Assembly (NCBI RefSeq): GCF_000157915.1
Contig: NZ_EQ973634.1
Location: 23,706 to 87,705 of the forward strand
DNA: 64,000 nucleotides
Direction: 5' to 3'
Source of the DNA: Phocaeicola coprophilus DSM 18228 = JCM 13818
GTDB taxonomy: Bacteria > Bacteroidota > Bacteroidia > Bacteroidales > Bacteroidaceae
Part shown: positions 1 through 64,000 of the stretch, piece by piece
How the letters are laid out: each line of letters begins with the position of its first letter
Numbering within the stretch: position 1 is the stretch's first letter
The notes under the pieces: model-generated
Database searches by the model: none
Told to the model about the DNA's origin: nothing
What the model saw: the letters and a program-made list of their open reading frames with translations, nothing else
Made by a program: the position numbers and the translations under genes

Positions 1-86
1 GACCGTGGCGAATGCCGTTCATGGTGAGAAAAATGCTTACTGATTCTTGCTGCTCTCAGCCGGAGGTCACAGCATGTTCCGTTTTA

Positions 87-118
87 TTTGATCTTTTCGT
101 AAGTTCTCGCTATCTTTG
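87..118 (+). promoter_or_regulatory. Bacteroidetes-type promoter of the DUF5715 gene
   Basis: TTTG at 87-90 and TATCTTTG at 111-118 are separated by 20 nt, matching the -33/-7 pattern of the primary sigma factor of Bacteroidetes. The expected transcription start lies about 40 nt before the ATG at 167. Confidence 0.7.
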
Positions 119-166
119 CCTGCTGAAAATGAGTAAATGAAAATTAGACGAGCAAACTGAATAAGC

Positions 167-841
167 ATGAAAAGAGGTTTTTGGGAGGTATGTTGTGTGC
201 TTGCCCTGACTGCCGGAAGTGTGCTGGCGGGCTGTGGCGAGAAAAAGGATATGTCGATGAAAATGAACGAGCCGCGCAATATTCGCGGAGTGGTGAGCTA
301 CAGACGTTCGTTCGGGGATCTGAACGACGTGCAGCTGAAGTCGGCCAAGGCAATTGGTATCCGGCCGATTGCTTCGCGGGAAGAAGCCCGGAATCTGGGA
401 GACCGGCTGGACGAGATCGGTCCGTGTGAACTGTACGGAATGGATTCGCTGACGCACTCTATTCCGTATCTGGTGCCGAAGGCGAGTGAGCTGCTGGACA
501 CCATCGGGGCGAACTTCCTGGATTCACTGGCCTGCAAGGGGCTGAATCCGAACCGGGTGATCGTGACGTCGGTGACCCGTACGAAGGAGGATGTGAAGCG
601 TCTGCGGAGAACCAACGGGAATGCGTCGATGAACTCGTGTCATTTCTACGGAACGACTTTTGATATCAGCTGGAAACGGTTTGAGAAGGTGGAGGATCCG
701 GACGGACGGCCGATGCAGGACGTGAGTGCCGACACGCTGAAGCTGGTGTTGTCGGAGGTGCTGCGTGACCTGCGGAAGGCGGACCGCTGCTATGTGAAGT
801 ATGAACTGAAACAGGGTTGTTTCCACATAACGGCGCGTTGA
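167..841 (+). CDS. DUF5715 family lipoprotein, peptidase M15-like
   Basis: The 224-residue product has a short hydrophobic N-terminus and a lipobox (LAGC, Cys23), so it is predicted to be a lipoprotein of the cell envelope. The C-terminal half carries S-x-H-x2-G-x3-D ([10 protein letters not shown], His159 and Asp166) and a terminal CFHIT (His220). This spacing is like the zinc site of VanY/M15 D-Ala-D-Ala carboxypeptidases and matches what I recall as DUF5715. The glutamate usually found just before the last M15 histidine is not seen, so peptidase activity is uncertain. It ends 2 nt before the preferred truA start, so the two genes are probably co-transcribed from the promoter at 87-118. Confidence 0.75.
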
Positions 842-843
842 GT

Positions 844-1593
844 ATGTTCCGGTATTTCATCTATTTGTCGTTCGACGGAACGAATTACCACGGCTGGCAG
901 ATCCAGCCGAACGGAGCGAGTGTGCAGGAAACGCTGATGAAGGCGCTTTCTACCTTCCTGCGCCGGGAGATTGAAGTGGTGGGAGCCGGACGTACGGATG
1001 CCGGTGTGCATGCGCGGCTGATGGTGGCTCACTTTGACTTTGACACGGAGCTGGACGGGGAGGTGGTGACGGACAAGCTGAACCGGCTGCTGCCGCCGGA
1101 CATTGCGGTGTACGGGGTGCGGCGGGTGAAACCGGAGGCGCACGCGCGCTTTGACGCAACTTCGCGCACGTACAAATATTATATCCACACGCGGAAGGAT
1201 CCGTTCCGCAGGGGGTATTCGTGGCGCATCTTCCAGCCGCTGGATTTCGAACGGATGAACGAGGCGGCACAGACGCTGTTTGACTATACGGACTTCACGA
1301 GTTTCAGCAAGCTGCATACGGACGTGAAGACGAACAACTGCCGGATCATGCTGGCCCGCTGGGAGCAGACGGGGGACGGGGAATGGGTGTTTACCATCCG
1401 GGCTGACCGTTTCCTGCGCAACATGGTGCGGGCTGTGGTAGGAACACTGGTGGAGGTGGGCCGCGGCAAGCTGACCGTGGACGGGTTCCGCCGGGTGATC
1501 GAGGAGAAGAACCGCTGCAGTGCCGGTACGTCGGTGCCGGGACATGCACTGTATCTCACGGATGTGAGTTATCCGGACGATCTGTTCCTCTAG
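844..1593 (+). CDS. truA: tRNA pseudouridine(38-40) synthase TruA
   Basis: TruA converts uridines 38-40 of the tRNA anticodon stem-loop to pseudouridine in the cytoplasm. The 249-residue product starts with [19 protein letters not shown], typical of the family, and has the catalytic motif [11 protein letters not shown] with Asp52 as nucleophile. Length fits the family (about 240-270). An in-frame ATG at 817 would overlap the upstream gene by 25 nt and add nine residues without family similarity, so the ATG at 844 is preferred. The stop TAG overlaps the stop of the convergent gene in a shared CTAG. Confidence 0.96.
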
Positions 1594-2357
1594 CGTTTTT
1601 CGGTCAGGTATTTCCAATAACGCACCGGCATATCCTTGCGGTGCTTGACGGGGTTCAGGCGTTCCCTGATACATACCGTTTTGAAATAGCTCTTCCAGAG
1701 ATCCTGGAAGAGTTTTTCTTTTTCATCGAGCTGGTCTTCGCGGAGGATGCCGTCGGTAAGGGGTTGCTGGGCAGGATCGCTGAAGGTGATCTCGCTGACA
1801 TCAGTGCGGTCGTAATAGTAGCCGAAGCGCCGGCGGGCATCGTAGATGATCCAGGGCTGGTCGGCAAAGCGGTCGCGGAAATGGCGTACCGTAAGCGAGA
1901 GCACGTTGTAGAGGGGTTCCATGATGCCGAAGTAGGTGCCGTCGGCGGTTTTCTGGAAGCGCATGAACTGGAGGACGCGCATGCGTTCGCCACTGACTTT
2001 GCGGCCGAGTTGCCAGACGGCCAGGACATCGGGATCGGCATAGTGGGTTTCGATGTTCCGGGGAGAGTCGAATACCTTGCGGAGGTAGCGCATCAGCAGC
2101 ATGGGGGCTTCGGGCAGTTCGGAGAGCCAGCAGCCGGTGACGGAAGCAAGCCCGGCGGCGGAGAGTTTTTTGCGGAGAGCTTTCCAGACGCGTTCGGACT
2201 TTTCGGGATCGGTCACGAGGGTATGTACCTCGTCGCAGAACAGGGGAAGGGGCTCGCCGGCGGTGAGCAGGGCTTCGGGAAAGGTCTTGCGGGCGTAGGC
2301 ATCGAACAGGGCGGTGAGCAGTCCTTCGAAGGTATGGTCGTAGAGGAAGACGGTCAT
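1590..2357 (-). CDS. TIGR03915 family putative DNA metabolism/repair protein
   Basis: This 255-residue protein starts [21 protein letters not shown] and contains [16 protein letters not shown] and later [15 protein letters not shown]. These match my memory of the TIGR03915 family (DUF4130), which is found next to the radical SAM family TIGR03916 and, in some bacteria, fused to a UdgX-like uracil-DNA glycosylase domain. No such fusion is present here. The start codon lies 18 nt downstream of the radical SAM gene, so the pair forms an operon. The reaction is not established; a DNA modification or repair role is inferred from the family's association. Confidence 0.85.
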
Positions 2358-2375
2358 GGGCGGACGGGTTAGGGG

Positions 2376-3641
2376 TTAATCCTGGAAATCGAAACTCAGC
2401 TGACGGTCGTCGGTCTTGCGGGCCGGACGGGGAAGGAGCAGCTTGCGTACACCTGCGGGCCCGAGATCGAGGATGGTCTTGTCGGGCAGTTCGTGGCAGG
2501 TGATGAAATAGCGGGCTTTCTTGACCACGGCTCCCATGCGCTTGAGGTCGTAGAGGCCGATGCGGGAGAAGCGGCGCGAAAGGACGATGAGACGTGCCGA
2601 GCGCACTCCGATGCCGGGGACGCGCAGCAGGGCTTCGTAGTCGGCCGTCAGGATGTTTACGGGAAAGAATTCCGGATGACGGAGGGCCCAGGCCAGTTTG
2701 GGATCGACTTCCAGATCGAGGTCGGGGGAGGCATCGTCCACGAGTTCATCCACCCGGAACTGATAGAAGCGCAGGAGCCAGTCGGCCTGATAGAGGCGGT
2801 TCTCGCGCACCAGGGGCGGCTGTTTCAGGGCAGGCAGCCGCTTGTCGTAGGTGTTGACGGAGATGTATCCGGAGTAGTAGACACGCTTCATGGTGGGGCG
2901 CTGGTAGAGGGCCGACGACACGTTGAGGATGTCGCGGTCGGTTTCGGAAGTGGCGCCCACGATCATCTGGGTGCTTTGTCCGGCGGGGGCAAAGCGGGGG
3001 GCATGGCGGTGTTTCTTCCGTTCCTCGGCACTTTCGAGGGCGCCCTGCTGGATATACAGCATCGGCTTGTAGACGCTCTGGTGGTCTTTCTCGGGAGCCA
3101 GCAGCTTGAGATTCTTTTCCGTAGGGATTTCCAGATTGACACTGAGGCGGTCGGCATAGCGTCCGGCCTGGCGCACCAGTTCCTCGCTGGCTCCGGGAAT
3201 GCTCTTGAGGTGGATATATCCGTTGAAGCGGTGTACCTCGCGCAGGTCTTTGGCCACGCGTACCAGGCGTTCCATGGTGTAGTCGGGATTGCGTACCACG
3301 CCGGAGCTGAGGAAGAGTCCTTCGATGTAGTTGCGGCGGTAGAACTCGATGGTGAGATCCACGAGTTCGGAGACCGAGAGAGTGGCCCGGGGAATGTCGT
3401 TGCTGACACGGTTGATGCAATAGGCACAGTCGTAGATGCAATAGTTGGTGAGCATGATTTTGAGCAGGGAAATGCAGCGTCCGTCTTCGGAGAAACTGTG
3501 GCAGATGCCCCATCCTCCCACGGTGTTGCCGAGACCGTCTTTGCGGCTGTTCCGGCGCACGGTTCCGCTGGAAGCGCAGGAAACGTCGTATTTGGCCGAT
3601 TCGGTCAGTATCTTCAGTTTCTGGATCACCTGTTCGTTCAT
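2376..3641 (-). CDS. putative DNA modification/repair radical SAM protein (TIGR03916)
   Basis: The 421-residue protein has a radical SAM cluster motif CIYDCAYC (Cys68, Cys72, Cys75) that would hold a 4Fe-4S cluster and S-adenosylmethionine. Extra cysteines lie upstream (Cys22, Cys47, Cys56). Near the C-terminus, VPGIGVRSARLI is a helix-hairpin-helix typical of sequence-independent DNA binding. The combination fits TIGR03916, whose partner TIGR03915 follows 18 nt downstream. The substrate is unknown. A strong promoter on the minus strand lies at 3661-3692. Confidence 0.88.
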   Translation of the reverse strand: MNEQVIQKLKILTESAKYDVSCASSGTVRRNSRKDGLGNTVGGWGICHSFSEDGRCISLLKIMLTNYCIYDCAYCINRVSNDIPRATLSVSELVDLTIEFYRRNYIEGLFLSSGVVRNPDYTMERLVRVAKDLREVHRFNGYIHLKSIPGASEELVRQAGRYADRLSVNLEIPTEKNLKLLAPEKDHQSVYKPMLYIQQGALESAEERKKHRHAPRFAPAGQSTQMIVGATSETDRDILNVSSALYQRPTMKRVYYSGYISVNTYDKRLPALKQPPLVRENRLYQADWLLRFYQFRVDELVDDASPDLDLEVDPKLAWALRHPEFFPVNILTADYEALLRVPGIGVRSARLIVLSRRFSRIGLYDLKRMGAVVKKARYFITCHELPDKTILDLGPAGVRKLLLPRPARKTDDRQLSFDFQD

Positions 3642-3660
3642 CTTGCTGTGTATTTTTGAT

Positions 3661-3692
3661 CAAAGGTAGAGAGAGTTTGCGACTTGTGCAAA
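3661..3692 (-). promoter_or_regulatory. promoter of the radical SAM/TIGR03915 operon
   Basis: Read on the minus strand: TTTG (3692-3689), 20 nt, then TACCTTTG (3668-3661). The -7 element is 20 nt upstream of the start codon at 3641. The region is divergent with the EamA promoter. Confidence 0.75.
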
Positions 3693-3711
3693 ATCTTTGG
3701 GGATTTTGTCG

Positions 3712-3719
3712 TACCTTTG
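3712..3719 (+). promoter_or_regulatory. -7 element of the EamA transporter gene
   Basis: TACCTTTG (followed by C) is a full -7 match 28 nt before the ATG at 3747. No TTTG at the ideal distance is seen. A position here favours the downstream ATG at 3747 over one at 3684. Confidence 0.55.
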
Positions 3720-3746
3720 CGGCCGGTTATTCAACGAGACAAATTT

Positions 3747-4652
3747 ATGTGGTTATTACTGGCTTTCTGCTCAGCGGCGTTGCTGGGCTTTTATGACGTA
3801 TTCAAGAAAAAATCGCTGGCAGGCAATGCGGTGCTTCCCGTGCTGGGACTGAACACCCTGTTTTCGAGTCTGATCTTCCTGCCGTTTATCCTGATTTCTC
3901 ATTTCCGTCCGGAATGGTTGCAGCATACCCTGTTTTATGTGCCTGATGCGGGCTGGGAGGTGCACAAGTTTATCCTGGTGAAGTCGCTGATCGTGCTGTC
4001 GTCGTGGACGTTCGGCTATTTCGGCATGAAGCATCTGCCGCTGACCATTGTGGGACCGATCAATGCTACCCGTCCGGTGATGACGCTGGTGGGAGCCTTG
4101 CTGATTTTCGGCGAGCGGCTGAACGTGTATCAGTGGATCGGTGTGCTGCTGGCCATCGGATCGTTTTTCCTGCTGAGTCGTTCGGGCAAGAAGGAGGGGA
4201 TTGATTTCACCCACAACAAATGGATTGCCTTTATTGTGCTGGCGGCGGTGCTGGGTGCGGCAAGCGGGCTGTACGACAAGTACCTGATGAAGCAGTTCAA
4301 CAACATGGTGATCCAGTCGTGGTATAACATCTATCAGTTTTTCCTGATGGGCGGGGTGCTGATGTTCCTGTGGTGGCCCAAACGCAAGACGAGTACGCCT
4401 TTCCACTGGAACTGGTGCATTTCGCTGATTTCCGTGTTTCTGTCGGCAGCGGACTTTATCTATTTCTATGCCCTGAGCATGGACGGGTCCATGATTTCCA
4501 TTGTGTCGATGGTACGCCGGGGAAGCGTGATCGTGTCTTTCCTGTTCGGTGCGATGATTTTCCGCGAGAAGAATCTGCGGAGCAAGGCTATTGACCTGCT
4601 TCTGGTTCTGATCGGTATGTTCTTCCTCTATCTGGGAAGCGTACTGGGTTAA
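3747..4652 (+). CDS. EamA/DMT-family transporter
   Basis: This 301-residue protein is almost entirely hydrophobic, with about ten predicted membrane segments in two similar halves. The second half of repeat one carries GPINATRPVMTLVGALLIFGERLN and repeat two ends MVRRGSVIVSFLFGAMIFREKNL, the paired signatures of EamA domains. It is an inner-membrane permease of the drug/metabolite superfamily, and the substrate cannot be told from sequence. The ATG at 3684 lies upstream of the -7 element, so the start at 3747 (MWLLLAFCSAALLGFYD) is preferred. Confidence 0.88.
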   Translation: MWLLLAFCSAALLGFYDVFKKKSLAGNAVLPVLGLNTLFSSLIFLPFILISHFRPEWLQHTLFYVPDAGWEVHKFILVKSLIVLSSWTFGYFGMKHLPLTIVGPINATRPVMTLVGALLIFGERLNVYQWIGVLLAIGSFFLLSRSGKKEGIDFTHNKWIAFIVLAAVLGAASGLYDKYLMKQFNNMVIQSWYNIYQFFLMGGVLMFLWWPKRKTSTPFHWNWCISLISVFLSAADFIYFYALSMDGSMISIVSMVRRGSVIVSFLFGAMIFREKNLRSKAIDLLLVLIGMFFLYLGSVLG

Positions 4653-4657
4653 AAATA

Positions 4658-4710
4658 ATCCCTCTGTTCCGGTTCTGATGCTGTAAGTGTCAGTATGGGA
4701 ACAGAGGGAT
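4658..4710. terminator. bidirectional terminator-like hairpin
   Basis: ATCCCTCTGTTCC (4658-4670) pairs perfectly with GGAACAGAGGGAT (4698-4710) over 13 bp, with a 27-nt loop. It sits between the convergent EamA and mutarotase-like genes. There is no clear T-tract. Confidence 0.6.
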
Positions 4711-4746
4711 CATTGTATCCGGGCCTGTTGCGCCGGTCAGGACGGA

Positions 4747-5628
4747 TTATAAATCTTCCAGCACGATGGTATAGCCGCCGGTGAAGCTCTTTCCGGGAGC
4801 CAGATGCTGGATCCATTCACGGTCTTTCAGTTCGCCGCGGTAGCCTACGGTGTCGCAGCGTCCGTACCACGGTTCCAGACATACGAAAGGCACGTCGGGG
4901 TGGACGGCACTGGGCGACCAGACAGCAGCGAGAGGCGTGTTGAACTCCAGGCTGAGGTAAGGCTTCCGGTTGCGGTCGAGCAAAGTCATTTTCCGGAGCT
5001 GGCTGTTGTCGAAGATATAGGTGTCGCATCCGAAGCTGTCGCTGGTGAGTTCCATGATGCCGTCGGGCAGGCGGAGCTCCTGATGTTCAGGCTTCACGCA
5101 GCCCTTTTCTGCCGGAGTGAGGTAATGAAGCAGGAGGTGCTTCTGTCCGAAGTCGAGGAATCCCCGCTGCTTGGTGTTCAGATCGAGGTCGCGGTAGTAG
5201 AAAGCCGGATGGCCTCCGATCTGGAAATGCATTTCGCGGTCGCCGGTGTTTTCCACATTCCAGATCACCTGAAGGCGGTTGTCCCGCAGGCGGTATCCGA
5301 TTTGCAGGATGAAGGGGAAGGGATAGAGTTTCAGGGTATCTTCGTTGCTCTCCAGACTGAATACCAGAGAATTTTCTTCCTCGTAGGTCAGCTGGAACTC
5401 ACAGTCGCGTGCGAATCCGTGCTGTCCCAGTTCGTAGGTTTCCCCCTCATGGTTGTACTGGTTGTTCCATAACCGTCCGACGATGGGGAACAACACCGGT
5501 GAGCGGCGTCCCCAGAAGCGTATGTCGCCTTGCCATAAATATTCATTTCCGTTGGCCATGATGCTGGCCAGCTCTGCTCCGTGGTCTGTGATCTGGACCG
5601 TAATTTTGTCATTCGAAAGTATTTTCAT
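4747..5628 (-). CDS. aldose 1-epimerase family protein
   Basis: The 293-residue product belongs to the galactose mutarotase-like fold: an N-terminal GAELASI, then RRSPVLFPIVGRLW, GQHGFARD and GGHPAFY, the region holding the active-site histidines in aldose 1-epimerases. Family members of this LacX-like subgroup interconvert alpha and beta anomers of sugars or sugar phosphates in the cytoplasm. No signal peptide is seen. It is a single-gene unit with CAAAGGTA at 5682-5689 (minus-strand TACCTTTG) as its probable -7 element. Exact sugar is unknown. Confidence 0.88.
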   Translation of the reverse strand: MKILSNDKITVQITDHGAELASIMANGNEYLWQGDIRFWGRRSPVLFPIVGRLWNNQYNHEGETYELGQHGFARDCEFQLTYEEENSLVFSLESNEDTLKLYPFPFILQIGYRLRDNRLQVIWNVENTGDREMHFQIGGHPAFYYRDLDLNTKQRGFLDFGQKHLLLHYLTPAEKGCVKPEHQELRLPDGIMELTSDSFGCDTYIFDNSQLRKMTLLDRNRKPYLSLEFNTPLAAVWSPSAVHPDVPFVCLEPWYGRCDTVGYRGELKDREWIQHLAPGKSFTGGYTIVLEDL

Positions 5629-5681
5629 CAGATTTATTGTTTTATTTCTCTTGATTTTTCAAGAAGCTTGGTTTATGGCCT

Positions 5682-5689
5682 CAAAGGTA
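5682..5689 (-). promoter_or_regulatory. -7 element of the aldose epimerase gene
   Basis: Minus-strand TACCTTTG, 54 nt upstream of the start codon at 5628. No good -33 element is seen at the expected spacing. Confidence 0.5.
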
Positions 5690-5700
5690 AGAGATTTTTT

Positions 5701-5733
5701 TTTGGGCTTATCTGCTGAAAATATATATTTTTG
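5701..5733 (+). promoter_or_regulatory. promoter of the sensor kinase/regulator operon
   Basis: TTTG (5701-5704), 21 nt, TATTTTTG (5726-5733). It lies 23 nt before the ATG at 5757 and argues against an earlier start at 5733. Confidence 0.6.
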
Positions 5734-5756
5734 TGCGGAAACCTAAAAATGTGAAA

Positions 5757-7781
5757 ATGAAATATCGCCATTGGTCCGGCTGGATTATATTACTGACCCT
5801 GGCGGGGATAGTCGGATGTTCCAGGGCCGGACAAGACAGGAAGGGCAGGAATTTGGGAGTTTATGAGGCATTCATGCGGGAAATGGAGGATTCTCTGACA
5901 AAAGATCCTGCCGGAATATACAACAGGCTGGACAGTGCACTGGCTTCGGCTCCGGACAGCATGAGTTATTACCGGAACATGCTGCTGAAGGCGAAAGCAC
6001 TGTTTTATACGGCTGAATTTGATTCGATGGTACCATTGATGGACTGTGTGCGGGCATATTGCGACCGCAGCGACGACAATGCTGCCATCCAGGGATTGTA
6101 TTGCCAGATTTATAATATGGAGGGAAACCTGTACGGACGGAAGTCGGAAATGGATTTGTCGGCAAAGGCTTTTGAGAAAGCCTACGCCTGTGGACTGGCT
6201 GCCGGAGAGCGTGAGAAGCTTCCTTATATCTGCATCAATCTGGCTGATGCGTATGTGCGCGGCGGCCGTTTTGACCTCGGATCTTTCTGGTACAGACGCA
6301 CGCTGTCTATGTTTGATTCGCTTCAGGTAGCTGAAAAAGACCGTTTCCCGGTTTATTACGGACTGGCTCAGGTAAGCATGGAACTGCGTAACTTTGACCG
6401 TTGTGACTATTATTTCAATCTGGCCGAACGTTCGTTTGACCAGATGCGTCCGTATGAGAAGCATGTGTATCTGAACAACCGGGGCAACTCGTATTATTTC
6501 CGTCAGGATTATCCGACGGCACTGGGGTATTTCCGCCGTTCGCTGGCGCTGACCCGGAAATATCCCGACATGGAGTTTGAACGGAATCTGACCATGATCA
6601 ATATGGGTGAGGTCTTTCTGCTGATGAACCAGACGGACTCTTCTGCCTATTATCTGAGCCGTTGTTATGACTTTTTCCGCCGGGTGAATAATCAGACTGC
6701 CTTGTATTACATTGATACGCAGTTGATTGAACTGGCACTGAAGCAGAAGAACCTGCCACTGGCACGGATGCGCCTGAAAAATGCCGTGAAACCCGATTAT
6801 GTGGAACCCAACATGGTGAATGTCCGGAACCGCTATCTGCAGCATTTTTATGAAGAGAGCGGGGATTTCCGGAAGGCTTACCATTATTTGCAGGAGAACA
6901 AGCGGATTGATGACTCGATCCGCAGTGAGCGTGTGAAGATGCGTGCCGCGGAGATTGCACTGAAATACCGTCAGGACAGTACGCTGATGCAGAAGGAAAT
7001 TTCCATTCAGCAGAAGGAAAACCAGCTGCTTCATCTGCATCAGTGGCTTTATGGACTTGTGGGCTGCATTTTGCTGCTGGGTACGGCTGCACTGGCTCTG
7101 TATCTGTATCGCCGGAGAAAGATCGACAAGGAACGCTGGAAACTGCAGACGGCCATTACTTCCCTGCGTCTGGAGAATATCCGTAACCGGATTTCGCCAC
7201 ATTTCATCTTTAATGTGCTCAACCGGGAAGTGAGCGAACGGAAGGAAAACCCGGACAACACGAACCTGATGGGACTGATCAAGCTGATGCGGCGTAACCT
7301 GGAACTGACAGACAGTCTGGCCGTGACTCTGGCTGATGAACTGGATTTTGTCCATACGTACGTCAGTCTGGAGCAAAAGTCGCTGGGAGAGGAGTTCCGA
7401 TTTGAAGTATCAACGGGTGATGTCGATCTGAATGTGGTACGTGTGCCTTCCATGCTGCTTCAGATTCCGGTGGAGAATGCCATCAAGCATGCTCTCCGCC
7501 TGAAGGAAGGCAAACGCAGACTGTGGATCAGGGTGATGCAGGAAGGAGAGAGAGTCGTAGCCACGGTGTGCGACAACGGAGGAGGCTATCGCCGGCAGAG
7601 TGTGAACCGGGGAACGGGAACCGGAATGAAGGTGATTACCCAGACTATTCAGCTGCTCAATTCATACAACCGGCAGTCTATTGTCATGACCATCAGCAAT
7701 GTGCCGGTGGAAGACGGAGAAACAGGATGTGAAGTGCGTTTCACCATTCCTTTGCATTATTCTTACCGATTAACCAAATAA
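5757..7781 (+). CDS. TPR-containing sensor histidine kinase, LytS/YehU type
   Basis: The 674-residue protein begins with a hydrophobic segment and lipobox-like IVGC (Cys21), followed by about 400 residues of TPR-like helices (for example YLNNRGNSYYFRQDYPTALGYFRRSL). A transmembrane helix (LVGCILLLGTAALALYLY) precedes a PF06580-type kinase core: ISPHFIFNVLN with phospho-acceptor His near residue 482, the N-box ENAIKHAL and the G-box DNGGG. The TPR part would sense on the periplasmic side and the kinase acts in the cytoplasm. It is 4 nt upstream of its LytTR partner. A conserved ligand is not known. Confidence 0.9.
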   Translation: MKYRHWSGWIILLTLAGIVGCSRAGQDRKGRNLGVYEAFMREMEDSLTKDPAGIYNRLDSALASAPDSMSYYRNMLLKAKALFYTAEFDSMVPLMDCVRAYCDRSDDNAAIQGLYCQIYNMEGNLYGRKSEMDLSAKAFEKAYACGLAAGEREKLPYICINLADAYVRGGRFDLGSFWYRRTLSMFDSLQVAEKDRFPVYYGLAQVSMELRNFDRCDYYFNLAERSFDQMRPYEKHVYLNNRGNSYYFRQDYPTALGYFRRSLALTRKYPDMEFERNLTMINMGEVFLLMNQTDSSAYYLSRCYDFFRRVNNQTALYYIDTQLIELALKQKNLPLARMRLKNAVKPDYVEPNMVNVRNRYLQHFYEESGDFRKAYHYLQENKRIDDSIRSERVKMRAAEIALKYRQDSTLMQKEISIQQKENQLLHLHQWLYGLVGCILLLGTAALALYLYRRRKIDKERWKLQTAITSLRLENIRNRISPHFIFNVLNREVSERKENPDNTNLMGLIKLMRRNLELTDSLAVTLADELDFVHTYVSLEQKSLGEEFRFEVSTGDVDLNVVRVPSMLLQIPVENAIKHALRLKEGKRRLWIRVMQEGERVVATVCDNGGGYRRQSVNRGTGTGMKVITQTIQLLNSYNRQSIVMTISNVPVEDGETGCEVRFTIPLHYSYRLTK

Positions 7782-7785
7782 CACT

Positions 7786-8541
7786 ATGAATAAGATTTAT
7801 CGAACAGTAATTATAGATGACGAAGAGAGTGCCATCGACAATCTCTGTCTGGCCTTGAAGCCATACGGACAGATTGTAGTGGAAGGGGTGGCACACAATG
7901 GAGCGGCAGGGCTGAAACTGATCGAAAAGGTACGCCCTGACCTGGTGTTTCAGGATGTGGAACTGCCCGATATGCTGGGCATGGAACTGGTTACCCGTGC
8001 CCGGAAGAAACTGGGAGTGAACATGGAGGTCGTGTTCTATACAGCCTATAACAAATATATGATTGACGCCTTCCGTGCTTATGCCTTCGATTTTCTGCTG
8101 AAACCGGTGGATTCGCAGGAACTGGAAGTCGTGATCCGGCGTCTGGAAGAACGGGGAAAGGAGGTGGAGGCGGTCAAGGCGCAGCTGCCTGTACCTACGG
8201 CAGAGAAACCGTTTATGATGGTGACTCCTACGGGTGACCTGCGTTTCCTGCATGCTTCGGAGATCGGTTATTTCCGTTATCTGTCGGGGCGGAAGCTGTG
8301 GGAAGTGGCATTGTCGGACGGAACTTTCCTGCCCCTGAAGCGGAATACGACGGCCGAACAGCTTTGTATTTATGACAAGTCGTTTGTGCAGGTACACCAG
8401 TCATATATCGTGAACATGAATTATCTGGTGATGGTTCAGGACAACCGCTGTATCATGTATCCGCCCTTCGACGGATGTGATGAACTGCTGGTTTCCAAGA
8501 AGTACAGGAAGGAAATGATGGATCGGTTTTATCAGCTTTAA
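7786..8541 (+). CDS. LytTR-family response regulator
   Basis: The 251-residue product has a receiver domain at residues 5-125 with acidic pair Asp11/Asp12, phospho-acceptor Asp57 (LVFQDVELP) and the conserved Lys in FDFLLKPVD. The C-terminal half is a LytTR DNA-binding domain (EIGYFRYLSGRKLWEVAL, FVQVHQSYIVNMNYL). It is the cognate regulator of the upstream kinase and is translated 4 nt after it. LytTR regulators bind paired direct repeats; targets are unknown, but the genes that follow are candidates. Confidence 0.95.
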   Translation: MNKIYRTVIIDDEESAIDNLCLALKPYGQIVVEGVAHNGAAGLKLIEKVRPDLVFQDVELPDMLGMELVTRARKKLGVNMEVVFYTAYNKYMIDAFRAYAFDFLLKPVDSQELEVVIRRLEERGKEVEAVKAQLPVPTAEKPFMMVTPTGDLRFLHASEIGYFRYLSGRKLWEVALSDGTFLPLKRNTTAEQLCIYDKSFVQVHQSYIVNMNYLVMVQDNRCIMYPPFDGCDELLVSKKYRKEMMDRFYQL

Positions 8542-8561
8542 GCCGGATGCTGATGATTGGA

Positions 8562-8584
8562 TACCGAAGCGGTTGTTTTTTTGC
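8562..8584 (+). terminator. weak terminator after the LytTR regulator
   Basis: ACCG-AAG-CGGT forms a short 4-bp hairpin followed by TTGTTTTTTT. The stem is short, so this is only a plausible stop for the two-component operon. Confidence 0.35.
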
Positions 8585-8672
8585 CTGGTAGTGAAAAACG
8601 ACCACTTAGTTTATAAATTTGACCGGATAGTTATTGATTTGGTCTGTTTTATCCATTCTTTGTCAAAAAAAT

Positions 8673-8704
8673 ATTGCGGCTTTATAAGGGATTGCTTACT
8701 TTTG
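8673..8704 (+). promoter_or_regulatory. promoter of a candidate small RNA
   Basis: ATTG (8673-8676), 20 nt, TACTTTTG (8697-8704). It has no coding sequence within 300 nt downstream, but it is followed at once by a folded segment ending in a T-tract. Confidence 0.6.
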
Positions 8705-8705
8705 C

Positions 8706-8786
8706 AACGAGGTCGTTTCTGATGGAAATAGCTTTGGTCTTGTCTGTCTCTGTTTTTGAGCTATGGAAGTGGAAACGGCCTTTTTT
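8706..8786 (+). ncRNA. candidate small RNA with intrinsic terminator
   Basis: Starting just after a good promoter, 8709-8719 (GAGGTCGTTTC) pairs with 8772-8782 (GAAACGGCCTT) over 11 bp with two G-U pairs, and the 3' arm runs into TTTTTT (8781-8786). Inside, ATAGCT (8728-8733) pairs with AGCTAT (8759-8764). The segment is about 80 nt and has no credible reading frame. I do not recognise the family. A longer transcript reaching the second terminator at 8920 is possible, since GAGGTC could also pair with GGCCTC at 8909-8914. Confidence 0.55.
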
Positions 8787-8886
8787 ATATCTATTTGACT
8801 TACTTTATATTCGCTGTGAAGCGAATCTTTCCTCTATGTGATATAGGGGTGCTTATTTTATACAATAAACATTTTTTTGGTTGAGG

Positions 8887-8920
8887 GAGGTCACTCGCAT
8901 TTGCGGGTGGCCTCTTTTTT
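8887..8920 (+). terminator. intrinsic terminator upstream of the DUF3943 gene
   Basis: GAGGTCACTCGC (8887-8898) pairs with GCGGGTGGCCTC (8903-8914) over 12 bp including two G-U pairs, with a 4-nt loop and a T-tract to 8920. It ends whatever transcript crosses 8790-8886; that stretch also holds a small hairpin TTCGCT/AGCGAA (8810-8824) but no gene. Confidence 0.7.
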
Positions 8921-8936
8921 CTGAAGACAAATACTT

Positions 8937-8969
8937 TTTGGCATATTTTTTTAGAGATTCTGACCTTTG
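8937..8969 (+). promoter_or_regulatory. promoter of the DUF3943 gene
   Basis: TTTG (8937-8940), 21 nt, GACCTTTG (8962-8969), one mismatch to TAnnTTTG. The ATG follows at 9018. Confidence 0.55.
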
Positions 8970-9017
8970 AAAGGACAGGATTTTTCCGGATATTTGTGAA
9001 AAACAAATTTCCGATAC

Positions 9018-10499
9018 ATGAAAATCAGATATTTACTGCTTCTGCTCCTTGCTGCTTTTTTCTTCAGAAACAGTTACGCTCAGGAGTATCTGCCTCAGGT
9101 GGAATCCCGTTATTATGTCAGTGATTCCGTTACAATCTGGAAGCCGAAACCATTGCGGGCGGCGGGTGAGGTGATTGGAACTAACCTGGCTGTCTGGGCA
9201 TTCGACCGCTTTATCGTCAATGAAAGCTGGGCCCGGATCAACGGGAAAACGATCAGGAACAATTTCAGACGCGGGCTGATGTGGGACAGTGATCAGTTTA
9301 CCACCAATTTGTTTTCCCATCCTTATCATGGCGGGCTGTATTTTAATGCCGCACGCAGCAACGGACTGAATTTCTGGCAGTCCATTCCCTATGCAGCCGG
9401 CGGAAGCCTGATGTGGGAATTTTTCATGGAAACAGAGGCACCGTCTCCCAATGATATGCTGGCCACTACTTTCGGAGGGGTTGCACTGGGAGAGATAACT
9501 TTCCGGGTGTCCGATCTGTTCATTGACAACCGTACCAGCGGATGGGAACGTGCCGGGCGGGAACTGCTTGCTGGAATCATCTCGCCGATGCGGGCCATTA
9601 ACCGGCTGATCACGGGGGAGGCCTGGAAACGGCGAAGTTATAAGGGGCGCAGCTATTCGAACGTTCCGGTCAATTTTGTAGTCAGTCTCGGTCCCCGTTT
9701 TCTGGCCGATGAGGAGAAGTCCAGGAAGGGATCTTCCAGTCTGCATGTGGACATGGCCCTGAATTACGGAAATCCTTTTGATGATGAACATTATACACCC
9801 TATGAATGGTTCCGTTTCAAAATGGGACTGGATGTGATCAACCAGCCGCTTATCAGTCAGGTGAATGCCATCGGTGCCTTGTGGGGAAAGAATGTATGGC
9901 AGCGGAAAAACCGTTCACTGATGATGGGAGTCTTCCAGCATTTTGATTATTACAACTCGGATATCAATGAGAAGAATGACCGGCTTGTTGCGCCTTACCG
10001 TATCTCGGAAGCTGCTGCTGTCGGCCTGGGCACCATCTATTACAAGAATCCGGAACCGGGAAAGAAGACCATGTTCTTTGGAGAACTGTATGCCAACGGA
10101 GTGGCATTGGGAGCCAGTCTTTCAGACTACATGAAGCTGGGCAAGAGGGATTATAACCTGGGAAGCGGATACAGCATCAAGGGAGGAGTAGGATGGATCT
10201 GCAACAGGCGGTTTGCTCTGCTGCTGAATCTGGAGAATTATCATATATTTACCTGGAAGGGGTATGATCCGGATCTGGACTGGAGTACGGTAGACGATCC
10301 GAATGCGCTGAATGTACAGGGAGACAGAAGCAATGCGCGACTGACGGTCGCTTCCGTCCAGCTGGCTTACCAGTTCGGGAAGCAGTGGAGTGTTGTTCTT
10401 TCCAACCGTTTCTTTAACCGGAAGACGAATTACAGATATTATGATGACGTGGACTATTCCACGTACGATCTGATGCTGAAAGTAGGGTACCGGTTGTAA
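9018..10499 (+). CDS. DUF3943 domain-containing outer-membrane protein
   Basis: The 493-residue product has a clear signal peptide (LLLLLLAAFFFRNSYAQ). The middle carries DSDQFTTNLFSHPYHGGLYFNAARSNG and WEFFMETEAPSPND, which I associate with DUF3943. The C-terminal half has alternating aromatic strands ending in ...LMLKVGYRL, with a terminal hydrophobic residue as in beta-barrel outer-membrane proteins. Function of the family is unknown. It has its own promoter and is not in an operon with the neighbours. Its stop codon lies inside a strong hairpin. Confidence 0.8.
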   Translation: MKIRYLLLLLLAAFFFRNSYAQEYLPQVESRYYVSDSVTIWKPKPLRAAGEVIGTNLAVWAFDRFIVNESWARINGKTIRNNFRRGLMWDSDQFTTNLFSHPYHGGLYFNAARSNGLNFWQSIPYAAGGSLMWEFFMETEAPSPNDMLATTFGGVALGEITFRVSDLFIDNRTSGWERAGRELLAGIISPMRAINRLITGEAWKRRSYKGRSYSNVPVNFVVSLGPRFLADEEKSRKGSSSLHVDMALNYGNPFDDEHYTPYEWFRFKMGLDVINQPLISQVNAIGALWGKNVWQRKNRSLMMGVFQHFDYYNSDINEKNDRLVAPYRISEAAAVGLGTIYYKNPEPGKKTMFFGELYANGVALGASLSDYMKLGKRDYNLGSGYSIKGGVGWICNRRFALLLNLENYHIFTWKGYDPDLDWSTVDDPNALNVQGDRSNARLTVASVQLAYQFGKQWSVVLSNRFFNRKTNYRYYDDVDYSTYDLMLKVGYRL

Positions 10500-10508
10500 C
10501 CGGTACCC
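10485..10508. terminator. hairpin spanning the DUF3943 stop codon
   Basis: GGGTACCGGTT (10485-10495) and AACCGGTACCC (10498-10508) form an 11-bp perfect inverted repeat. It covers the TAA at 10497-10499 and sits between two convergent genes, so it is a likely bidirectional terminator. Confidence 0.6.
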
Positions 10509-10518
10509 TTTGTGGTCT

Positions 10519-11064
10519 TTATTTATCCAGCGTGAGACTGGCCAGCGGTTCACCGTCAAGACGGTACACCGTGACGGTTCCGTTTTCGTAAGTGGCAAAG
10601 GTCGGTACGTTTCCTCCCTTGGGGAAGGTCACCGAACCCGTGTTGCAGACCACGCCGTCTGCCTGACGTTCCAGTTTCCAGAGATGCGTATGTCCGTAGA
10701 AAAAGCAGTCGGTGACAGCCTTGGGACGTTTTTCTTCGTTGTAAATGTGTCCGTGGGTCAGGAAGAGACGTTTGCCGTTGTCTACCACGAGCGTATAGTC
10801 GGAAAGGATCGGGAAGTCCAGCAGCATCTGGTCCACTTCCGAGTCGCAGTTTCCGCGTATAGCAACGATTTCTCCGGCCATTGCGTTCAGCCGTTCGGCA
10901 ATGCCTTTCGGGTCGAGTCCTTCGGGAAGACCGTTGCGCGGCCCGTAGTTCAGGATATCGCCCAGAATGCAGAGCAGGTCACACTGTTGTTCGCGGTAGA
11001 AAGCCAGCACTTTTTCCAGAGCAGGCAGGGATCCGTGGATATCGGATACGATCAGGTATTTCAT
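10519..11064 (-). CDS. yfcE: YfcE/MJ0936-family metallophosphoesterase
   Basis: The 181-residue protein shows the complete calcineurin-type metal-site series: SDIHG (residues 7-11), LGDILNYGPRN, RGNCDSEVD, THGH and YGHTH. YfcE hydrolyses model phosphodiesters in vitro; the physiological substrate is unknown. It is cytoplasmic, with no signal peptide. It lies 18 nt downstream of the GH16 lipoprotein gene on the same strand, so both could be read from one promoter, although the functions look unrelated. Confidence 0.9.
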   Translation of the reverse strand: MKYLIVSDIHGSLPALEKVLAFYREQQCDLLCILGDILNYGPRNGLPEGLDPKGIAERLNAMAGEIVAIRGNCDSEVDQMLLDFPILSDYTLVVDNGKRLFLTHGHIYNEEKRPKAVTDCFFYGHTHLWKLERQADGVVCNTGSVTFPKGGNVPTFATYENGTVTVYRLDGEPLASLTLDK

Positions 11065-11082
11065 ATATAATCTTTATTAAAG

Positions 11083-11946
11083 TTATTCTTTCATGTCATT
11101 GATGTAAACGGTCTGCAGTGACGGCTGGTCTTTTTCGGTCCAGTAGCGGAAATACTCGATCTGGAATTCTCCTCCGTTATCCTGGTCGGAAGGCAGTCCC
11201 CACCAGCTCGGGAAGGCTTCGCTGTCGAAATTGATGGTTTCAGGTGAATGCCAGAAATCGTTTTTCCGGTGGCGTATTTCTTTTCCGTTGACGTACCACA
11301 CCAGTTCATCACGTGTCCATTTCAGTCCGGCTGTGATCCACTGGTCAGCCCAGCGGCCTTCTGTCAGGTGTTCCACGTGATCACTGATCTGCAGGTTCTG
11401 TTTCTTGAGGATGTAATGCGAAGTAGCGAAATAAATTTTTTCATAAGAAGGAGCCGCATCGTTGCGTCCGCAGATCTCAAAAATGTCAATTTCTTCCTGT
11501 TTGATGGAATCCTGGGTGTACAGCCAGAATGCACTCGACAGGGCAGAGTTCATCGGCTTGCATTTGATTTCAAAGAAGCCGTAGAGTACCTTTTTCTTGC
11601 TTTGTACCGCAGCCGTAGTAAAGGTATGGTAGCCTTCCGGAGCATCGGCCACATTCTCGCGCTTTCCGGTCAGGATCAGCTGTCCGTTTTCCACACGCAC
11701 GTTTTCCTTACGGAACAGCGACGGTTGTCTACCCAGCCAGGTCGGGTTGTGGTCGTACCATTTGGCTGTATCGAAGGGAGCTTCAAATTCATCGCTGATC
11801 TGGGTGTTGTAAACCCAGTTTCCGCTGTTTCCTTCCATGCAGGGCTGTGGCCAGGTACTTTCCTGTTGGTTCACGTTTTCTGTGCAGGCACAGAATAATG
11901 CCATTGCAAAAGTTGGCAGTAAAAGCAGATTTTTCTTCATGATCAT
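11083..11946 (-). CDS. GH16-family glycoside hydrolase lipoprotein
   Basis: The 287-residue product (start MIMKKNLLLL; the ATG at 11940 is equally possible) has a signal peptide with lipobox FCAC, so it is predicted to sit on a membrane surface. The catalytic motif is EIDIFE, the beta-bulge form ExDxxE used by laminarinases, agarases and related GH16 enzymes, with Glu as nucleophile and acid/base. Nearby SSAFWLY and GFFEIKCK are also family features. The polysaccharide cleaved (beta-glucan or algal galactan) cannot be decided. The long upstream extension in the same frame is rejected because it has no signal peptide and crosses the promoter. Confidence 0.88.
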   Translation of the reverse strand: MIMKKNLLLLPTFAMALFCACTENVNQQESTWPQPCMEGNSGNWVYNTQISDEFEAPFDTAKWYDHNPTWLGRQPSLFRKENVRVENGQLILTGKRENVADAPEGYHTFTTAAVQSKKKVLYGFFEIKCKPMNSALSSAFWLYTQDSIKQEEIDIFEICGRNDAAPSYEKIYFATSHYILKKQNLQISDHVEHLTEGRWADQWITAGLKWTRDELVWYVNGKEIRHRKNDFWHSPETINFDSEAFPSWWGLPSDQDNGGEFQIEYFRYWTEKDQPSLQTVYINDMKE

Positions 11947-11987
11947 TTCTTTTTGATGCTGTATGTGTATATGTTTGACTAATCGAA

Positions 11988-11995
11988 CAAAAGTA
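11988..11995 (-). promoter_or_regulatory. -7 element of the GH16 gene
   Basis: Minus-strand TACTTTTG, 42 nt upstream of the start at 11946. It is divergent with the arsR promoter 40 nt away. Confidence 0.5.
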
Positions 11996-12034
11996 CAAAT
12001 AATAATTAATAAACTCAGTTTCGGCGAGATTTCT

Positions 12035-12065
12035 TTTGCAGTCAGAAATATTATTCGTAGTTTTG
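12035..12065 (+). promoter_or_regulatory. arsR promoter
   Basis: TTTG (12035-12038), 19 nt, TAGTTTTG (12058-12065). The -7 element lies inside the palindrome at 12054-12069. Confidence 0.7.
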
Positions 12066-12069
12066 CGAA
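12054..12069. promoter_or_regulatory. probable ArsR operator 1
   Basis: TTCGTAGTTTTGCGAA is a palindrome (TTCG..CGAA) covering the arsR -7 element. It is 15/16 identical to the site at 12443-12458 ahead of the next gene, which supports autoregulation by ArsR. Confidence 0.65.
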
Positions 12070-12094
12070 CAACAAACAAAAAGAGAAAAGAAAG

Positions 12095-12421
12095 ATGATC
12101 CAAAAGAAGTATTCGGAAGAGCAGGAGCGGATGGCCCGCTTTGCCAAGGCAATGGGACATCCGGCGCGCATGGCTATCCTTCAGTTTCTGGCCCGTCAGG
12201 AAAGCTGTTTCTTCGGCGATATCCACGAGGAACTGCCCATAGCCAAGGCTACCGTTTCGCAGCATCTGAAAGAACTGAAGGATGCCGGACTGATTCAGGG
12301 GGAGATTGAAGCTCCGAAAGTGAAATACTGCATCAACAGAGAGAACTGGGAAATCGCCAGACGGATGTTTGCTGATTTCTTCGGTCAGCCTCTCTGCAAG
12401 AAAGAAGGGTGCTGCCGTTAA
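12095..12421 (+). CDS. arsR: ArsR/SmtB-family metalloregulator
   Basis: The 108-residue product has a winged helix-turn-helix ([27 protein letters not shown]). A Cys precedes helix 4 (ESCFFGDI), near the ELCVCDL position of ArsR, and the protein ends CKKEGCCR with three more cysteines, so arsenite could be bound by a mix of these. In ArsR proteins metalloid binding releases DNA. The start at 12095 follows the promoter; the longer frame from 11963 is upstream of it. A terminator directly follows the gene. Confidence 0.93.
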
Positions 12422-12432
12422 GCCCCTTTTTT
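12405..12432 (+). terminator. intrinsic terminator after arsR
   Basis: AAGGG-T-GCT (12405-12413) pairs with AGC-CCCTT (12421-12428) with a one-base bulge and a 7-nt loop, followed by TTTTTT to 12432. It separates arsR from the efflux/reductase genes. Confidence 0.65.
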
Positions 12433-12442
12433 ATGCTGTATG

Positions 12443-12458
12443 TTCGTAGTTTGGCGAA
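12443..12458. promoter_or_regulatory. probable ArsR operator 2
   Basis: TTCGTAGTTTGGCGAA differs from operator 1 by one base. It lies 45 nt before the arsF-like start and 11 nt after the arsR terminator, so it probably marks the promoter of the second ars transcript. Confidence 0.65.
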
Positions 12459-12502
12459 TTACTAATAAGGTGAATTGTTAATCATAAAATTTAGATAAAC
12501 GT

Positions 12503-12910
12503 ATGAAGAATGTATGGTCTTTAGGACTGGTCTGCCTGCTTCTGGTTTCTTGTGGAAGCGGTGGAAAGGAAAAATCCGGATCTGAAGATCGGGTATGTGC
12601 CTGTGCCGGCGGAAGCACTTGCGCGGGAGGAGATGCCTGCAAAGGTCAGGGAACCTGTACCGGCGGAAGTACCTGTTCGGGGCAGGGTGCCTGCAAAGGT
12701 CAGGGAACCTGTGCCGGACAGAATGTAGCAGCCGGTGACTGTGTGGAGGTGCTTTGTTTTCACGGGAAACAGCGCTGTGCCACCTGCATAGCCATTGAGC
12801 GCAATACGCGTGAGGTGCTGGAGAAGGAGTTTGCTTTCGGCAATGCCCGCAAGTCGCCTGATACGTTCAAAGCCGGATTGGTGAAAACGGTCAGCGGAAT
12901 GCTGAAGTAA
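12503..12910 (+). CDS. ArsF-like lipoprotein with Cys repeats and an apparent internal deletion
   Basis: The 135-residue product has a signal peptide and lipobox (LVSCG). Residues about 32-75 carry a cysteine every sixth residue (CAGGST, CKGQGT and similar), encoded by two 54-bp repeats. The rest, VEVLCFHGKQRCATCIAIERNTREVLEKEF, matches the start of the family named nitrophenyl compound nitroreductase subunit ArsF, including the CxxC. The family's last segment follows at once (FGNARKSPDTFKAGL). From memory of relatives, about 50 residues between these are missing in frame. It is the first gene of the second ars transcript. Confidence 0.75.
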   Translation: MKNVWSLGLVCLLLVSCGSGGKEKSGSEDRVCACAGGSTCAGGDACKGQGTCTGGSTCSGQGACKGQGTCAGQNVAAGDCVEVLCFHGKQRCATCIAIERNTREVLEKEFAFGNARKSPDTFKAGLVKTVSGMLK

Positions 12911-12924
12911 GTACGGGGAAGCGT

Positions 12925-13632
12925 ATGGATTGGTTACAGACATGGCTGGACAACAGTTCCACGCCTCTTCTGACTGCGTTTCTGCTGGGCTTGCTTACGG
13001 CTCTTTCTCCCTGTCCGCTGGCCACGAACATTGCAGCGGTGGGGTTTATCGGTAAGGACATTGAGGACCGGCGGAAGATTTTCCGCAACGGTCTGCTCTA
13101 TACGCTGGGACGTATTCTGGCTTACACCCTGCTCGGTGTGGTGCTGATCCTGATCCTGAAAGAGGGATCCAGTATGTTCGGCATCCAGAAGGTGGTTGGT
13201 ACATGGGGTGAACTGGCATTGGGGCCGCTGCTCCTGGTCATCGGACTGTTCATGCTCGTGGGCGACAGACTGAACCTGCCCCAGTTCGGGTTCAGCGGTA
13301 ATGCGGAAGGACTGGCGAAGAGAGGGGGCTGGGGAGCCTTGCTGATAGGGGTTCTGTTTGCCCTGGCTTTCTGTCCCACAAGCGGTGTGTTCTATTTCGG
13401 TATGCTGATCCCTCTGTCGGCTTCCGTGACAGCCGGTTATCTGTTGCCGGCCGTATTTGCCGTAGCCACGGCGATACCGGTGCTTGCCGTTGCCTGGCTA
13501 CTGGCTTTCAGTGTGCAGCAGATGGGCAGTTTCTACGGCAAGATGCAGAAGGTGCAGAAGTGGATGAATCTCCTTGTGGGAGTCGTATTTATTCTCGTCG
13601 GCATCTATTATTGTTGGATAATGTATGTATAA
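12925..13632 (+). CDS. arsG: ArsG-family aromatic arsenical efflux permease (CcdA/DsbD-like)
   Basis: This 235-residue inner-membrane protein has six predicted helices and the paired motifs SPCPLATNI and AFCPTSGVFYFG, the cysteine-proline pattern of DsbD/CcdA-like transporters. I recognise it as the ArsG family, known from the arsEFG system for export of trivalent aromatic arsenicals. It starts 14 nt after the arsF-like gene. An electron-transfer role like CcdA is the alternative, and a small thioredoxin is encoded next to it. Confidence 0.82.
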   Translation: MDWLQTWLDNSSTPLLTAFLLGLLTALSPCPLATNIAAVGFIGKDIEDRRKIFRNGLLYTLGRILAYTLLGVVLILILKEGSSMFGIQKVVGTWGELALGPLLLVIGLFMLVGDRLNLPQFGFSGNAEGLAKRGGWGALLIGVLFALAFCPTSGVFYFGMLIPLSASVTAGYLLPAVFAVATAIPVLAVAWLLAFSVQQMGSFYGKMQKVQKWMNLLVGVVFILVGIYYCWIMYV

Positions 13633-13665
13633 ACAAGATTAATAACTGATTAAATTTTTGGAAAG

Positions 13666-13899
13666 ATGGAAATTAAAGTATTGGGACCGGGTTGCAGCAG
13701 ATGCAAGACAACCTATCAGGTGATTGAGAAAGTGATCAGGGAAAACAACCTGGACGTGAAACTGACCAAGGTGGACGATCTGATGGAAATGATGAAGTAT
13801 AACATCATGACCACTCCTGCCGTAGTCGTGGATGAAGTGGTGAAGATGAAAGGACAGGTGCCCACGGAAAGTGACGTAAAGAAACTTCTGGGAATCTGA
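13666..13899 (+). CDS. small thioredoxin-family protein (TIGR00412-like)
   Basis: The 77-residue product is a minimal thioredoxin fold with CSRC (Cys10, Cys13) near the N-terminus and the cis-proline region MTTPAVVVDE. It matches the redox-active disulfide protein 2 family. No signal peptide is seen, so it is cytoplasmic. Placed between arsG and arsP, it probably supplies electrons to arsenical reduction or to the permease; the direct partner is not known. Confidence 0.88.
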   Translation: MEIKVLGPGCSRCKTTYQVIEKVIRENNLDVKLTKVDDLMEMMKYNIMTTPAVVVDEVVKMKGQVPTESDVKKLLGI

Positions 13900-13915
13900 A
13901 AACGCAGGTAGTGAC

Positions 13916-14884
13916 ATGATACAAGATTTTGCAGACTGGCTGGTCTATGGGATTTTCGGGCTGAGTGCCGGAACTTCCCTGGGCACGGCTGTGAACTTTT
14001 TCTTCTACGACACGGTCAAGATTCTGATCCTGTTGTTCTTCATCAGTGTACTGATGGGCATTGTCAATGCCTATTTTTCGATCAAACGGTTGCGCAACTA
14101 TCTGGTTACGCACCGGATGTACGGGTTGCAGTATCTGCTGGCGGCTCTGTTCGGAGCCATCACCCCGTTCTGCTCCTGCTCGTCCATTCCGCTGTTCATC
14201 GGGTTTGTGAAAGGAGGGATTCCCCTGGGAGTGACCTTTGCCTTTCTGATCACCTCGCCGCTGGTCAACGAAGTGGCGGTGGCCATGTTCCTCGGATCGT
14301 TCGGACTGAAAGTGACTCTTATCTATGTCGTCAGCGGCATTCTGCTGGGAGTGATCGGCGGTTTCGTGCTGGGACGGATGAGGCTGGCCCCTTATCTCAG
14401 CGACTGGGTGAAACAGATTCAGGCACACTCGTCGGCTCAGGCAGATGAGTGGGAGAAAGATCACACCACCTTTATCCGCCGGCTGCCTGCCATTGTCCGT
14501 GATGCCTGGCGGATTGTCCGCGGCGTACTGGTGTATATCCTGATCGGTATCGGTATCGGAGCCTTCATGCACGGCTTTGTGCCCGAAGGATTTTTTGAGC
14601 AGTACATGTCGAAGGACAACTGGCTGGCCGTTCCCCTGTCGGTTCTCCTGGCCGTACCGATGTATGCCAATGCAGCCGGTATCGTGCCCGTCATCGAGGT
14701 GTTTGTAGCCAAAGGGATTCCGATGGGTACGGCAATCGCCTTTATGATGGCGGTGGTGGGACTGTCACTGCCCGAAGCCACATTGCTCAAGAAGGTGATG
14801 ACCTGGCGTCTTATCGGGATCTTTTTCGGTACGGTAGCCTTTTTCATCATCCTGTCGGGCTATCTGTTCAATTTCATATTATAA
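13916..14884 (+). CDS. arsP: ArsP-type permease (DUF318)
   Basis: The 322-residue protein has about eight to ten membrane helices and the family motif TPFCSCSSIPLFIGF, with ITSPLVNEVAVAMF in the first half and VPMYANAAGIVPVIE in the second. ArsP members export trivalent organoarsenicals such as methylarsenite, and the paired cysteines of the CSC motif bind the metalloid. It starts 16 nt after the thioredoxin gene. A more general permease role is possible, but the ars context supports arsenical export. Confidence 0.85.
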   Translation: MIQDFADWLVYGIFGLSAGTSLGTAVNFFFYDTVKILILLFFISVLMGIVNAYFSIKRLRNYLVTHRMYGLQYLLAALFGAITPFCSCSSIPLFIGFVKGGIPLGVTFAFLITSPLVNEVAVAMFLGSFGLKVTLIYVVSGILLGVIGGFVLGRMRLAPYLSDWVKQIQAHSSAQADEWEKDHTTFIRRLPAIVRDAWRIVRGVLVYILIGIGIGAFMHGFVPEGFFEQYMSKDNWLAVPLSVLLAVPMYANAAGIVPVIEVFVAKGIPMGTAIAFMMAVVGLSLPEATLLKKVMTWRLIGIFFGTVAFFIILSGYLFNFIL

Positions 14885-14907
14885 CCCTTTACAAGACTTA
14901 TAGCGTT

Positions 14908-15330
14908 ATGAAAATTTTGATACTTTGCACGGGAAACAGTTGCCGCAGCCAGATGGCTCATGGTTTCCTGCAATCGTTTGACGCCTCGCTGGAGGTGTAT
15001 TCCGGCGGAACGGAACCGGCCGCACAGGTCAATCCCAAGGCCGTGGAAGTGATGAAGGAAGCAGGGATCGACATCAGCAGCCATACTCCGGTCAGTGTCC
15101 GTACCTATCTGGATCAGGCGTGGGATTATGTCATTACCGTGTGCGGAGGAGCCAACGAGAGCTGTCCGGCGTTTACGGGGAAGGTAGGCAAGCGCCTGCA
15201 TATCGGTTTCGATGACCCTTCGCATGCCACAGGAACGCCCGAGTTTATCGAGGCTGAGTTCCGCCGCGTACGCGATGAGATCCATGAGCGTTTCCATAGT
15301 TTTTATCTCTCGGAACTTTGCAGAAAGTAA
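14908..15330 (+). CDS. arsC: arsenate reductase, thioredoxin-coupled LMW-phosphatase type
   Basis: The 140-residue product has the P-loop CTGNSCRS (Cys7, Arg13), the redox cysteines Cys79 and Cys86 (VCGGANESCP) and the acidic loop FDDPSHATG. This is the pI258/B. subtilis type of ArsC, which reduces arsenate to arsenite by a Cys7-Cys79-Cys86 relay and is recycled by thioredoxin. Cytoplasmic. It is the last gene of the ars transcript, followed by a hairpin at 15353-15394. Confidence 0.95.
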   Translation: MKILILCTGNSCRSQMAHGFLQSFDASLEVYSGGTEPAAQVNPKAVEVMKEAGIDISSHTPVSVRTYLDQAWDYVITVCGGANESCPAFTGKVGKRLHIGFDDPSHATGTPEFIEAEFRRVRDEIHERFHSFYLSELCRK

Positions 15331-15352
15331 AGATTATTCAGAGGAAAATTAC

Positions 15353-15394
15353 CGGTCCGCATGATGCACCCGAACAGGTGTACCGTGCGGACCG
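15353..15394 (+). terminator. hairpin after arsC
   Basis: CGGTCCGCA (15353-15361) pairs with TGCGGACCG (15386-15394) over 9 bp, followed by TTTGATT. A likely end of the ars transcript. Confidence 0.5.
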
Positions 15395-15404
15395 TTTGAT
15401 TACA

Positions 15405-15536
15405 GGCTCTTGCGCGGATCTTATGCTGCCTTTGCGCGGAATTTATGCGGTCAATCGGGCTGGATTATGCCTTCGTTGCGCAGGAATTATGCGGTCAATC
15501 GGGCTGCATCGTGCGGTCGTTGTATCACTGAATAAA
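15405..15536 (+). repeat. degenerate 22-bp tandem repeat array 1
   Basis: Six head-to-tail 22-bp units. The clearest, 15449-15470 and 15493-15514, share GGTCAATCGGGCTG and differ at only three positions; the others keep ATTATGC-like ends. Taken as 44-bp pairs, 15433-15476 and 15477-15520 match at 36 of 44 positions. The remainder of the gap 15331-15693 holds a hairpin and a promoter but no convincing gene. The same unit family occurs inverted at 35856-35943. Confidence 0.7.
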
Positions 15537-15595
15537 TTCATTTTACTTATAGTTAAATATTGTAAAAAGCAAAAAAAGAGGCAGTATTTTTTTCT

Positions 15596-15603
15596 TACCT
15601 TTG
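15596..15603 (+). promoter_or_regulatory. -7 element of the AraC-type regulator gene
   Basis: TACCTTTG, followed by C, 90 nt before the ATG at 15694. No matching -33 element is seen. Confidence 0.45.
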
Positions 15604-15693
15604 CATCCGGTTTAAGTATCATTATAGGGAAAAAAGCCCTTTGATAGTTTAAATTCAAAGTAAAAAAATAAGCACGGAACTTAAAATAAAACG

Positions 15694-16794
15694 ATGGTTG
15701 GATTGAAGATTCTTTTGAGCTGGGCTTCACTGACTTTTTTGTTAAGTAGTGGAGTGCTTTTCATGCGTCGTCGCAGTGGAGACCGCTCCCGTCTTTTTTT
15801 AGCCTGGGTCTGGTTGTTTGCCGGACTTGCCTTTCTTTGTCGTTTGCTGGCTCCAGCATTTGATCAGCCTATTGTAAACCAGGTTCTTCCTGTTACAAAC
15901 ATGGGCGGTGGCCTTTGGGCGATTGTATTCCTTTATTTATATCCGCTGGAAGCTATTGGCAACGGATGGCTTACCCGGAGGAACATGTTGCTTTTCCTGA
16001 TGCCCGGTCTGGTTTTAGGAGTAATCCTCTGGTTTATGAAGCCTTATGCCAGGGAATTAACTTCTTTCGCTGATATCTGGACATACATAGGAGAGTTTAA
16101 TGTGTGGTTCAGGCTGGCAGCACTGATTCTGGGAGTTTCTTTTTATGCTGTTTTCCTGTATTATATTCCCTATAACTGGATGAAAAGTACGGTGTATCAC
16201 AGCTGGATCGTTCTTTATTCTGTCAAAATACAGCTCATCTCTGTCTGTTTTGTTCTGTTTATGCTGACAGGACTGGCATGGGTCAGTTCCATTCATTTGC
16301 TGGTATGTATGGCAGTGGCGGTAACCGTAACCTACCGGGAACTCTTTATCCGTTTTGAGGTCCGTTGTACTGAGGATCCTCAACAAGAATCAGACAAGTC
16401 AGATGTTCTTCCTGACCTGGTTGCAGATGTCGAACCGACTGATCCCCTGATTGAGCGTCTGCGTCGTCTGATGGATGATGATCAGATCTGGAGGAATCCT
16501 GACATTGATCTGCCGTATCTGGCTCAGGAACTGAATACCAACCGCAGTTATCTGTCGAAAGCCATTCAGGATGACGGGTACAAAAATTTTGCAGACATGA
16601 TCAACCGGAAACGGATTGCAGAATTTCTGAAGCTGGCCGATGCTGGTTCGGTAGTCAGTGTGCAGGATACATTTTTCTATGTCGGGTTCCGTTCACGTGA
16701 AACCGCTCTGCGCTGTTTCAAGAAATATGTGGGTGTTTCGCCTACCGATTATTTGCGCAGCCGTATGGCCTATCATACCCTCCAGACCGAATAA
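15694..16794 (+). CDS. membrane-anchored AraC-family regulator
   Basis: The 366-residue protein has about six hydrophobic helices in its first 215 residues and then an AraC/XylS DNA-binding domain (DIDLPYLAQELNTNRSYLSKAI and VQDTFFYVGFRSRETALRCFKKYVGVSPTDYL). This architecture is common beside fimbrillin operons of Bacteroidales. It points the same way as the fimbrial genes that start 108 nt later, and is likely to control them in response to a membrane signal. Target binding is inferred from position only. Confidence 0.85.
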   Translation: MVGLKILLSWASLTFLLSSGVLFMRRRSGDRSRLFLAWVWLFAGLAFLCRLLAPAFDQPIVNQVLPVTNMGGGLWAIVFLYLYPLEAIGNGWLTRRNMLLFLMPGLVLGVILWFMKPYARELTSFADIWTYIGEFNVWFRLAALILGVSFYAVFLYYIPYNWMKSTVYHSWIVLYSVKIQLISVCFVLFMLTGLAWVSSIHLLVCMAVAVTVTYRELFIRFEVRCTEDPQQESDKSDVLPDLVADVEPTDPLIERLRRLMDDDQIWRNPDIDLPYLAQELNTNRSYLSKAIQDDGYKNFADMINRKRIAEFLKLADAGSVVSVQDTFFYVGFRSRETALRCFKKYVGVSPTDYLRSRMAYHTLQTE

Positions 16795-16902
16795 TTTGCA
16801 TTTTTGACACAATGTTTTGTAAAAATGAAACGTTGTGGAGAGAATTTCCAACTTATTTTGCAGTTGTAAAAAAATAAGCTGGTGACTTACGGTTTGAAGG
16901 AA

Positions 16903-18156
16903 ATGAGAGGGCTTTTGTATCGGTTACCCGGAAGTCTTTTTTCCGGTCTGATACTTCTGGCGATGTTGTTTGGATGTGCAGGGTCTTTATTGGCACAACA
17001 GACTGTTATTCGTCAGACCGATCAGTCGTACACTCTTTTATTCAATATCGACAGTCATACTGTTGATACGGCTTACTGCTCCAACGATGCGGTTCTTGAC
17101 CAGATTGAGACAGGGCTTGGCCGGCTTTTGTCTGTATCCGGGGTGATGATCGACTCTGTGGTCATTGTTTCTTCGGCATCCCCCGACGGTCGCAACAGCT
17201 ATAATTACCGCCTTTCAGCGGAACGTGGGCAGCATGTGTATCATCATTTGCGGAGCCTGTATTCAGGCCTGCCCGAAGCATGCTGGATTCTGGAGTCCAG
17301 AGGTGAAGACTGGGTAGCTTTCCGCAATATTCTGGATGGAGATCCGGACCAGCCTGCCCGCAAGGAACTGCTTGCCATCGTCGATACGGATTATCCGGCC
17401 GACGAGAAAGAGCGTCAGATCAAGAGATTCAGGCAGGCTTATGCCTATCTGGCAGATCATCATTTATATAAACTCCGGGCTGTTTCCGTTACTGTATATG
17501 CTTCCGTGCACGACCTGGCACCGGTTGAGCCGGTTCATGCCCTGTCTGTCGGCACTCAACTGACTCTGAACCCTCTGTCTGCCGGCACTCATCTGATCCA
17601 GCCGGATCTGTCTGCATCTGCGGAAAAGAAACGTTTCCGCCTGCCTCCCTTTGCCGTGAAAACCAATCTGCTTTATGACGCCGCGCTTGTTCCTAATATC
17701 GGACTGGAGTTTTTCTTCAGGGAAAGATGGTCGGTAGCCCTCAACTGGATGTATGCCTGGTGGAAAACCGATCGCCGCCATTATTACTGGCGCGTTTACG
17801 GGGGAGATGTGGAGGCACGCTACTGGCTGGGGAAAGACGGTTACGGCTATCACCGTTCCGGTCATCACGTAGGAGTATATGCCCAGACCGGTACGTTTGA
17901 CTTTGAACTGGGCGGACGCGGATACATGGTCGACGACTGGGGATATGGCGGAGGAATCTCTTACGGCTATTCCCTGCCCGTGGCCCGGAACCTGAATCTG
18001 GACTTTACGCTCGGAGTGGGAGTGTTTCACGGGAAATGCAAGGAATATCTGCCGATAGACGGGCGGTACGTGTGGCAGCTGACCAAGAAAATGAACTGGG
18101 TAGGTCCCACCAAGGCTGAAATATCTCTGGTGTGGCATATTGGAGACAGAAACTGA
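16903..18156 (+). CDS. DUF3575 domain-containing protein with OmpA-like N-terminal part
   Basis: The product (417 residues from the ATG at 16903; a GTG at 16882 would add seven) has a signal peptide (LILLAMLFGCAGSLLAQQ). Residues about 25-200 resemble an OmpA-type periplasmic domain (SSASPDGRNSYNYRLSAERGQHVYHHL). The C-terminal part (PPFAVKTNLLYDAALVPNIGLEFFFRERWSVALNWMYAWW) is DUF3575, a beta-barrel-like domain. Such proteins often lead fimbrial operons in this order, so an envelope or assembly role is likely. Confidence 0.82.
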   Translation: MRGLLYRLPGSLFSGLILLAMLFGCAGSLLAQQTVIRQTDQSYTLLFNIDSHTVDTAYCSNDAVLDQIETGLGRLLSVSGVMIDSVVIVSSASPDGRNSYNYRLSAERGQHVYHHLRSLYSGLPEACWILESRGEDWVAFRNILDGDPDQPARKELLAIVDTDYPADEKERQIKRFRQAYAYLADHHLYKLRAVSVTVYASVHDLAPVEPVHALSVGTQLTLNPLSAGTHLIQPDLSASAEKKRFRLPPFAVKTNLLYDAALVPNIGLEFFFRERWSVALNWMYAWWKTDRRHYYWRVYGGDVEARYWLGKDGYGYHRSGHHVGVYAQTGTFDFELGGRGYMVDDWGYGGGISYGYSLPVARNLNLDFTLGVGVFHGKCKEYLPIDGRYVWQLTKKMNWVGPTKAEISLVWHIGDRN

Positions 18157-18170
18157 AAGGACGAAGCGAT

Positions 18171-19283
18171 ATGGGCAAGAAAGTGATACTATATTCCCTT
18201 TTACTGATGCTGCAGGCACTGGCTGGCTGCAAGCATAAGGATTTGTATATGGGGCATGACTCATCCTCTACGCTGATCCTTCAGGTAAACTGGCATCTGG
18301 AGTGGAACATTGAATACCTGATTGACTGGGAAACAGAATGGAACCCCGAATGGATCATGGACTGGAGCAAGGTGACACCTCCCGAACCCGAAGGAGTGCG
18401 ACTGGTCACCGAGACCCGGGAAGAGGGATACCGCCAGATATTCAATCTGCCGTCGGGAGGAGGAAGAGTGACGTTGCAGCCGGGAGTTTATACGGCCCTG
18501 CTTCATAACAACGATACGGAGTATATTGTTTTTGAGACGGAAGATCTGGTGTCGACCTTGACGGCTACCACCCGCAGCCGTTCCCGCAGCCCTTATTCGG
18601 AGAACAATCCGGCTGAATCGACGGTAAATCCCCCGGACTACCTGTTTTCCAGTTACTCGGAAGAATTTCATATCCGTGAGCTGGAAGAATGGGAGGACGG
18701 TGAAGAAGAACGGATTATAGAGATTGATGTTGCCATGCATCCGGTGGTGTTCAGTTACATCATACGCTGTGAGTTTGAGGATGGCAAGGAATATATCAAC
18801 GAGGCACGCGGAGCTCTGTCGGGTATGGCAGGTACGGTGAATCTGAGCAATCGCCGCACGCTTGATGACGTGGTTACGGTGTTGTATGAAGATGCTGAAG
18901 TGAGTGATTACGGGGTAGAGGCAGTGGTGCGTTCATTCGGACTGTGCAACTTCGATCCGGTTCCTACTGATGAACATCCCAACGGTCATTATTATACGCC
19001 GGACGGGGTGGAAAATCCGGGCAACCTGTTGCAGAACGGACGTCCACGGGCCGACGAGCAGACCCGCAATATCCTGACGCTGGAAGTAGCCCTGAAGAGC
19101 GGTCAGACAAAGACCTTTGAGGTGGATGTGACCGATCGCATGCGTGAGCAGCCCCGTGGCGGAGTGTTGCTCATTAAGGGACTGACGGTCACTCCCGAAG
19201 AAGGAGAAGGCAACCATTCCGGCGGATTTGAAGTGGGAGTGAATGACTGGGGAAACTCCGAAGAAGTGGAACTTCCCTTGTAA
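18171..19283 (+). CDS. DUF5119 domain-containing lipoprotein
   Basis: The 370-residue product starts MGKKVILYSLLLMLQALAGC, a lipoprotein signal with Cys20. It is followed by DLYMGHDSSSTLILQVNWHLEW and a Trp/Glu-rich stretch (WNIEYLIDWETEWNPEW), typical of DUF5119. The first ATG in frame (18132) lies inside the previous gene, so 18171 is preferred. It precedes the major fimbrillin by 49 nt and has a fimbrillin-like domain layout. It is probably a minor or anchoring fimbrial component; function is not proven. Confidence 0.8.
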   Translation: MGKKVILYSLLLMLQALAGCKHKDLYMGHDSSSTLILQVNWHLEWNIEYLIDWETEWNPEWIMDWSKVTPPEPEGVRLVTETREEGYRQIFNLPSGGGRVTLQPGVYTALLHNNDTEYIVFETEDLVSTLTATTRSRSRSPYSENNPAESTVNPPDYLFSSYSEEFHIRELEEWEDGEEERIIEIDVAMHPVVFSYIIRCEFEDGKEYINEARGALSGMAGTVNLSNRRTLDDVVTVLYEDAEVSDYGVEAVVRSFGLCNFDPVPTDEHPNGHYYTPDGVENPGNLLQNGRPRADEQTRNILTLEVALKSGQTKTFEVDVTDRMREQPRGGVLLIKGLTVTPEEGEGNHSGGFEVGVNDWGNSEEVELPL

Positions 19284-19332
19284 AAGCGAGAAATAAGCGA
19301 TCTATATATAAACTAACTAATTATTAAGACAT

Positions 19333-20385
19333 ATGAAAAAGAATAAGTTTTGGCTGGCAGCAATGGCTGTAACCGTTTCAATGGCAAGCTGCTCATTGGA
19401 AGAAGTAATGGAGCAACCTGAACCGCAGGCAATCGGGTTCTCATCGTTCGTAGGAAAACCGACTCGGGCGGTGACGGAGATTATTAAACCGGATGGAACA
19501 GAAAGTGGGGTACAAAAACGTTTAACCAATTTTTATGTGTTTGGCCGTTACGGAGATAAGAATGGAGCTAATTATAGTAATGTTGTATATGAAAATGCAG
19601 AAGTTGTAGTTTCGAATTCAAGTTTTACAAATGTAGGGCCTACCGATGTTCAATATTGGGCTCTTAATAAGGATTATAAATTTGCAGCCTATTCTGATGG
19701 AAATTCTAAGATAGAATCCGATATCTCTTTTGGAACGGATGGAAATATTACTATTACAGATTATGAAGCAGGTGGCAAAGATTTGATATTGGCAACTCCT
19801 GCCGAAGTTCAAACAAATGCTACAATATCGGCACAACCTAATGTTGTTCCCCTTACATTCAACCACTTGCTTTCACAGGTTAGTTTCCAGTTTGTAGGAG
19901 AAGATTTTCCTGCTGGTTATAAGATAAAGATTGAAGGTTTAACTTTTTCTGTGAATAATACGGCTACTTATACCAGTTCGAATAATTCATGGGGTGAACC
20001 AACAACTTCTGCATCTAAAGGATATACAGTTGGTACTGGAACTGCGTTTGCTTTTGATACACAAACAAAATCAGATGCGAATTTCGTAATTCCTCAAAGT
20101 TATAGCAGTGATATTACAGCAGCATTTACAGCAACAATATATGATAAATATAATTCAGAAGTTGCAAGGAAGGCATTTACAACAGCTTCACTGTTGGCTG
20201 AATCCGCTTCAGGAATTCCTGAAGAATGGGTAAAAGGATACCGTTATCAGTATAACATAAAGCTTACTCCGTCTGAAATGACGAATATGTTTCCTATTAA
20301 GTTTACTGTAACTACTGTTAGTGACTGGCTGGATAGTACAACTCCAGGAGCTAGTGACGATTTGACGAATACTGCTAATCCATAA
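19333..20385 (+). CDS. fimbrillin family protein, probable major pilin
   Basis: The 350-residue product has a lipoprotein signal (SMASCSLEE, Cys20) and, near residue 45, KPTRAV, a likely Arg-gingipain-type maturation site as used by Bacteroidales type V pilins. LTFNHLLSQVSFQFVGEDFPAGYKI and FVIPQSYSSDI are Mfa_like_1 features. Pilins of this type are exported as lipoproteins, cleaved and polymerised by strand exchange. The gene is clearly more AT-rich than the genes on both sides. A strong hairpin (20393-20423) follows it. Confidence 0.88.
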   Translation: MKKNKFWLAAMAVTVSMASCSLEEVMEQPEPQAIGFSSFVGKPTRAVTEIIKPDGTESGVQKRLTNFYVFGRYGDKNGANYSNVVYENAEVVVSNSSFTNVGPTDVQYWALNKDYKFAAYSDGNSKIESDISFGTDGNITITDYEAGGKDLILATPAEVQTNATISAQPNVVPLTFNHLLSQVSFQFVGEDFPAGYKIKIEGLTFSVNNTATYTSSNNSWGEPTTSASKGYTVGTGTAFAFDTQTKSDANFVIPQSYSSDITAAFTATIYDKYNSEVARKAFTTASLLAESASGIPEEWVKGYRYQYNIKLTPSEMTNMFPIKFTVTTVSDWLDSTTPGASDDLTNTANP

Positions 20386-20392
20386 TCCCCCT

Positions 20393-20423
20393 TTTCTCCG
20401 GGCGGCATTCCCGCCCGGAGAAA
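20393..20423 (+). terminator. operon-internal hairpin after the major fimbrillin
   Basis: TTTCTCCGGGCGG (20393-20405) pairs perfectly with CCGCCCGGAGAAA (20411-20423) over a 5-nt loop. There is no T-tract. It may stop part of the transcription or protect the upstream mRNA so that the first pilin is made in excess. Confidence 0.65.
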
Positions 20424-20461
20424 TCCATTTTCATGCAGCCATTTAATCTCAAGGAGAAGAT

Positions 20462-21457
20462 ATGAAAAAGTTATATGCCCGGATTGTTCCGCTTGTTTTT
20501 GTGCTGGGAGCCTGTTCCTCTTCCGACGAGCCTGCTGCTGATCCGTCTGTACCTGTCGGTTTCAGTGTGCAGACCGAAACGCGTGCGGCTGTGACAGGGA
20601 CTACTTTGCCCGACGGCAGCCTTTTCAAGGTGTGGGGCGGGTACAACGGCAACAATGTTTTCGACGACAGGGAGGTGACAAAAACAGCTTCCGGATGTAC
20701 TTACACGGGTACGGAATATTGGGTGCCGGGGAAGACGTATAATTTCCATGCGGTATATCCGGCTGAATTGCCGGCTGGGGCTACACTCACCGTGGCTGGT
20801 GATGGAACGGTTTCCGTCAGCAATTTTGACTGTTCCGCTACGGGCGATGCGGCTGTCGATCTGATGACGGCATCGGCACCAGATATCAAGGCTGATGAGA
20901 TTATTGCCAACCAAAATCCGGTGGAACTGACTTTCAGTCACCTGCTTTCTCATATATCCTTCGTCTTTGATAATCAGCTGACCGGTGGTTATGCGGCAGA
21001 GGTAACTGACATCTCTTTTTCGATCCGGGTGAAAGGAAATTACAACAGCAGTACGGAGCCATCTCCATGGACGAATCTGAATCCGGGAGCAATTACCCTC
21101 TATCCGGCAGCCGCTCCGCTGACGGTAGCAAACAAATTATCTGTCACTTCTGCTCCTGCCCTGGTTATTCCTCAAAGTAATACGGGGGTGAATGTCACCT
21201 TTACCGTTACTATCCGTGAGATAATCGATGAGGATACGGGAAGCACCACTATGACGGTGGTCAAACGCTTTACTTCACCGCTTGCTACAACGGACGGTGA
21301 GTGGAAAATGGGGCAGCGCTATGAATATAAGGCTACCCTGACTGGTGAACTGATGGAAATGGACGGTTTAACACAAATAACGCTGGATGTGAAGATCACA
21401 GACTGGTCGGTAGAAGATGCCAATGTATCGTGGGGCGGTGAAACTGCTGCACCTTAA
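20462..21457 (+). CDS. fimbrillin family protein, accessory pilin
   Basis: The 331-residue protein has a lipoprotein signal (VLGACSSSDEP, Cys19) and a likely maturation site at TETRAA near residue 40. VELTFSHLLSHISFVFDNQLTGGYAAEV and LVIPQSNTGVNVTF match the same features in the major fimbrillin. It ends DWSVEDANVSWGGE, whereas the upstream gene ends DWLDSTTPG. It has the normal base composition of the region. It is probably a minor shaft subunit; alternative expression to the first pilin is possible. Confidence 0.85.
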   Translation: MKKLYARIVPLVFVLGACSSSDEPAADPSVPVGFSVQTETRAAVTGTTLPDGSLFKVWGGYNGNNVFDDREVTKTASGCTYTGTEYWVPGKTYNFHAVYPAELPAGATLTVAGDGTVSVSNFDCSATGDAAVDLMTASAPDIKADEIIANQNPVELTFSHLLSHISFVFDNQLTGGYAAEVTDISFSIRVKGNYNSSTEPSPWTNLNPGAITLYPAAAPLTVANKLSVTSAPALVIPQSNTGVNVTFTVTIREIIDEDTGSTTMTVVKRFTSPLATTDGEWKMGQRYEYKATLTGELMEMDGLTQITLDVKITDWSVEDANVSWGGETAAP

Positions 21458-21488
21458 TATGATAGCTATGAACAGAGATATGTATGAT

Positions 21489-22517
21489 ATGAAACATGTG
21501 TTGCGTTACAGCCTGCTGGTGATGGCGGTGCTGCTCTGCCAGGCCTGTACGGGTACCGATCCGCAGGATATCACTGAGGAACGTACAACGACCATTTATC
21601 TGCAGCTCCCTCAGCCGGATGCCGGAACACGCAGTATATCTCCTGGTTACGAGGATGAATTGCAATTGCTGGAGAGTCAGATTTATACCTTGCGGGTCAT
21701 TCTGCTTTCGCAAGCGGGTACCAATAAATCAACCACCATCAACCGGCTGTTTAAAGATGTAGACTCGGACGCGAGACTGGTCATAGAGAATGTACCGGTC
21801 GGAGTTGCGCAGCTTTATGTCATAGCCAACGAGGCGAGTATCGGACAGGATTATAGCGATATAGCCAATTTGCAGAAGCAGGTGGTGGATGTCAATGGTT
21901 CACGCAAGGTGCTGATCACAGATACCGGTAACCGGTATTTCCCCATAAGAGGCTCGGAACTTCTGGCTGCTGAGAAAAAGAAAGGCCTTCCCATGAGCTG
22001 GATGAACAAGAATCTGACAGTCAGCAAGGATATGACAATAGATGTTGCTCTGGAGCGTTGCGTCTCGAAGATATGTATGCAGATTCAAAACGATTTTTCT
22101 GAATCAATCAAGGTAACAGAGGTTTCATTCGGAGCGTTTTTCGGCAACAGCTTTTATCTGTTCAGAGAAGGAGCTCTGGATGTACCTGATCAGACATATA
22201 AAGAACAGGTATATGATCAGTCGGTAGACTATCCGATAGCTCCCAATGAAAGCGAAGTGCTGATATGCTATTTTTATCCCTCATTTGCCAGGACCAGCGA
22301 TGTGGAAGCTTCTCCTTACACCATTGGTTTTAAAACCGAACACGGTGAATATCCGAAGATGGCTTTTCTTGACTCGGATGGAAAGCCCTATAACTCGATT
22401 CCCCGCAACAAGCAGATCAATATCAATGTTACGCTTAGCGGAGCAACGCATGTGAATATTGACTTTGAAGTGGTTGAATGGACAGAAAGAACAATTACAG
22501 TTCCTGATTTTGAATAA
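21489..22517 (+). CDS. FimB/Mfa2-family fimbrial anchor lipoprotein
   Basis: The 342-residue product starts MKHVLRYSLLVMAVLLCQAC (Cys20 lipidated). The core shows IYTLRVILLSQAGTNKS, LVIENVPVGVAQLYVIANEAS and TIDVALERCVSKICMQI, which fit PF08842 (Mfa2), the subunit that anchors the fimbria in the outer membrane and limits its length. The ATG at 21417 lies within the previous gene; the lipoprotein start at 21489 is preferred. It sits between the pilins and the tip gene, as in other Mfa-type operons. Confidence 0.85.
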   Translation: MKHVLRYSLLVMAVLLCQACTGTDPQDITEERTTTIYLQLPQPDAGTRSISPGYEDELQLLESQIYTLRVILLSQAGTNKSTTINRLFKDVDSDARLVIENVPVGVAQLYVIANEASIGQDYSDIANLQKQVVDVNGSRKVLITDTGNRYFPIRGSELLAAEKKKGLPMSWMNKNLTVSKDMTIDVALERCVSKICMQIQNDFSESIKVTEVSFGAFFGNSFYLFREGALDVPDQTYKEQVYDQSVDYPIAPNESEVLICYFYPSFARTSDVEASPYTIGFKTEHGEYPKMAFLDSDGKPYNSIPRNKQININVTLSGATHVNIDFEVVEWTERTITVPDFE

Positions 22518-22530
22518 TACCGGTGCGAAT

Positions 22531-24141
22531 ATGAACAAGACAGCAATACAGATAAAGATGATAGCCCTGTGGACGGTGATCCTGCTCTTCACGGCATGTC
22601 AGGACGATATGCCTTTCAGAAATACAGACCGCATACAGGAAGGTATTCCGACAACCGTGAAACTGGGTTTCCAGGCTTCGGAAGCAACGGTAGAAACCCG
22701 GGCTGCCCAGGATCGGAAGTATGAGGACAGGGTGGACAATGTGTTTATCCTGATCTTTGACGAAGATGGAAAGATACACGACCGGTTTTTCTGCAAGGAT
22801 GGAAGCGGGCTGAGTTATGACAATGGTAATACTTTGTTGAGTTCCGGTATTCTGACGTTTACCACCACTTCGCTGAACAACGCCACCATTGTGGGTATTG
22901 CCAATCTGGCGGATGGGAATACGTCTACTGCCTATACGGTGACAGAAGCCGAGTTGACTGCGGTGAACACGCTGGATGAACTGAAGGCAAAAGTGATGAC
23001 CATGCGTGATGAATCGGTATACCGCAGTGCCTATTTTATGATGACGGGGTATGCCAAGGTGAAAAATCCGGCAGACGGAACGGATCCGACATTGATCAAT
23101 ATCCCGGCTCTGGAGAGCGAGCAGACAGCAACACTGGAATGTACCCTGGAGCTGGAACGTACAGACGCCAAGGTGAAGTTTGTGGTCACTTCAGAAGTTC
23201 CGGAAGGTAAGGACTGGGAAAAGTTCTCTTTTCAGCCCACAGGCTGGATGGTTAAACGGGTACCCCGGCAGTCTCTTATTTTACCGAAAGATGCAGCCGA
23301 TGAGAAGGGTAACTGGGATTTTGACGGTGACGCTGCCGCTGCCGTCTATTTTAATTCGCCGTCCTATGAATTTGAAACGTTCTCCAGAAGCGGAGCCTTG
23401 TATAAAGGCGGGAGCTTTGTTTTTTACATGCCTGAGAACAGAAAGAAATGTAAACAAGAAATTACTACGGGAGAATATGCATTGCGGGATAAAAGGGAAG
23501 ATCCCACTACTGATGCGGATGGGAATGTAACCCTCGGGGATTTTATATATGCCGATGCAAACTCTACTTATGTAGAAATAACCGGTATCCTGTCATATTT
23601 TGAAGAGATAGATGGGGTAGACCAGCTGGTTTATGCCAACGTGCGTTTTCTTGTTCATCTGGGGTATGCAGATGTAGATGGAGATGGATTTGAAGATGTC
23701 AATGATTATGATACAAAACGCAATCATTCCTATATTTATAACGTTAAAGTAAAAGGGGTATATAATATTGAGGTCGATGTGGATGATGAGACAGATCCCC
23801 GTCCCGGCTATGACGGAGATGTGGTGGTGAACTATCAGGACAGTTATCAGTTTGACTGTCATTACGACCGTCGTCTGATTAAGCTGAACAGAAGCGGATT
23901 CAAGCCCAAGGAAGGAGGTACGGCAGGTACCCTCCGGTGGGGAGTAAGCACGCCGTTCAGCAAGGGGATTCATGAGGTAGTTGCAAATGCCGCGGATATA
24001 AAACAGAATATGAGAGACTACCGTTGGATCAAGTTTGCTGTGAATAAAGAGTATGGAGTAGCCAATGACAAGATGGTGAAATATCCCGGTGATCAGAATT
24101 ACAATGACCCTTTCCCGCTGGATCGTACTAAGAACGATTAG
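22531..24141 (+). CDS. DUF4906 tip fimbrillin, 5' part ended by an in-frame TAG
   Basis: The lipoprotein-type start (TVILLFTACQDDMPF) and an RAAQ maturation-like site near residue 50 resemble the other fimbrillins. The reading frame runs 536 codons to TAG at 24139-24141. The frame then continues open, without any further stop, to 25644, and protein similarity style is unbroken, so the full gene was about 1038 codons. A DVDGDGFEDVNDYD segment looks like a calcium loop. This fragment lacks the C-terminal adhesin part, so the fimbrial tip is probably not functional unless TAG is suppressed or variable. Confidence 0.82.
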   Translation: MNKTAIQIKMIALWTVILLFTACQDDMPFRNTDRIQEGIPTTVKLGFQASEATVETRAAQDRKYEDRVDNVFILIFDEDGKIHDRFFCKDGSGLSYDNGNTLLSSGILTFTTTSLNNATIVGIANLADGNTSTAYTVTEAELTAVNTLDELKAKVMTMRDESVYRSAYFMMTGYAKVKNPADGTDPTLINIPALESEQTATLECTLELERTDAKVKFVVTSEVPEGKDWEKFSFQPTGWMVKRVPRQSLILPKDAADEKGNWDFDGDAAAAVYFNSPSYEFETFSRSGALYKGGSFVFYMPENRKKCKQEITTGEYALRDKREDPTTDADGNVTLGDFIYADANSTYVEITGILSYFEEIDGVDQLVYANVRFLVHLGYADVDGDGFEDVNDYDTKRNHSYIYNVKVKGVYNIEVDVDDETDPRPGYDGDVVVNYQDSYQFDCHYDRRLIKLNRSGFKPKEGGTAGTLRWGVSTPFSKGIHEVVANAADIKQNMRDYRWIKFAVNKEYGVANDKMVKYPGDQNYNDPFPLDRTKND

Positions 24142-25644
24142 CCTTCTCCTTATTATTCTCCGGACGGAGACGGGTATCAGAATAACGAAACTGTGAATAC
24201 CGAGAAAGCCCGTCTTCGGGATGTGAACCAGCTGATGCAATTCCTGAAAGAGGAGGCAGTGACTAATTCAAATGGAATATTTGATGCGGATGGCTATGCA
24301 TGGATCACTGCCTTTGTGGATGAAAATGTATATGCGTATGATCCGAGAACCAATTTGCAGGATCTCACGTTGTGGAAGAAAATGGCTGAAACGGACGACC
24401 GTCAGCTTTATATCATTGTCGATGAAGAGAAATATTCCGAAGATAATCAGTCGAGTGTGATCAAGGCACAATATTCTTTCCGCCAGCGCAGTGTCCGTAC
24501 TGTTTATAATGTCAATAAGGAGAGCCTGAAGACAGCCTGGGGGCTGGAGTCGAATATGGAAACCGAAAGACTTTATGCAGGTACGATTAATAATGGAGTT
24601 ACGACGGACAAATCCAACGGACGTCTGAATACGCTTCGTATTCTTTTAGGAAATAATTACCAGTATTATCCTGTAAATTTGAAGTGGACTGATGTATTAA
24701 ATACCAGCGATGTATTCAGCGAAAGCGAATATTATGGGCTTAACAGTGGGTATGAATATGCTATTTATGCTTGCCTGATCCGGAATCGTGATCTGGATGG
24801 GGATAATATAGTAGATGCGGATGAAATCCGCTGGTATCTGGCCAGTATCAATCAGCTGGTGGATATCTATCTGGGAGAGTATGCGCTGGATGCATTGTCG
24901 CGTCTGTATCCCACTGATGCTGTCGACCGTCCGGGAGGAAAGAGCGTATATTGGCATTACACTTCCAGTTCGTATGACGGTCAGGAGTCAAATCCCTGGG
25001 TATTGTGGGCAGAAGAGGGAGCTTCACTGGGACGGAAAAATGATTCTCAGCTTGTAAAATATAATGGGCCTTTTTATTCATACCGCTGTCTGCGTAATCT
25101 GGGAATCCCGCTGGATCAGCCGGATAAGGAACCTGTCGATCTGGTATCTGTGCATCAGATTGGAGCTACCCGTGGCTATCAGATCGATGTCACGAATATG
25201 AACGAAAAGTCAAGGCGTCCGAATTATGAGACAGTTTTGGCTGCCCATAACGAACGTCAGCAGGACAACCGGCCTTATGCTTATTTTGAAGTACATCCTG
25301 ATTATTTTCCCCAGGGTGATAACTGGTATACATGGCAATATTATCAGACTTACAATCCCTGTCCGACGGGGTACCGAATCCCCAATCAGCGTGAATTACT
25401 GATTATGTCGACCCGCCTTCCAGGCGCAGCATGGAAGGATGGGTATAATGGTGAGCATTATATGAGTCAGACAGCTTTTTCTTTGATGGGGCAACCTCCT
25501 TATACGGACAAACGTGTGGGATTTATCTGGCATAAAAATGGTAATTTCATATTGGTCAATGGTAGTTTTGATGAAAATGGCAAACCAAATGAAATAGGTG
25601 TTGTCCGTCCGGTAAAGGATATCACTTCCATTACAGCCAATTGA
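24142..25644 (+). pseudogene. DUF4906 tip fimbrillin, 3' part after the in-frame TAG
   Basis: Same frame as the 5' part, starting PSPYYSPDGDGYQ. A GTG at 24193 could in theory restart translation, but no signal peptide would be present and export would fail. DLDGDNIVDADEIRWYL is an EF-hand-like loop, and NPCPTGYRIPNQRELLIM near the end resembles the fold found at the end of tip adhesins and in Fibrobacter-type lectin-like domains. The region is undecayed apart from the stop, which suggests a recent event. Confidence 0.78.
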
Positions 25645-25654
25645 GAATGCCGTC

Positions 25655-26350
25655 TCAGAACTCATCAATGGTTGCATTGACAAAGTCGAGGAAGGGCTTC
25701 ATGATCTCGAACATTCCGGCTGTGCGCTCCAGCCAGTCGGGAGCCGTGAAAAACTCCTCCGGGACAGGGTGACAGCAGGAGTAATCCTTGCAGCGGATGT
25801 ATTCAGGGTAGGGGAAGTCCTTGGGAAATCCCTTGGGGATGGTTTTCACCCGTGTTTCTCCCAGTACGGGAAACAGGCTGTGGAACGGATCGCTGCCCAC
25901 GATGCGGTGGAAAGTTTCCGGTTGTTCGCAGATGCTCTGGCGTACGGCACGCAGGACGTCCGACGGCAGGCAGTAGGCTCCTCCGGCTACCAGACAGCCT
26001 TCCGGTTCCAGGTGCATGTAGTATCCGCCATGGTTGGACTTCTTGCCCCGGGCATTGATGTAGGCTCCGAAATGGCGTTTGTAGGGAGACTTGTCGGGAG
26101 AAAAGCGGGTGTCGCGGTAGAACCGGTAGGTGCAGTCGGCCACCGTCAGATATTGCACGGACGGGTCGAATGCGGTAATGCGCACGATCAGGTCGTGTAC
26201 CATGCTTTCGAAAGCAGCCCGTGCCTCGTCGTAGAGGTCGCGGTGCTCGTGAAACCATTCGCGGTTGTTGTTGACGGCGATCTGTCGCAAATATTGCAGG
26301 CAGATTTCTGCCCGTTTATCGGAAGGGATATGCTGGCTCATAAGAATCAT
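25655..26350 (-). CDS. DUF2461 domain-containing protein
   Basis: The 231-residue cytoplasmic protein (start MILMSQHIPSD; 26341 is an alternative three codons on) has the DUF2461/TIGR02453 features NNNREWFHEHRDLYDEARAAFE, TYRFYRDTRFSPDKSPYKRHFGAYI and GGYYMHLEPEG. The biochemical function is unknown. It is a single gene read towards the tip fimbrillin, with only 10 nt between the ends. The track-like longer start at 26386 lies upstream of the -7 element at 26375-26382. Confidence 0.88.
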   Translation of the reverse strand: MILMSQHIPSDKRAEICLQYLRQIAVNNNREWFHEHRDLYDEARAAFESMVHDLIVRITAFDPSVQYLTVADCTYRFYRDTRFSPDKSPYKRHFGAYINARGKKSNHGGYYMHLEPEGCLVAGGAYCLPSDVLRAVRQSICEQPETFHRIVGSDPFHSLFPVLGETRVKTIPKGFPKDFPYPEYIRCKDYSCCHPVPEEFFTAPDWLERTAGMFEIMKPFLDFVNATIDEF

Positions 26351-26374
26351 CAGTTTATAATTTTGTTCGGTTTG

Positions 26375-26382
26375 CAAAAGTA
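26375..26382 (-). promoter_or_regulatory. -7 element of the DUF2461 gene
   Basis: Minus-strand TACTTTTG, 24 nt before the start at 26350. Confidence 0.5.
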
Positions 26383-26455
26383 GCAAGAATTATTTATCTT
26401 TGGATTTAATAGCGTGATAAACACATGCATCTTATGAATAAAAACGGGTGAATCT

Positions 26456-27383
26456 ATGAAACACAGATCTGTATATCGGCTGAAATTGGCCGTCTGTATG
26501 TTATTGACGGCCACTGGGGGAGTGAAAGTCCGGGAAAGTGATGTCGTTGTACTGGTACTTGGAGGCACAGTGTCATTTATTCAGGAATTGGCTGGGGAGG
26601 TGCCAATTCGAAGGAAGTCAATACATGCGGTGAAGGCTATGACCGGAATGAACTGAATTTTCCCGGAGTACAGGCCGAGTTGCTGGATCTTGTATCCGGT
26701 CAGGGGAAGCCGGTGGTACTGTCATGCTGAACGGCCGTCCTTATACCATTCCCGAAGAGGTGAAAAAGGTGGATGCCGTGTTGGAAGCCTGGTATCCGGG
26801 TGAAAAGGGAGGAGATGCGATTTCCCGGATCCTGTTTGGAGAAGTTAATCCTTCCGGACGTTTGTCTGTGACATTTCCCCCGACCACCGGACATATCTCC
26901 ATGTATGCGAATCACAAGCCTTCAGGCAAAGGATATTACCGGCAGCGGGGTACTCCGCAGAAGCCCGGCCGCGATTATGTCTTTTCCTCACCGGATCCTT
27001 TGTTTTGTCTGGGATATGGCTTGAGTTATACGACTTTTAAGTATAGCCAACTGGAGATACAGAATCACATGGCATCGAAAGGGGAGGTACTGGTGAGCTG
27101 TATGCTGAAGAATACAGGAGATGTAAAGGGTGCGGAAGTGGTGCTGCTTTATGTCCGTGACAAGATCAGCAGTGTGACAACTCCGGTGAAGGCTTTGAGA
27201 GGCTTTTCCAAGGTTGAACTGAATCCCGGAGAAAGCAGGAAGGTTACGCTGGTGCTGAAGAAGGATGATCTGAAGCTGTGGAATGCAGCGATGGATTTTG
27301 TACTGGAACCGGGAGATTTTGAAGTCTTTGTCGGTGCATCCGTAGAGGACATCCGGCTGAAGGGGACTTTTAAGGTGGAATGA
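26456..27383 (+). pseudogene. decayed GH3 beta-glucosidase-like gene
   Basis: An intact start with a signal-like segment (MKHRSVYRLKLAVCMLLTATGG) joins directly to SDVVVLVLGG, a motif of the GH3 C-terminal domain, so the N-terminal catalytic barrel (several hundred residues) is missing. The reading then shifts frame near 26560 (second frame: GANSKEVNTCGEGYDRNELN), and again near 26729, where a one-base loss breaks VVL/VMLNGRP. The last 219 codons are clean and hold the rest of the GH3_C and the fibronectin-like domain (LKNTGDVKGAEVVLLYV). The product would not be active. Confidence 0.85.
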
Positions 27384-27426
27384 GACTGTTTGCTGATCGA
27401 ACAGAATGTAGTGAAATAGATTTTTG

Positions 27427-27434
27427 TACATTTG
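27427..27434 (+). promoter_or_regulatory. -7 element of the hydroxyacid dehydrogenase gene
   Basis: TACATTTG (followed by C) 27 nt before the ATG at 27462. No good -33 element is seen. Confidence 0.5.
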
Positions 27435-27461
27435 CAATGGTAATTTTAAAGAAACAAGACC

Positions 27462-28409
27462 ATGAATATCGTATTGCTGGAATCACTCGGCATTTCTCCG
27501 GAAAGGCTGAGTGAATATGCCCGTCCGCTGGTTGAGGCCGGGCATACTTTTAACGCTTATCCCCGGGATTTGGACATACAGGTACAGATAGAACGTGCCC
27601 GCGAGGCTGATGTGATCATCATAGCCAATATGCCGTTGCGGGGAGAGGTAATCCGCGCCTGCAAGCATCTGAAATTTATTGATGTAGCGTTCACGGGAGT
27701 CGATCATGTGGATCTGGATGCTGCCCGTGAATGTGGAGTGAAGGTGAGCAATGCTGCCGGTTATTCCACTCAGGCAGTAGCCGAACTGGCCCTTTGCATG
27801 ATGTTGTCACTGTTGCGGAACGTGCCGCAGGTGGCCGGCCGTTGCCGTCAGGGAAAGACCAAAGACGGTCTGGTCGGCTGTGAACTGCGCGGCAAGACTG
27901 TGGGAATCGTCGGTGCAGGAGCCATCGGAACACGTACGGCCGAACTGTGCAAGGCTTTTGGCTGCCGGGTGCTGGGCAACAAACGCCATCTGACCGGCAA
28001 GGAACCTTCCTTTATTGAGTTCATGCCGTTGGAAGAACTTCTGTCCCAGTCCGACATCGTTTCCCTCCACTGTCCGCTGACTGCCGAAACCCGTCAGCTG
28101 ATTAATGCAGACCGTCTGGGAATGATGAAACAGGGCGCTTATCTGATCAATACGGCCCGTGGGGGAGTGGTTGACTCCGCAGCTCTGGCTGAAGCCTTGA
28201 AGAACGGCTATCTGGCCGGTGCCGGAATCGATGTGTTCGAAACTGAACCCCCGCTTGATCCGGCCCATCCGCTGCTTCAGGCACCGAATGTACTGGCCAC
28301 TCCGCATGTCGCATTTGCGTCTGAAGAGTCGATGGAAGCCCGTGCTGCGATTGTGTTCAGCAACCTTTCCAACTGGATGGACGGGAAGCAGGAGAATGTG
28401 ATTCTTTAA
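27462..28409 (+). CDS. NAD-dependent D-2-hydroxyacid dehydrogenase
   Basis: The 315-residue enzyme has the nucleotide-binding motif GIVGAGAIGTRTAELC, the catalytic Arg in NTARGGVVD, Glu in DVFETEPPL and His in TPHVAF, the full set of the D-isomer 2-hydroxyacid dehydrogenase family. It would reduce a 2-keto acid (or 2-keto sugar acid) with NAD(P)H in the cytoplasm. The substrate (glycerate, phosphoglycerate, lactate or other) cannot be assigned. Monocistronic, convergent with the next gene with only 6 nt between ends. Confidence 0.92.
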   Translation: MNIVLLESLGISPERLSEYARPLVEAGHTFNAYPRDLDIQVQIERAREADVIIIANMPLRGEVIRACKHLKFIDVAFTGVDHVDLDAARECGVKVSNAAGYSTQAVAELALCMMLSLLRNVPQVAGRCRQGKTKDGLVGCELRGKTVGIVGAGAIGTRTAELCKAFGCRVLGNKRHLTGKEPSFIEFMPLEELLSQSDIVSLHCPLTAETRQLINADRLGMMKQGAYLINTARGGVVDSAALAEALKNGYLAGAGIDVFETEPPLDPAHPLLQAPNVLATPHVAFASEESMEARAAIVFSNLSNWMDGKQENVIL

Positions 28410-28415
28410 TTTTTT

Positions 28416-29951
28416 TTATTTCCTTGCATTGTAGACCAACATTTCGCTTATCTGTATGGAGACTCCCTGCTGGGGATTAAGCCATTTGAAAGCGATGGTA
28501 TGTTTCCCTTCCGTCAACCGGTATTTCCAGAACAGCTCGTAACGCCGTTTGGCGAAGGAAGCAGGCAGCTGGGCGGTTTCGGCCAGCTGCCCGTCAATGT
28601 ACAGTTCGACTTCGGCCACATATTCTTCGTCGGAGGCATTGACATTTCCTCTGATCACGACACCGTTTCCGTTAAATTCCAGTTCCTGAATATCGGTGAT
28701 CTTTTTATTGATCCCCCGTTTCCCGGTAGGATACATTCCTTCGAAAGCTTTTTCGTATTGTACGGCAACCGGTTGCTGGCATTGGATGGTTACCAGATCT
28801 CCTTCAACTGTTCCTCCGTTTTTCTCGATCATTTGCAGAGCCTGACCGAAGCTCAGCTGATAAGCCTTGTTCAGAGAAATATCGGTATAGGCAAAATTCC
28901 TGTCCTCAACTTCTTTCAGGCTTCTTTTCCACTGATCCGGAATCCGGTTATATCCCAGGATGGTTCCCAGAATACCGGCAGCAGAAGCAGGATTACAGTC
29001 CGAATCCTGACCGCATCGGGTAGAGATATCCATGGTCTTGTAGAAATCCCCTTCACCATATAACAGGCCGATCAGGATATAGGCGCTGTTGATGGTTGCG
29101 TCAATGTTGTAAGGAACGAATACGCCTTCGGGACAGCCGATATCGGTACTCCATTTCTTCTCACATTCGAACCAGGTCTGTTTCCAGTTGTCAGGATATT
29201 GTTGGTGCCAGCGTATGACGTCACTCATGCATTGGTAGAACTGGCTTTCCTGAGGAATGGTTTTCAGCGCCTCTTTTACGATGAATCCGATGTCATCAGA
29301 CAGAAAAGCCAGGGAATACATGGCTCCTACATAGACTCCGCCATACCATCCATCTCCATACGTCATGATATGTCCGATTTTATCGGCTATACCGGAAGCA
29401 GCATTAGGCATACCGGGAGACATCAGACCGGCATAGTCTGCCTCTATCTGATAGTCCAGGTCGCAGGCATGAGGATTGTTCATCCAGTGACCGGATGCCG
29501 GCGGCATGATTCCTTGCAGAATATTGTATCGTGCCGCCTGATTAGCATGCCAGAGGGGATATTCAGCAGTGGCAAAAGCCATAGCAAAAGAGTCCGCCGG
29601 GGCATCCAGCCCCAGACGGTCGAATACATCCACGAAAGTAAGATCCATGTAAACATCGTCATACAATCCCGGCACATTGTCATACCACCACTTGATGTAG
29701 CCGTCATACCATTCGATGGGCACATAATCCTGAATCATCGTCCCGCAGTATTTGAACTCTGTGGGACCTCCGTAGGTACAGCCGATGGCCTGACCGGCCC
29801 AACCTCCTTTGATTTTATCCAGCAGACTGTCTTTAGAGATTGTATATGTCTCCGGAATGCATGGATGGTTGGTTCCGGCAGTTCCAGGAGAACATGCCTC
29901 CATCAGCCACATGGCTGCAAACAGGAGAGTGCATGGGAAGAGATGTTTCAT
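28416..29951 (-). CDS. ADP-ribosylglycohydrolase-family lipoprotein
   Basis: The 511-residue product has a lipoprotein signal (WLMEACSPG, Cys20). KIKGGWAGQAIGCTYGGPTE, YDDVYMDLTFVDVF and the metal-binding CGQDSDCNPASAAG match the ARH/DraG family. A C-terminal domain of about 120 residues (GVVIRGNVNASDEEYVAEVELYIDG) looks like a carbohydrate-binding beta-sandwich. Envelope location and this extra domain make a role on glycans or nucleoside-sugar conjugates more likely than protein de-ADP-ribosylation; substrate unknown. Confidence 0.85.
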   Translation of the reverse strand: MKHLFPCTLLFAAMWLMEACSPGTAGTNHPCIPETYTISKDSLLDKIKGGWAGQAIGCTYGGPTEFKYCGTMIQDYVPIEWYDGYIKWWYDNVPGLYDDVYMDLTFVDVFDRLGLDAPADSFAMAFATAEYPLWHANQAARYNILQGIMPPASGHWMNNPHACDLDYQIEADYAGLMSPGMPNAASGIADKIGHIMTYGDGWYGGVYVGAMYSLAFLSDDIGFIVKEALKTIPQESQFYQCMSDVIRWHQQYPDNWKQTWFECEKKWSTDIGCPEGVFVPYNIDATINSAYILIGLLYGEGDFYKTMDISTRCGQDSDCNPASAAGILGTILGYNRIPDQWKRSLKEVEDRNFAYTDISLNKAYQLSFGQALQMIEKNGGTVEGDLVTIQCQQPVAVQYEKAFEGMYPTGKRGINKKITDIQELEFNGNGVVIRGNVNASDEEYVAEVELYIDGQLAETAQLPASFAKRRYELFWKYRLTEGKHTIAFKWLNPQQGVSIQISEMLVYNARK

Positions 29952-30131
29952 GGTTCAGCAGTTTTTGAAGACTTAGTGAAAAATAAGTGAGTTAATTTAT
30001 AGCTTTGTGTTAAAAAGGAAAAATGCTTTCCATAATGTCGAATTAGATATTTTACAAATTCTATATATGAAAGATAAAGGGGTATCATCATTTAATTTGT
30101 AATCCTTATAGATATAATTTTTTATATTGGT

Positions 30132-30165
30132 TCATTAGTGTCCCATTTTAATGGGACACTAATGA
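30132..30165. terminator. perfect palindrome between the TonB-type barrel and ADP-ribosylglycohydrolase genes
   Basis: TCATTAGTGTCCCAT (30132-30146) is the exact reverse complement of 30151-30165, with a 4-nt loop. It follows the stop of the minus-strand barrel gene and precedes the next minus-strand gene, so it is probably the terminator of the former; an operator function cannot be excluded. The rest of 29952-30183 is AT-rich without a gene. Confidence 0.55.
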
Positions 30166-30183
30166 GTTAAAGTTAATAAAAAA

Positions 30184-32589
30184 TTATTGTAAACGCCGCT
30201 TGATTTCATTATTAGTCCGTTTGTTGCGGGAACCTTTCACTTTCTGATTTCCGAAATTATAGGTTACTCCCACTTGTACATTGCGCGGATTGTTTTTCAT
30301 CGTAAAGGCATAATTGTAGTCAGCTCCCGTATTTACGCTGTATTCTTCATTGTAAGAATTGAAGATGTTGTAGACTCCTGCTGTGAATGTCCACTGTTTC
30401 AGATTCTTGCGTATGGATGCATACATGTAATGATTGGTCTTTCTCAGAGTCTGGGGCATATGTTCCCGTCCCATCATGTTGTAGTAGATATCTAATGACC
30501 ATTTGTACTTTTTCGAAAGAGTGACGAAATTCATGAACTGCAGGGTCGGGGTGAAGCCATATCTTCTGACAGGCTGATTTTCTATCTGTCCTTTGTTGTA
30601 GCTATAGTAACCTCCAAGGGCATAGTTCACGTATAGATAGTTGTTGAACAGACTTTCATTCCACATAAAGTTGAATGTGGTGATCCGGCTGTTGCCATAA
30701 TTGTCGAAAAGTGAGCGTACTGTGTTGGTTCCTTCTACCGGCAGACGGAACATAGTCCAGCTGTTGCGCGAGATAAAATGATTGACTGCGAAAACATATT
30801 TATAGTTCAATGTATAATAGAAGTCTATGTTATAAGTCCGCATATATTTCAGGAACGGGTTGTTCTCGGAGTATGACGTTTCCGAAGTATAATTGCGGAA
30901 CGGGTTCAGCAAGGCAAATTCCGGGCGTCTGACTCCAGACTGCAAGGAAAGCGAAAAACTGTGTTTCTCATTGGGCATATAGCTGATGGAAGCAGAAGGA
31001 AATACATCCCAGTCATTGCGGTTGAAATTCTGTTCGGGATTATTTTTTACATCGCCTTTACCGTGTGTGTATTCCAGGCGTGCACCGAGCATGAGTGCCC
31101 ACTTGCTGAAACTTTTACTGAATGACAGGAATCCGGCCGCTACCGTTTCATCGTAAATGAAATGATTGCTTTGTCCGTACTTGTCAACATACTGCTCACC
31201 TTCTTTGTGCCCGAAGAAAGAGTTGGCGTCCGAGCGTGTCGTGTAGACCTCCGAGCCAATGTTCATTGAATATCCGTTGCCCAGCGGAGTCTTGAAGTCG
31301 ATTTTGCCTGCCCAGTTTGTAATATTGATATTCTGTCTTTGGCGGTAATCTAGCAGCAGCGTATGAGGCATTTCTGGCTTTTCGCTGTGTGTAATGTCAT
31401 TCTGACGGTTGTAATTCCCATATTTCAGGAAGTCAAAGTCAATATTCAGGTATTTACCCTGTTTGATATCATAGCGATAGTTGACATTTGACGATACCTG
31501 ATATCCGGTTGTGTGAACGTCTTTTCTGGTCTGCGACAGAGAGTCCAGCTGACCGTTCGTGAAATAGCGGTTCGTGTTGTCCATCAGGCTGGGGTTGTAC
31601 GTATTGCCTGAAGCATTGACAACGACACCGATGATCTGTTTGTCATTGATGTGGTAGTCCAGATTAACCATCCCTCCGTAGGTCAGTTTGTTGTAATCAT
31701 ATTCCGAATGCGAGAGGGTGGAAGCTTTTGAGGTCGGATAATTATAGGTTATATCAGATTCCTGGGGGAGCACGTAATGCTGTGCGTACACATTGGCTGT
31801 CAGATCCACTTTGTTCTTCTTGTAGTTTAAGAACGCATTTCCTGTCTGTGAGTTCTTGTCCTTCATCTGCTGGTCTGTAAGGGAAAGAGTACCTTTGGCT
31901 CCTTCGTTTTCATTTTTTCTCAGCACGATATTGATAGCTCCACCTGATACGTCTGCCCGAAAGCTGCTGTTCAGTGTGGTCATGATTTCTATCTTGTCAA
32001 TGTTTTCGGCAGGCATGCTTTTCAGGTACTGTTGCAGGGTTTCTCCGTTTAATTTTGATTTCCGGCCATTGATGTAGACGATGGGATTTCCTTTTCCGAC
32101 CAGCGTGATTCCGGCATGGTCATTCACCTGAAGGAAAGGAGTCAGTTTTAAGACTCCCCAGGTATTGTTCCCTTTCACAATGCTGGTGTTTGCAACTTTG
32201 AATGAATACCGGTCGGCTTCCCGTGTAAGCTGGGGTTTTGCCGTGACGACTACTTCACTGAGTAATACGGGATCTTCATCCAGAATGATGGTTCCTAGAT
32301 TTTGTGCTTGCGTGCCGACCTCCACATATTTTTCTTTATAGCCGACATTGGTGATATATAGTACGATTCCGTCCGGATATTCGGATCTTGATTTTAAGCG
32401 GAATACACCAAGAGAGTCGCAGATGGCAGAGTCGATCAGTTTGTTGTTTTGTCGCTCAATGACGGCAATGGCCGTGTAAGGAAGTTTTTCATTTTGTTTG
32501 TTGATTATGCTCCCTGTAATGTTCTGTGCGATTGTTTCCAGCCCCAAAAGGTTACAGATAAACAACCCAAGAAGTAATATGCGTTTCAT
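30184..32589 (-). CDS. TonB-dependent-receptor-like outer-membrane beta-barrel protein
   Basis: The 801-residue protein has a signal peptide (LGLETIAQ), a carboxypeptidase-D regulatory-like domain (ITGSIINKQNEKLPYTAIAV), a plug-like domain (SEVVVTAK, VLKLTPFLQVNDHAGITLVGKGNPIVYINGRK) and a long aromatic-rich barrel. This is the OMP_b-brl_3 (PF14905) subgroup, which lacks a SusD partner. Its ligand is unknown. It is more AT-rich than its neighbours. The C-terminal end is basic and not a usual barrel end, so a short extension follows the barrel. Confidence 0.86.
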   Translation of the reverse strand: MKRILLLGLFICNLLGLETIAQNITGSIINKQNEKLPYTAIAVIERQNNKLIDSAICDSLGVFRLKSRSEYPDGIVLYITNVGYKEKYVEVGTQAQNLGTIILDEDPVLLSEVVVTAKPQLTREADRYSFKVANTSIVKGNNTWGVLKLTPFLQVNDHAGITLVGKGNPIVYINGRKSKLNGETLQQYLKSMPAENIDKIEIMTTLNSSFRADVSGGAINIVLRKNENEGAKGTLSLTDQQMKDKNSQTGNAFLNYKKNKVDLTANVYAQHYVLPQESDITYNYPTSKASTLSHSEYDYNKLTYGGMVNLDYHINDKQIIGVVVNASGNTYNPSLMDNTNRYFTNGQLDSLSQTRKDVHTTGYQVSSNVNYRYDIKQGKYLNIDFDFLKYGNYNRQNDITHSEKPEMPHTLLLDYRQRQNINITNWAGKIDFKTPLGNGYSMNIGSEVYTTRSDANSFFGHKEGEQYVDKYGQSNHFIYDETVAAGFLSFSKSFSKWALMLGARLEYTHGKGDVKNNPEQNFNRNDWDVFPSASISYMPNEKHSFSLSLQSGVRRPEFALLNPFRNYTSETSYSENNPFLKYMRTYNIDFYYTLNYKYVFAVNHFISRNSWTMFRLPVEGTNTVRSLFDNYGNSRITTFNFMWNESLFNNYLYVNYALGGYYSYNKGQIENQPVRRYGFTPTLQFMNFVTLSKKYKWSLDIYYNMMGREHMPQTLRKTNHYMYASIRKNLKQWTFTAGVYNIFNSYNEEYSVNTGADYNYAFTMKNNPRNVQVGVTYNFGNQKVKGSRNKRTNNEIKRRLQ

Positions 32590-33027
32590 AATTCAGATTA
32601 TTTAAATTTTGAACAAAGATATATTATTTTTTTAAACATATCATATTTCAATTATTTTTTTGCACCTAACTAAATGTTTTTCTGAATATGGTGTGGGGTA
32701 GAAGATTTGTTGCTGAAAAATTTATAACTTTTTATAGTTCTGAAATTTAAAGATATACATAAATATTCTTCTATGTTTAATATTTTATACTGATTATTAA
32801 ACACTTTCGGAGGATATATTTTCTCAGAGGATTATGGAGTTGTATGAATCTTCAGAAAATATGAAGGGGTTGCTTCCGACAGACTTTCGCAAGTATATTT
32901 TTCAGATCATACAATCCTTATCTCATTGAAAAAACGTCGAAATGTTTTATAAAAAAGAATTCGGGCTTTTAAAGCAAACGCCGAAACGTTTTTTTAAAAG
33001 CCCGAAGCTCATTTTTTCTACAGTTTT
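32590..33027. other. AT-rich intergenic region, no confident gene
   Basis: This 438-bp stretch contains a possible -7 element on the minus strand (TATCTTTG, 32621-32614) for the barrel gene and the terminator hairpin at 32960-33006. A 31-codon plus-strand frame (32834-32929, starting MELYESSEN) is present but has no promoter or family I recognise. Confidence 0.6.
32960..33006 (-). terminator. terminator of the GH123 gene
   Basis: TTCGGGCTTTTAAA (32960-32973) and TTTAAAAGCCCGAA (32993-33006) form a 14-bp perfect stem. On the minus strand it starts 22 nt after the stop codon and is followed by TTCTTTTTTAT. Confidence 0.75.
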
Positions 33028-35322
33028 TTATTTCATAAACTTCTCAATCAGTTCCGCAATTTTCTGCCGGTGTTCCAGCAAAACGTGGGGATCTTTGTTG
33101 TAGGTCTTCTCATCGGTGTAGATGGATTTTGGAATCTGCAACAGTTGTCTGGCTTCTTTCACCAGTGACGCCTGTTTCTTCGAAGCCGCCTTCATCAGTT
33201 TTTCCAGAATGCACATGTATTCGTAATCCTCAATACCGGCTCTGAGGAATTCCAGTCTGATGGACGGGATCGGATAGCCCTGATAAGCGGTTGTCTTGTC
33301 CTTGTTGGGATCTCTGTTTTCCGGATAGAAGAACCGTCCGTCACCATTTCCCCAGATTGTCTGTTTTCCATAAGGCCAGCCGTATCCGGTTACCCAGCTC
33401 ATGGCTTCTTGCCAGGGGTTCTGCAGATATCCTTTCGGGGAAGCTTCGTTGGAGTTCCAGTAGGTGGTTTCCCACATGAGTACCCCTTTCAGGCGGTAGA
33501 CGTAGGATGCCCACAGCCACATGCGCATATTCACGGCATCGTGGTCGATGAATTCGGAAATCCACGGAGCTTTCGGCCATACGCAGAGATAAGACCAGTA
33601 TTCCAGTCCGCGCTGGTTCATCTTGTCGATTTTTTCGTGGTTCAGCTGGTGCCAGATGGTGCAGCTGATATCGGTAACGTCCGAGATATCCTGACCTGCC
33701 ACATGTTCTGTCAGGAAGGTTGTCAGTTTCGGAGCATACTCCTTGATCATCTTGTTGGTCTGGTATACGAACTCATAATCTTTTTCCGACGGTTCATCAA
33801 ACCAGTAGATGTATTCTTTGCCCAGTACGCCGATTCGTTCCAGATTATCCTGAATCTGCTGCAAATAGCGCTTCATAAGTTTGTTATACTCTTCCGTTCC
33901 CTGCTCGAATCCTTCGAAGATACCATTCTGGCGGGAATAGTAGGTTCCTGATCCCAGACCTTTTATGGCCAGACGGAAGGAGTTGAAGTTATAGGGAGGC
34001 GCAAAGTATTTTCTGGCAGCCGCTTCGAAATCAGAGAAATCCAGCTGGATGTCGATCTTGTCCAGATCCACTTCAAAATTTCCGCATGCGAGCAGGTTCT
34101 GGTCTGTTTCCTTCTGATTCATCGAAAGATCATCGAACCAGACAACCCCTTTGTCTTCTCCGTGATAGGTGCGGTTGGCAGCACACAGGATGACTTTGAC
34201 ATAGCGGATTTCTTCGTCGAACATTCCCAGCGGGAAAGTGAATGATTCCCATCCCGGGTTCGCTGTAAATTGTTCAAAACGGTTTTCGAAGACAATCAGA
34301 TTCTTTTCGGCATCATAGCATTCTACACCTACTACATAAGTCTGCTTCTCTGCCTGGCTTTTGGCTTTCCATTTTAACTCATAGGTCTTTCCCGGAGTTA
34401 CAGGCTGCAATTCGCGTGTGCAGGCTTCTATGTTCTCAGTGGCTGAATTATCTACAACCTTATAGCCGTAATTTCCGCTGACTTTTTCTTTGCTGTCATA
34501 AAATCCGCCTTCCCAGTCCACTCCGGAAACGGTTTCATGAATCGGAGCATACAGGAAAGGATCGTAAGGAGAGATTTTGTACCGGCTGAACATTTCCATG
34601 TATTTTTCGAATTTGTCACGTTTCTGTTCTTCGGTGGTCAGATTTTCATAGAGTTCCACATTTTTCATGTTCATTCCCCATCCGGAACGAATGGTAGGAA
34701 CAGCAGGAAGTTCAAAGTTTCTCACCGTCAGATCAACGGGAACCGTAGTTTTCCAGCCGTTGGCTGCCGTAAGTGTCACTTCTGATGTATATTGGCCAGC
34801 CGCAGTCTGCGAAGGAACATGGACTGTAATCCATAAAGGGGTATTCTCGGATGCCTTTAATGTCAGAGGCTTTTCATACAACGGCAGCGGATCCGGGAAA
34901 TATCCTTTGTAACCATAATAGTCCGTAGGGTGGGAGACCTTGACGTATTCCACCTTTCTGATTTCAACCTGGTCACCGGGGATCGTCTTTCCGTCAGAAG
35001 AAGTAAAGTCTGCCACCGAGATGCGGAAGTTTTCCATTTCACTTTCCGGATTTACCACAATGATAAACGATTCGTATTCATTCTTGGCAGCCGACAGAGA
35101 GACCCTGCTCTGGCTTTTTCTCGGAACCGGTGCATCTTTCAATACTTTGTAAGCGCCTTCGGCCCACCAGACGGAGGCTTTTTGATCCTGGTTTATAAAA
35201 TACCCGTAACCTCCTGTTGCCGTCTGATTCAAATCTACCTGATCTTGTTTGTTGTCGGATACATTACTGGCCACTGCGGGCATACATGACAACAAAGATA
35301 AAAACAAAAACATGCTTTTCAT
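33028..35322 (-). CDS. GH123/DUF4091 glycoside hydrolase
   Basis: The 764-residue protein has a signal peptide (FLFLSLLSCMPAVAS) and an N-terminal beta-sandwich. The central part ends in a barrel with YIYWFDEPSEKDYEF, where the adjacent Asp-Glu pair fits the substrate-assisted catalytic pair of GH123 beta-N-acetylgalactosaminidases. DUF4091 covers RLEFLRAGIEDYEYMCILE near the C-terminus. An insert at about residues 275-420 looks like a carbohydrate-binding module. The enzyme would release terminal beta-GalNAc from glycolipids or host glycans. The first ATG (35355) precedes the signal peptide by 11 codons and is not preferred. Confidence 0.82.
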   Translation of the reverse strand: MKSMFLFLSLLSCMPAVASNVSDNKQDQVDLNQTATGGYGYFINQDQKASVWWAEGAYKVLKDAPVPRKSQSRVSLSAAKNEYESFIIVVNPESEMENFRISVADFTSSDGKTIPGDQVEIRKVEYVKVSHPTDYYGYKGYFPDPLPLYEKPLTLKASENTPLWITVHVPSQTAAGQYTSEVTLTAANGWKTTVPVDLTVRNFELPAVPTIRSGWGMNMKNVELYENLTTEEQKRDKFEKYMEMFSRYKISPYDPFLYAPIHETVSGVDWEGGFYDSKEKVSGNYGYKVVDNSATENIEACTRELQPVTPGKTYELKWKAKSQAEKQTYVVGVECYDAEKNLIVFENRFEQFTANPGWESFTFPLGMFDEEIRYVKVILCAANRTYHGEDKGVVWFDDLSMNQKETDQNLLACGNFEVDLDKIDIQLDFSDFEAAARKYFAPPYNFNSFRLAIKGLGSGTYYSRQNGIFEGFEQGTEEYNKLMKRYLQQIQDNLERIGVLGKEYIYWFDEPSEKDYEFVYQTNKMIKEYAPKLTTFLTEHVAGQDISDVTDISCTIWHQLNHEKIDKMNQRGLEYWSYLCVWPKAPWISEFIDHDAVNMRMWLWASYVYRLKGVLMWETTYWNSNEASPKGYLQNPWQEAMSWVTGYGWPYGKQTIWGNGDGRFFYPENRDPNKDKTTAYQGYPIPSIRLEFLRAGIEDYEYMCILEKLMKAASKKQASLVKEARQLLQIPKSIYTDEKTYNKDPHVLLEHRQKIAELIEKFMK

Positions 35323-35368
35323 AACTGTGCTTTTTTCATTAGTTTGTAAAACCACCCCTATAAATTAT

Positions 35369-35405
35369 TGTGTGCCGGCTGGTGTTGGGCATCAATCGGC
35401 ACACA
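35369..35405. promoter_or_regulatory. hairpin in the leader of the GH123 gene
   Basis: TGTGTGCCG (35369-35377) pairs with CGGCACACA (35397-35405), loop 19 nt, about 50 nt upstream of the GH123 start on the minus strand. A -7-like minus-strand TATTTTTG lies at 35429-35422, so the hairpin would be in the mRNA leader. Role unknown. Confidence 0.4.
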
Positions 35406-35429
35406 TTCTTGTAATTCGCATCAAAAATA

Positions 35430-36092
35430 CGAATAAATCTGAAAAAAGTCAGCAGTCTGTCAGATTATTTTAGGAAACTGTTCCAACAAGCTTGTTATCG
35501 GATGTCAGGCTAATCCTTTTTCAGGATTGTTCCCACCTTTTGAAGTATTTCCATTATATATGTCTCCCAGACTGTTGTAGAGGCAAAGATAAGCGAACAT
35601 TCCGAATTTGGCATCTACGAACTATTGCATCCTTTCCTTAAAATCTTCATTGGATTCATTTAAGTAATCGATCGGGCAATAAGCTGACAAGTTGGAACAC
35701 AATCCGGCAATCTACATTAATTATGGTTATTCTAATCCTGTTGCGCTCCAGTGGTTTCCGTTGTTTCAAGTATTATTGCAAAATATATCTATAAACCTTT
35801 GAAACACCTTTTCCCATGTCAGGTTTAACCACTTTGTGGTACTGGAGAAGGAACCGTACAATTCAGCTGAAACGACTGCACAATTCAGTTGTAACGAACG
35901 CATAATGAAGCCTTAATGACCGCATAATCCAGCTTCAATGACCATATGTTTTAGCCTGAAGAGCTGGATTACTGACTTCTCAGTAAAAATGAGAAAACAA
36001 ATTGAGATTTGGAATATAATTCCTTATATTTGCGTAATATAATTGCATCTAGGAACAAAATTAAATAAAAGAAAGGCAGTTTGATCGGAATT
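35430..36092. other. AT-rich junk/repeat region with vestigial sequence
   Basis: No gene is supported. The stretch contains a -7-like minus-strand TATCTTTG (35592-35585) leading into a 14-codon frame, the 22-bp repeat array at 35856-35943, a hairpin near 35976-36000, and a plus-strand TATATTTG (36025-36032) ahead of the small frames that precede the YhcG-like gene. Confidence 0.55.
35856..35943 (-). repeat. degenerate 22-bp tandem repeat array 2
   Basis: Four 22-bp units (starting at 35856, 35878, 35900 and 35922). On the minus strand the best unit ends AGCTGGATTATGC, nearly the same as GGCTGGATTATGC in array 1 at 15405-15536, so both arrays belong to one dispersed family in opposite orientation. 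Confidence 0.65.
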
Positions 36093-36235
36093 ATGATACC
36101 AGAAGAAAAAGCAAGGCAAAAGATAGATCTTATGACCACTCCTTGGCAGAGTTGATGGCTGAAATAAAAGAGAAAAGTATAACTATTAGTTCAGCAGTAG
36201 CAGAACTTGAGAAGCTGCTTGCAAACATAAATTAA
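36093..36235 (+). pseudogene. possible remnants of a type I restriction gene set
   Basis: Two tiny frames overlap by TGATG: 36093-36155 (MIPEEKARQKIDLM and six more residues) and 36155-36235 (26 codons, coiled-coil-like, starting MAEIKEK). The first closely resembles the N-terminus of HsdR-type restriction subunits as I remember it. The second resembles the C-terminus of HsdM or HsdS. They end 10 nt before the YhcG-like start. A deletion joining ends of a restriction-modification operon would give this layout; it is inference. Confidence 0.4.
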
Positions 36236-36245
36236 GATTAAGCGT

Positions 36246-37397
36246 ATGAAAAATAACGACATCGCAATATCAATAGAACAGCAATTCGGAGAAATCATAA
36301 ATATTATTCTCCAACATAAAAGTAATGCTTCAAGAGCCGTCAATGAAGAGCTGCTACTCACAGCATGGCATGTAGGTGGATATGTATCTGCTAAACTGAA
36401 GAGCGAAGAATGGGGAAGCAAGGTTGTTTCGCAACTGTCTGAATATATACGTTCCCAACGCCCTGACATCAAAGGATATAGCAAAAGAAATATTTACAAT
36501 ATGGTAATGTTCTATGATGAGTATTCATCAGAAACGTTCATAGCAACAATAAGACAATATTTGAATACTGAATTTGTGCAGCCAAAAACTGCACAAATTG
36601 AAGCGAGCGACCATAAACAGAAAATACCTGTAATTGTGCAGCCAAAAACTGCACAATTTGTCCAGCCAGCAATTGGACAAATGCCTAAGATATTGGAGTT
36701 AACGAGTTTGACTAATCATATAGAAATATTATGCCGATGTAAAAGCGACGAAGAACGGTTGTTTTATATACTCTATGCCAATAAAGAGCATTTAGTAAAA
36801 CGAGAGCTCCAACGTTGCATTTCCAATCAGACTTATGCAGGATTATTAGGAAGCAAGGACAATATGTCAAAAGGATTACTGGAAAGATATCCTAATGCGC
36901 CAGTCATGTTCAAAGACACCCTGTTCGTAGATTTTCTTAATCTGCCGAAAAAGCATAGCGAAACAAAGCTAAAAAATGGCCTGATAGAACATATGAAGCA
37001 GTTTATTCTTGAACTTGGAAAAGACTTTATATTCATGGATCAGGAATATCGTCTTAATATAGGAACATCTACATTCAAGGCTGATCTATTATTCTTTCAT
37101 CGTGGCTTACAGGCATTAGTTGCTGTGGAATTGAAAAAGACGAAGTTCCATCCTCGTGATCTTGGACAGTTGGAATTCTATTTGGAAGCACTCGATCGGG
37201 ATGTTAAACGGTCTAACGAGAACCCTTCTATCGGTATTATACTCTGTCCGGAAGCAGACCGGATAGTAGTAGAATATGCCATGAGCAGAAGCATGAGCCC
37301 TACCATGATTGCTGAATATAAGCGCATTCTCATTCCACAGGAACGCATGCAGCAGCAACTGAATGAGTTTTGCAATCTATTCTTAAACAGGGACTAA
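36246..37397 (+). CDS. PDDEXK nuclease, YhcG/DUF1016 family
   Basis: The 383-residue product has the N-terminal DUF1016_N helical domain (LLTAWHVGGYVSAKLKSEEWGSKVV, GYSKRNIYNMVMFYDEY) and the C-terminal PDDEXK nuclease domain with FKADLLFFHRGLQALVAVELKK (Asp and Glu-Leu-Lys). The linker repeats VQPKTAQ twice, plus a VQPAIGQ variant, encoded by inverted repeats. YhcG-like proteins occur with type I restriction systems and in defence islands, where their role is unresolved. The gene is AT-rich compared with its neighbours, which suggests transfer. Confidence 0.9.
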   Translation: MKNNDIAISIEQQFGEIINIILQHKSNASRAVNEELLLTAWHVGGYVSAKLKSEEWGSKVVSQLSEYIRSQRPDIKGYSKRNIYNMVMFYDEYSSETFIATIRQYLNTEFVQPKTAQIEASDHKQKIPVIVQPKTAQFVQPAIGQMPKILELTSLTNHIEILCRCKSDEERLFYILYANKEHLVKRELQRCISNQTYAGLLGSKDNMSKGLLERYPNAPVMFKDTLFVDFLNLPKKHSETKLKNGLIEHMKQFILELGKDFIFMDQEYRLNIGTSTFKADLLFFHRGLQALVAVELKKTKFHPRDLGQLEFYLEALDRDVKRSNENPSIGIILCPEADRIVVEYAMSRSMSPTMIAEYKRILIPQERMQQQLNEFCNLFLNRD

Positions 37398-37443
37398 CTT
37401 AAATGGATACAGCAAAGCATAATCATTTTTTCTGTCATACTTT

Positions 37444-38460
37444 TCACAATAACCCTTCCAGATCCAGATAAGCAAACTGGATTTCATCGTCCAGATTCAT
37501 GATGATCCGGTTGTTGTCTTTATCGTAGCAGAAGTAGTTGATGGGACGGCCTACAACCAGGGTTTTCAGATAGTCGCCTTTCATGTTGAACACATGAAAT
37601 ATTTCCCCCAGATTGCCTTTGTTCCAGTCTTGTCCCGAGTATAAGGCTATGATCTTGTCTCCGCAGATCTGAACCTCCGAGAAATGTTTTTTTCTGTCTC
37701 CGCTTTCATCCCAGTTGGGACCGTAGACATTGCATTGCAGTTCGCCTTCCAGGTTGTAGAGGCTGATCAGATCATATCTGCCATTGCATTCCACCAGCGT
37801 CTGGCTGGCTGGAGAAACGGCGTAACTGATACGTTTTTTCTGGTCGGCCGGATGGGTGTAGGCCGTGAGCTTGATTTCTCCCGTCTGCATGTTCCATTTG
37901 CCGCTGGTCTGCAGGAAAGTGGAAGAGGAGGTGGGCTGGATGAAAGAGCCGTAAGCCAGTGTATCGTTGATGTAGCAATAATCGTTCGGGAAGTTCATAC
38001 CGTTCACTTTCAGCTTGACAAATGGTTCGTAATCGGAATTCTGGAGCAGGCTGTCCAGCTGATAGCCGAGAATGCGGAGCTGGCCGTGATCCGTCACGTA
38101 CAGTTCCCGCTTCTCCGGATTCCATGCCACTGTTCCGAGGACGGTTATTTCTTTGGGGCCCTGTCCGGGATCTCCGAAACTGCATAAGGGAGCAAATGTG
38201 TTCTTGTTGAAGATGTGTACCATTTTCTCCATGGAGCGGTAGTCAGCTATGATGAGATAATCATCGAAAACATAAGATTTGGCCATGGCTCCGATCAGTA
38301 CGTCTTCCATACTGATTTCCCGGATCCGGTTTCTGACATCTGTTTTTTCATTCCGTTGTTTTTGCCATTTCTCACCGGTTCCTTCCTGTTTGCATGAGGG
38401 AAAACATACCGTCAAGACCATAAATATGATGAGGAGTGTGTTGCGTTGTATTGATTTCAT
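37444..38460 (-). CDS. BF3164-family 6-bladed beta-propeller lipoprotein
   Basis: The 338-residue product starts MKSIQRNTLLIIFMVLTVCFPSC, a lipoprotein signal with Cys23, and contains repeated propeller-type strands (HIFNKNTFAPLCSFGDPGQGPKEI, FHVFNMKGDYLKTLVVG). It matches the BF3164/TolB-like family. Function is unknown; such proteins often stand beside signalling or glycan genes. It lies 43 nt downstream of the other propeller gene. The longer frame from 38664 runs into that gene and lacks a signal, so 38460 is chosen. Confidence 0.82.
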   Translation of the reverse strand: MKSIQRNTLLIIFMVLTVCFPSCKQEGTGEKWQKQRNEKTDVRNRIREISMEDVLIGAMAKSYVFDDYLIIADYRSMEKMVHIFNKNTFAPLCSFGDPGQGPKEITVLGTVAWNPEKRELYVTDHGQLRILGYQLDSLLQNSDYEPFVKLKVNGMNFPNDYCYINDTLAYGSFIQPTSSSTFLQTSGKWNMQTGEIKLTAYTHPADQKKRISYAVSPASQTLVECNGRYDLISLYNLEGELQCNVYGPNWDESGDRKKHFSEVQICGDKIIALYSGQDWNKGNLGEIFHVFNMKGDYLKTLVVGRPINYFCYDKDNNRIIMNLDDEIQFAYLDLEGLL

Positions 38461-38503
38461 AGAATTTGTTTTTTTAGGTTGTACGAATGGATGAAGTTTC
38501 GGT

Positions 38504-39676
38504 TCAGATGGCCCGGATGAGCAGCAGCACCGGATTCTGGTCGTCTGTATAGTGAAGCTTGTCTGCAAGTTCCTGTTGCTGGGACGGGGATAAATGCGTA
38601 CGGCCATATTCCATGATGTCGTCTGGCTGTAAAGGAAGGACGATCTGTCCGTTATCCTGGACAAACAATGTTACATCCGTCAGATTGACCGGATAATCAT
38701 ACAGCTGGTCAACCAGAAGTGTACCGAAACAGATTTGCTTTCCGTCAGCTGATTTGGGAAGGATGGACATCCGGTATTGCTTTTTGTAGAAATAGCCGGC
38801 CCAGTAGTTTTTGTCTGTTTCCAGAAAACAGTCTGTTCCGTATGCAAAGCGGTCTTCCTGATGCAGTTTTTCAAAGAACTCCATGATGTGTTCATAGGGC
38901 TGGTTGTAGAAAGAAGACGGAATATTCTTGCCTGAGAAGTCCAGTACAAATGCAGGGGTACAGGCTGCAGCGTTCAGGTTGTAGACGGTGTCGTTGAACA
39001 GCTGGGTAAAGTAGGTGTGCGATCCGTTCTGCTGGAAAATGTTCTTTGACTTTACAAACAGATATTGGGCTTTGGCCTTGTCAACAGGCAGGAAGTGATG
39101 CGTGGAGCTTGAATCACTCAGTGACAAGGCATGAAGCTGGAACCGGTTATCCTTGCTCATGTCATTGCCTGTATAAATGTATAGGGTATTGCTGTCTGTC
39201 AGACATATGTTTTCCATCCAGAGGTCCAAATTGATGCGGCTGGTACAACTGTTGTCCCATGAATAGCTGTTTATGCATTGCGTGTTGCGGCTCAAGACCC
39301 ACACATGTTCACCGTCGGTCTGAAAATCACTTACGTTTGCATATTCTTCCGGTCCTGTTCCCTGGCGGTGGATTGCACCGAGACATTCTCCGGATAAAGA
39401 AAATTTATATACGGAAGACGGATCCGCTACATATAGAAAATCTTTTTTCAGATGAATCTGGTTTATTTCACTGAGCAGTAATGAATCGGAGGTGGGCAGA
39501 ACAACCAGTGAGCTGTTTGCCACTTCTGACAGGCGGATGCTGCCGGCTGTCGTTTCCGTTTCTATCTGGAGAGTCTGGCATTTTTCCTGCGTTTTTTCTT
39601 TCCCCGGATGACATCCGGCCAATGTCAGAATCAACAGTCCGGATAATGCTTTTCTTAATAGGTTTTTTCTTGTCAT
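38504..39676 (-). CDS. 6-bladed beta-propeller lipoprotein
   Basis: The 390-residue product has a clear lipoprotein signal (LLILTLAGCHPG, Cys22) and blades such as KKDFLYVADPSSVYKFSLSGECLGAIHRQGTGPEEYANVSDF, the NHL-like pattern of the Bacteroidales 6-bladed propeller family. It is predicted to be surface or periplasm exposed. It forms an operon with the following BF3164-type gene. The molecular role is not known. Confidence 0.85.
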   Translation of the reverse strand: MTRKNLLRKALSGLLILTLAGCHPGKEKTQEKCQTLQIETETTAGSIRLSEVANSSLVVLPTSDSLLLSEINQIHLKKDFLYVADPSSVYKFSLSGECLGAIHRQGTGPEEYANVSDFQTDGEHVWVLSRNTQCINSYSWDNSCTSRINLDLWMENICLTDSNTLYIYTGNDMSKDNRFQLHALSLSDSSSTHHFLPVDKAKAQYLFVKSKNIFQQNGSHTYFTQLFNDTVYNLNAAACTPAFVLDFSGKNIPSSFYNQPYEHIMEFFEKLHQEDRFAYGTDCFLETDKNYWAGYFYKKQYRMSILPKSADGKQICFGTLLVDQLYDYPVNLTDVTLFVQDNGQIVLPLQPDDIMEYGRTHLSPSQQQELADKLHYTDDQNPVLLLIRAI

Positions 39677-39699
39677 ATTCCTTTGAATTTATACTTGAG

Positions 39700-39731
39700 C
39701 AAAGGTAAAGAGAATATGTCCGAAAAACAAT
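39700..39731 (-). promoter_or_regulatory. promoter of the beta-propeller pair
   Basis: On the minus strand: ATTG (39731-39728), 20 nt, TACCTTTG (39707-39700), ending 24 nt before the start at 39676. Confidence 0.55.
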
Positions 39732-39846
39732 GACAGGGGGCCGCGCGGATTTCTGAGAAATTTGTATCTTGTCTGATTATCAGATTCTTTCGATACTTTT
39801 TCTCAGAAAAAAATCAGAAATCTGCGGGGCTTTTTCAAGAAAGGGA

Positions 39847-39893
39847 AGGCCCCAAAATCTTTAATGTCTGGAGTAAACATGATTTTGGGGCCT
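39847..39893 (-). terminator. terminator of the M60-DUF6067-DUF5107 operon
   Basis: AGGCCCCAAAATC (39847-39859) and GATTTTGGGGCCT (39881-39893) form a 13-bp perfect stem, 50 nt beyond the DUF5107 stop on the minus strand, followed by TCCCTTTCTTG. Confidence 0.65.
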
Positions 39894-39943
39894 CCTTCTT
39901 GTCTGGTAACCGGACAGAGTTACAGCAGTCCGGTTGGGCAGAA

Positions 39944-42900
39944 TTATTTGAACAGTCTTGCGATCAGGTCAAAGTTTGTATCCCGGTAACCGGTTTCCCA
40001 GGGAGTAGTCTCGTTGGAAGCATATCTGCTGCTCAACAGTTCTCTGGCCTGGTCCATGTTTCCATGATAAACGGCAGCACACCATTGTGCCGGTTTGCTT
40101 TCCGGGAAATCCTTTTTCCAGGAGGCAACCAGCTTGTCGGCTTCTGCCTGTTTGCCTGTGTCACGCAAAGCCAGTGCCGTCAGCAAATGCGCTGATTCGA
40201 AATTGCGGGTGGAAGTAGGATGAGAAGATACTTTGTCCAGCAGGGTTTGGGCTTTTGCCGTTTCTCCTTTCTTTTCATATACCTTGGCTTCCAGATAATC
40301 TTCCAGCCGTTTGTCTATCTGATCGTCGTAAGGTTTTCCTACACCCAGATTTTCCGGCCATTCTTCGGAGGCTTTTATGGATTTCAGGGCTGCATCATAC
40401 CGGCGTTTGCTGAACTGATCCATTGCCTGGTAGAGGTTAGCAGCACGATATACGGCTCTGCCGGCATAGGAACCTTCGTTCGGTAACACCTGCATCTTGC
40501 TCAACAGGGAAATGCAGGAACCATACTGTCTGGTTTCGCACAGACCGTTGGCATATTTCAGTCCGATGTAATAGTTGTCCGGATATTTCCGGATGTACTT
40601 TTTGCCTGTTTCTACCACCTTGTCCCAGTTGCTTTCTGCGGTATAATAGTTCAGCAAGGCCATGCCGGCTCTCCATGAAGGATCTGTCTGCTCGGCTTTC
40701 ATCAGGTCTGCCAGTCTGGCTTCGCCTTCCTTGAGTTGTGCGCGCGACAGATACAGAGGTGCATAGCCTGCATTGTCACACAGATTCATTTTCTGGAGTG
40801 CCTTGTCCTTCTGCTGGTTGGTCCAGTATATCAGTCCCTGGTAATAGTTGATTTTCCAGTTGGCTGACTGCGATTCGGCCCAATTCAGGTACTTCAGGGT
40901 TTCCGGACGGAAGGGGAAGATATAATCCGGTGACTGGGCATTGGCCAGTTCCTGTGTTTCCCGGGCTTCCTGAGCTGCTCCTTGTCTGTTCTGCAGCCAG
41001 GCTTTCTGATACAGGGCTATCGGATGATTTCCGGCACAGGTGAGCAGGGCGATGGCTTCTTCCTCACATCCGGTTCTTTCATACCATTCTGCCAGTTCCA
41101 GGAAAGTTTCGGCCGGCAGTTCATTACGGATCTGGGAAGCGAATGAAGCAAGTTGTTCCGGAGTATGGTTTCCGGACAGCCAGGCTTCTTCAAATCGGAG
41201 ACCATGATACAAAGGCAGTTGATCCAGCACCTGGCTGATCTGTTCTTTCGCCAGTTCTGTTCTGCCAGTCTTTCTGTAAATCATGGTCAGCAACTGACGG
41301 GCATGAAGATTCATGGCATTGTAAGTCAGACTCTTCTTTGCATATTGTTCGGCTTTGGTCCAGTTCCGGTCGCAGGCATACATTTCGCCCAGCTGTTCGT
41401 AAGCGGCAGTGCGCACTGAAGCTGAAAAAGTGGCGATGGCAAAAGCAGCCTTTGCTTCTGTTGCATTGCCCAGCATGCGGTTGGCCAGTCCGTACAGGTA
41501 GTTGGCTTCTCCGTCATAGGTATTCAGTCCCAAAGCCCGTTCCAGCAGGGGAATCATTTCCTGATATCTGCCTTCCCGGTAATAGAGGGAGGAAAGGCGT
41601 ACCAGAGCCGGTGAGAAGTTGGCATCCTGTTTCAGGGATTTCTTCAGGTAGCTTTCTGCCTTGTCCCATACTTTCTGGTTCAGCCATTGTTCTCCCTGGG
41701 TATAAAGTCCGAAAGCAGAATTCCAGTTGAAATCTTCGGGAAGGGTCATGGGGCGCTTCAGGTCGAAGTTTTCCGGATTATCCGAGTAGACCAGGAGATT
41801 GTCTCCGATGACTACTTTCAGGTGGCCTTCGGGGATGTCTTTTCCTTTCAGGGAAGTCAGGGTGACCGGTTCCATGACGTTGGCAGTCAGAGACAGTGTT
41901 TCCACCAGCTGCTGGTCTTTGTAGATCTTGAGATCGGTTGACAGTTTTTCCAGCGGTGAAAAGGCCAGTTTCAGCCCGTCAGCTTCACGCATTACGTGCA
42001 AGGCTCCGATGGCGCTGGCCTTGGACACTCCTTTGATTCCTTTGACGGAATACCAGTATTCGGTCCATGCATCCGTCATCTGAGGTGCGAACGAATGATG
42101 TTTGTAAGGGGTGTAGGCACTGTTGGAAGCCGGCTGGTTGAACATTCGGCCGGACTGCAGTTCGATGTACTGGCCGTTCTGGTCGGTCAGCAGGTCTTCC
42201 CAGATACCTCCTTCACGGGACTGTCCCCACAGGAAGATTTTCATACCCAGTTTCTCATCAAAATTGGAATGATGGATGGATCCGAAATCTTCTCCGTGCC
42301 AGTAGATGCCGTAATAGTCATTGTAATATCCCAGAACGTGGTAAGACTTGGAATTGCCGAAATTATTGGAGTCATACCATCCGATGTTCCGGTTGTTTTC
42401 ATCCACCGGGAACGAGGAAACCTCACCCCCGTGTCCGATGAGATGGTCGCCCGGATAACAGAACTCGGCTTTCTGGCCGACCCGGTATCCGGCATTCATC
42501 CACTGGTAATAAGGCTGATCAACATCGGACTGGTTGTACCAGGTGGTGTGGGTTGTAAAGTAAGCTTTGTCCTTAGGCAGATTGACTTCCACAGTCCAGG
42601 CCGTGCGTGTCAGCCATTCGTAGGAGAACAGGTAGCAGCTTACACTGCCGTCATCTTTTTGTCTGACCAGATAATCCACAGGAGTGCTGGAGGTGGGAGC
42701 GTGTCCGATGATACCGAAATTGAACTCAATACCGCCGGAGGTCCAGGGACCTCTCATGGCGATATCACGGAATTTGGCTACTCCGTTCTTGTAGATAAAG
42801 TCTTTACCGGTGGTCTTGTCCACGGCTCCCCATATCTTTCCGCCTACTTCCGGAAAGAGGGTAACTTTGATGTAATCATTCTCCAGCTCAACTGTTTTCC

Positions 42901-43105
42901 ATTCCCGGTTTTCACCTTTGGCTGTAAATCCGTCAAACCGGAAGTAGGGGTAGAACAGGTTGGAAGGAGTTGCTACCGGATTCGGATCAGAGAATTTATA
43001 GGTTTTCAGGGTCTCCGTCTGTTCCTGAACGGATACATGCTGGGCAAATCCTTGCGGAGCCAGGCAGAAGACACAGGTTGTCAGGGTTAGTATTCTGTTT
43101 TTCAT
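39944..43105 (-). CDS. DUF5107 and TPR protein
   Basis: The 1053-residue protein has a signal peptide (FCLAPQGFAQ), a mutarotase-like DUF5107 region (residues about 60-400: LENDYIKVTLFPEVGGKIWGAVDKTTGKDFIY, GGIEFNFGIIGHAPTSSTPV) and a long TPR tail (AESYLKKSLKQDANFSPALVRLSSLYYREGRY). DUF5107 proteins resemble galactose-mutarotase-fold glycan enzymes or binders; whether this one is an enzyme is unknown. It is the last gene of a three-gene operon after M60 and DUF6067, with 36 nt before its start. Confidence 0.86.
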   Translation of the reverse strand: MKNRILTLTTCVFCLAPQGFAQHVSVQEQTETLKTYKFSDPNPVATPSNLFYPYFRFDGFTAKGENREWKTVELENDYIKVTLFPEVGGKIWGAVDKTTGKDFIYKNGVAKFRDIAMRGPWTSGGIEFNFGIIGHAPTSSTPVDYLVRQKDDGSVSCYLFSYEWLTRTAWTVEVNLPKDKAYFTTHTTWYNQSDVDQPYYQWMNAGYRVGQKAEFCYPGDHLIGHGGEVSSFPVDENNRNIGWYDSNNFGNSKSYHVLGYYNDYYGIYWHGEDFGSIHHSNFDEKLGMKIFLWGQSREGGIWEDLLTDQNGQYIELQSGRMFNQPASNSAYTPYKHHSFAPQMTDAWTEYWYSVKGIKGVSKASAIGALHVMREADGLKLAFSPLEKLSTDLKIYKDQQLVETLSLTANVMEPVTLTSLKGKDIPEGHLKVVIGDNLLVYSDNPENFDLKRPMTLPEDFNWNSAFGLYTQGEQWLNQKVWDKAESYLKKSLKQDANFSPALVRLSSLYYREGRYQEMIPLLERALGLNTYDGEANYLYGLANRMLGNATEAKAAFAIATFSASVRTAAYEQLGEMYACDRNWTKAEQYAKKSLTYNAMNLHARQLLTMIYRKTGRTELAKEQISQVLDQLPLYHGLRFEEAWLSGNHTPEQLASFASQIRNELPAETFLELAEWYERTGCEEEAIALLTCAGNHPIALYQKAWLQNRQGAAQEARETQELANAQSPDYIFPFRPETLKYLNWAESQSANWKINYYQGLIYWTNQQKDKALQKMNLCDNAGYAPLYLSRAQLKEGEARLADLMKAEQTDPSWRAGMALLNYYTAESNWDKVVETGKKYIRKYPDNYYIGLKYANGLCETRQYGSCISLLSKMQVLPNEGSYAGRAVYRAANLYQAMDQFSKRRYDAALKSIKASEEWPENLGVGKPYDDQIDKRLEDYLEAKVYEKKGETAKAQTLLDKVSSHPTSTRNFESAHLLTALALRDTGKQAEADKLVASWKKDFPESKPAQWCAAVYHGNMDQARELLSSRYASNETTPWETGYRDTNFDLIARLFK

Positions 43106-43140
43106 GTGATAAATGGTTTTTATTCGATGGAATCCTTTAG

Positions 43141-46131
43141 TTATTCAATCACGATAAGCCATCCTTTTCCTTTCGGAACGGTTACGATGTCTCCCGGTTT
43201 CCAGGTCTTTTCGGGCTGGAAGTTCTCAATAGCCGGGGCATGCAGAGATACCTTGGCCGGATCCAGACCCAGTTTAGCCCAGTCAATTTGCAGGGTAACA
43301 TCTACATCATGGTCTTCCCAGGTTGCCAGTGAGACCAGTGTCTTGGTTCCGGTTTTACGGTAGATGGTGGCGAGGGTTTTTTCTCTGCCGGTCTTGACCG
43401 GGTTATCCTTCACCCAGTAACCGATCATTTCACTGCCTTTCATTCCAAACTCATCCCAGAATTTCCAAAGAGGACGGTTGTCCACTCCATATCCCGGGTT
43501 ACGTCCGGTCATGCCATACAGCATTCCGCGCCATTTGTTTCCACCTTCCCACAGCATTTCTCCCATCAGTCCGTAGGGGATACCAGATACTTCCACCATC
43601 CAGAACTCGGGCGGCATGTCGTAGTCGAAATATTCGCCGAACCACAGGCGGTCCAGGTAGGGGAAGTGTTCCAGATACAGGTTTGCACTGTTGGCAAAGC
43701 CGTCTTTGTCGTTAAACTGGTTGGCTGAATGCAAGTCGATCATGGCACCGGGGTTGGTACGGTTCAGAATTTTGCGTACACGTTTCATGGACATGCGGTC
43801 GAAAGCCAGGTCGTCAATGTACAGTCCGTCGATGCCGACATTCTTGACGAGCCAGTCCAGTCCTTCCATATAGTAATTGTGCCAGCGGGACACTCCGGTA
43901 TTTACAATCGCAGCATCCTGTACATTATAGGCAAACCAGGCAGCGATGTAATCCTGGTCGTAGTGTTCCTGAAGCCAGGAATATCCGCCTCCCTTACCTT
44001 TGGAGAAAATTTCTCCGTTGAGGCTTCTCAAGGCAAAGATCTCGGTACAGCTGTTTGAAAGTTCACGTACCGTATTGTAGATCTTCACTTTCATATTCTT
44101 TGCATGAGCTCCGTCAATATAAGCTTTCATTTCTCTGGTGCGCAGGAAAGGATAGTTGATAAACGGATTGATGGCATTGGCGTGATGAATATTGACTACG
44201 GTCGCTCCGAATTCATGAGTCTTGTCGATGAAGTCATATCCGTGATAATAGCGGTCCTGCCATTGCTTGTCGGGATTGATGGTACGGAACGGAGTGATCA
44301 GCACGTTGAAGTAGAAGCACAGGCGGTCACCTTTTTTGACTGTGCGTTTTCCTGAATAAGCATTGATCAGGGTGTTTTTTCCTGCTGCACTCAGCTTGAT
44401 ACCTCCATTGCCGTTGTTGCACCACGAAACCGGCATGTGCAGCGGTTTCTCGTGGTAGAAGTTCGTATTCAGCGGACGTTCGTATTTGTCGTCATAGAAA
44501 CGGAGTTGCAGTCCTCCATTGACACTGCCGGTCCACAGGGCATCCTGATTTTTTTCAACGCCCCATTTCCAGTCCAGATTCTGGGGGCAGTAGCCGCCTT
44601 TTTCTCCCAATCCCATCATATATTGTGCAATGTTGGGGGCCAGTTCGGTACGGAGTGCAATGTCATTTATTTCACCATCCTTGCGGGCAATAAGCACTAC
44701 CTTGTATTCCATGTTTCCGTCAGACTCGATCTGGGCGTCCAGGTTCATAATGAACTGATTGTTCTGATTGGTGGCATGCCATCCCAGAGTACCGGCCTTA
44801 CGTTTGGTATAGGTGAAGTCCAGGTTCTCCCAGTTTTCTCCGGTTGTGAGTTCCATCGGTCTGGACAGGATATCCAGTCCTTCTGTTCCTATTTCGGTGA
44901 GTGTTTCCTTGAAATAAGAAGTGATCTGTGCCGGGAATCCGTTGGGCTGAAGAGTCACCTTGCGTCCCAGCAGTGAAATGGTCTTGTCCTGTACATTCAG
45001 AGGAATATAGGGAGCGATTACTTCGTCATCAAAGCCGATCTGGGAGTTCAGCCAGCGCAGGCGCGAATGTCTCCAGGGCTCATTGTCTCCATGGTTGGCA
45101 ATCAGGTTGTCAGTGACATTCAGGGTCACTTTTACCTGTTTGGGTTTCATTCCTGCAGCCTGAACGGTTACTGTTCCTGTATACTGTCCGGCTGTCAGCT
45201 GTTCGGGAACCATCGTTCCTACCCACAGGGCCTGTACTTTTCCTTTGGGGACGGAACAGTCTTTTTCAAACACACTTCCGGTGACATCTACACCTCCTGT
45301 GTTGAAACAGGTGAATGCAGAAGCGGGGATTGATTCTCCGGTTTGTGAATTAACCAGAGCAGAATAGGTAAGCTTCAGGTGGTTGACATCCTTGCGGGCT
45401 GCCCAAAGACCGATTTGGAAGGTGTAATATTCTCCCTTGTCTGCCGTTCCCTCAAAAGAATCATGGCGGTTGTCCTCTATCCATTTATAGGGCAGATCCG
45501 TTGTCATGCGGATCGGGTAACGCCGGTCTTCCGTAAACAGAATATAGGGATCCTCTGGTTGGGATTTCAGCAAGTCGTCTTTTTCTTTGGCAGTGGCGAT
45601 CACTTCCATCGGGTAGAAAGAATGGAATTCATTGATGGCCTGGAATTGCTTGACGGTAGCCTGCGGTAGTTCGGGAGCCTTTTTCCCTGTCAGGCGGTTG
45701 GCCTTTTTCCATTCGGCAGATGCTGTTTCTTCAAATCCCGGATAAGTTACGGTCGGATAATATTTGCTTCCTGAAGAAATATTTTTCAGGTAATAGATGT
45801 AATAGTCTCCCGGAACGGTTTGCGGCTGAAAGACGACCTCACCTTTTTCCCGGTTGATCTGAAAGCGGCATACGTTGGTGATGCGCTTTCCGGTCTTGGC
45901 ATCAATGACAATCAGGTCCTTGTTTTCCGGATTGAAATCTTTCCGCCGCCATTGGATGAGAGCCAGAACAGCATCTGAGGGCTGGTCAACGGAAACCACC
46001 ACTCTGTGATTGCCAAGTGAATCAGCATTCCAGACTCCGGTGCCATATAATGAAGGGAGGGGTTTTTCCTGTCCCTGAATGGGAGCTGCCAGCAGCAGGC
46101 CTCCCAGTAAAAGAGGAAAAATTCGTTTCAT
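43141..46131 (-). CDS. DUF6067 glycoside-hydrolase-like protein
   Basis: The 996-residue protein has a signal peptide (LLLGGLLLAAPIQGQ). The C-terminal half has a TIM-barrel-like layout with GIDGLYIDDLAFDRM, AMIDLHSANQFN and WFGEYFDYDMPPEFWMVE. These acidic positions are possible catalytic residues, but I cannot assign them. The N-terminal half is beta-rich. It matches my memory of DUF6067, distantly related to GH123-like enzymes. The second in-frame ATG gives the signal peptide and is chosen over 46176. It begins 25 nt after the M60 stop and is followed by the DUF5107 gene. Confidence 0.8.
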   Translation of the reverse strand: MKRIFPLLLGGLLLAAPIQGQEKPLPSLYGTGVWNADSLGNHRVVVSVDQPSDAVLALIQWRRKDFNPENKDLIVIDAKTGKRITNVCRFQINREKGEVVFQPQTVPGDYYIYYLKNISSGSKYYPTVTYPGFEETASAEWKKANRLTGKKAPELPQATVKQFQAINEFHSFYPMEVIATAKEKDDLLKSQPEDPYILFTEDRRYPIRMTTDLPYKWIEDNRHDSFEGTADKGEYYTFQIGLWAARKDVNHLKLTYSALVNSQTGESIPASAFTCFNTGGVDVTGSVFEKDCSVPKGKVQALWVGTMVPEQLTAGQYTGTVTVQAAGMKPKQVKVTLNVTDNLIANHGDNEPWRHSRLRWLNSQIGFDDEVIAPYIPLNVQDKTISLLGRKVTLQPNGFPAQITSYFKETLTEIGTEGLDILSRPMELTTGENWENLDFTYTKRKAGTLGWHATNQNNQFIMNLDAQIESDGNMEYKVVLIARKDGEINDIALRTELAPNIAQYMMGLGEKGGYCPQNLDWKWGVEKNQDALWTGSVNGGLQLRFYDDKYERPLNTNFYHEKPLHMPVSWCNNGNGGIKLSAAGKNTLINAYSGKRTVKKGDRLCFYFNVLITPFRTINPDKQWQDRYYHGYDFIDKTHEFGATVVNIHHANAINPFINYPFLRTREMKAYIDGAHAKNMKVKIYNTVRELSNSCTEIFALRSLNGEIFSKGKGGGYSWLQEHYDQDYIAAWFAYNVQDAAIVNTGVSRWHNYYMEGLDWLVKNVGIDGLYIDDLAFDRMSMKRVRKILNRTNPGAMIDLHSANQFNDKDGFANSANLYLEHFPYLDRLWFGEYFDYDMPPEFWMVEVSGIPYGLMGEMLWEGGNKWRGMLYGMTGRNPGYGVDNRPLWKFWDEFGMKGSEMIGYWVKDNPVKTGREKTLATIYRKTGTKTLVSLATWEDHDVDVTLQIDWAKLGLDPAKVSLHAPAIENFQPEKTWKPGDIVTVPKGKGWLIVIE

Positions 46132-46156
46132 GGTTTGTTCGTATTTAGACTTTGAG

Positions 46157-47860
46157 TTACTCTTTTTCTTTAGCATAAATCAGTGCGTTGAGTTCTTCCG
46201 GAGTGAGCGGCTTGATCAGTTGCTGTTTTTCCAGTTCTTCCATTTCTTTCTTGAAACGGTCTCTCATTTCGGTAGTCATTTCGTAGTTGTAGTCTCCGTA
46301 ATCTCCGTATGAAAGTTTCAGGATGCGGAAGAAACCGAACTTTTCAAAATAAGGATAAAGGTTCTTTCCGGCCAGTAGGGAAGCTCCCCGGATGAAGTTC
46401 AGCTGGAATGGAACCACGTTGCTGCTTCTGTCCAGATCTTTCAGTTCCGGATGTTCTTTTTCGGAGTTTCTCATTTTTTCGTATAAATCGGGATAGAAAT
46501 CAGGATAGCCGTTTTGAGTGAAGTAGCATTGCAGTTTCCAGAACGGAACCAGTCTTTCAAAGACATCTGTTTCCAGATAGCTGATAGCTTTGTCCGGATT
46601 GACCTTGCAGGAAGAGATGATGGAATCGTTCATGCCTCCGGCTCTTCGGGAAGGGCTGACCGTACCGGCCTTGCTGTCTTCCAGGAAACTCTTTTCAGCA
46701 TTGGCAAAAGCCGAGGAAAGTCTGTTCTTGTATCCGAAAGCCTGCGTACAATATCTGGTACAGATATTATTGCTGGTTTCACCCAATCCTCCCCATGAGA
46801 GATAGGTTTGCAGCTGATGTACGTGTCCCACTTCATGGCTGAATCCCCAGCAGGCATCTTCGTCTTTTGTCCGCATGTGAACAGGATCGGCCACACGTTT
46901 CATGGTATCGAACTTGAAGGCTACGCCATCACCGTCGCGGAACATGTAATATCCGTAGTTGACGCGGGCAAAGATTTTATTGTTTGTGATGTGATTGTAT
47001 TTTTTCCAGCCAATGATTTCATGTTGCTTGGACACCAGCTGTTCGTAAACATCAATCAGTTCCTTACCCTGGCCGGGTGCATATTTTTTCAGATCCTCTA
47101 CCGGGTAAGCCAGGTGTATGTTGCTTCCTGTTGCATCGAAAACCGGATAGACAGCGTTGGCAAGCATTCTGTCCCAGTCTTCGTTGGTATTTACGGATGC
47201 ATCGAAATATCCGTTGACTTCTCCGGTGATGAAATGTACCTTAACCGTATTTTCTTTTTCCGGGTTGTCGAAGTAGTAATCCATATAGGCAAGTCCTGTC
47301 CATTCGGAAGTTTTCTCAATGACGTTAATCCCATTTTTGAGTTCGAATCTTTCAAAATGAAGGCTCCAGTCTTCGTCTCCCTGATTGGGAGCATACAAAT
47401 CCGCTACTTTCACGCCGAGTTTGCTGCCTTCTTTCAGACCGTCGACAACGATGATGTGTTTTCCGGGCTTGAGTACGATACCTGTAATATGCTGGTAGGT
47501 GCTGTAACCGTCTCCGATATGCAACAGTTTTCCCAGTGCTTCCGGACTGTAGACCGGTTTAAAGGAGTTTACACGGAATTGAGTATCATATTGTTTGTTA
47601 TACAGGGCTGTGGCCAGATTTCTTAACTCTTCGCTTTTGCAAGACTTGATTTTTCTTTTTCCGACTTTTTTGTTCAGTGTCGTACACAGAGGATCGGCGA
47701 ATAATTCCCTGGCGATTTCTTCAAGATTGACCTTGTTTTCATCCATGTTTTCATAGACAAAACATGTTTCATAGCTGTTTGCTTCTTTGGCTGATGCCTG
47801 TTCTATTGCAAGATTATTGAAAGTCATGCTAAGGCACAATAAGAAACTGATTTTTTTCAT
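46157..47860 (-). CDS. M60-family metallopeptidase (mucinase-like)
   Basis: The 567-residue product starts with a signal peptide (MKKISFLLCLSMTFNNLAIEQASA). It carries the gluzincin motif HEVGH (WGFSHEVGHVHQ) with the third ligand Glu in GGLGETSNN, 12-14 residues downstream. Peptidase family M60 (enhancin-like) cleaves mucin-type O-glycoproteins. The domain before it (HITGIVLKPGKHIIVVDGL, IHLAYP) is the usual non-peptidase N-terminal beta part. As first gene of the operon with DUF6067 and DUF5107, it suggests breakdown of O-glycosylated host glycoprotein. Confidence 0.9.
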   Translation of the reverse strand: MKKISFLLCLSMTFNNLAIEQASAKEANSYETCFVYENMDENKVNLEEIARELFADPLCTTLNKKVGKRKIKSCKSEELRNLATALYNKQYDTQFRVNSFKPVYSPEALGKLLHIGDGYSTYQHITGIVLKPGKHIIVVDGLKEGSKLGVKVADLYAPNQGDEDWSLHFERFELKNGINVIEKTSEWTGLAYMDYYFDNPEKENTVKVHFITGEVNGYFDASVNTNEDWDRMLANAVYPVFDATGSNIHLAYPVEDLKKYAPGQGKELIDVYEQLVSKQHEIIGWKKYNHITNNKIFARVNYGYYMFRDGDGVAFKFDTMKRVADPVHMRTKDEDACWGFSHEVGHVHQLQTYLSWGGLGETSNNICTRYCTQAFGYKNRLSSAFANAEKSFLEDSKAGTVSPSRRAGGMNDSIISSCKVNPDKAISYLETDVFERLVPFWKLQCYFTQNGYPDFYPDLYEKMRNSEKEHPELKDLDRSSNVVPFQLNFIRGASLLAGKNLYPYFEKFGFFRILKLSYGDYGDYNYEMTTEMRDRFKKEMEELEKQQLIKPLTPEELNALIYAKEKE

Positions 47861-48088
47861 AGACTTCGGTTTATAAATTTAATAGATTTGTACATATAGT
47901 TTTTCATACCCCATTGTCTGGAAAGATCAGATACATTCCGGCGTTATGGTCGGGATAACAGTACCGGTCTGTTTTCTGTCTTTTCAGACGTTTTACAAAA
48001 TTAGCAAAAGTTTCTCACCCTTCTTGTTTTTTGTGAAAATTAACTATCTGGAGTATGGTAGGACCCCGATAAAAAAACAATTTGATTT

Positions 48089-48118
48089 TTTGTATTATCG
48101 TTCAAATAGCTACATTTG
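48089..48118 (+). promoter_or_regulatory. promoter of the sulfatase gene
   Basis: TTTG (48089-48092), 18 nt, TACATTTG (48111-48118), 22 nt before the ATG. On the minus strand, CAAAATTA at 47996-48003 reads as TAATTTTG, a possible -7 for the M60 operon. The gap 47861-48088 has no gene. Confidence 0.65.
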
Positions 48119-48139
48119 CTGAAATAAAACTTAGATACC

Positions 48140-49624
48140 ATGAAAAATTACGCGAATTTCTGTTTTGCTGCTATTGCATCCACTTTGTATCAACTTCCTG
48201 TCCAGGCAACTGCCGTATCGGATAATTCCGGTAATGAACGTCCTAATCTTCTGGTCATAATGGCTGACCAGTTTCGTGGAGATGCCTTCAGTTTCAGAGG
48301 AAAGGAAGCGGTAAAAACTCCGCATTTTGATTCTTTTGCCAGAGAAGCAGTCGTGTGTACCCAGGCTGTCAGCGGGTATCCTGTATCATCTCCGGCCAGA
48401 GGTATGTTCCTTTCGGGAGCTTATCCGCACAAGAATGGAGTTATTACCAACTGTCAGTCGGAATCAGCCGTACAGGATGTTGAATTGCGGGAAGACCTGA
48501 CTTGCTGGTCGGATGTACTTCACTCGGAAGGTTACCATACTGCATACATCGGGAAATGGCATTTGGACAAACCTGTGAAGCCTTTTATCGACTGCTACAA
48601 CAATAAGGGGGAAATGGCCTGGAATGAATGGTGTCCTCCTCACAGAAGACATGGCTTTGACTATTGGGTGGCTTATGGTACATACGACTGGCATCTGAAA
48701 CCCATGTACTGGAATTCTCAGGCCGGGCGCGAGGATTTTTATTATGTGAATCAGTGGGGGCCTGAATATGAGGCCGATCTTGCCATTCAGTATCTGGATA
48801 GTATCAAGGGATCAGACCAGCCTTTTGCCATGATGGTATCCATGAATCCTCCTCATACGGGTTATGAACTGGTGCCCGACAATTATAAGGAACTTTATAA
48901 AGGATTGAATGTTGATTCGGTTGTAGCCGCAATGCCGCATCTCCGAAACGCAGATCAGAAGTATGTTGATTATTTCAAGAAAAGTCTGCTTGATTATTAT
49001 GCCTGCATATCGGGAGTAGATGAACAGTTTGGACGGATCATTGAAGCGCTCAAACGAAACGGTATGTTTGATCATACAATCGTTGTCTTTGTTTCTGATC
49101 ATGGGGATTCCATGGGAATGCATGAGAATATCGGGAAAAATATCTTCTATGAAGAAGCAATGAGAGTTCCTTTTATGATTTCCTGGGGAGACAAACTCTC
49201 GCCAAGGGTAGATCAGGAGTTATTGCTTTCTGTGGAGGATTTCTGTCCGACTATTTTGTCTCTGATGGGATTGGAGGACAAGATACCTTCTTCAGTCCAG
49301 ACCCGTAATCTGAGCAAACAGATTCTGGGTAGTAGGGAAGATATGCCGGAATACCAGCTGTATATGCTGTACAGTCAGGTGGATGCCACAGGAAAGAATC
49401 CGGAGACGGGTGCAAGAGGCATACGTAATGAACGGTATACCTATGCTGTCAGGTTCAAGGAAGGTGAGATTACCGGGGAATATCTTTTTGACCGGAAACA
49501 TGATCCTTATCAGATGAATAATCTGGCCGGAAATGAAATAAAGCTGGCCGGCAAACTCAGAAAGGCTCTGGTACAAATGCTGGCAGATGCGGAAGATCCT
49601 GCATATGCTGTTTTCTCCAGATAA
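48140..49624 (+). CDS. secreted sulfatase, serine-type formylglycine site
   Basis: The 494-residue enzyme has an N-terminal signal (SVDNSG follows a hydrophobic start, LPVQATA). The metal site starts NLLVIMADQFRGD. The active-site motif is SSPAR (Ser83 to Arg87), so the formylglycine comes from Ser, which requires an anaerobic sulfatase-maturating radical SAM enzyme not seen here. GYHTAYIGKWHLD and FVSDHGDSMGMHENIGK complete the family S1 set. It removes sulfate from sulfated carbohydrate, probably mucin or glycosaminoglycan. Transcribed divergently from the M60 operon. Confidence 0.93.
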   Translation: MKNYANFCFAAIASTLYQLPVQATAVSDNSGNERPNLLVIMADQFRGDAFSFRGKEAVKTPHFDSFAREAVVCTQAVSGYPVSSPARGMFLSGAYPHKNGVITNCQSESAVQDVELREDLTCWSDVLHSEGYHTAYIGKWHLDKPVKPFIDCYNNKGEMAWNEWCPPHRRHGFDYWVAYGTYDWHLKPMYWNSQAGREDFYYVNQWGPEYEADLAIQYLDSIKGSDQPFAMMVSMNPPHTGYELVPDNYKELYKGLNVDSVVAAMPHLRNADQKYVDYFKKSLLDYYACISGVDEQFGRIIEALKRNGMFDHTIVVFVSDHGDSMGMHENIGKNIFYEEAMRVPFMISWGDKLSPRVDQELLLSVEDFCPTILSLMGLEDKIPSSVQTRNLSKQILGSREDMPEYQLYMLYSQVDATGKNPETGARGIRNERYTYAVRFKEGEITGEYLFDRKHDPYQMNNLAGNEIKLAGKLRKALVQMLADAEDPAYAVFSR

Positions 49625-49653
49625 TCATAAAAAAGACCAGATGATCATAAAAA

Positions 49654-49685
49654 AGAGGACCGTCCCCATCAGGAGGCGGTCCTCT
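49654..49685. terminator. terminator between sulfatase and nifJ
   Basis: AGAGGACCG (49654-49662) pairs with CGGTCCTCT (49677-49685). It lies between convergent genes and is preceded by two copies of ATCATAAAAAAGA, so it may work in both directions. Confidence 0.6.
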
Positions 49686-49720
49686 GAACTTATTTAGCTA
49701 GAAAATAGTTCCCTCAGGGA

Positions 49721-52700
49721 TTATTTTTCTTCGCTCCAGTCCATGGCAGCCATACGCTTGTAAGAAGCGTAACGTTTCTTAGCCATGTCTTCGCAAGCTG
49801 CGAACAGATCAGCAGCTTCTGTCGGATATTGTTTCATTACAGATGCGAAACGAACTTCACCCTTCAGATAATCCTGGAAGCCTTCCCAGTTCGGTTCTTT
49901 AGAATCGAGTGAGAACGGATTCTTACCTTCTTCTTCCAGAGCCGGGTTGAAGCGCCACAAGTGCCAGTAACCACATTCAACAGCCTTAGCTTCTTCTGCC
50001 TGAGATTTACCCATACCAGCTTTCAGACCGTGGTTGATACACGGAGCGTAAGCGATAACCAGTGACGGTCCAGGATAAGCTTCAGCTTCGCGGATAGCTT
50101 TCAGAGTCTGAGCCTGGTCAGCACCCATAGCGATCTGAGCTACGTAAACATATCCGTAAGTAGTAGCGATCATACCCAGGTCTTTCTTGCGTACGCGCTT
50201 ACCAGAAGCAGCAAACTTAGCGATAGCACCCAGCGGAGTAGCCTTAGATGACTGACCACCAGTGTTAGAGTAAACTTCAGTATCCAGTACCAGAATGTTA
50301 ACGTCTTCGCCAGAAGCAATTACGTGATCCAGACCTCCGTAACCGATATCGTAAGAAGCGCCGTCACCACCGATGATCCACTGTGAACGTTTTACCAGAT
50401 AGTCTTTGAATTCAGCGATCGTAGCGCATGAAGGACATTTATCTTTAGCAGCTTCTACCAGCGGGATGATCTTTTCAGCAGCAGCCTTGCTCTTGTCAGC
50501 ATCGTTGCGGCCGTCGATCCATTCCTGGAATGCTTCTTTGTATTCTGCCGGAGTACCTTCTGCAGCGATAGCAGTCTTCATTGCTTCTTCCAGACGGTTG
50601 CGCAGTTTCTTGTTAGCCAGTTCCATACCCAGACCGAATTCGCAGAAGTCTTCGAACAATGAGTTAGCCCAAGCAGGACCCTGACCCTTTTCGTTTGTAG
50701 TATAAGGAGTTGAAGGAACAGAACCAGAGTAGATTGAAGAACATCCGGTAGCGTTAGCAACCATTTCACGGTCACCGAACAACTGAGAAATCAGTTTTAC
50801 GTACGGAGTTTCACCACAACCAGAGCAAGCTCCAGAGAACTCGAACAACGGAGTAGCGAACTGAGAGTTCTTCACGTTAGCCTTGATGTCTACCAGGTGC
50901 TGTTTAGACTTCACGTTTTCAGAGCAGTAAGTCCAGTTTGCAGCTTCACCCAGCTGAGTTTCAAGCGGCTTCATAGTCAGAGCCTTGCCACCCTTCTTCG
51001 GGTTACCCGGACATACGTCAGCACAGTTACCGCAACCCAAGCAGTCCATAACGTCTACCTGTACGCGGAATGTCATGCCGTCAAACTGTTTACCAACAGC
51101 CTTCAATGTCGGGAAGTTAGCACCAGCCTGTTCGTCAGCATCCAGTACGAACGGACGGATAGCAGCGTGAGGACAAACGTAAGCACACTTGTTACACTGG
51201 ATACAAGTTTCAGGATTCCATTCCGGAACGAATGCAGCTACACCACGTTTTTCGTATTTAGCTGTACCCTGATGCCATGTACCGTCTTCGATACCCTTGA
51301 ATGCTGATACCGGCAGCAAGTCACCATCCTGAGCATTGATCGGACGAACAACTTCGTTGATGAATGCAGGATCGTTGTTGGCAGCAGCGCCTTCTACTTC
51401 CAGGCTAGCCCATGCCGGATCAACAGTCAGCTGTTTGTATTCACCACCACGGTCAACGGCAGCGTAGTTCTTGTTGACCACGTCTTCACCCTTCTTACCG
51501 TAAGACTTCACGATGAATTTCTTCATCTGTTCAACAGCCAGGTCAACTGGAATTACGCCAGTGATACGGAAGAATGCAGACTGCAGGATGGTGTTGGTAC
51601 GGTTACCCAGACCAATTTCCTGAGCAATCTTAGTAGCGTTGATATAGTAAACAGTAATGTTGTTTTCTGCGAAATATTTCTTAACCTTGTTAGGCAGGTT
51701 CTTAGCCAGTTCTTCACCTTCCCAGATAGTGTTCAGCAAGAATGTACCGTTCTTACGCAGACCGCGGGTTACATCGTACATGTGCAGGTAAGCCTGTACG
51801 TGGCAAGCTACGAAGTTAGGAGTAGTTACCAGATAAGTAGAACGGATCGGGTGATCACCGAAACGCAGGTGAGAGCAAGTGAAACCACCAGATTTCTTAG
51901 AGTCGTAAGAGAAGTAAGCCTGGCAATATTTGTTAGTGTTGTCACCGATGATCTTCACTGAGTTCTTGTTGGCACCTACAGTACCGTCAGCACCCAGACC
52001 GTAGAACTTAGCTTCGAACATACCTTCGCCACCCAGTGCGATTTCTTCTTTCTTAGGCAGAGAAGTGAAGGTTACATCGTCTACGATACCGATAGTGAAG
52101 TGATCTTTCGGAGTCGGCAAAGACAGGTTTTCATATACAGACAGAATCTGAGCCGGAGTAGTATCCTTAGAACCCAGACCGTAGCGTCCGCCTACGATAA
52201 CCGGAGCATTTTCCTGTCCGTAGAAGCAGTCTTTAACATCCAGATACAGAGGTTCGCCGTTTGCACCCGGTTCTTTGGTACGGTCAAGAACTGCGATACG
52301 TTTTGCAGTCTTAGGTACAGCAGCCAGGAAGTGCTTAGCAGAGAACGGACGATACAGATGAACAGCAACCAAACCAACTTTTTCACCGTTAGCTACCAGA
52401 TGGTCGATAGCTTCGCGGGCAGCTTCAGTTACAGAACCCATAGCGATGATTACGCGTTCAGCATCTTCAGCACCGTAGTAGTTGAACAAGCCGTAGTTAC
52501 GTCCTGTGATCTTGTTGATTTCGTTCATGTATTCTTCTACGATAGCAGGAACTGCTTCATAGAACGGATTGCAAGATTCTCTGTGCTGGAAGAAGTGATC
52601 CGGGTTTTCAGCCATACCACGAGCAACCGGTTTGTTGGGGCTCAGTGCGCGTTCACGGAATTCAGCCAAGGCTTTCTGGTCTACCAGCGGAGCCAGGTCT

Positions 52701-53272
52701 TCGTTTTCCAGCATTTCGATCTTCTGGATTTCATGTGAAGTACGGAAACCGTCGAAGAAGTTTACGAACGGTACGCGTGATTTGATTGTTGACAGGTGAG
52801 CAACACCGGCCAAATCCATAACTTCCTGTACAGATCCTTCGCACAGCATAGCGAAACCGGTCTGACGGCAAGACATAACATCCTGGTGGTCACCGAAGAT
52901 ACACAGTGCATGTGAAGCCAGAGTACGGGCAGATACATGGAAGACGCAAGGAAGGAATTCACCTGCAATCTTGTACATGTTAGGGATCATCAGCAGAAGA
53001 CCCTGAGAAGCAGTATAAGTAGTTGTCAATGCACCAGCCTGAAGAGAACCGTGTACTGCACCGGCAGCACCACCTTCAGATTGCATTTCTTGAACCAAAA
53101 CAGTTTCACCGAAGATGTTTTTACGACCTGCGGCAGCCCATTCATCTACATATTCAGCCATTGTAGAAGACGGGGTGATAGGATAAATAGCTGCAACTTC
53201 TGAGAACATATATGAAATATGTGCTGCAGCCTGGTTACCATCACAAGTGATGAATTTTTTTTGTTTAGTCAT
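49721..53272 (-). CDS. nifJ: pyruvate:ferredoxin (flavodoxin) oxidoreductase
   Basis: The 1183-residue single-chain enzyme oxidises pyruvate with coenzyme A to acetyl-CoA, CO2 and reduced ferredoxin in central anaerobic metabolism. Domains in order: N-terminal transketolase-like alpha (YPITPSSTMAEYVDEWAA), gamma, two 4Fe-4S motifs (CIQCNKCAYVCP and CLGCGNCADVCPG), a further Cys site (SGACSGCGETPY) and the TPP site GDGASYDIGYGG with DTEVYSNTGGQSSKATPLGA. Length fits family. Codon use is strongly biased, as for a highly expressed gene. It is 40 nt downstream of the ATPase gene. Confidence 0.97.
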   Translation of the reverse strand: MTKQKKFITCDGNQAAAHISYMFSEVAAIYPITPSSTMAEYVDEWAAAGRKNIFGETVLVQEMQSEGGAAGAVHGSLQAGALTTTYTASQGLLLMIPNMYKIAGEFLPCVFHVSARTLASHALCIFGDHQDVMSCRQTGFAMLCEGSVQEVMDLAGVAHLSTIKSRVPFVNFFDGFRTSHEIQKIEMLENEDLAPLVDQKALAEFRERALSPNKPVARGMAENPDHFFQHRESCNPFYEAVPAIVEEYMNEINKITGRNYGLFNYYGAEDAERVIIAMGSVTEAAREAIDHLVANGEKVGLVAVHLYRPFSAKHFLAAVPKTAKRIAVLDRTKEPGANGEPLYLDVKDCFYGQENAPVIVGGRYGLGSKDTTPAQILSVYENLSLPTPKDHFTIGIVDDVTFTSLPKKEEIALGGEGMFEAKFYGLGADGTVGANKNSVKIIGDNTNKYCQAYFSYDSKKSGGFTCSHLRFGDHPIRSTYLVTTPNFVACHVQAYLHMYDVTRGLRKNGTFLLNTIWEGEELAKNLPNKVKKYFAENNITVYYINATKIAQEIGLGNRTNTILQSAFFRITGVIPVDLAVEQMKKFIVKSYGKKGEDVVNKNYAAVDRGGEYKQLTVDPAWASLEVEGAAANNDPAFINEVVRPINAQDGDLLPVSAFKGIEDGTWHQGTAKYEKRGVAAFVPEWNPETCIQCNKCAYVCPHAAIRPFVLDADEQAGANFPTLKAVGKQFDGMTFRVQVDVMDCLGCGNCADVCPGNPKKGGKALTMKPLETQLGEAANWTYCSENVKSKQHLVDIKANVKNSQFATPLFEFSGACSGCGETPYVKLISQLFGDREMVANATGCSSIYSGSVPSTPYTTNEKGQGPAWANSLFEDFCEFGLGMELANKKLRNRLEEAMKTAIAAEGTPAEYKEAFQEWIDGRNDADKSKAAAEKIIPLVEAAKDKCPSCATIAEFKDYLVKRSQWIIGGDGASYDIGYGGLDHVIASGEDVNILVLDTEVYSNTGGQSSKATPLGAIAKFAASGKRVRKKDLGMIATTYGYVYVAQIAMGADQAQTLKAIREAEAYPGPSLVIAYAPCINHGLKAGMGKSQAEEAKAVECGYWHLWRFNPALEEEGKNPFSLDSKEPNWEGFQDYLKGEVRFASVMKQYPTEAADLFAACEDMAKKRYASYKRMAAMDWSEEK

Positions 53273-53311
53273 ACAATTACTAATTAAATATTGAGTAATA
53301 AAATCTGGTTC

Positions 53312-54490
53312 TTAATAGAGGAAGCCGAACAGCCATAACGGAATCTGGTTACCGTGTCCCAGTTCCATTTTGTGCATGGCATAATAAACATTCGGGTTGC
53401 TCTTGAACTTGCATCCTTCAGCACAGATGCGGAATTGCAGATTTCCGTCTACCAGGAATGAAGTTCCTTTGTCTCCTTTGTTCACCTTATGGTCTTTCCA
53501 CAGGGTATTGACGAAGAAGGTTTCCAGTACGTCCTGCTCTTCCACTTTTACCGGATAGATGCTGTACATCAGGTTGGTGTTATGCATCATGATCTTCGAC
53601 GGTTTTTTGGGAAATTCTTCTCCCTTGGGGTAAACCATGTTGATCAGGCGTGCATCAGCCAGATACTTGATGTAGTTCATCACCGTGGCGCGTGAGGTCT
53701 GGATGTCGGCAGCCAGTTGGCTGACATTAGGTGCTCCAGGCCCGTCTACCGCCAACAAATATAATAATTTTTTTATCTTTGAAAGATATTTCAGCTCAAT
53801 TTGTTTGATCAAAAGTATATCCACCTCAATCATCATGTTCATGGTCTTCAGCAGATTCTCCGAGAAATTGCGTTTCTCCAGAAAAAAAGGGTAGAATCCG
53901 TGATGGATATAGTCTTGAAAATAGTTTAGCGGGTTGATATGGGGCAAGATGGTCTTGACGATATGTTCGTGGTTGGTCAGGATTTCCTCCAGACTGTAGC
54001 TGGGGAAGTGATTGCCCGTTTGCAGATTCAGAAATTCCCGGAAGGAAAAGCCGCGCAGGTTGTAGGACTTGACGATCCCGTTGAGCTCCGGGTTTTCGTC
54101 TTTAAGCCGCATGACGGATGATCCGCTGAAGACAATCTTCAGCTGGGGATAGCGTTCGTAACAGGTACGCAGATCCTGGCTCCAGCCGGGCAGTTTGAAT
54201 ACCTGATCAATGAGAAGAACCTTTCCTCCCCGTTTTACGAATTCACCGGCAAAGTCCACCAGACTGACTTGGGAGAAGTAGAAATTATTCATGTTGACAA
54301 ACAGACAGGAACGGTCAGTTCCAAATTTTTCTTTGGCATATTGCAGCAGGAAAGTAGTCTTTCCGACACCGCGTGTGCCTTTAATGCCGATCAGACGGGC
54401 ACTCCAGTCTATATCGTCCATCAGGTCGCGGCGCACCGGCGCTGTGGTATGCTCGACCAAGTAGCTGTGTGTTCTATAAAATGCTTCCAT
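53312..54490 (-). CDS. AAA-family ATPase (DUF4143-like architecture)
   Basis: The 392-residue cytoplasmic protein has Walker A GTRGVGKTT (residues about 36-44) and Walker B KVLLIDQV, where the usual Glu after Asp is Gln. FSGSSVMRL and GFSFREFLNL are typical of the archaeal/bacterial AAA group with a C-terminal DUF4143-like domain. A winged-helix stretch (VSQLAADIQTSRATVMNYIKYLADARLI) follows. Function of the group is unknown. It has its own promoter at 54511-54541 and lies directly upstream of nifJ on the same strand, so read-through is possible. Confidence 0.86.
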   Translation of the reverse strand: MEAFYRTHSYLVEHTTAPVRRDLMDDIDWSARLIGIKGTRGVGKTTFLLQYAKEKFGTDRSCLFVNMNNFYFSQVSLVDFAGEFVKRGGKVLLIDQVFKLPGWSQDLRTCYERYPQLKIVFSGSSVMRLKDENPELNGIVKSYNLRGFSFREFLNLQTGNHFPSYSLEEILTNHEHIVKTILPHINPLNYFQDYIHHGFYPFFLEKRNFSENLLKTMNMMIEVDILLIKQIELKYLSKIKKLLYLLAVDGPGAPNVSQLAADIQTSRATVMNYIKYLADARLINMVYPKGEEFPKKPSKIMMHNTNLMYSIYPVKVEEQDVLETFFVNTLWKDHKVNKGDKGTSFLVDGNLQFRICAEGCKFKSNPNVYYAMHKMELGHGNQIPLWLFGFLY

Positions 54491-54510
54491 GAATTCTGAT
54501 TTCTACGCTG

Positions 54511-54541
54511 CAAATATACTAATACTTCGTTATATTGCAAA
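54511..54541 (-). promoter_or_regulatory. promoter of the AAA ATPase gene
   Basis: On the minus strand: TTTG (54541-54538), 19 nt, TATATTTG (54518-54511), 20 nt before the start at 54490. Both elements are full matches. Confidence 0.75.
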
Positions 54542-54635
54542 CTGGAGTTAGCAAATTTATTTTTTTTGAAATTGAGGCTGAGGATTTCCGGTGCATCAGG
54601 ATATTTATTCTTATCTTCATGCCTGAATTGGTTGT

Positions 54636-54671
54636 AAACCGGCTTGTCCCGGTGATACGGGAAACCGGTTT
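54636..54671 (+). promoter_or_regulatory. nested hairpin upstream of the ATP-grasp-like gene
   Basis: AAACCGG (54636-54642) pairs with CCGGTTT (54665-54671) and, inside, TCCCG (54647-54651) pairs with CGGGA (54658-54662). It lies 45 nt before the ATG at 54717 and could be a leader element or an old terminator. No clear promoter was found in 54672-54716. Confidence 0.4.
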
Positions 54672-54716
54672 CATGGGAGAATCCTACCGATTTTAACGAA
54701 ATAAAATCCTTGTCAG

Positions 54717-55895
54717 ATGGCTTCAAAGCTCTATTTGTTTAATCCGGAGCATGATATGGCTCTGGCTAATTTTACTCCTTATTATCAGCCCCCGCAGGAA
54801 ATTGTCCGGATGGGGGAGGAGTTGTCGTATCTTCCTTTGTGGTATGCCTGTCCGGGCGAAGAGGTCATGGTGGCCGACCGGGAGCTTGCCGGCAGATATC
54901 TGCATGAATGTTCCGTTTCCGGATTATCTCCGTCTGGCGTTTGTACTACCGGGCAAAAGACCGGACTTGAGTTGTCTCCCTGGGGATGGGATCCTGCGGT
55001 TGTCCACCATTTGCAGGAAAGGGGAGTAGCGGTTGATAATTGGCCGGATGCTTCTGTACTGGAGCGGATCCGTTACCTTTCAGGCAGGCAGCGTTGTGTG
55101 GATGTTCTGTCACAGATGCAGTCTGTAGCCGGATGTTGTGGCCGGGCGGTGGTATGTTCCTCTCTGGATGAAGTGCATGAGTTTGTTGATGCAGTGGGTG
55201 AAACAGTGCTCAAGTCTCCCTGGTCGGGCAGTGGAAGAGGACTGTTGCGTGTTTCTCCCCAGACGTGGAGTACCAATGTCGAAGGCTGGGTGGCCCGGGT
55301 GATCCGTACCCAGGGTGGAATTATGGGAGAACCTCTTTATAATAAGGTATGCGATTTTGCGATGGAATACCGGGCTGATGGAAGAGGAAATGTCACCTGG
55401 GTCGGGTATTCTTTGTTCGAAACCGATTCGCATGGAAATTATAAGTTGAACCGGTTGTTGCCGGATGAACAGATTGTCCAAACGCTTGCCGGATATGTAG
55501 CTTCGGAAACCCTGCAGGCTGTTCGTCTCCTTTTGCAGGATGTTCTGCAGAAAATGATCGGAACGGATTATGCCGGCTATCTGGGAGTAGATATGATGAT
55601 CTGTCGCGAGGGGGAAAACTTTCTTGTTCATCCCTGTGTGGAGATTAACCTCCGGATGAATATGGGGGTGGTGGCCCGTCTTTTCTATGATCGTTATGCT
55701 GCCTTTCCGGCATGTGGCCGGTATGTCGTGGAACACTATATGACGGATGGAGAAGCTTTGAAAAAACATCAGGAGTTGCAGATGCTTTTTCCCGTTATCT
55801 TGTCAGATCAGGGGCGGATTGCCGGAGGATATGTGTCTTTGACTCCGGTAGGTGAAACGACCCGTTATCAGGTTTATGTGATATTGGATACCTGA
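54717..55895 (+). CDS. ATP-grasp-like hypothetical protein
   Basis: The 392-residue product has no signal peptide. The C-terminal half looks like an ATP-grasp enzyme: TVLKSPWSGSGRGLLRV is a phosphate-binding loop, and YLGVDMMICREGENFLVHPCVEINLRMNMGVV has the Glu-x-Asn metal site of the fold. The N-terminal part (LFNPEHDMALANFTPYYQPP) is shared with Bacteroidales hypothetical proteins I have seen. It probably forms an amide or peptide bond using ATP, with an unknown acceptor. Monocistronic. Confidence 0.72.
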   Translation: MASKLYLFNPEHDMALANFTPYYQPPQEIVRMGEELSYLPLWYACPGEEVMVADRELAGRYLHECSVSGLSPSGVCTTGQKTGLELSPWGWDPAVVHHLQERGVAVDNWPDASVLERIRYLSGRQRCVDVLSQMQSVAGCCGRAVVCSSLDEVHEFVDAVGETVLKSPWSGSGRGLLRVSPQTWSTNVEGWVARVIRTQGGIMGEPLYNKVCDFAMEYRADGRGNVTWVGYSLFETDSHGNYKLNRLLPDEQIVQTLAGYVASETLQAVRLLLQDVLQKMIGTDYAGYLGVDMMICREGENFLVHPCVEINLRMNMGVVARLFYDRYAAFPACGRYVVEHYMTDGEALKKHQELQMLFPVILSDQGRIAGGYVSLTPVGETTRYQVYVILDT

Positions 55896-55901
55896 AAACA
55901 G

Positions 55902-55956
55902 AATTGCCTTCGTCTCTCTTTTCTGTAAAAGCGGAAACGAAGGCAATTTTATTTTT
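55902..55956. terminator. strong terminator after the ATP-grasp-like gene
   Basis: AATTGCCTTCGT (55902-55913) pairs with ACGAAGGCAATT (55937-55948) over 12 bp, followed by TTTTATTTTTT. It lies between convergent genes. Confidence 0.75.
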
Positions 55957-55980
55957 TAGGAATGTGGCGGACCGGAATAT

Positions 55981-57480
55981 TTATTCAGCTGTCAGTCCCT
56001 GGTGCTGAATATGGGCTGTTGCAGGCAATAGGATTCGTTTTCCGAAATTAGCTTTGCGCTGCATCGGCATTTCTTTCATCCGGAGGTTCATGCTTCGGCT
56101 GCTTTGTTCTGCCGGATATGTTTTGCCGGCCTGCGTCAGTGCCGTTTTCAGCATGGCTTCATTGACATCTCCCAGTTGGGTCATGACAAACGGATCATCG
56201 CTTGCTGCCACGTCAGGGGTCAGTCCGTCAGGCATACAGGGAGTTTCATTGTTGGCATTCTTGTAGATGCTGACCATGACATAGATTCCCCAGTTTTCAA
56301 TTGCAACCGGAACTTTTTCGTAAACGTCAGAGGTTCCGAGCATGAATCCGGTGCAGTATTTTCCGTGTGACTGTTCGCCAATCAGTTCTACATTCATGTA
56401 GGGCATCAGTCCGCTCAGAAGGGCTTCAGAGGCAGAAGCTGAATTGCCGGAAATGATACCATATACTTTCTCCAGTCCAATGTTGGCATCTTTGGTGCTG
56501 ATATTCAGATTTGCACTTTCCACCTTGTATTCAGTCTGGAACGGAGTTTCCGTGCTGATTCCTTCCTGTTCGTAATAAGCTGTAAGCAGGTCATTGTATT
56601 CTTCTTTTTCAAAAATCTTCTTGCTGCTGACAGCTTCCTGCGGAGCGTACATGGAAGCCATTGCACTTTCAGTAATTACATATCCTCCTCCATTGTAGCG
56701 GAGATCCAGAATCAGTTCCTTGACACCTTCAGCTTTGAATTTTTTGCTGATTTCTACCAGTTGGGGAATAGAAGCCAGGTCGAAGCTGCTGTAAGCAAGG
56801 TAGCCGACCTTTTTGCCATTAATGTCGTAGATACTGTCGCAGAGGATCGGGTCTTCATACATTTCCACGGCATTCATGCTGACTGTCTTTCCTGTTGGGG
56901 TGATGACATTGTCGGCACCCAGTTCAGCCAAAGAAAGTGTGATGCTTGAACTGTTGAACAGTTCCGTATAGTTTGCCGTAGTCAGTGGCTTGCCGTCAAT
57001 CTGATAGATCAGGTCCCCTCGTTTCAGACCGGCTTTTTCTGCAGGGCTGCCTTTATGGACATAGGCAATAGCTGAGATACACTCATTACCCTGTTCGCTC
57101 AGAAGGTAAGTGACAGGCATGTAGCCGTAGGTTGTTGCAACTCCTTCAACGCCGCTGGTAAAACTTTTGAAGTCATTGGTGAGCATGGTCCATTTGTCAA
57201 TGACTTTGTCACCTTCGTGATATTTGATCTGGTCAACCGTTGTGATTGGGTCATTGTTGGTTTCGGGATCCAGTAAGGGGAGATCGCCGGCTATTTCCTT
57301 GTTCCAGTAATAATAGGTTTCCAGCATGTCCCGTGCAAACTGATTGGCATAATACATCTCATCAGTGGTGGTACGATCTGGTTTGCTGGATGGATCGTCG
57401 TTGTTCTCAGAGCAACTGCTCAGCAGGATTCCTGTACATGCCAGTCCCAGAAATGCTGACATAATAACTTCTTTTTTCAT
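55981..57480 (-). CDS. S41-family C-terminal processing protease, lipoprotein
   Basis: The 499-residue product has a lipobox (ILLSSCSEN, Cys23). A PDZ domain (SPAEKAGLKRGDLIYQIDGKPLTTANY) precedes the S41 core with LILDLRYNGGGYV, the catalytic Ser in ISGNSASASEALLSGL and a Lys in EQSHGKYCTGFML. CtpA-type enzymes degrade or process periplasmic proteins by a Ser-Lys pair. It sits on a membrane face in the periplasm. It has its own transcription start region, since the ppiD terminator at 57553-57591 separates it from the upstream gene. Confidence 0.93.
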   Translation of the reverse strand: MKKEVIMSAFLGLACTGILLSSCSENNDDPSSKPDRTTTDEMYYANQFARDMLETYYYWNKEIAGDLPLLDPETNNDPITTVDQIKYHEGDKVIDKWTMLTNDFKSFTSGVEGVATTYGYMPVTYLLSEQGNECISAIAYVHKGSPAEKAGLKRGDLIYQIDGKPLTTANYTELFNSSSITLSLAELGADNVITPTGKTVSMNAVEMYEDPILCDSIYDINGKKVGYLAYSSFDLASIPQLVEISKKFKAEGVKELILDLRYNGGGYVITESAMASMYAPQEAVSSKKIFEKEEYNDLLTAYYEQEGISTETPFQTEYKVESANLNISTKDANIGLEKVYGIISGNSASASEALLSGLMPYMNVELIGEQSHGKYCTGFMLGTSDVYEKVPVAIENWGIYVMVSIYKNANNETPCMPDGLTPDVAASDDPFVMTQLGDVNEAMLKTALTQAGKTYPAEQSSRSMNLRMKEMPMQRKANFGKRILLPATAHIQHQGLTAE

Positions 57481-57552
57481 AGGCGTATCATTTTAGAGTG
57501 AACTCTGTCTGGGGAAGGCAGAGTTCTGTTGTTAACAGATTAGGGAAACTAA

Positions 57553-57591
57553 AAGGGTAGAGAAGAAATCAGTTTATTTCCCTCTACCCTT
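57553..57591 (-). terminator. terminator of the PpiD operon
   Basis: AAGGGTAGAG (57553-57562) and CTCTACCCTT (57582-57591) form a 10-bp stem; on the minus strand it is followed by TTTAGTTTCCC. A smaller hairpin, ACTCTCCT/AGGAGAGT (57610-57632), lies closer to the ppiD stop. Confidence 0.6.
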
Positions 57592-57647
57592 AAATTGTAT
57601 GATGACATTACTCTCCTTTCCGGCAGGAGAGTCAAGTTGGCAGCTTT

Positions 57648-59783
57648 TTAGAAGAACAAGTAGCGCTGGTCTACAACTTCTGCTTTAGTACGCAGGTCAT
57701 AGATGCACTGGCTGGCATAACGTGCAGCCATGTTGGTCAGATTTGATTCTTCTGTTTTAGCGTTGAATTCTTCAGCACTCTTATCCTTATTATATACCTG
57801 AATCATGTAGACTCCGGCGTTACCCTTGATAGGAGCACTCAGCTTACCGGCTGCAGTTTTTTCTGCTACTGCACCGATTACAGGTTCGCTGGCTCTGGTC
57901 ACTGCAATGTAAGCAGGAGCAGAGAAGGTAACGTGTTTAACAGAATCGCTGACAGCGTCTGTCATACCTTTCACCTGATCCAGTGAGTTGAATCCGTTCA
58001 TCTGTGCCATGATCTTTTCAGCCTTCTTGTCACGGCGGATTTCAGCTCTCAGCATATCAGCAACAGAGTTGATATCGCGATAACCTTTCGGATTGATCTT
58101 TTCTACAGAAACAACCATCAGATGATCGTTGTCACCACATTCATAAAGCGGAGAAACTTCACCTACCTTAGCTGCGAATACCCATTTCAGAGCTTCACGG
58201 GTAGAATGTACACCGCCTACATAGTGCTCGTCGCTGGAGAAGTCTGTGCGCGGGATCAGAGTATATCCGCTTTCTTCTGCGTTTTTCTTCAGGTCTTCCA
58301 GAGTGGTATTCTGAGCAACAAACTGGCTGAACTTGTTGTAAGCATCGTTGTAAGTTTCCTTGCTGAATTCAACCGGAAGTTTCACTACAGCCACTTTATA
58401 TTTGTCTTTCATGGCTTTTTTGTTCATTACCTGCAGAATGACAGTTGCCTGTCCGAGATTCAGGCTGGCCAGTTCATTTACCGGCTGGCTGATCAGGGCA
58501 TTGATATATTTGGCGTTTTCAGCATCCAGTTCGGCACCTTCCCAGCTTGCTGCGCTGATCCAGTTTGCTTCTCCTGTCTGTCCGTACTTCTGAGCCAGTT
58601 CAGCAAAGTCAGCTCCTCCCTTCAGTGCAGTGAAAATACTGTCTGCCAAAGTCTTGGTTGCATCTTCAGTATTGGCATATACCTGAATCTGACGGAACTG
58701 GATAGAGTCAGGAGCAGTCGTCTTGGCAATGATCTTGAATGCGTTGTAAGAATCATCAGCCTGGTTGTAGTAAGGACCATAAACTTCGTTGATTGCAACA
58801 GAGTCCAGACGAGCTGTTACGTCCTGAGGCAGGACAGTCTTGTTTACCGGAACGTCAGCATAGTTGACAACGGAACCGGTAGAACGGACGAAAGTAGCGA
58901 AATCATCGCTGGTGTTAACCAGCTGGTTGCTGTAGTCTGTTACCTCTTTCAGTACAGCCTGACGGTCAGCATCCGACGGAACCACTCTTACATCAATGTA
59001 GCGGATGTTGCGGGTTTCAGCCAGCTGCTTGAACTGTTCTTTTCTGGTGTCATACAACTTACGGATTTCATCGTCTGAAACCTGAACGGTTGAATCGGCG
59101 ATAGAAGAGTAAGGTACGGCAGCCAGCAACATGTCGCTCTGTTCTGTACGTCCTTTGAATGCATCTTCAGCAGCCACCGGATTTGAGATCAGTGAGCGCA
59201 TGATCAGGTTCTGGTATTTTTCAGCCAGAGTAGACTGACGCAGGCTCTTTTCAATAAATTTCCAGAAGTTGCCCAAAGTCTGGTAATATTCCACATACTG
59301 TGCAGGCATCTGGCTGTTGTTCAGATTTGCATAGTCTACCAGGAATTTCTTCAGCATATCTTTATCGAATGCTCCGGTCTGCGGATTGCGGAATGGAGTT
59401 TGCATCAGCATCGGGTGAGTACCCTGGTCAATGATAGCCTGAAGTTCAGCGTCGGTAACGGTCAGACCCAGTTTTTCAGCTTCTGCAGCAATCAGTTTGT
59501 TGTTGACGTATGATTGCCATACCTGGTCTTTTACGTTAGACAATTGATCTTCATTCAGTGAGTTCAGTCCGTTTGTCAGTTTAATGACTTCACTGAGTTC
59601 ATCCACCATTTTCTGATAATCCTGAGCAGAGAGAGTTTCTCCGTTCACTTCTCCTACGTCTTGTTTTCCCTGATGCGGCTGGAGTATTTTCCATGCGTCA
59701 CCTGCGATAAACGCAAAAAGGGCAAGACCGATTACAATGACCAACAAGGGTCCTTTGCTTCTGATTGTTTGTAAAGTTGCCAT
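57648..59783 (-). CDS. ppiD: PpiD/SurA-like membrane-anchored foldase
   Basis: The 711-residue protein has one N-terminal membrane helix (LLVIVIGLALFAFIAG) and a long periplasmic part. The SurA_N-like chaperone region starts GEVNGETLSAQDYQKMVDEL. PPIC-type parvulin regions lie around residues 210-350 and 360-500, but are degenerate. PpiD-type proteins help newly exported proteins fold at the Sec translocon. It is the last gene of the minus-strand envelope operon, 97 nt after the CNNM gene. Confidence 0.86.
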   Translation of the reverse strand: MATLQTIRSKGPLLVIVIGLALFAFIAGDAWKILQPHQGKQDVGEVNGETLSAQDYQKMVDELSEVIKLTNGLNSLNEDQLSNVKDQVWQSYVNNKLIAAEAEKLGLTVTDAELQAIIDQGTHPMLMQTPFRNPQTGAFDKDMLKKFLVDYANLNNSQMPAQYVEYYQTLGNFWKFIEKSLRQSTLAEKYQNLIMRSLISNPVAAEDAFKGRTEQSDMLLAAVPYSSIADSTVQVSDDEIRKLYDTRKEQFKQLAETRNIRYIDVRVVPSDADRQAVLKEVTDYSNQLVNTSDDFATFVRSTGSVVNYADVPVNKTVLPQDVTARLDSVAINEVYGPYYNQADDSYNAFKIIAKTTAPDSIQFRQIQVYANTEDATKTLADSIFTALKGGADFAELAQKYGQTGEANWISAASWEGAELDAENAKYINALISQPVNELASLNLGQATVILQVMNKKAMKDKYKVAVVKLPVEFSKETYNDAYNKFSQFVAQNTTLEDLKKNAEESGYTLIPRTDFSSDEHYVGGVHSTREALKWVFAAKVGEVSPLYECGDNDHLMVVSVEKINPKGYRDINSVADMLRAEIRRDKKAEKIMAQMNGFNSLDQVKGMTDAVSDSVKHVTFSAPAYIAVTRASEPVIGAVAEKTAAGKLSAPIKGNAGVYMIQVYNKDKSAEEFNAKTEESNLTNMAARYASQCIYDLRTKAEVVDQRYLFF

Positions 59784-59880
59784 TTAAAGTGATTATTTTT
59801 TTGTTTATTGTTTTTTTCTTTTAGCGCACGAAGATACAAAAAATGCAGTTTACTAGCTATCTTCTGTCGAAAAAAAACGA

Positions 59881-61137
59881 TTATTTCTCAACTTTCAGCT
59901 TTACTAGCTCTATTTTCGTAGCTGTAACCTTGATTATTTTGAACTTGAAGTGCGCGATTGTAATGATTTCATGTACTTTCGGGAAACTTTGGTATTCATG
60001 CAGGATCAGTCCGCCGATAGTCTGGTATTCATCGTTTTCCGGCAGATGGAGCCCGAAGTCTTCATTGGCCTTTTCAATTTCTAGACGTCCGGACAGGATG
60101 TATTCATCTTCGCCGATTTCCTTGGCGATGGTGGATGTGGTGTCGTGCTCGTCTTCGATATCTCCCAGAATTTCCTCTACCAGATCCTCCAGGGCCACAA
60201 TGCCTGAGGTTCCTCCGAACTCGTCAACAACGACAGCCAGTGATCGCTTTTGCTGCATGAATATTTTCATCAGCTTGTGGGCGCTCATGGTAGCCGGTAC
60301 GATAGGGATGGTCCGGATATTCTTTTGCCATTCCTGCGGGTGGCGGAACAATTCTGATGAGTGGATATAGCCGATCACGTTGTCAATGTTGTCCTTATAG
60401 ACAATAACCTTGCTGATACCGTTTTCAATGAACGTGTCCTTCAATTCCTGAATCGTCGACTCGATGTCTACGGCAATGATTTCCGTTCTCGGAATCAGGC
60501 AGTCCCTTATCTTGATGTTCGAGAAATCCAGTGCATTCTGGAAGATCTTGATTTCCGTATCAATCTGTTCTTTGTCCTTGGTTTCGTCAATACTGCTCTG
60601 GATGAAATAGTCCAGGTCCATTTTGGTGAAAGCCTTGTTGCTGGCTTCTTTGTTCGGGCGGGTGCCGGTCAGACGCAGAAAGCCCATGGACAGAAGCGAA
60701 GAAAAACGGCTGACAGGGTAGAGTACCACATAACAGATAAAGGCCGGTACCGAGCAGGCACGGAGTGTCAGGTTTGGGTTGATGCGGAACAGGGTCTTCG
60801 GCATGAATTCCCCGGTTACCAGAATGATCAGTGTAGATATGATGGTTTCAATGGCCACCAGGGCAGCCTGGTTGGTCAGTACGTTCACCAATATATAATG
60901 TTCGATCAGTTCGGCCATCAGGATACCATAGATGACCAGTGCAATGTTGTTGCCCACCAGCATCGATGAGATGAAATCGTTCGGATGACGGTAGAAGACC
61001 GTCAGAATACGGGTAGACAGATTGTTGCTGCGTTCCATTTCGAAGCGCAGTTTATTGGATGAAACAAAGGCGATTTCCATTCCTGAAAAGAACGCGGAAA
61101 ACGCCATCGATATAATCAGTTGTATGATAAGTCCCAT
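59881..61137 (-). CDS. CNNM/CorC-family membrane protein (hemolysin family)
   Basis: The 418-residue protein has a DUF21/CNNM membrane domain (residues 1-190, MGLIIQLIISMAFSAFFSGMEIAFVSSN), a pair of CBS domains (CLIPRTEIIAVDIESTIQELKDTF; VVVDEFGGTSGIVALEDLVEEILG) and a C-terminal CorC_HlyC domain (EYQTIGGLILHEYQSFP). Members transport or regulate Mg2+ or other divalent ions. The name hemolysin is historical. It begins 7 nt after lptC. Confidence 0.93.
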   Translation of the reverse strand: MGLIIQLIISMAFSAFFSGMEIAFVSSNKLRFEMERSNNLSTRILTVFYRHPNDFISSMLVGNNIALVIYGILMAELIEHYILVNVLTNQAALVAIETIISTLIILVTGEFMPKTLFRINPNLTLRACSVPAFICYVVLYPVSRFSSLLSMGFLRLTGTRPNKEASNKAFTKMDLDYFIQSSIDETKDKEQIDTEIKIFQNALDFSNIKIRDCLIPRTEIIAVDIESTIQELKDTFIENGISKVIVYKDNIDNVIGYIHSSELFRHPQEWQKNIRTIPIVPATMSAHKLMKIFMQQKRSLAVVVDEFGGTSGIVALEDLVEEILGDIEDEHDTTSTIAKEIGEDEYILSGRLEIEKANEDFGLHLPENDEYQTIGGLILHEYQSFPKVHEIITIAHFKFKIIKVTATKIELVKLKVEK

Positions 61138-61144
61138 GTTGGTA

Positions 61145-61771
61145 TTAATTTCTCTGCTGATTGGTCTGAGTTGTATCCTGGGGAGCTTTGTCCTCTACGA
61201 TACGTGTTCCGGAACTGTTGAATACCTGATATTCGGTCATGGTCTGGTTCGATTCAAATCCATACCCCATCAACAGGCCGTCCGGCTGTTCTATCCGGAT
61301 GAAGCGGTCGGAATAGATTTTTTCCTTGCCCTGATCCCAGTACATGAGCTGGGTATCGAATTTATCTCCGCGCTGGCTTTGTATATGTACATTTCCACGC
61401 AGTTCCCACAGTTTCTTGGTTTCGTAATAATAAGCAGTATCAGCCTTGATACTGGCATCTATGTGGAAGAGTGTGTCAAACTTTTCCATGTAGAGGCCTT
61501 TTTCGAAAGCCCAGAAAGGAGGGTTCCGTTTGCTGTAGATCAGCCATTCTTCCGTTACGATCTTGTAGCGGATCAAGCCGGAGTCTGAAATTAAAGTGGT
61601 CACACCGGTTGTATGCATGTCGGGAAGGGAGTCACCTTCGCTGACGGCATCAGCCAGATTTTGCTTCTTTCCGCCGCAGGAGGGCAGAAAAAGAAACATA
61701 ACAGCTGCCCATGCGGCAGCTGTTATGTTCAAAAAATTGATGTATGTAAACTTTTTCTGTTTGGTAGACAT
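61145..61771 (-). CDS. lptC: LPS export periplasmic protein LptC
   Basis: The 208-residue product (start MSTKQKKFTY; the ATG at 61807 overlaps the TPR gene) has a hydrophobic segment ending in LFLPSCGGK, lipoprotein-like. The beta-jellyroll carries YIVTEEWLIYSKRNPPFWAFEKGLYMEKFD-type strands and GNVHIQSQRGDKFDTQLMYWDQ, typical of Bacteroidetes LptC. It hands LPS from LptBFG to LptA in the periplasm. A lipid anchor instead of the usual membrane helix would be a difference from Escherichia coli LptC. Confidence 0.85.
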   Translation of the reverse strand: MSTKQKKFTYINFLNITAAAWAAVMFLFLPSCGGKKQNLADAVSEGDSLPDMHTTGVTTLISDSGLIRYKIVTEEWLIYSKRNPPFWAFEKGLYMEKFDTLFHIDASIKADTAYYYETKKLWELRGNVHIQSQRGDKFDTQLMYWDQGKEKIYSDRFIRIEQPDGLLMGYGFESNQTMTEYQVFNSSGTRIVEDKAPQDTTQTNQQRN

Positions 61772-61776
61772 ACGGA

Positions 61777-63138
61777 TTATCTGATGGTTGTTGTTTCGCC
61801 GATCCATCCGCCGATTGTTACGGAGTTACCTTTCTTCAGACCGAGGAAGAAGAGGTCTTCGTCTTTCGGAACGTAAGCAGAGTAAGTTCTGATCAGTTCG
61901 TTAGCCTTTTCTGCTACGCTAGGATCTACACTCTTTGCACGCTGCAGTTTGTCGATGGCTGCAAAGTAAGTACATTTGTTCAATGCACCTTCGTCGCTCC
62001 AGTTGGGGCTGGCTGCATACATCTGTGCGATCAGGATATACGCATCACCCTTGTTGGGGTTGAATGAGATAGCCTTATTTGCATATTGTTTTGCGCGGCT
62101 GAACTGTTTCTTACCGAACAATACAACGGCAGCACTGTAGCAGTGGTTAGCCTTTTCGATAGGATCCTGTTCCAGTTCGATAGCCTGATCGAAGTAGTTG
62201 ATACTCTTTTCGATGTCACCTTTCTTATAATACATGTAACCGCAACCTACGGCAGTAGCAGCAGTCGGTTCGATGGCATGTGCAGCTTCAGAAGCTTCGA
62301 AGTATGCTTCCTGTTCTGTACATTTCAGCATCTGCATTACAGAGATCACCTGTTTCAGATAGTCCAGGTTTGTCTTGTTCTGAGCAACTTTCGGACCATA
62401 GATTTCCTGCAGGTTTTCGCAGCTGGCAGCACCACTGTTGATGAAGTAAGCATCTACATTGTCTTTAGCCAGTTTCAGGTTCTTCTTGTCTCTTTCCTTG
62501 GTAGCAGCCTTCAGAGCTTCATCAGCATAAGCTGAAGCAGTCAGATAGTCCTGAATGAACTGTTCCTTGTGAGTGTCGTCTTTCTTCAGTTTGCGTGAAG
62601 AAACGTCCATGAAATCCTGGAACATGAAGTAATCAGAAGTAGCCTTTTCCAGATCAACAGCTTCCTTACACATCTGGTAAGCCTTGTCTACGTCAGCGTT
62701 CGGGCCTGAGAAAACGATGTAGTCATGCGCTTTCATACCGATGATGGAACCTTTGGTTGCCGGAGTCTTTACCAGGCTGTTCAGCTGGTCCAGATACTTG
62801 ATACGCTGATCGTGAACGGCCATCAGTTCGTCCAGATACGTTTTCTGCTGGGCTGCATCCTTAGAGCCGGCAATCAGGGCACGCAGAATTTTGGCACCAT
62901 CCGTATAGGTACTTACTCGTGCGATAGGGGCTTCTGTAAATACTGCTTTCCAGGGCTTGTAGGCATCTTTGAAGTTGTCAGTCTTTACATATTCACTGTA
63001 AATACTGATGTTCTGCAAACAGCGGAGACTGTCTTCGCCGTGTCCGAATCTGGTACCGCTTTGTGCTCCTGTCTGAGCAAACGTGGCTGCTGCACTGAAT
63101 GACAGTGCGCACAGCATTGTAAACATCCTCATTTTCAT
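61777..63138 (-). CDS. periplasmic TPR protein
   Basis: The 453-residue product has a signal peptide (ALSFSAAATFAQ) and TPR-like helices, clearest at residues 315-400 (GYMYYKKGDIEKSINYFDQAIELE; SRAKQYANKAISFNPNKGDAYILIAQMY). It lies directly before lptC and 46 nt after the outer-membrane protein gene, within the envelope operon. It probably acts as a scaffold in the periplasm; a partner is not known. Confidence 0.86.
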   Translation of the reverse strand: MKMRMFTMLCALSFSAAATFAQTGAQSGTRFGHGEDSLRCLQNISIYSEYVKTDNFKDAYKPWKAVFTEAPIARVSTYTDGAKILRALIAGSKDAAQQKTYLDELMAVHDQRIKYLDQLNSLVKTPATKGSIIGMKAHDYIVFSGPNADVDKAYQMCKEAVDLEKATSDYFMFQDFMDVSSRKLKKDDTHKEQFIQDYLTASAYADEALKAATKERDKKNLKLAKDNVDAYFINSGAASCENLQEIYGPKVAQNKTNLDYLKQVISVMQMLKCTEQEAYFEASEAAHAIEPTAATAVGCGYMYYKKGDIEKSINYFDQAIELEQDPIEKANHCYSAAVVLFGKKQFSRAKQYANKAISFNPNKGDAYILIAQMYAASPNWSDEGALNKCTYFAAIDKLQRAKSVDPSVAEKANELIRTYSAYVPKDEDLFFLGLKKGNSVTIGGWIGETTTIR

Positions 63139-63184
63139 CGTATATAAATTTAATTATTCATTGTGTTAAATAATAGATATGTTT

Positions 63185-64000
63185 TTATTGTACTCTCCAT
63201 TTCATGAACCAGCGTTCATTGAAGGTCAGTCCCAGCTTGATGACGAAACGGTCTTCCGACAACATTCTGCTGATGGACGGGCTCACGCGGACATATTGTC
63301 CTGTGATGCTCAGCATGGTATGTTTCTGGAACAGGTAAAGCGGGAATCCGAATCCGGCACTTACACCATATTCACTGGGGCCTTCTCCTGTCGGCAGGTT
63401 ATTCAGGTAAGGTGTCGAATAGTAGGCTCCTACCCGATATCGGATGCGTCCCAGATAATTTCTGGAAAGCAGGTTGGGAGTGTATTCGGCTCCTACGGCT
63501 ACTTTGGAGCGATCCTGATAGTAGAGACCTTCCGTATTGTTATATTTGGCTTTCGACCACTGTTGCAGGGTATAGTCAGCACCGATGGTCAGTTTCTGCT
63601 TATGTGTGAAAGTCAGTCCGGCACCGAAAGTATGCGGAATGCCGTATCCGTTATATTCCTCCCGTTCATTGACTACATTGTAGCTGTCGGAAGTGCTGCT
63701 GGATGTATTGTCGGCAGTAACCTGAATACCCTTGACTTCTGTTGAATTCATGTTGTGTCCCAGTCCGTAAACCAGTCCGATGGTCAGTGAATTGTCTTTG
63801 TTGAACGGTTGGGTATATTGTAGTCCGAAACTTACATTGTAGCTTTTTACCGACAGATTGTTGTAAGTAATGGTCTGGTCTCCGCGGTTACTGAAGCTGG
63901 CTGCGGTCTGGTAATTGATATCACCGTACAAGTAACCCGCATTGGCACCGATGGAAAGATTGTCCAGAATCTTGAAACCAAGTCCTCCGAAAATCTGCTG
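63185..64000 (-). CDS. outer-membrane beta-barrel protein, 5' end beyond the window
   Basis: Only the C-terminal 271 residues are present; the frame is open to the window edge (starting QQIFGGLGFKILDNLSIGANAGYLYGD). The amphipathic strands (FGLQYTQPFNKDNSLTIGLVYGLG, TFGAGLTFTHKQKLTIGADYTLQQW) and the ending LGLTFNERWFMKWRVQ indicate a barrel. It resembles Bacteroidales FadL/OMPP1-like or PorV-like proteins, but I cannot choose. It is the first visible gene of the envelope operon. Confidence 0.8.
   Translation of the reverse strand, partial: QQIFGGLGFKILDNLSIGANAGYLYGDINYQTAASFSNRGDQTITYNNLSVKSYNVSFGLQYTQPFNKDNSLTIGLVYGLGHNMNSTEVKGIQVTADNTSSSTSDSYNVVNEREEYNGYGIPHTFGAGLTFTHKQKLTIGADYTLQQWSKAKYNNTEGLYYQDRSKVAVGAEYTPNLLSRNYLGRIRYRVGAYYSTPYLNNLPTGEGPSEYGVSAGFGFPLYLFQKHTMLSITGQYVRVSPSISRMLSEDRFVIKLGLTFNERWFMKWRVQ

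Follow-up and report, generated by a model that had tools for sequence, protein, structure and literature searches.

An ArsF lipoprotein of Phocaeicola coprophilus with a broken core and a periodic cysteine array: a possible periplasmic thiol buffer in an arsenic resistance operon

We analyzed a stretch of 64,000 nucleotides from Phocaeicola coprophilus DSM 18228 (the window), in which an arsenic resistance (ars) operon includes a gene for a small, cysteine-rich lipoprotein. Is this protein an ordinary ArsF with an unusual linker, a metal- or metalloid-binding protein, or the product of a damaged gene? We tentatively favor the view that an ArsF was remodelled to act in the periplasm as a thiol buffer, binding trivalent arsenicals or another soft metal, and we consider it nearly as likely that the gene is damaged. 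The protein has these parts (coordinates are those of the window):

12503..12910, forward strand: gene for the 135-residue lipoprotein, putatively a remodelled ArsF (an open reading frame with a partial match to NF040494)

12503..12553, forward strand: signal peptide with the lipid-attachment Cys17 (LVSC, residues 14-17; lipobox identified by eye and by regular expression)

12602..12727, forward strand: seven cysteine hexads, C-x-G-[G/Q]-x-x, residues 34-75 (from the sequence; weak resemblance to BufA2)

The cysteines are at residues 11, 17 (in the lipobox), 32, 34, 40, 46, 52, 58, 64, 70, 80, 85, 92, and 95, which places 12 of them behind the lipid cysteine. The seven from residue 34 to residue 70 have a period of exactly six residues; Cys32 and Cys80 are off-period. 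This agrees with the original prediction, which described a cysteine at every sixth residue in an ars-operon lipoprotein. Seven cysteines placed at random in 45 residues would form a period-six array with a probability of about 2e-7, but this assumes random placement, and the relevant cause of the array is tandem duplication.

The lipoprotein gene belongs to an operon with these other features:

12054..12069, forward strand: palindrome TTCGTAGTTTTGCGAA upstream of arsR, a probable ArsR operator that the regulator would bind

12095..12421, forward strand: arsR, metalloregulator (NF033788, 64.2 bits; cut-off 55)

12443..12458, forward strand: palindrome TTCGTAGTTTGGCGAA upstream of the lipoprotein gene, a probable second operator for ArsR binding

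12925..13632, forward strand: arsG, DsbD/CcdA-like membrane protein (NF040495, 289.1 bits, cut-off 200; PF13386, DsbD_2)

13666..13899, forward strand: arsE, small thioredoxin-like protein (TIGR00412, 107.8 bits, cut-off 62; PF13192)

13916..14884, forward strand: arsP-type permease (PF03773, 224 bits)

14908..15330, forward strand: arsC, arsenate reductase of the low-molecular-weight-phosphatase type (TIGR02691, 127.4 bits, which is below the equivalog cut-off of 174.3; PF01451, 73.3 bits)

The lipoprotein gene has the position that arsF has in the arsR-arsF-arsG-arsE-arsP-arsC operon of Phocaeicola plebeius (locus L004), and arsG and arsE lie beside it, which is the operon context expected of arsF. 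The ArsR of the window is 84-88% identical to the ArsR proteins of four relatives (L003, L004, L005, and L006). The operon's neighboring genes share 83-92% identity with their counterparts in L003 and L004, where the gene order is also the same (arsC has no match in L003). In PMC9144182, ArsE and ArsF are listed among organoarsenical-resistance proteins and ArsG is described as an efflux transporter, with Chen 2019 as the source.

With up to two mismatches, TTCGTAGTTTNGCGAA matches the window twice (0.06 matches expected), and its loose form, TTCG-N8-CGAA, occurs in the window once more, at 8810. Among eight relative loci, seven have the loose form within 200 bp upstream of arsR, and seven have it 40-56 bp upstream of arsF; in the eighth (L014), it is 551 bp upstream of arsF. 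The recurrence of this palindrome makes it a candidate ArsR operator in Bacteroidales.

Two other features of this region concern arsC. By eye, the ArsC proteins of three of four relatives appear to end in a short cysteine tail (..ACSCGGGC in L004, ..ACSCGSCN in L006, and ..KCSCGENC in L007); the tail is absent from ArsC of L012 and of the window, which ends in ..SELCRK. Just downstream of the window's arsC (15432-15522) is a tandem repeat with a 44-bp unit, present in 2.1 copies with 85% matches. By eye, the first 250 bases past the ArsC match have no such repeat in L004, L006, L007, or L012.

Given this context, is the lipoprotein still an ArsF? It shares a lipoprotein start, the FHGKQRCATC motif, and the C-terminal helices with ArsF (NF040494, "nitrophenyl compound nitroreductase subunit ArsF"). 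What remains of the core is:

12743..12832, forward strand: start of the ArsF core, with beta1, the RCATC motif, and helix 1 (residues 81-110)

12827..12835, forward strand: deletion junction GAGTTTGCT (Glu-Phe-Ala), at which 53 residues of L003 (71-123) are absent

12833..12907, forward strand: C-terminal helices of the ArsF core (residues 111-135; from separate tblastn matches and the alignment)

The original prediction included an "ArsF-like core," but this core is broken. NF040494 matches the protein with 42.1 bits (the cut-off is 60) and at profile positions 1-31 of 106 only, while the intact relatives L003 and L004 score 119-120 bits over positions 1-106. With a score below the cut-off and a partly covered profile, the protein is outside the family as modelled, and it differs from ArsF in its missing middle and in its cysteine hexads. 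In tblastn searches, several relatives matched the window protein in two pieces separated by a gap, and the second piece was its last 28-36 residues (from query residue 100, 101, or 108 to 134 or 135). In the alignment, the 53 missing residues lie between LEKEF and AFGNAR, and the frame is kept. A sequence like GA(G/A)TTTGC is present at the ends of the missing piece (at the left end in L018 and at the right end in L003), but not in every relative. Apparently, the in-frame deletion occurred between short direct repeats of this type.

The missing stretch held beta2, alpha2, beta3, and beta4 of a thioredoxin-like domain. For intact L003 (with an alignment of 46 rows), AlphaFold2 predicts a strand-helix-strand-helix-strand-strand-helix fold with a pLDDT of 87 and a pTM of 0.73. 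When this model was compared to the PDB with Foldseek, the matches listed were mainly thioredoxins (the best, to a malarial protein, had E = 9.5e-5), with modest TM-scores. For the window protein, the pLDDT is only 61 and the pTM 0.29, and the predicted core lacks a sheet. By these models, most of the predicted thioredoxin-like fold is lost.

What was retained looks ordinary. R91, C92, and C95 are invariant and T94 is nearly so in 36 ArsF sequences, and the window protein has this RCxTC motif. At 55 retained core sites, its mean identity to 49 outgroups is 0.530, as compared to 0.468-0.579 for 14 intact relatives. By this measure, divergence at the retained sites does not exceed that of intact orthologues, but this would be equally expected if the deletion were very recent.

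A recent accident is the main rival to the thiol-buffer reading. A recent in-frame deletion may have destroyed the redox domain of ArsF, while the cysteine-rich linker grew by slippage, so that the protein would have little or no function. Deletion between short repeats is a common accident, and the loss of the folded domain and the apparent short repeats at the deletion both fit. Our search of the same genome identified no other ArsF-like copy, beyond a match at 25% identity (E = 0.106). The open frame, the intact neighbors, the palindromes, and the conserved remainder of the core are also what a recent deletion would leave behind. Nevertheless, it is a point against mere damage that the frame, the lipobox, the CATC motif, the palindrome, and the operon are all intact.

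Another rival is that the protein still moves electrons. The lipoprotein gene adjoins intact arsG (PF13386) and arsE, as would befit a periplasmic electron relay of the DsbD/CcdA type, but the periplasmic thioredoxin-like arm of such a relay would here be without most of its predicted fold. The row of cysteines and CATC could together form an unfolded polythiol that replaces the thioredoxin domain and passes electrons from ArsG to periplasmic targets. ArsG (289 bits) and ArsE (108 bits) would be available as partners, and the CATC motif and the cysteine preceding it are kept. On the other hand, the model no longer has the thioredoxin fold needed for docking to ArsG and for setting the redox potential, and we know of no precedent for an unfolded cysteine array as a redox arm. 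PMC2963123 does describe ars operons with CcdA, a thioredoxin, and a redox-active disulfide protein. Overall, we view a redox arm as improbable.

Returning to the array that would form the thiol buffer, how did it arise? It includes two direct repeats:

12600..12653, forward strand: 54-bp repeat, copy 1, consisting of three 18-bp hexad units

12654..12707, forward strand: 54-bp repeat, copy 2 (81% identity to copy 1)

The original prediction had the coordinates and the size of these two repeats right, and Tandem Repeats Finder (TRF) detects the repeat as well. The copies match at 44 of 54 bases. Because each copy is three 18-bp units, the repeat at the protein level is the hexad. The cysteine array stems partly from a tandem duplication of 54 bp.

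We also considered that either the deletion or the number of repeats might be wrong in the assembly, which is a draft (4.04 Mb in 73 contigs). This seems very unlikely, as the deletion is a clean one that preserves the frame, 10 of 54 bases distinguish the two repeat copies, and the gene is more than 36 kb from both contig ends.

Across the hexads, the cysteine and the glycine at the third position are present in all seven, and the other four positions vary. Such strict periodicity among hexads that otherwise vary argues against mere damage. At the codon level, cysteine is encoded by both TGT and TGC and glycine by all four of its codons. In a star-tree count, 3 changes in cysteine codons were all silent (p = 0.001-0.011), as were 5 changes in glycine codons (p = 0.004). 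However, hexads 3 and 6 are identical in DNA sequence, so this count overstates the number of independent changes, and the 54-bp duplication makes the codon argument for function weak. Between the two 54-bp copies alone, 4 codon differences are silent and 4 are replacements.

Base composition is uninformative as to a foreign origin of the array (GC is 0.62 and GC3 is 0.50, versus 0.54 and 0.42 in the core) because a glycine-rich sequence raises the GC content. A copy from elsewhere in the same genome was not apparent either, as the best other DNA match covers just 23 query bases (E = 0.147).

The original prediction held that this linker is not a known part of the ArsF family, and it proposed comparing the repeat among ArsF-like proteins of related genomes. 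We collected loci from 15 matches in named genomes and from searches that matched 31 of 251 genomes of the family, 20 of 61 of the genus, and 60 of 393 of the order. (Each count includes the genome itself, the searches overlap, and at most 30 matches of each search were taken as loci.) Two members of the genus have ArsF proteins identical to those in records of P. plebeius and P. coprocola. The loci gave 76 distinct ArsF-like frames: the window's, 71 with a core of at least 94 residues, and 4 partial frames, truncated by a stop or by the end of a contig (L008, L015, L040, and L085). None of the 75 others, drawn from those matches, has the cysteine array or any run of cysteines of this kind. 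Because it is absent from these 75 frames, the array is, as far as they show, not a general low-complexity feature linked to the signal peptides of homologues. One relative, L032, has a Met-Cys-Cys-Ser-rich linker that is far from the core; it lacks the array.

We scanned all six frames of 114 sources (the window and the loci; 469,771 bases) for runs of at least 4 cysteines at period six with no cysteine in between. Such runs were present only in the window gene (along with four overlapping loci from its own genome) and in an open reading frame of L111. This frame encodes 118 residues on the reverse strand (1468-1824) and has nine cysteines at period six, in CRGSPx hexads; it runs antisense to the part of a 475-residue frame that holds acidic repeats. 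Its array is probably an antisense by-product of that repeat region. The antisense case implies that an 18-bp tandem repeat alone can yield a cysteine period of six, so the regularity of the array by itself is no proof of function. This adds to the case for a damaged ArsF.

When the array alone was the query against 301 genomes of the family, there was one other weak match (L069, E = 0.009), in frame +1, which is one short region with a pair of cysteines in a long open frame. Against 395 Bacteroidota genomes, there were three others: L111 (E = 8.3e-5), L112 (E = 0.0019), and L113 (E = 0.0032). The match in L113 (1507-1605, reverse strand) lies within the span of a reverse frame of 254 residues, but its coordinates put it in another frame. 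In the genomes we searched, no second strain or species has the array or the deleted variant; both are in one genome only, which counts in favor of a damaged ArsF. In openly accessible papers, we found no description of an ArsF with cysteine repeats, and passages of PMC6205960 and PMC6953987 had nothing further on ArsF.

Other sources were considered for the array. It had no match in collections of phages and plasmids (with BLAST's low-complexity filter on). With the whole protein as the query, the plasmid collection contained one match, an ArsF on a Prevotella plasmid, and IMG/VR contained no relative. PHROGs gave one match (E = 0.028), to a family of unknown function. Matches to EGF, DUF7630, or LDL-receptor-like domains were at chance level.

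The one family that the array does resemble is the bufferins, which are copper-binding RiPPs whose cysteines are modified by MNIO enzymes (to thiooxazoles). NF050166 (BufA2) is the sole NCBIfam model that matches the array at E ≤ 10, but the match is insignificant (13.5 bits, cut-off 60; E = 0.062). Like BufA2/Buf2 bufferins, the protein is exported, has C-x-G-x-x-x units with cysteines mostly six residues apart, and has some K-G-x-G fillers. The seven hexads include the six cysteines in units of this type that BufA2 has, although this is unspecific, as the frame in L111 aligns equally well. In contrast to the six cysteines with a 7-residue break of a bufferin, the window protein has seven uniform hexads, and these are fused to what is left of an ArsF, within an operon for arsenic resistance.

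The BufA2 model matches 3 of 296 Bacteroidota genomes, none above the cut-off. Of the three array matches in Bacteroidota, L112 is a BufA2-type bufferin (42.9 bits against the cut-off of 60) that is followed by an MNIO gene (PF05114, 352.6 bits). The bufferin of L070/L112 has a cysteine spacing of 6-6-7-6-6 and aligns to the array with a score of 94-95. To assess such scores, we shuffled the filler residues of the window protein 2,000 times while keeping the cysteines in place. The real score was reached in 2 of 2,000 shuffles for L070/L112 and in 9 of 2,000 for the bufferin-like L072. As controls, the antisense frame of L111 gave 0 of 2,000 and the off-frame match of L113 gave 2 of 2,000. (These figures cover L070/L112, L072, L111, and L113; a third match to the BufA2 model, L071, has three stops.) Because L111 and L113 score likewise, the test is unspecific for bufferins and shows just the shared C-x-G hexad; we rejected it as proof of kinship. 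This outcome makes a thiol buffer, a modified bufferin, and the bolder version below slightly less probable, and a damaged gene more so. The resemblance to bufferins is therefore a likeness of the unit and no evidence of descent. L072 itself is an open frame of 222 residues with bufferin-like cysteine units, an irregular break of 11 residues, and further cysteine-rich parts.

Could the array nevertheless be a true bufferin domain that was gained by gene fusion, is modified by an enzyme, and binds copper? Besides the resemblance to BufA2, there are precedents: PMC12452194 reports fusions of MerC and Buf2 and finds sizeable proportions of bufferin precursors away from MNIO genes. However, we detected no MNIO (PF05114) in the genome itself or in 61 genomes of the genus, while the same search was positive in 2 of 14 control genomes. 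Given also the insignificant match, the unspecific shuffles, and the uniform hexads (as opposed to 6-6-7-6-6 in L070), a true bufferin is the least probable reading that we considered. By the membership tests, the window protein qualifies neither as a bufferin nor as a complete ArsF.

Metallothioneins are small cysteine-rich ligands for soft metals, but the window protein differs from them in being an exported lipoprotein with widely and evenly spaced cysteines. A Pfam scan gave no metallothionein match.

Where would a thiol buffer of this type act? According to PMC5080379 and PMC6222051, surface lipoproteins of Bacteroidota carry export signals of the form S(D/E)3, CS(D/E)2, or K(D/E)2. The mature protein begins with CGSGGKEK, and just past the lipid cysteine (residues GSGGK) it has none of these three. 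The original prediction envisaged a surface tail, but because this signal is absent, a surface location is unlikely, and the lipoprotein probably faces the periplasm.

Several observations are consistent with a thiol buffer: the regular array, the open frame, the lipobox, the intact operon with its palindromes, the conservation of the retained core, the constant cysteine and glycine of the hexads, and the bufferin-like unit. PMC12452194 offers precedents, in that lipoproteins are predicted to make up about 16% of Buf2 and that MerC-Buf2 fusions are known from mercury loci. Against it are the presence of the array in one genome only, the insignificant match to BufA2, the lack of an MNIO match in the genome and in 61 genomes of the genus, the antisense frame of L111 (and not a bufferin) as the best other match to the array, the unspecific shuffles, and the weak codon argument. 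Metalloid binding by the array is plausible from the operon.

We propose the following scenario. The ancestor would have been an ordinary ArsF, which is to say a lipid-anchored thioredoxin-like domain, and intact ArsF is plausibly the periplasmic arm of an electron relay that runs from ArsE (in the cytosol) via ArsG (in the membrane). In the lineage of the window, the linker would have expanded to seven C-x-G-[G/Q]-x-x hexads, and the thioredoxin fold would have lost its middle through an in-frame deletion that apparently took place between short direct repeats. (The order of these events is our inference.) The product would be a largely unfolded, lipid-anchored tether that carries 12 cysteines beyond the lipid-attached one. 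In the periplasm, it may bind trivalent arsenicals or other soft metals or metalloids through unmodified thiols, in a role similar to that of a bufferin toward copper. ArsG and ArsE, which are both retained, could keep the tether reduced, if ArsG acts on it, and ArsP could clear the arsenical from the cytosol. A bolder version is an enzyme-free "arsenic bufferin," in which lipid-anchored periplasmic C-x-G-x-x-x thiols are recharged by ArsG/ArsE and which, whether convergent or captured, works without MNIO modification; this we consider unlikely.

If the remodelled protein is functional, then a redox protein would have turned into a metal or metalloid buffer within an otherwise unchanged resistance operon. 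It would also link bufferin-like cysteine arrays to arsenic and offer a test of whether such arrays work without MNIO modification. If it is not functional, then the thioredoxin arm was lost while its partners were conserved, which raises the question of what role ArsG and ArsE have without the arm.
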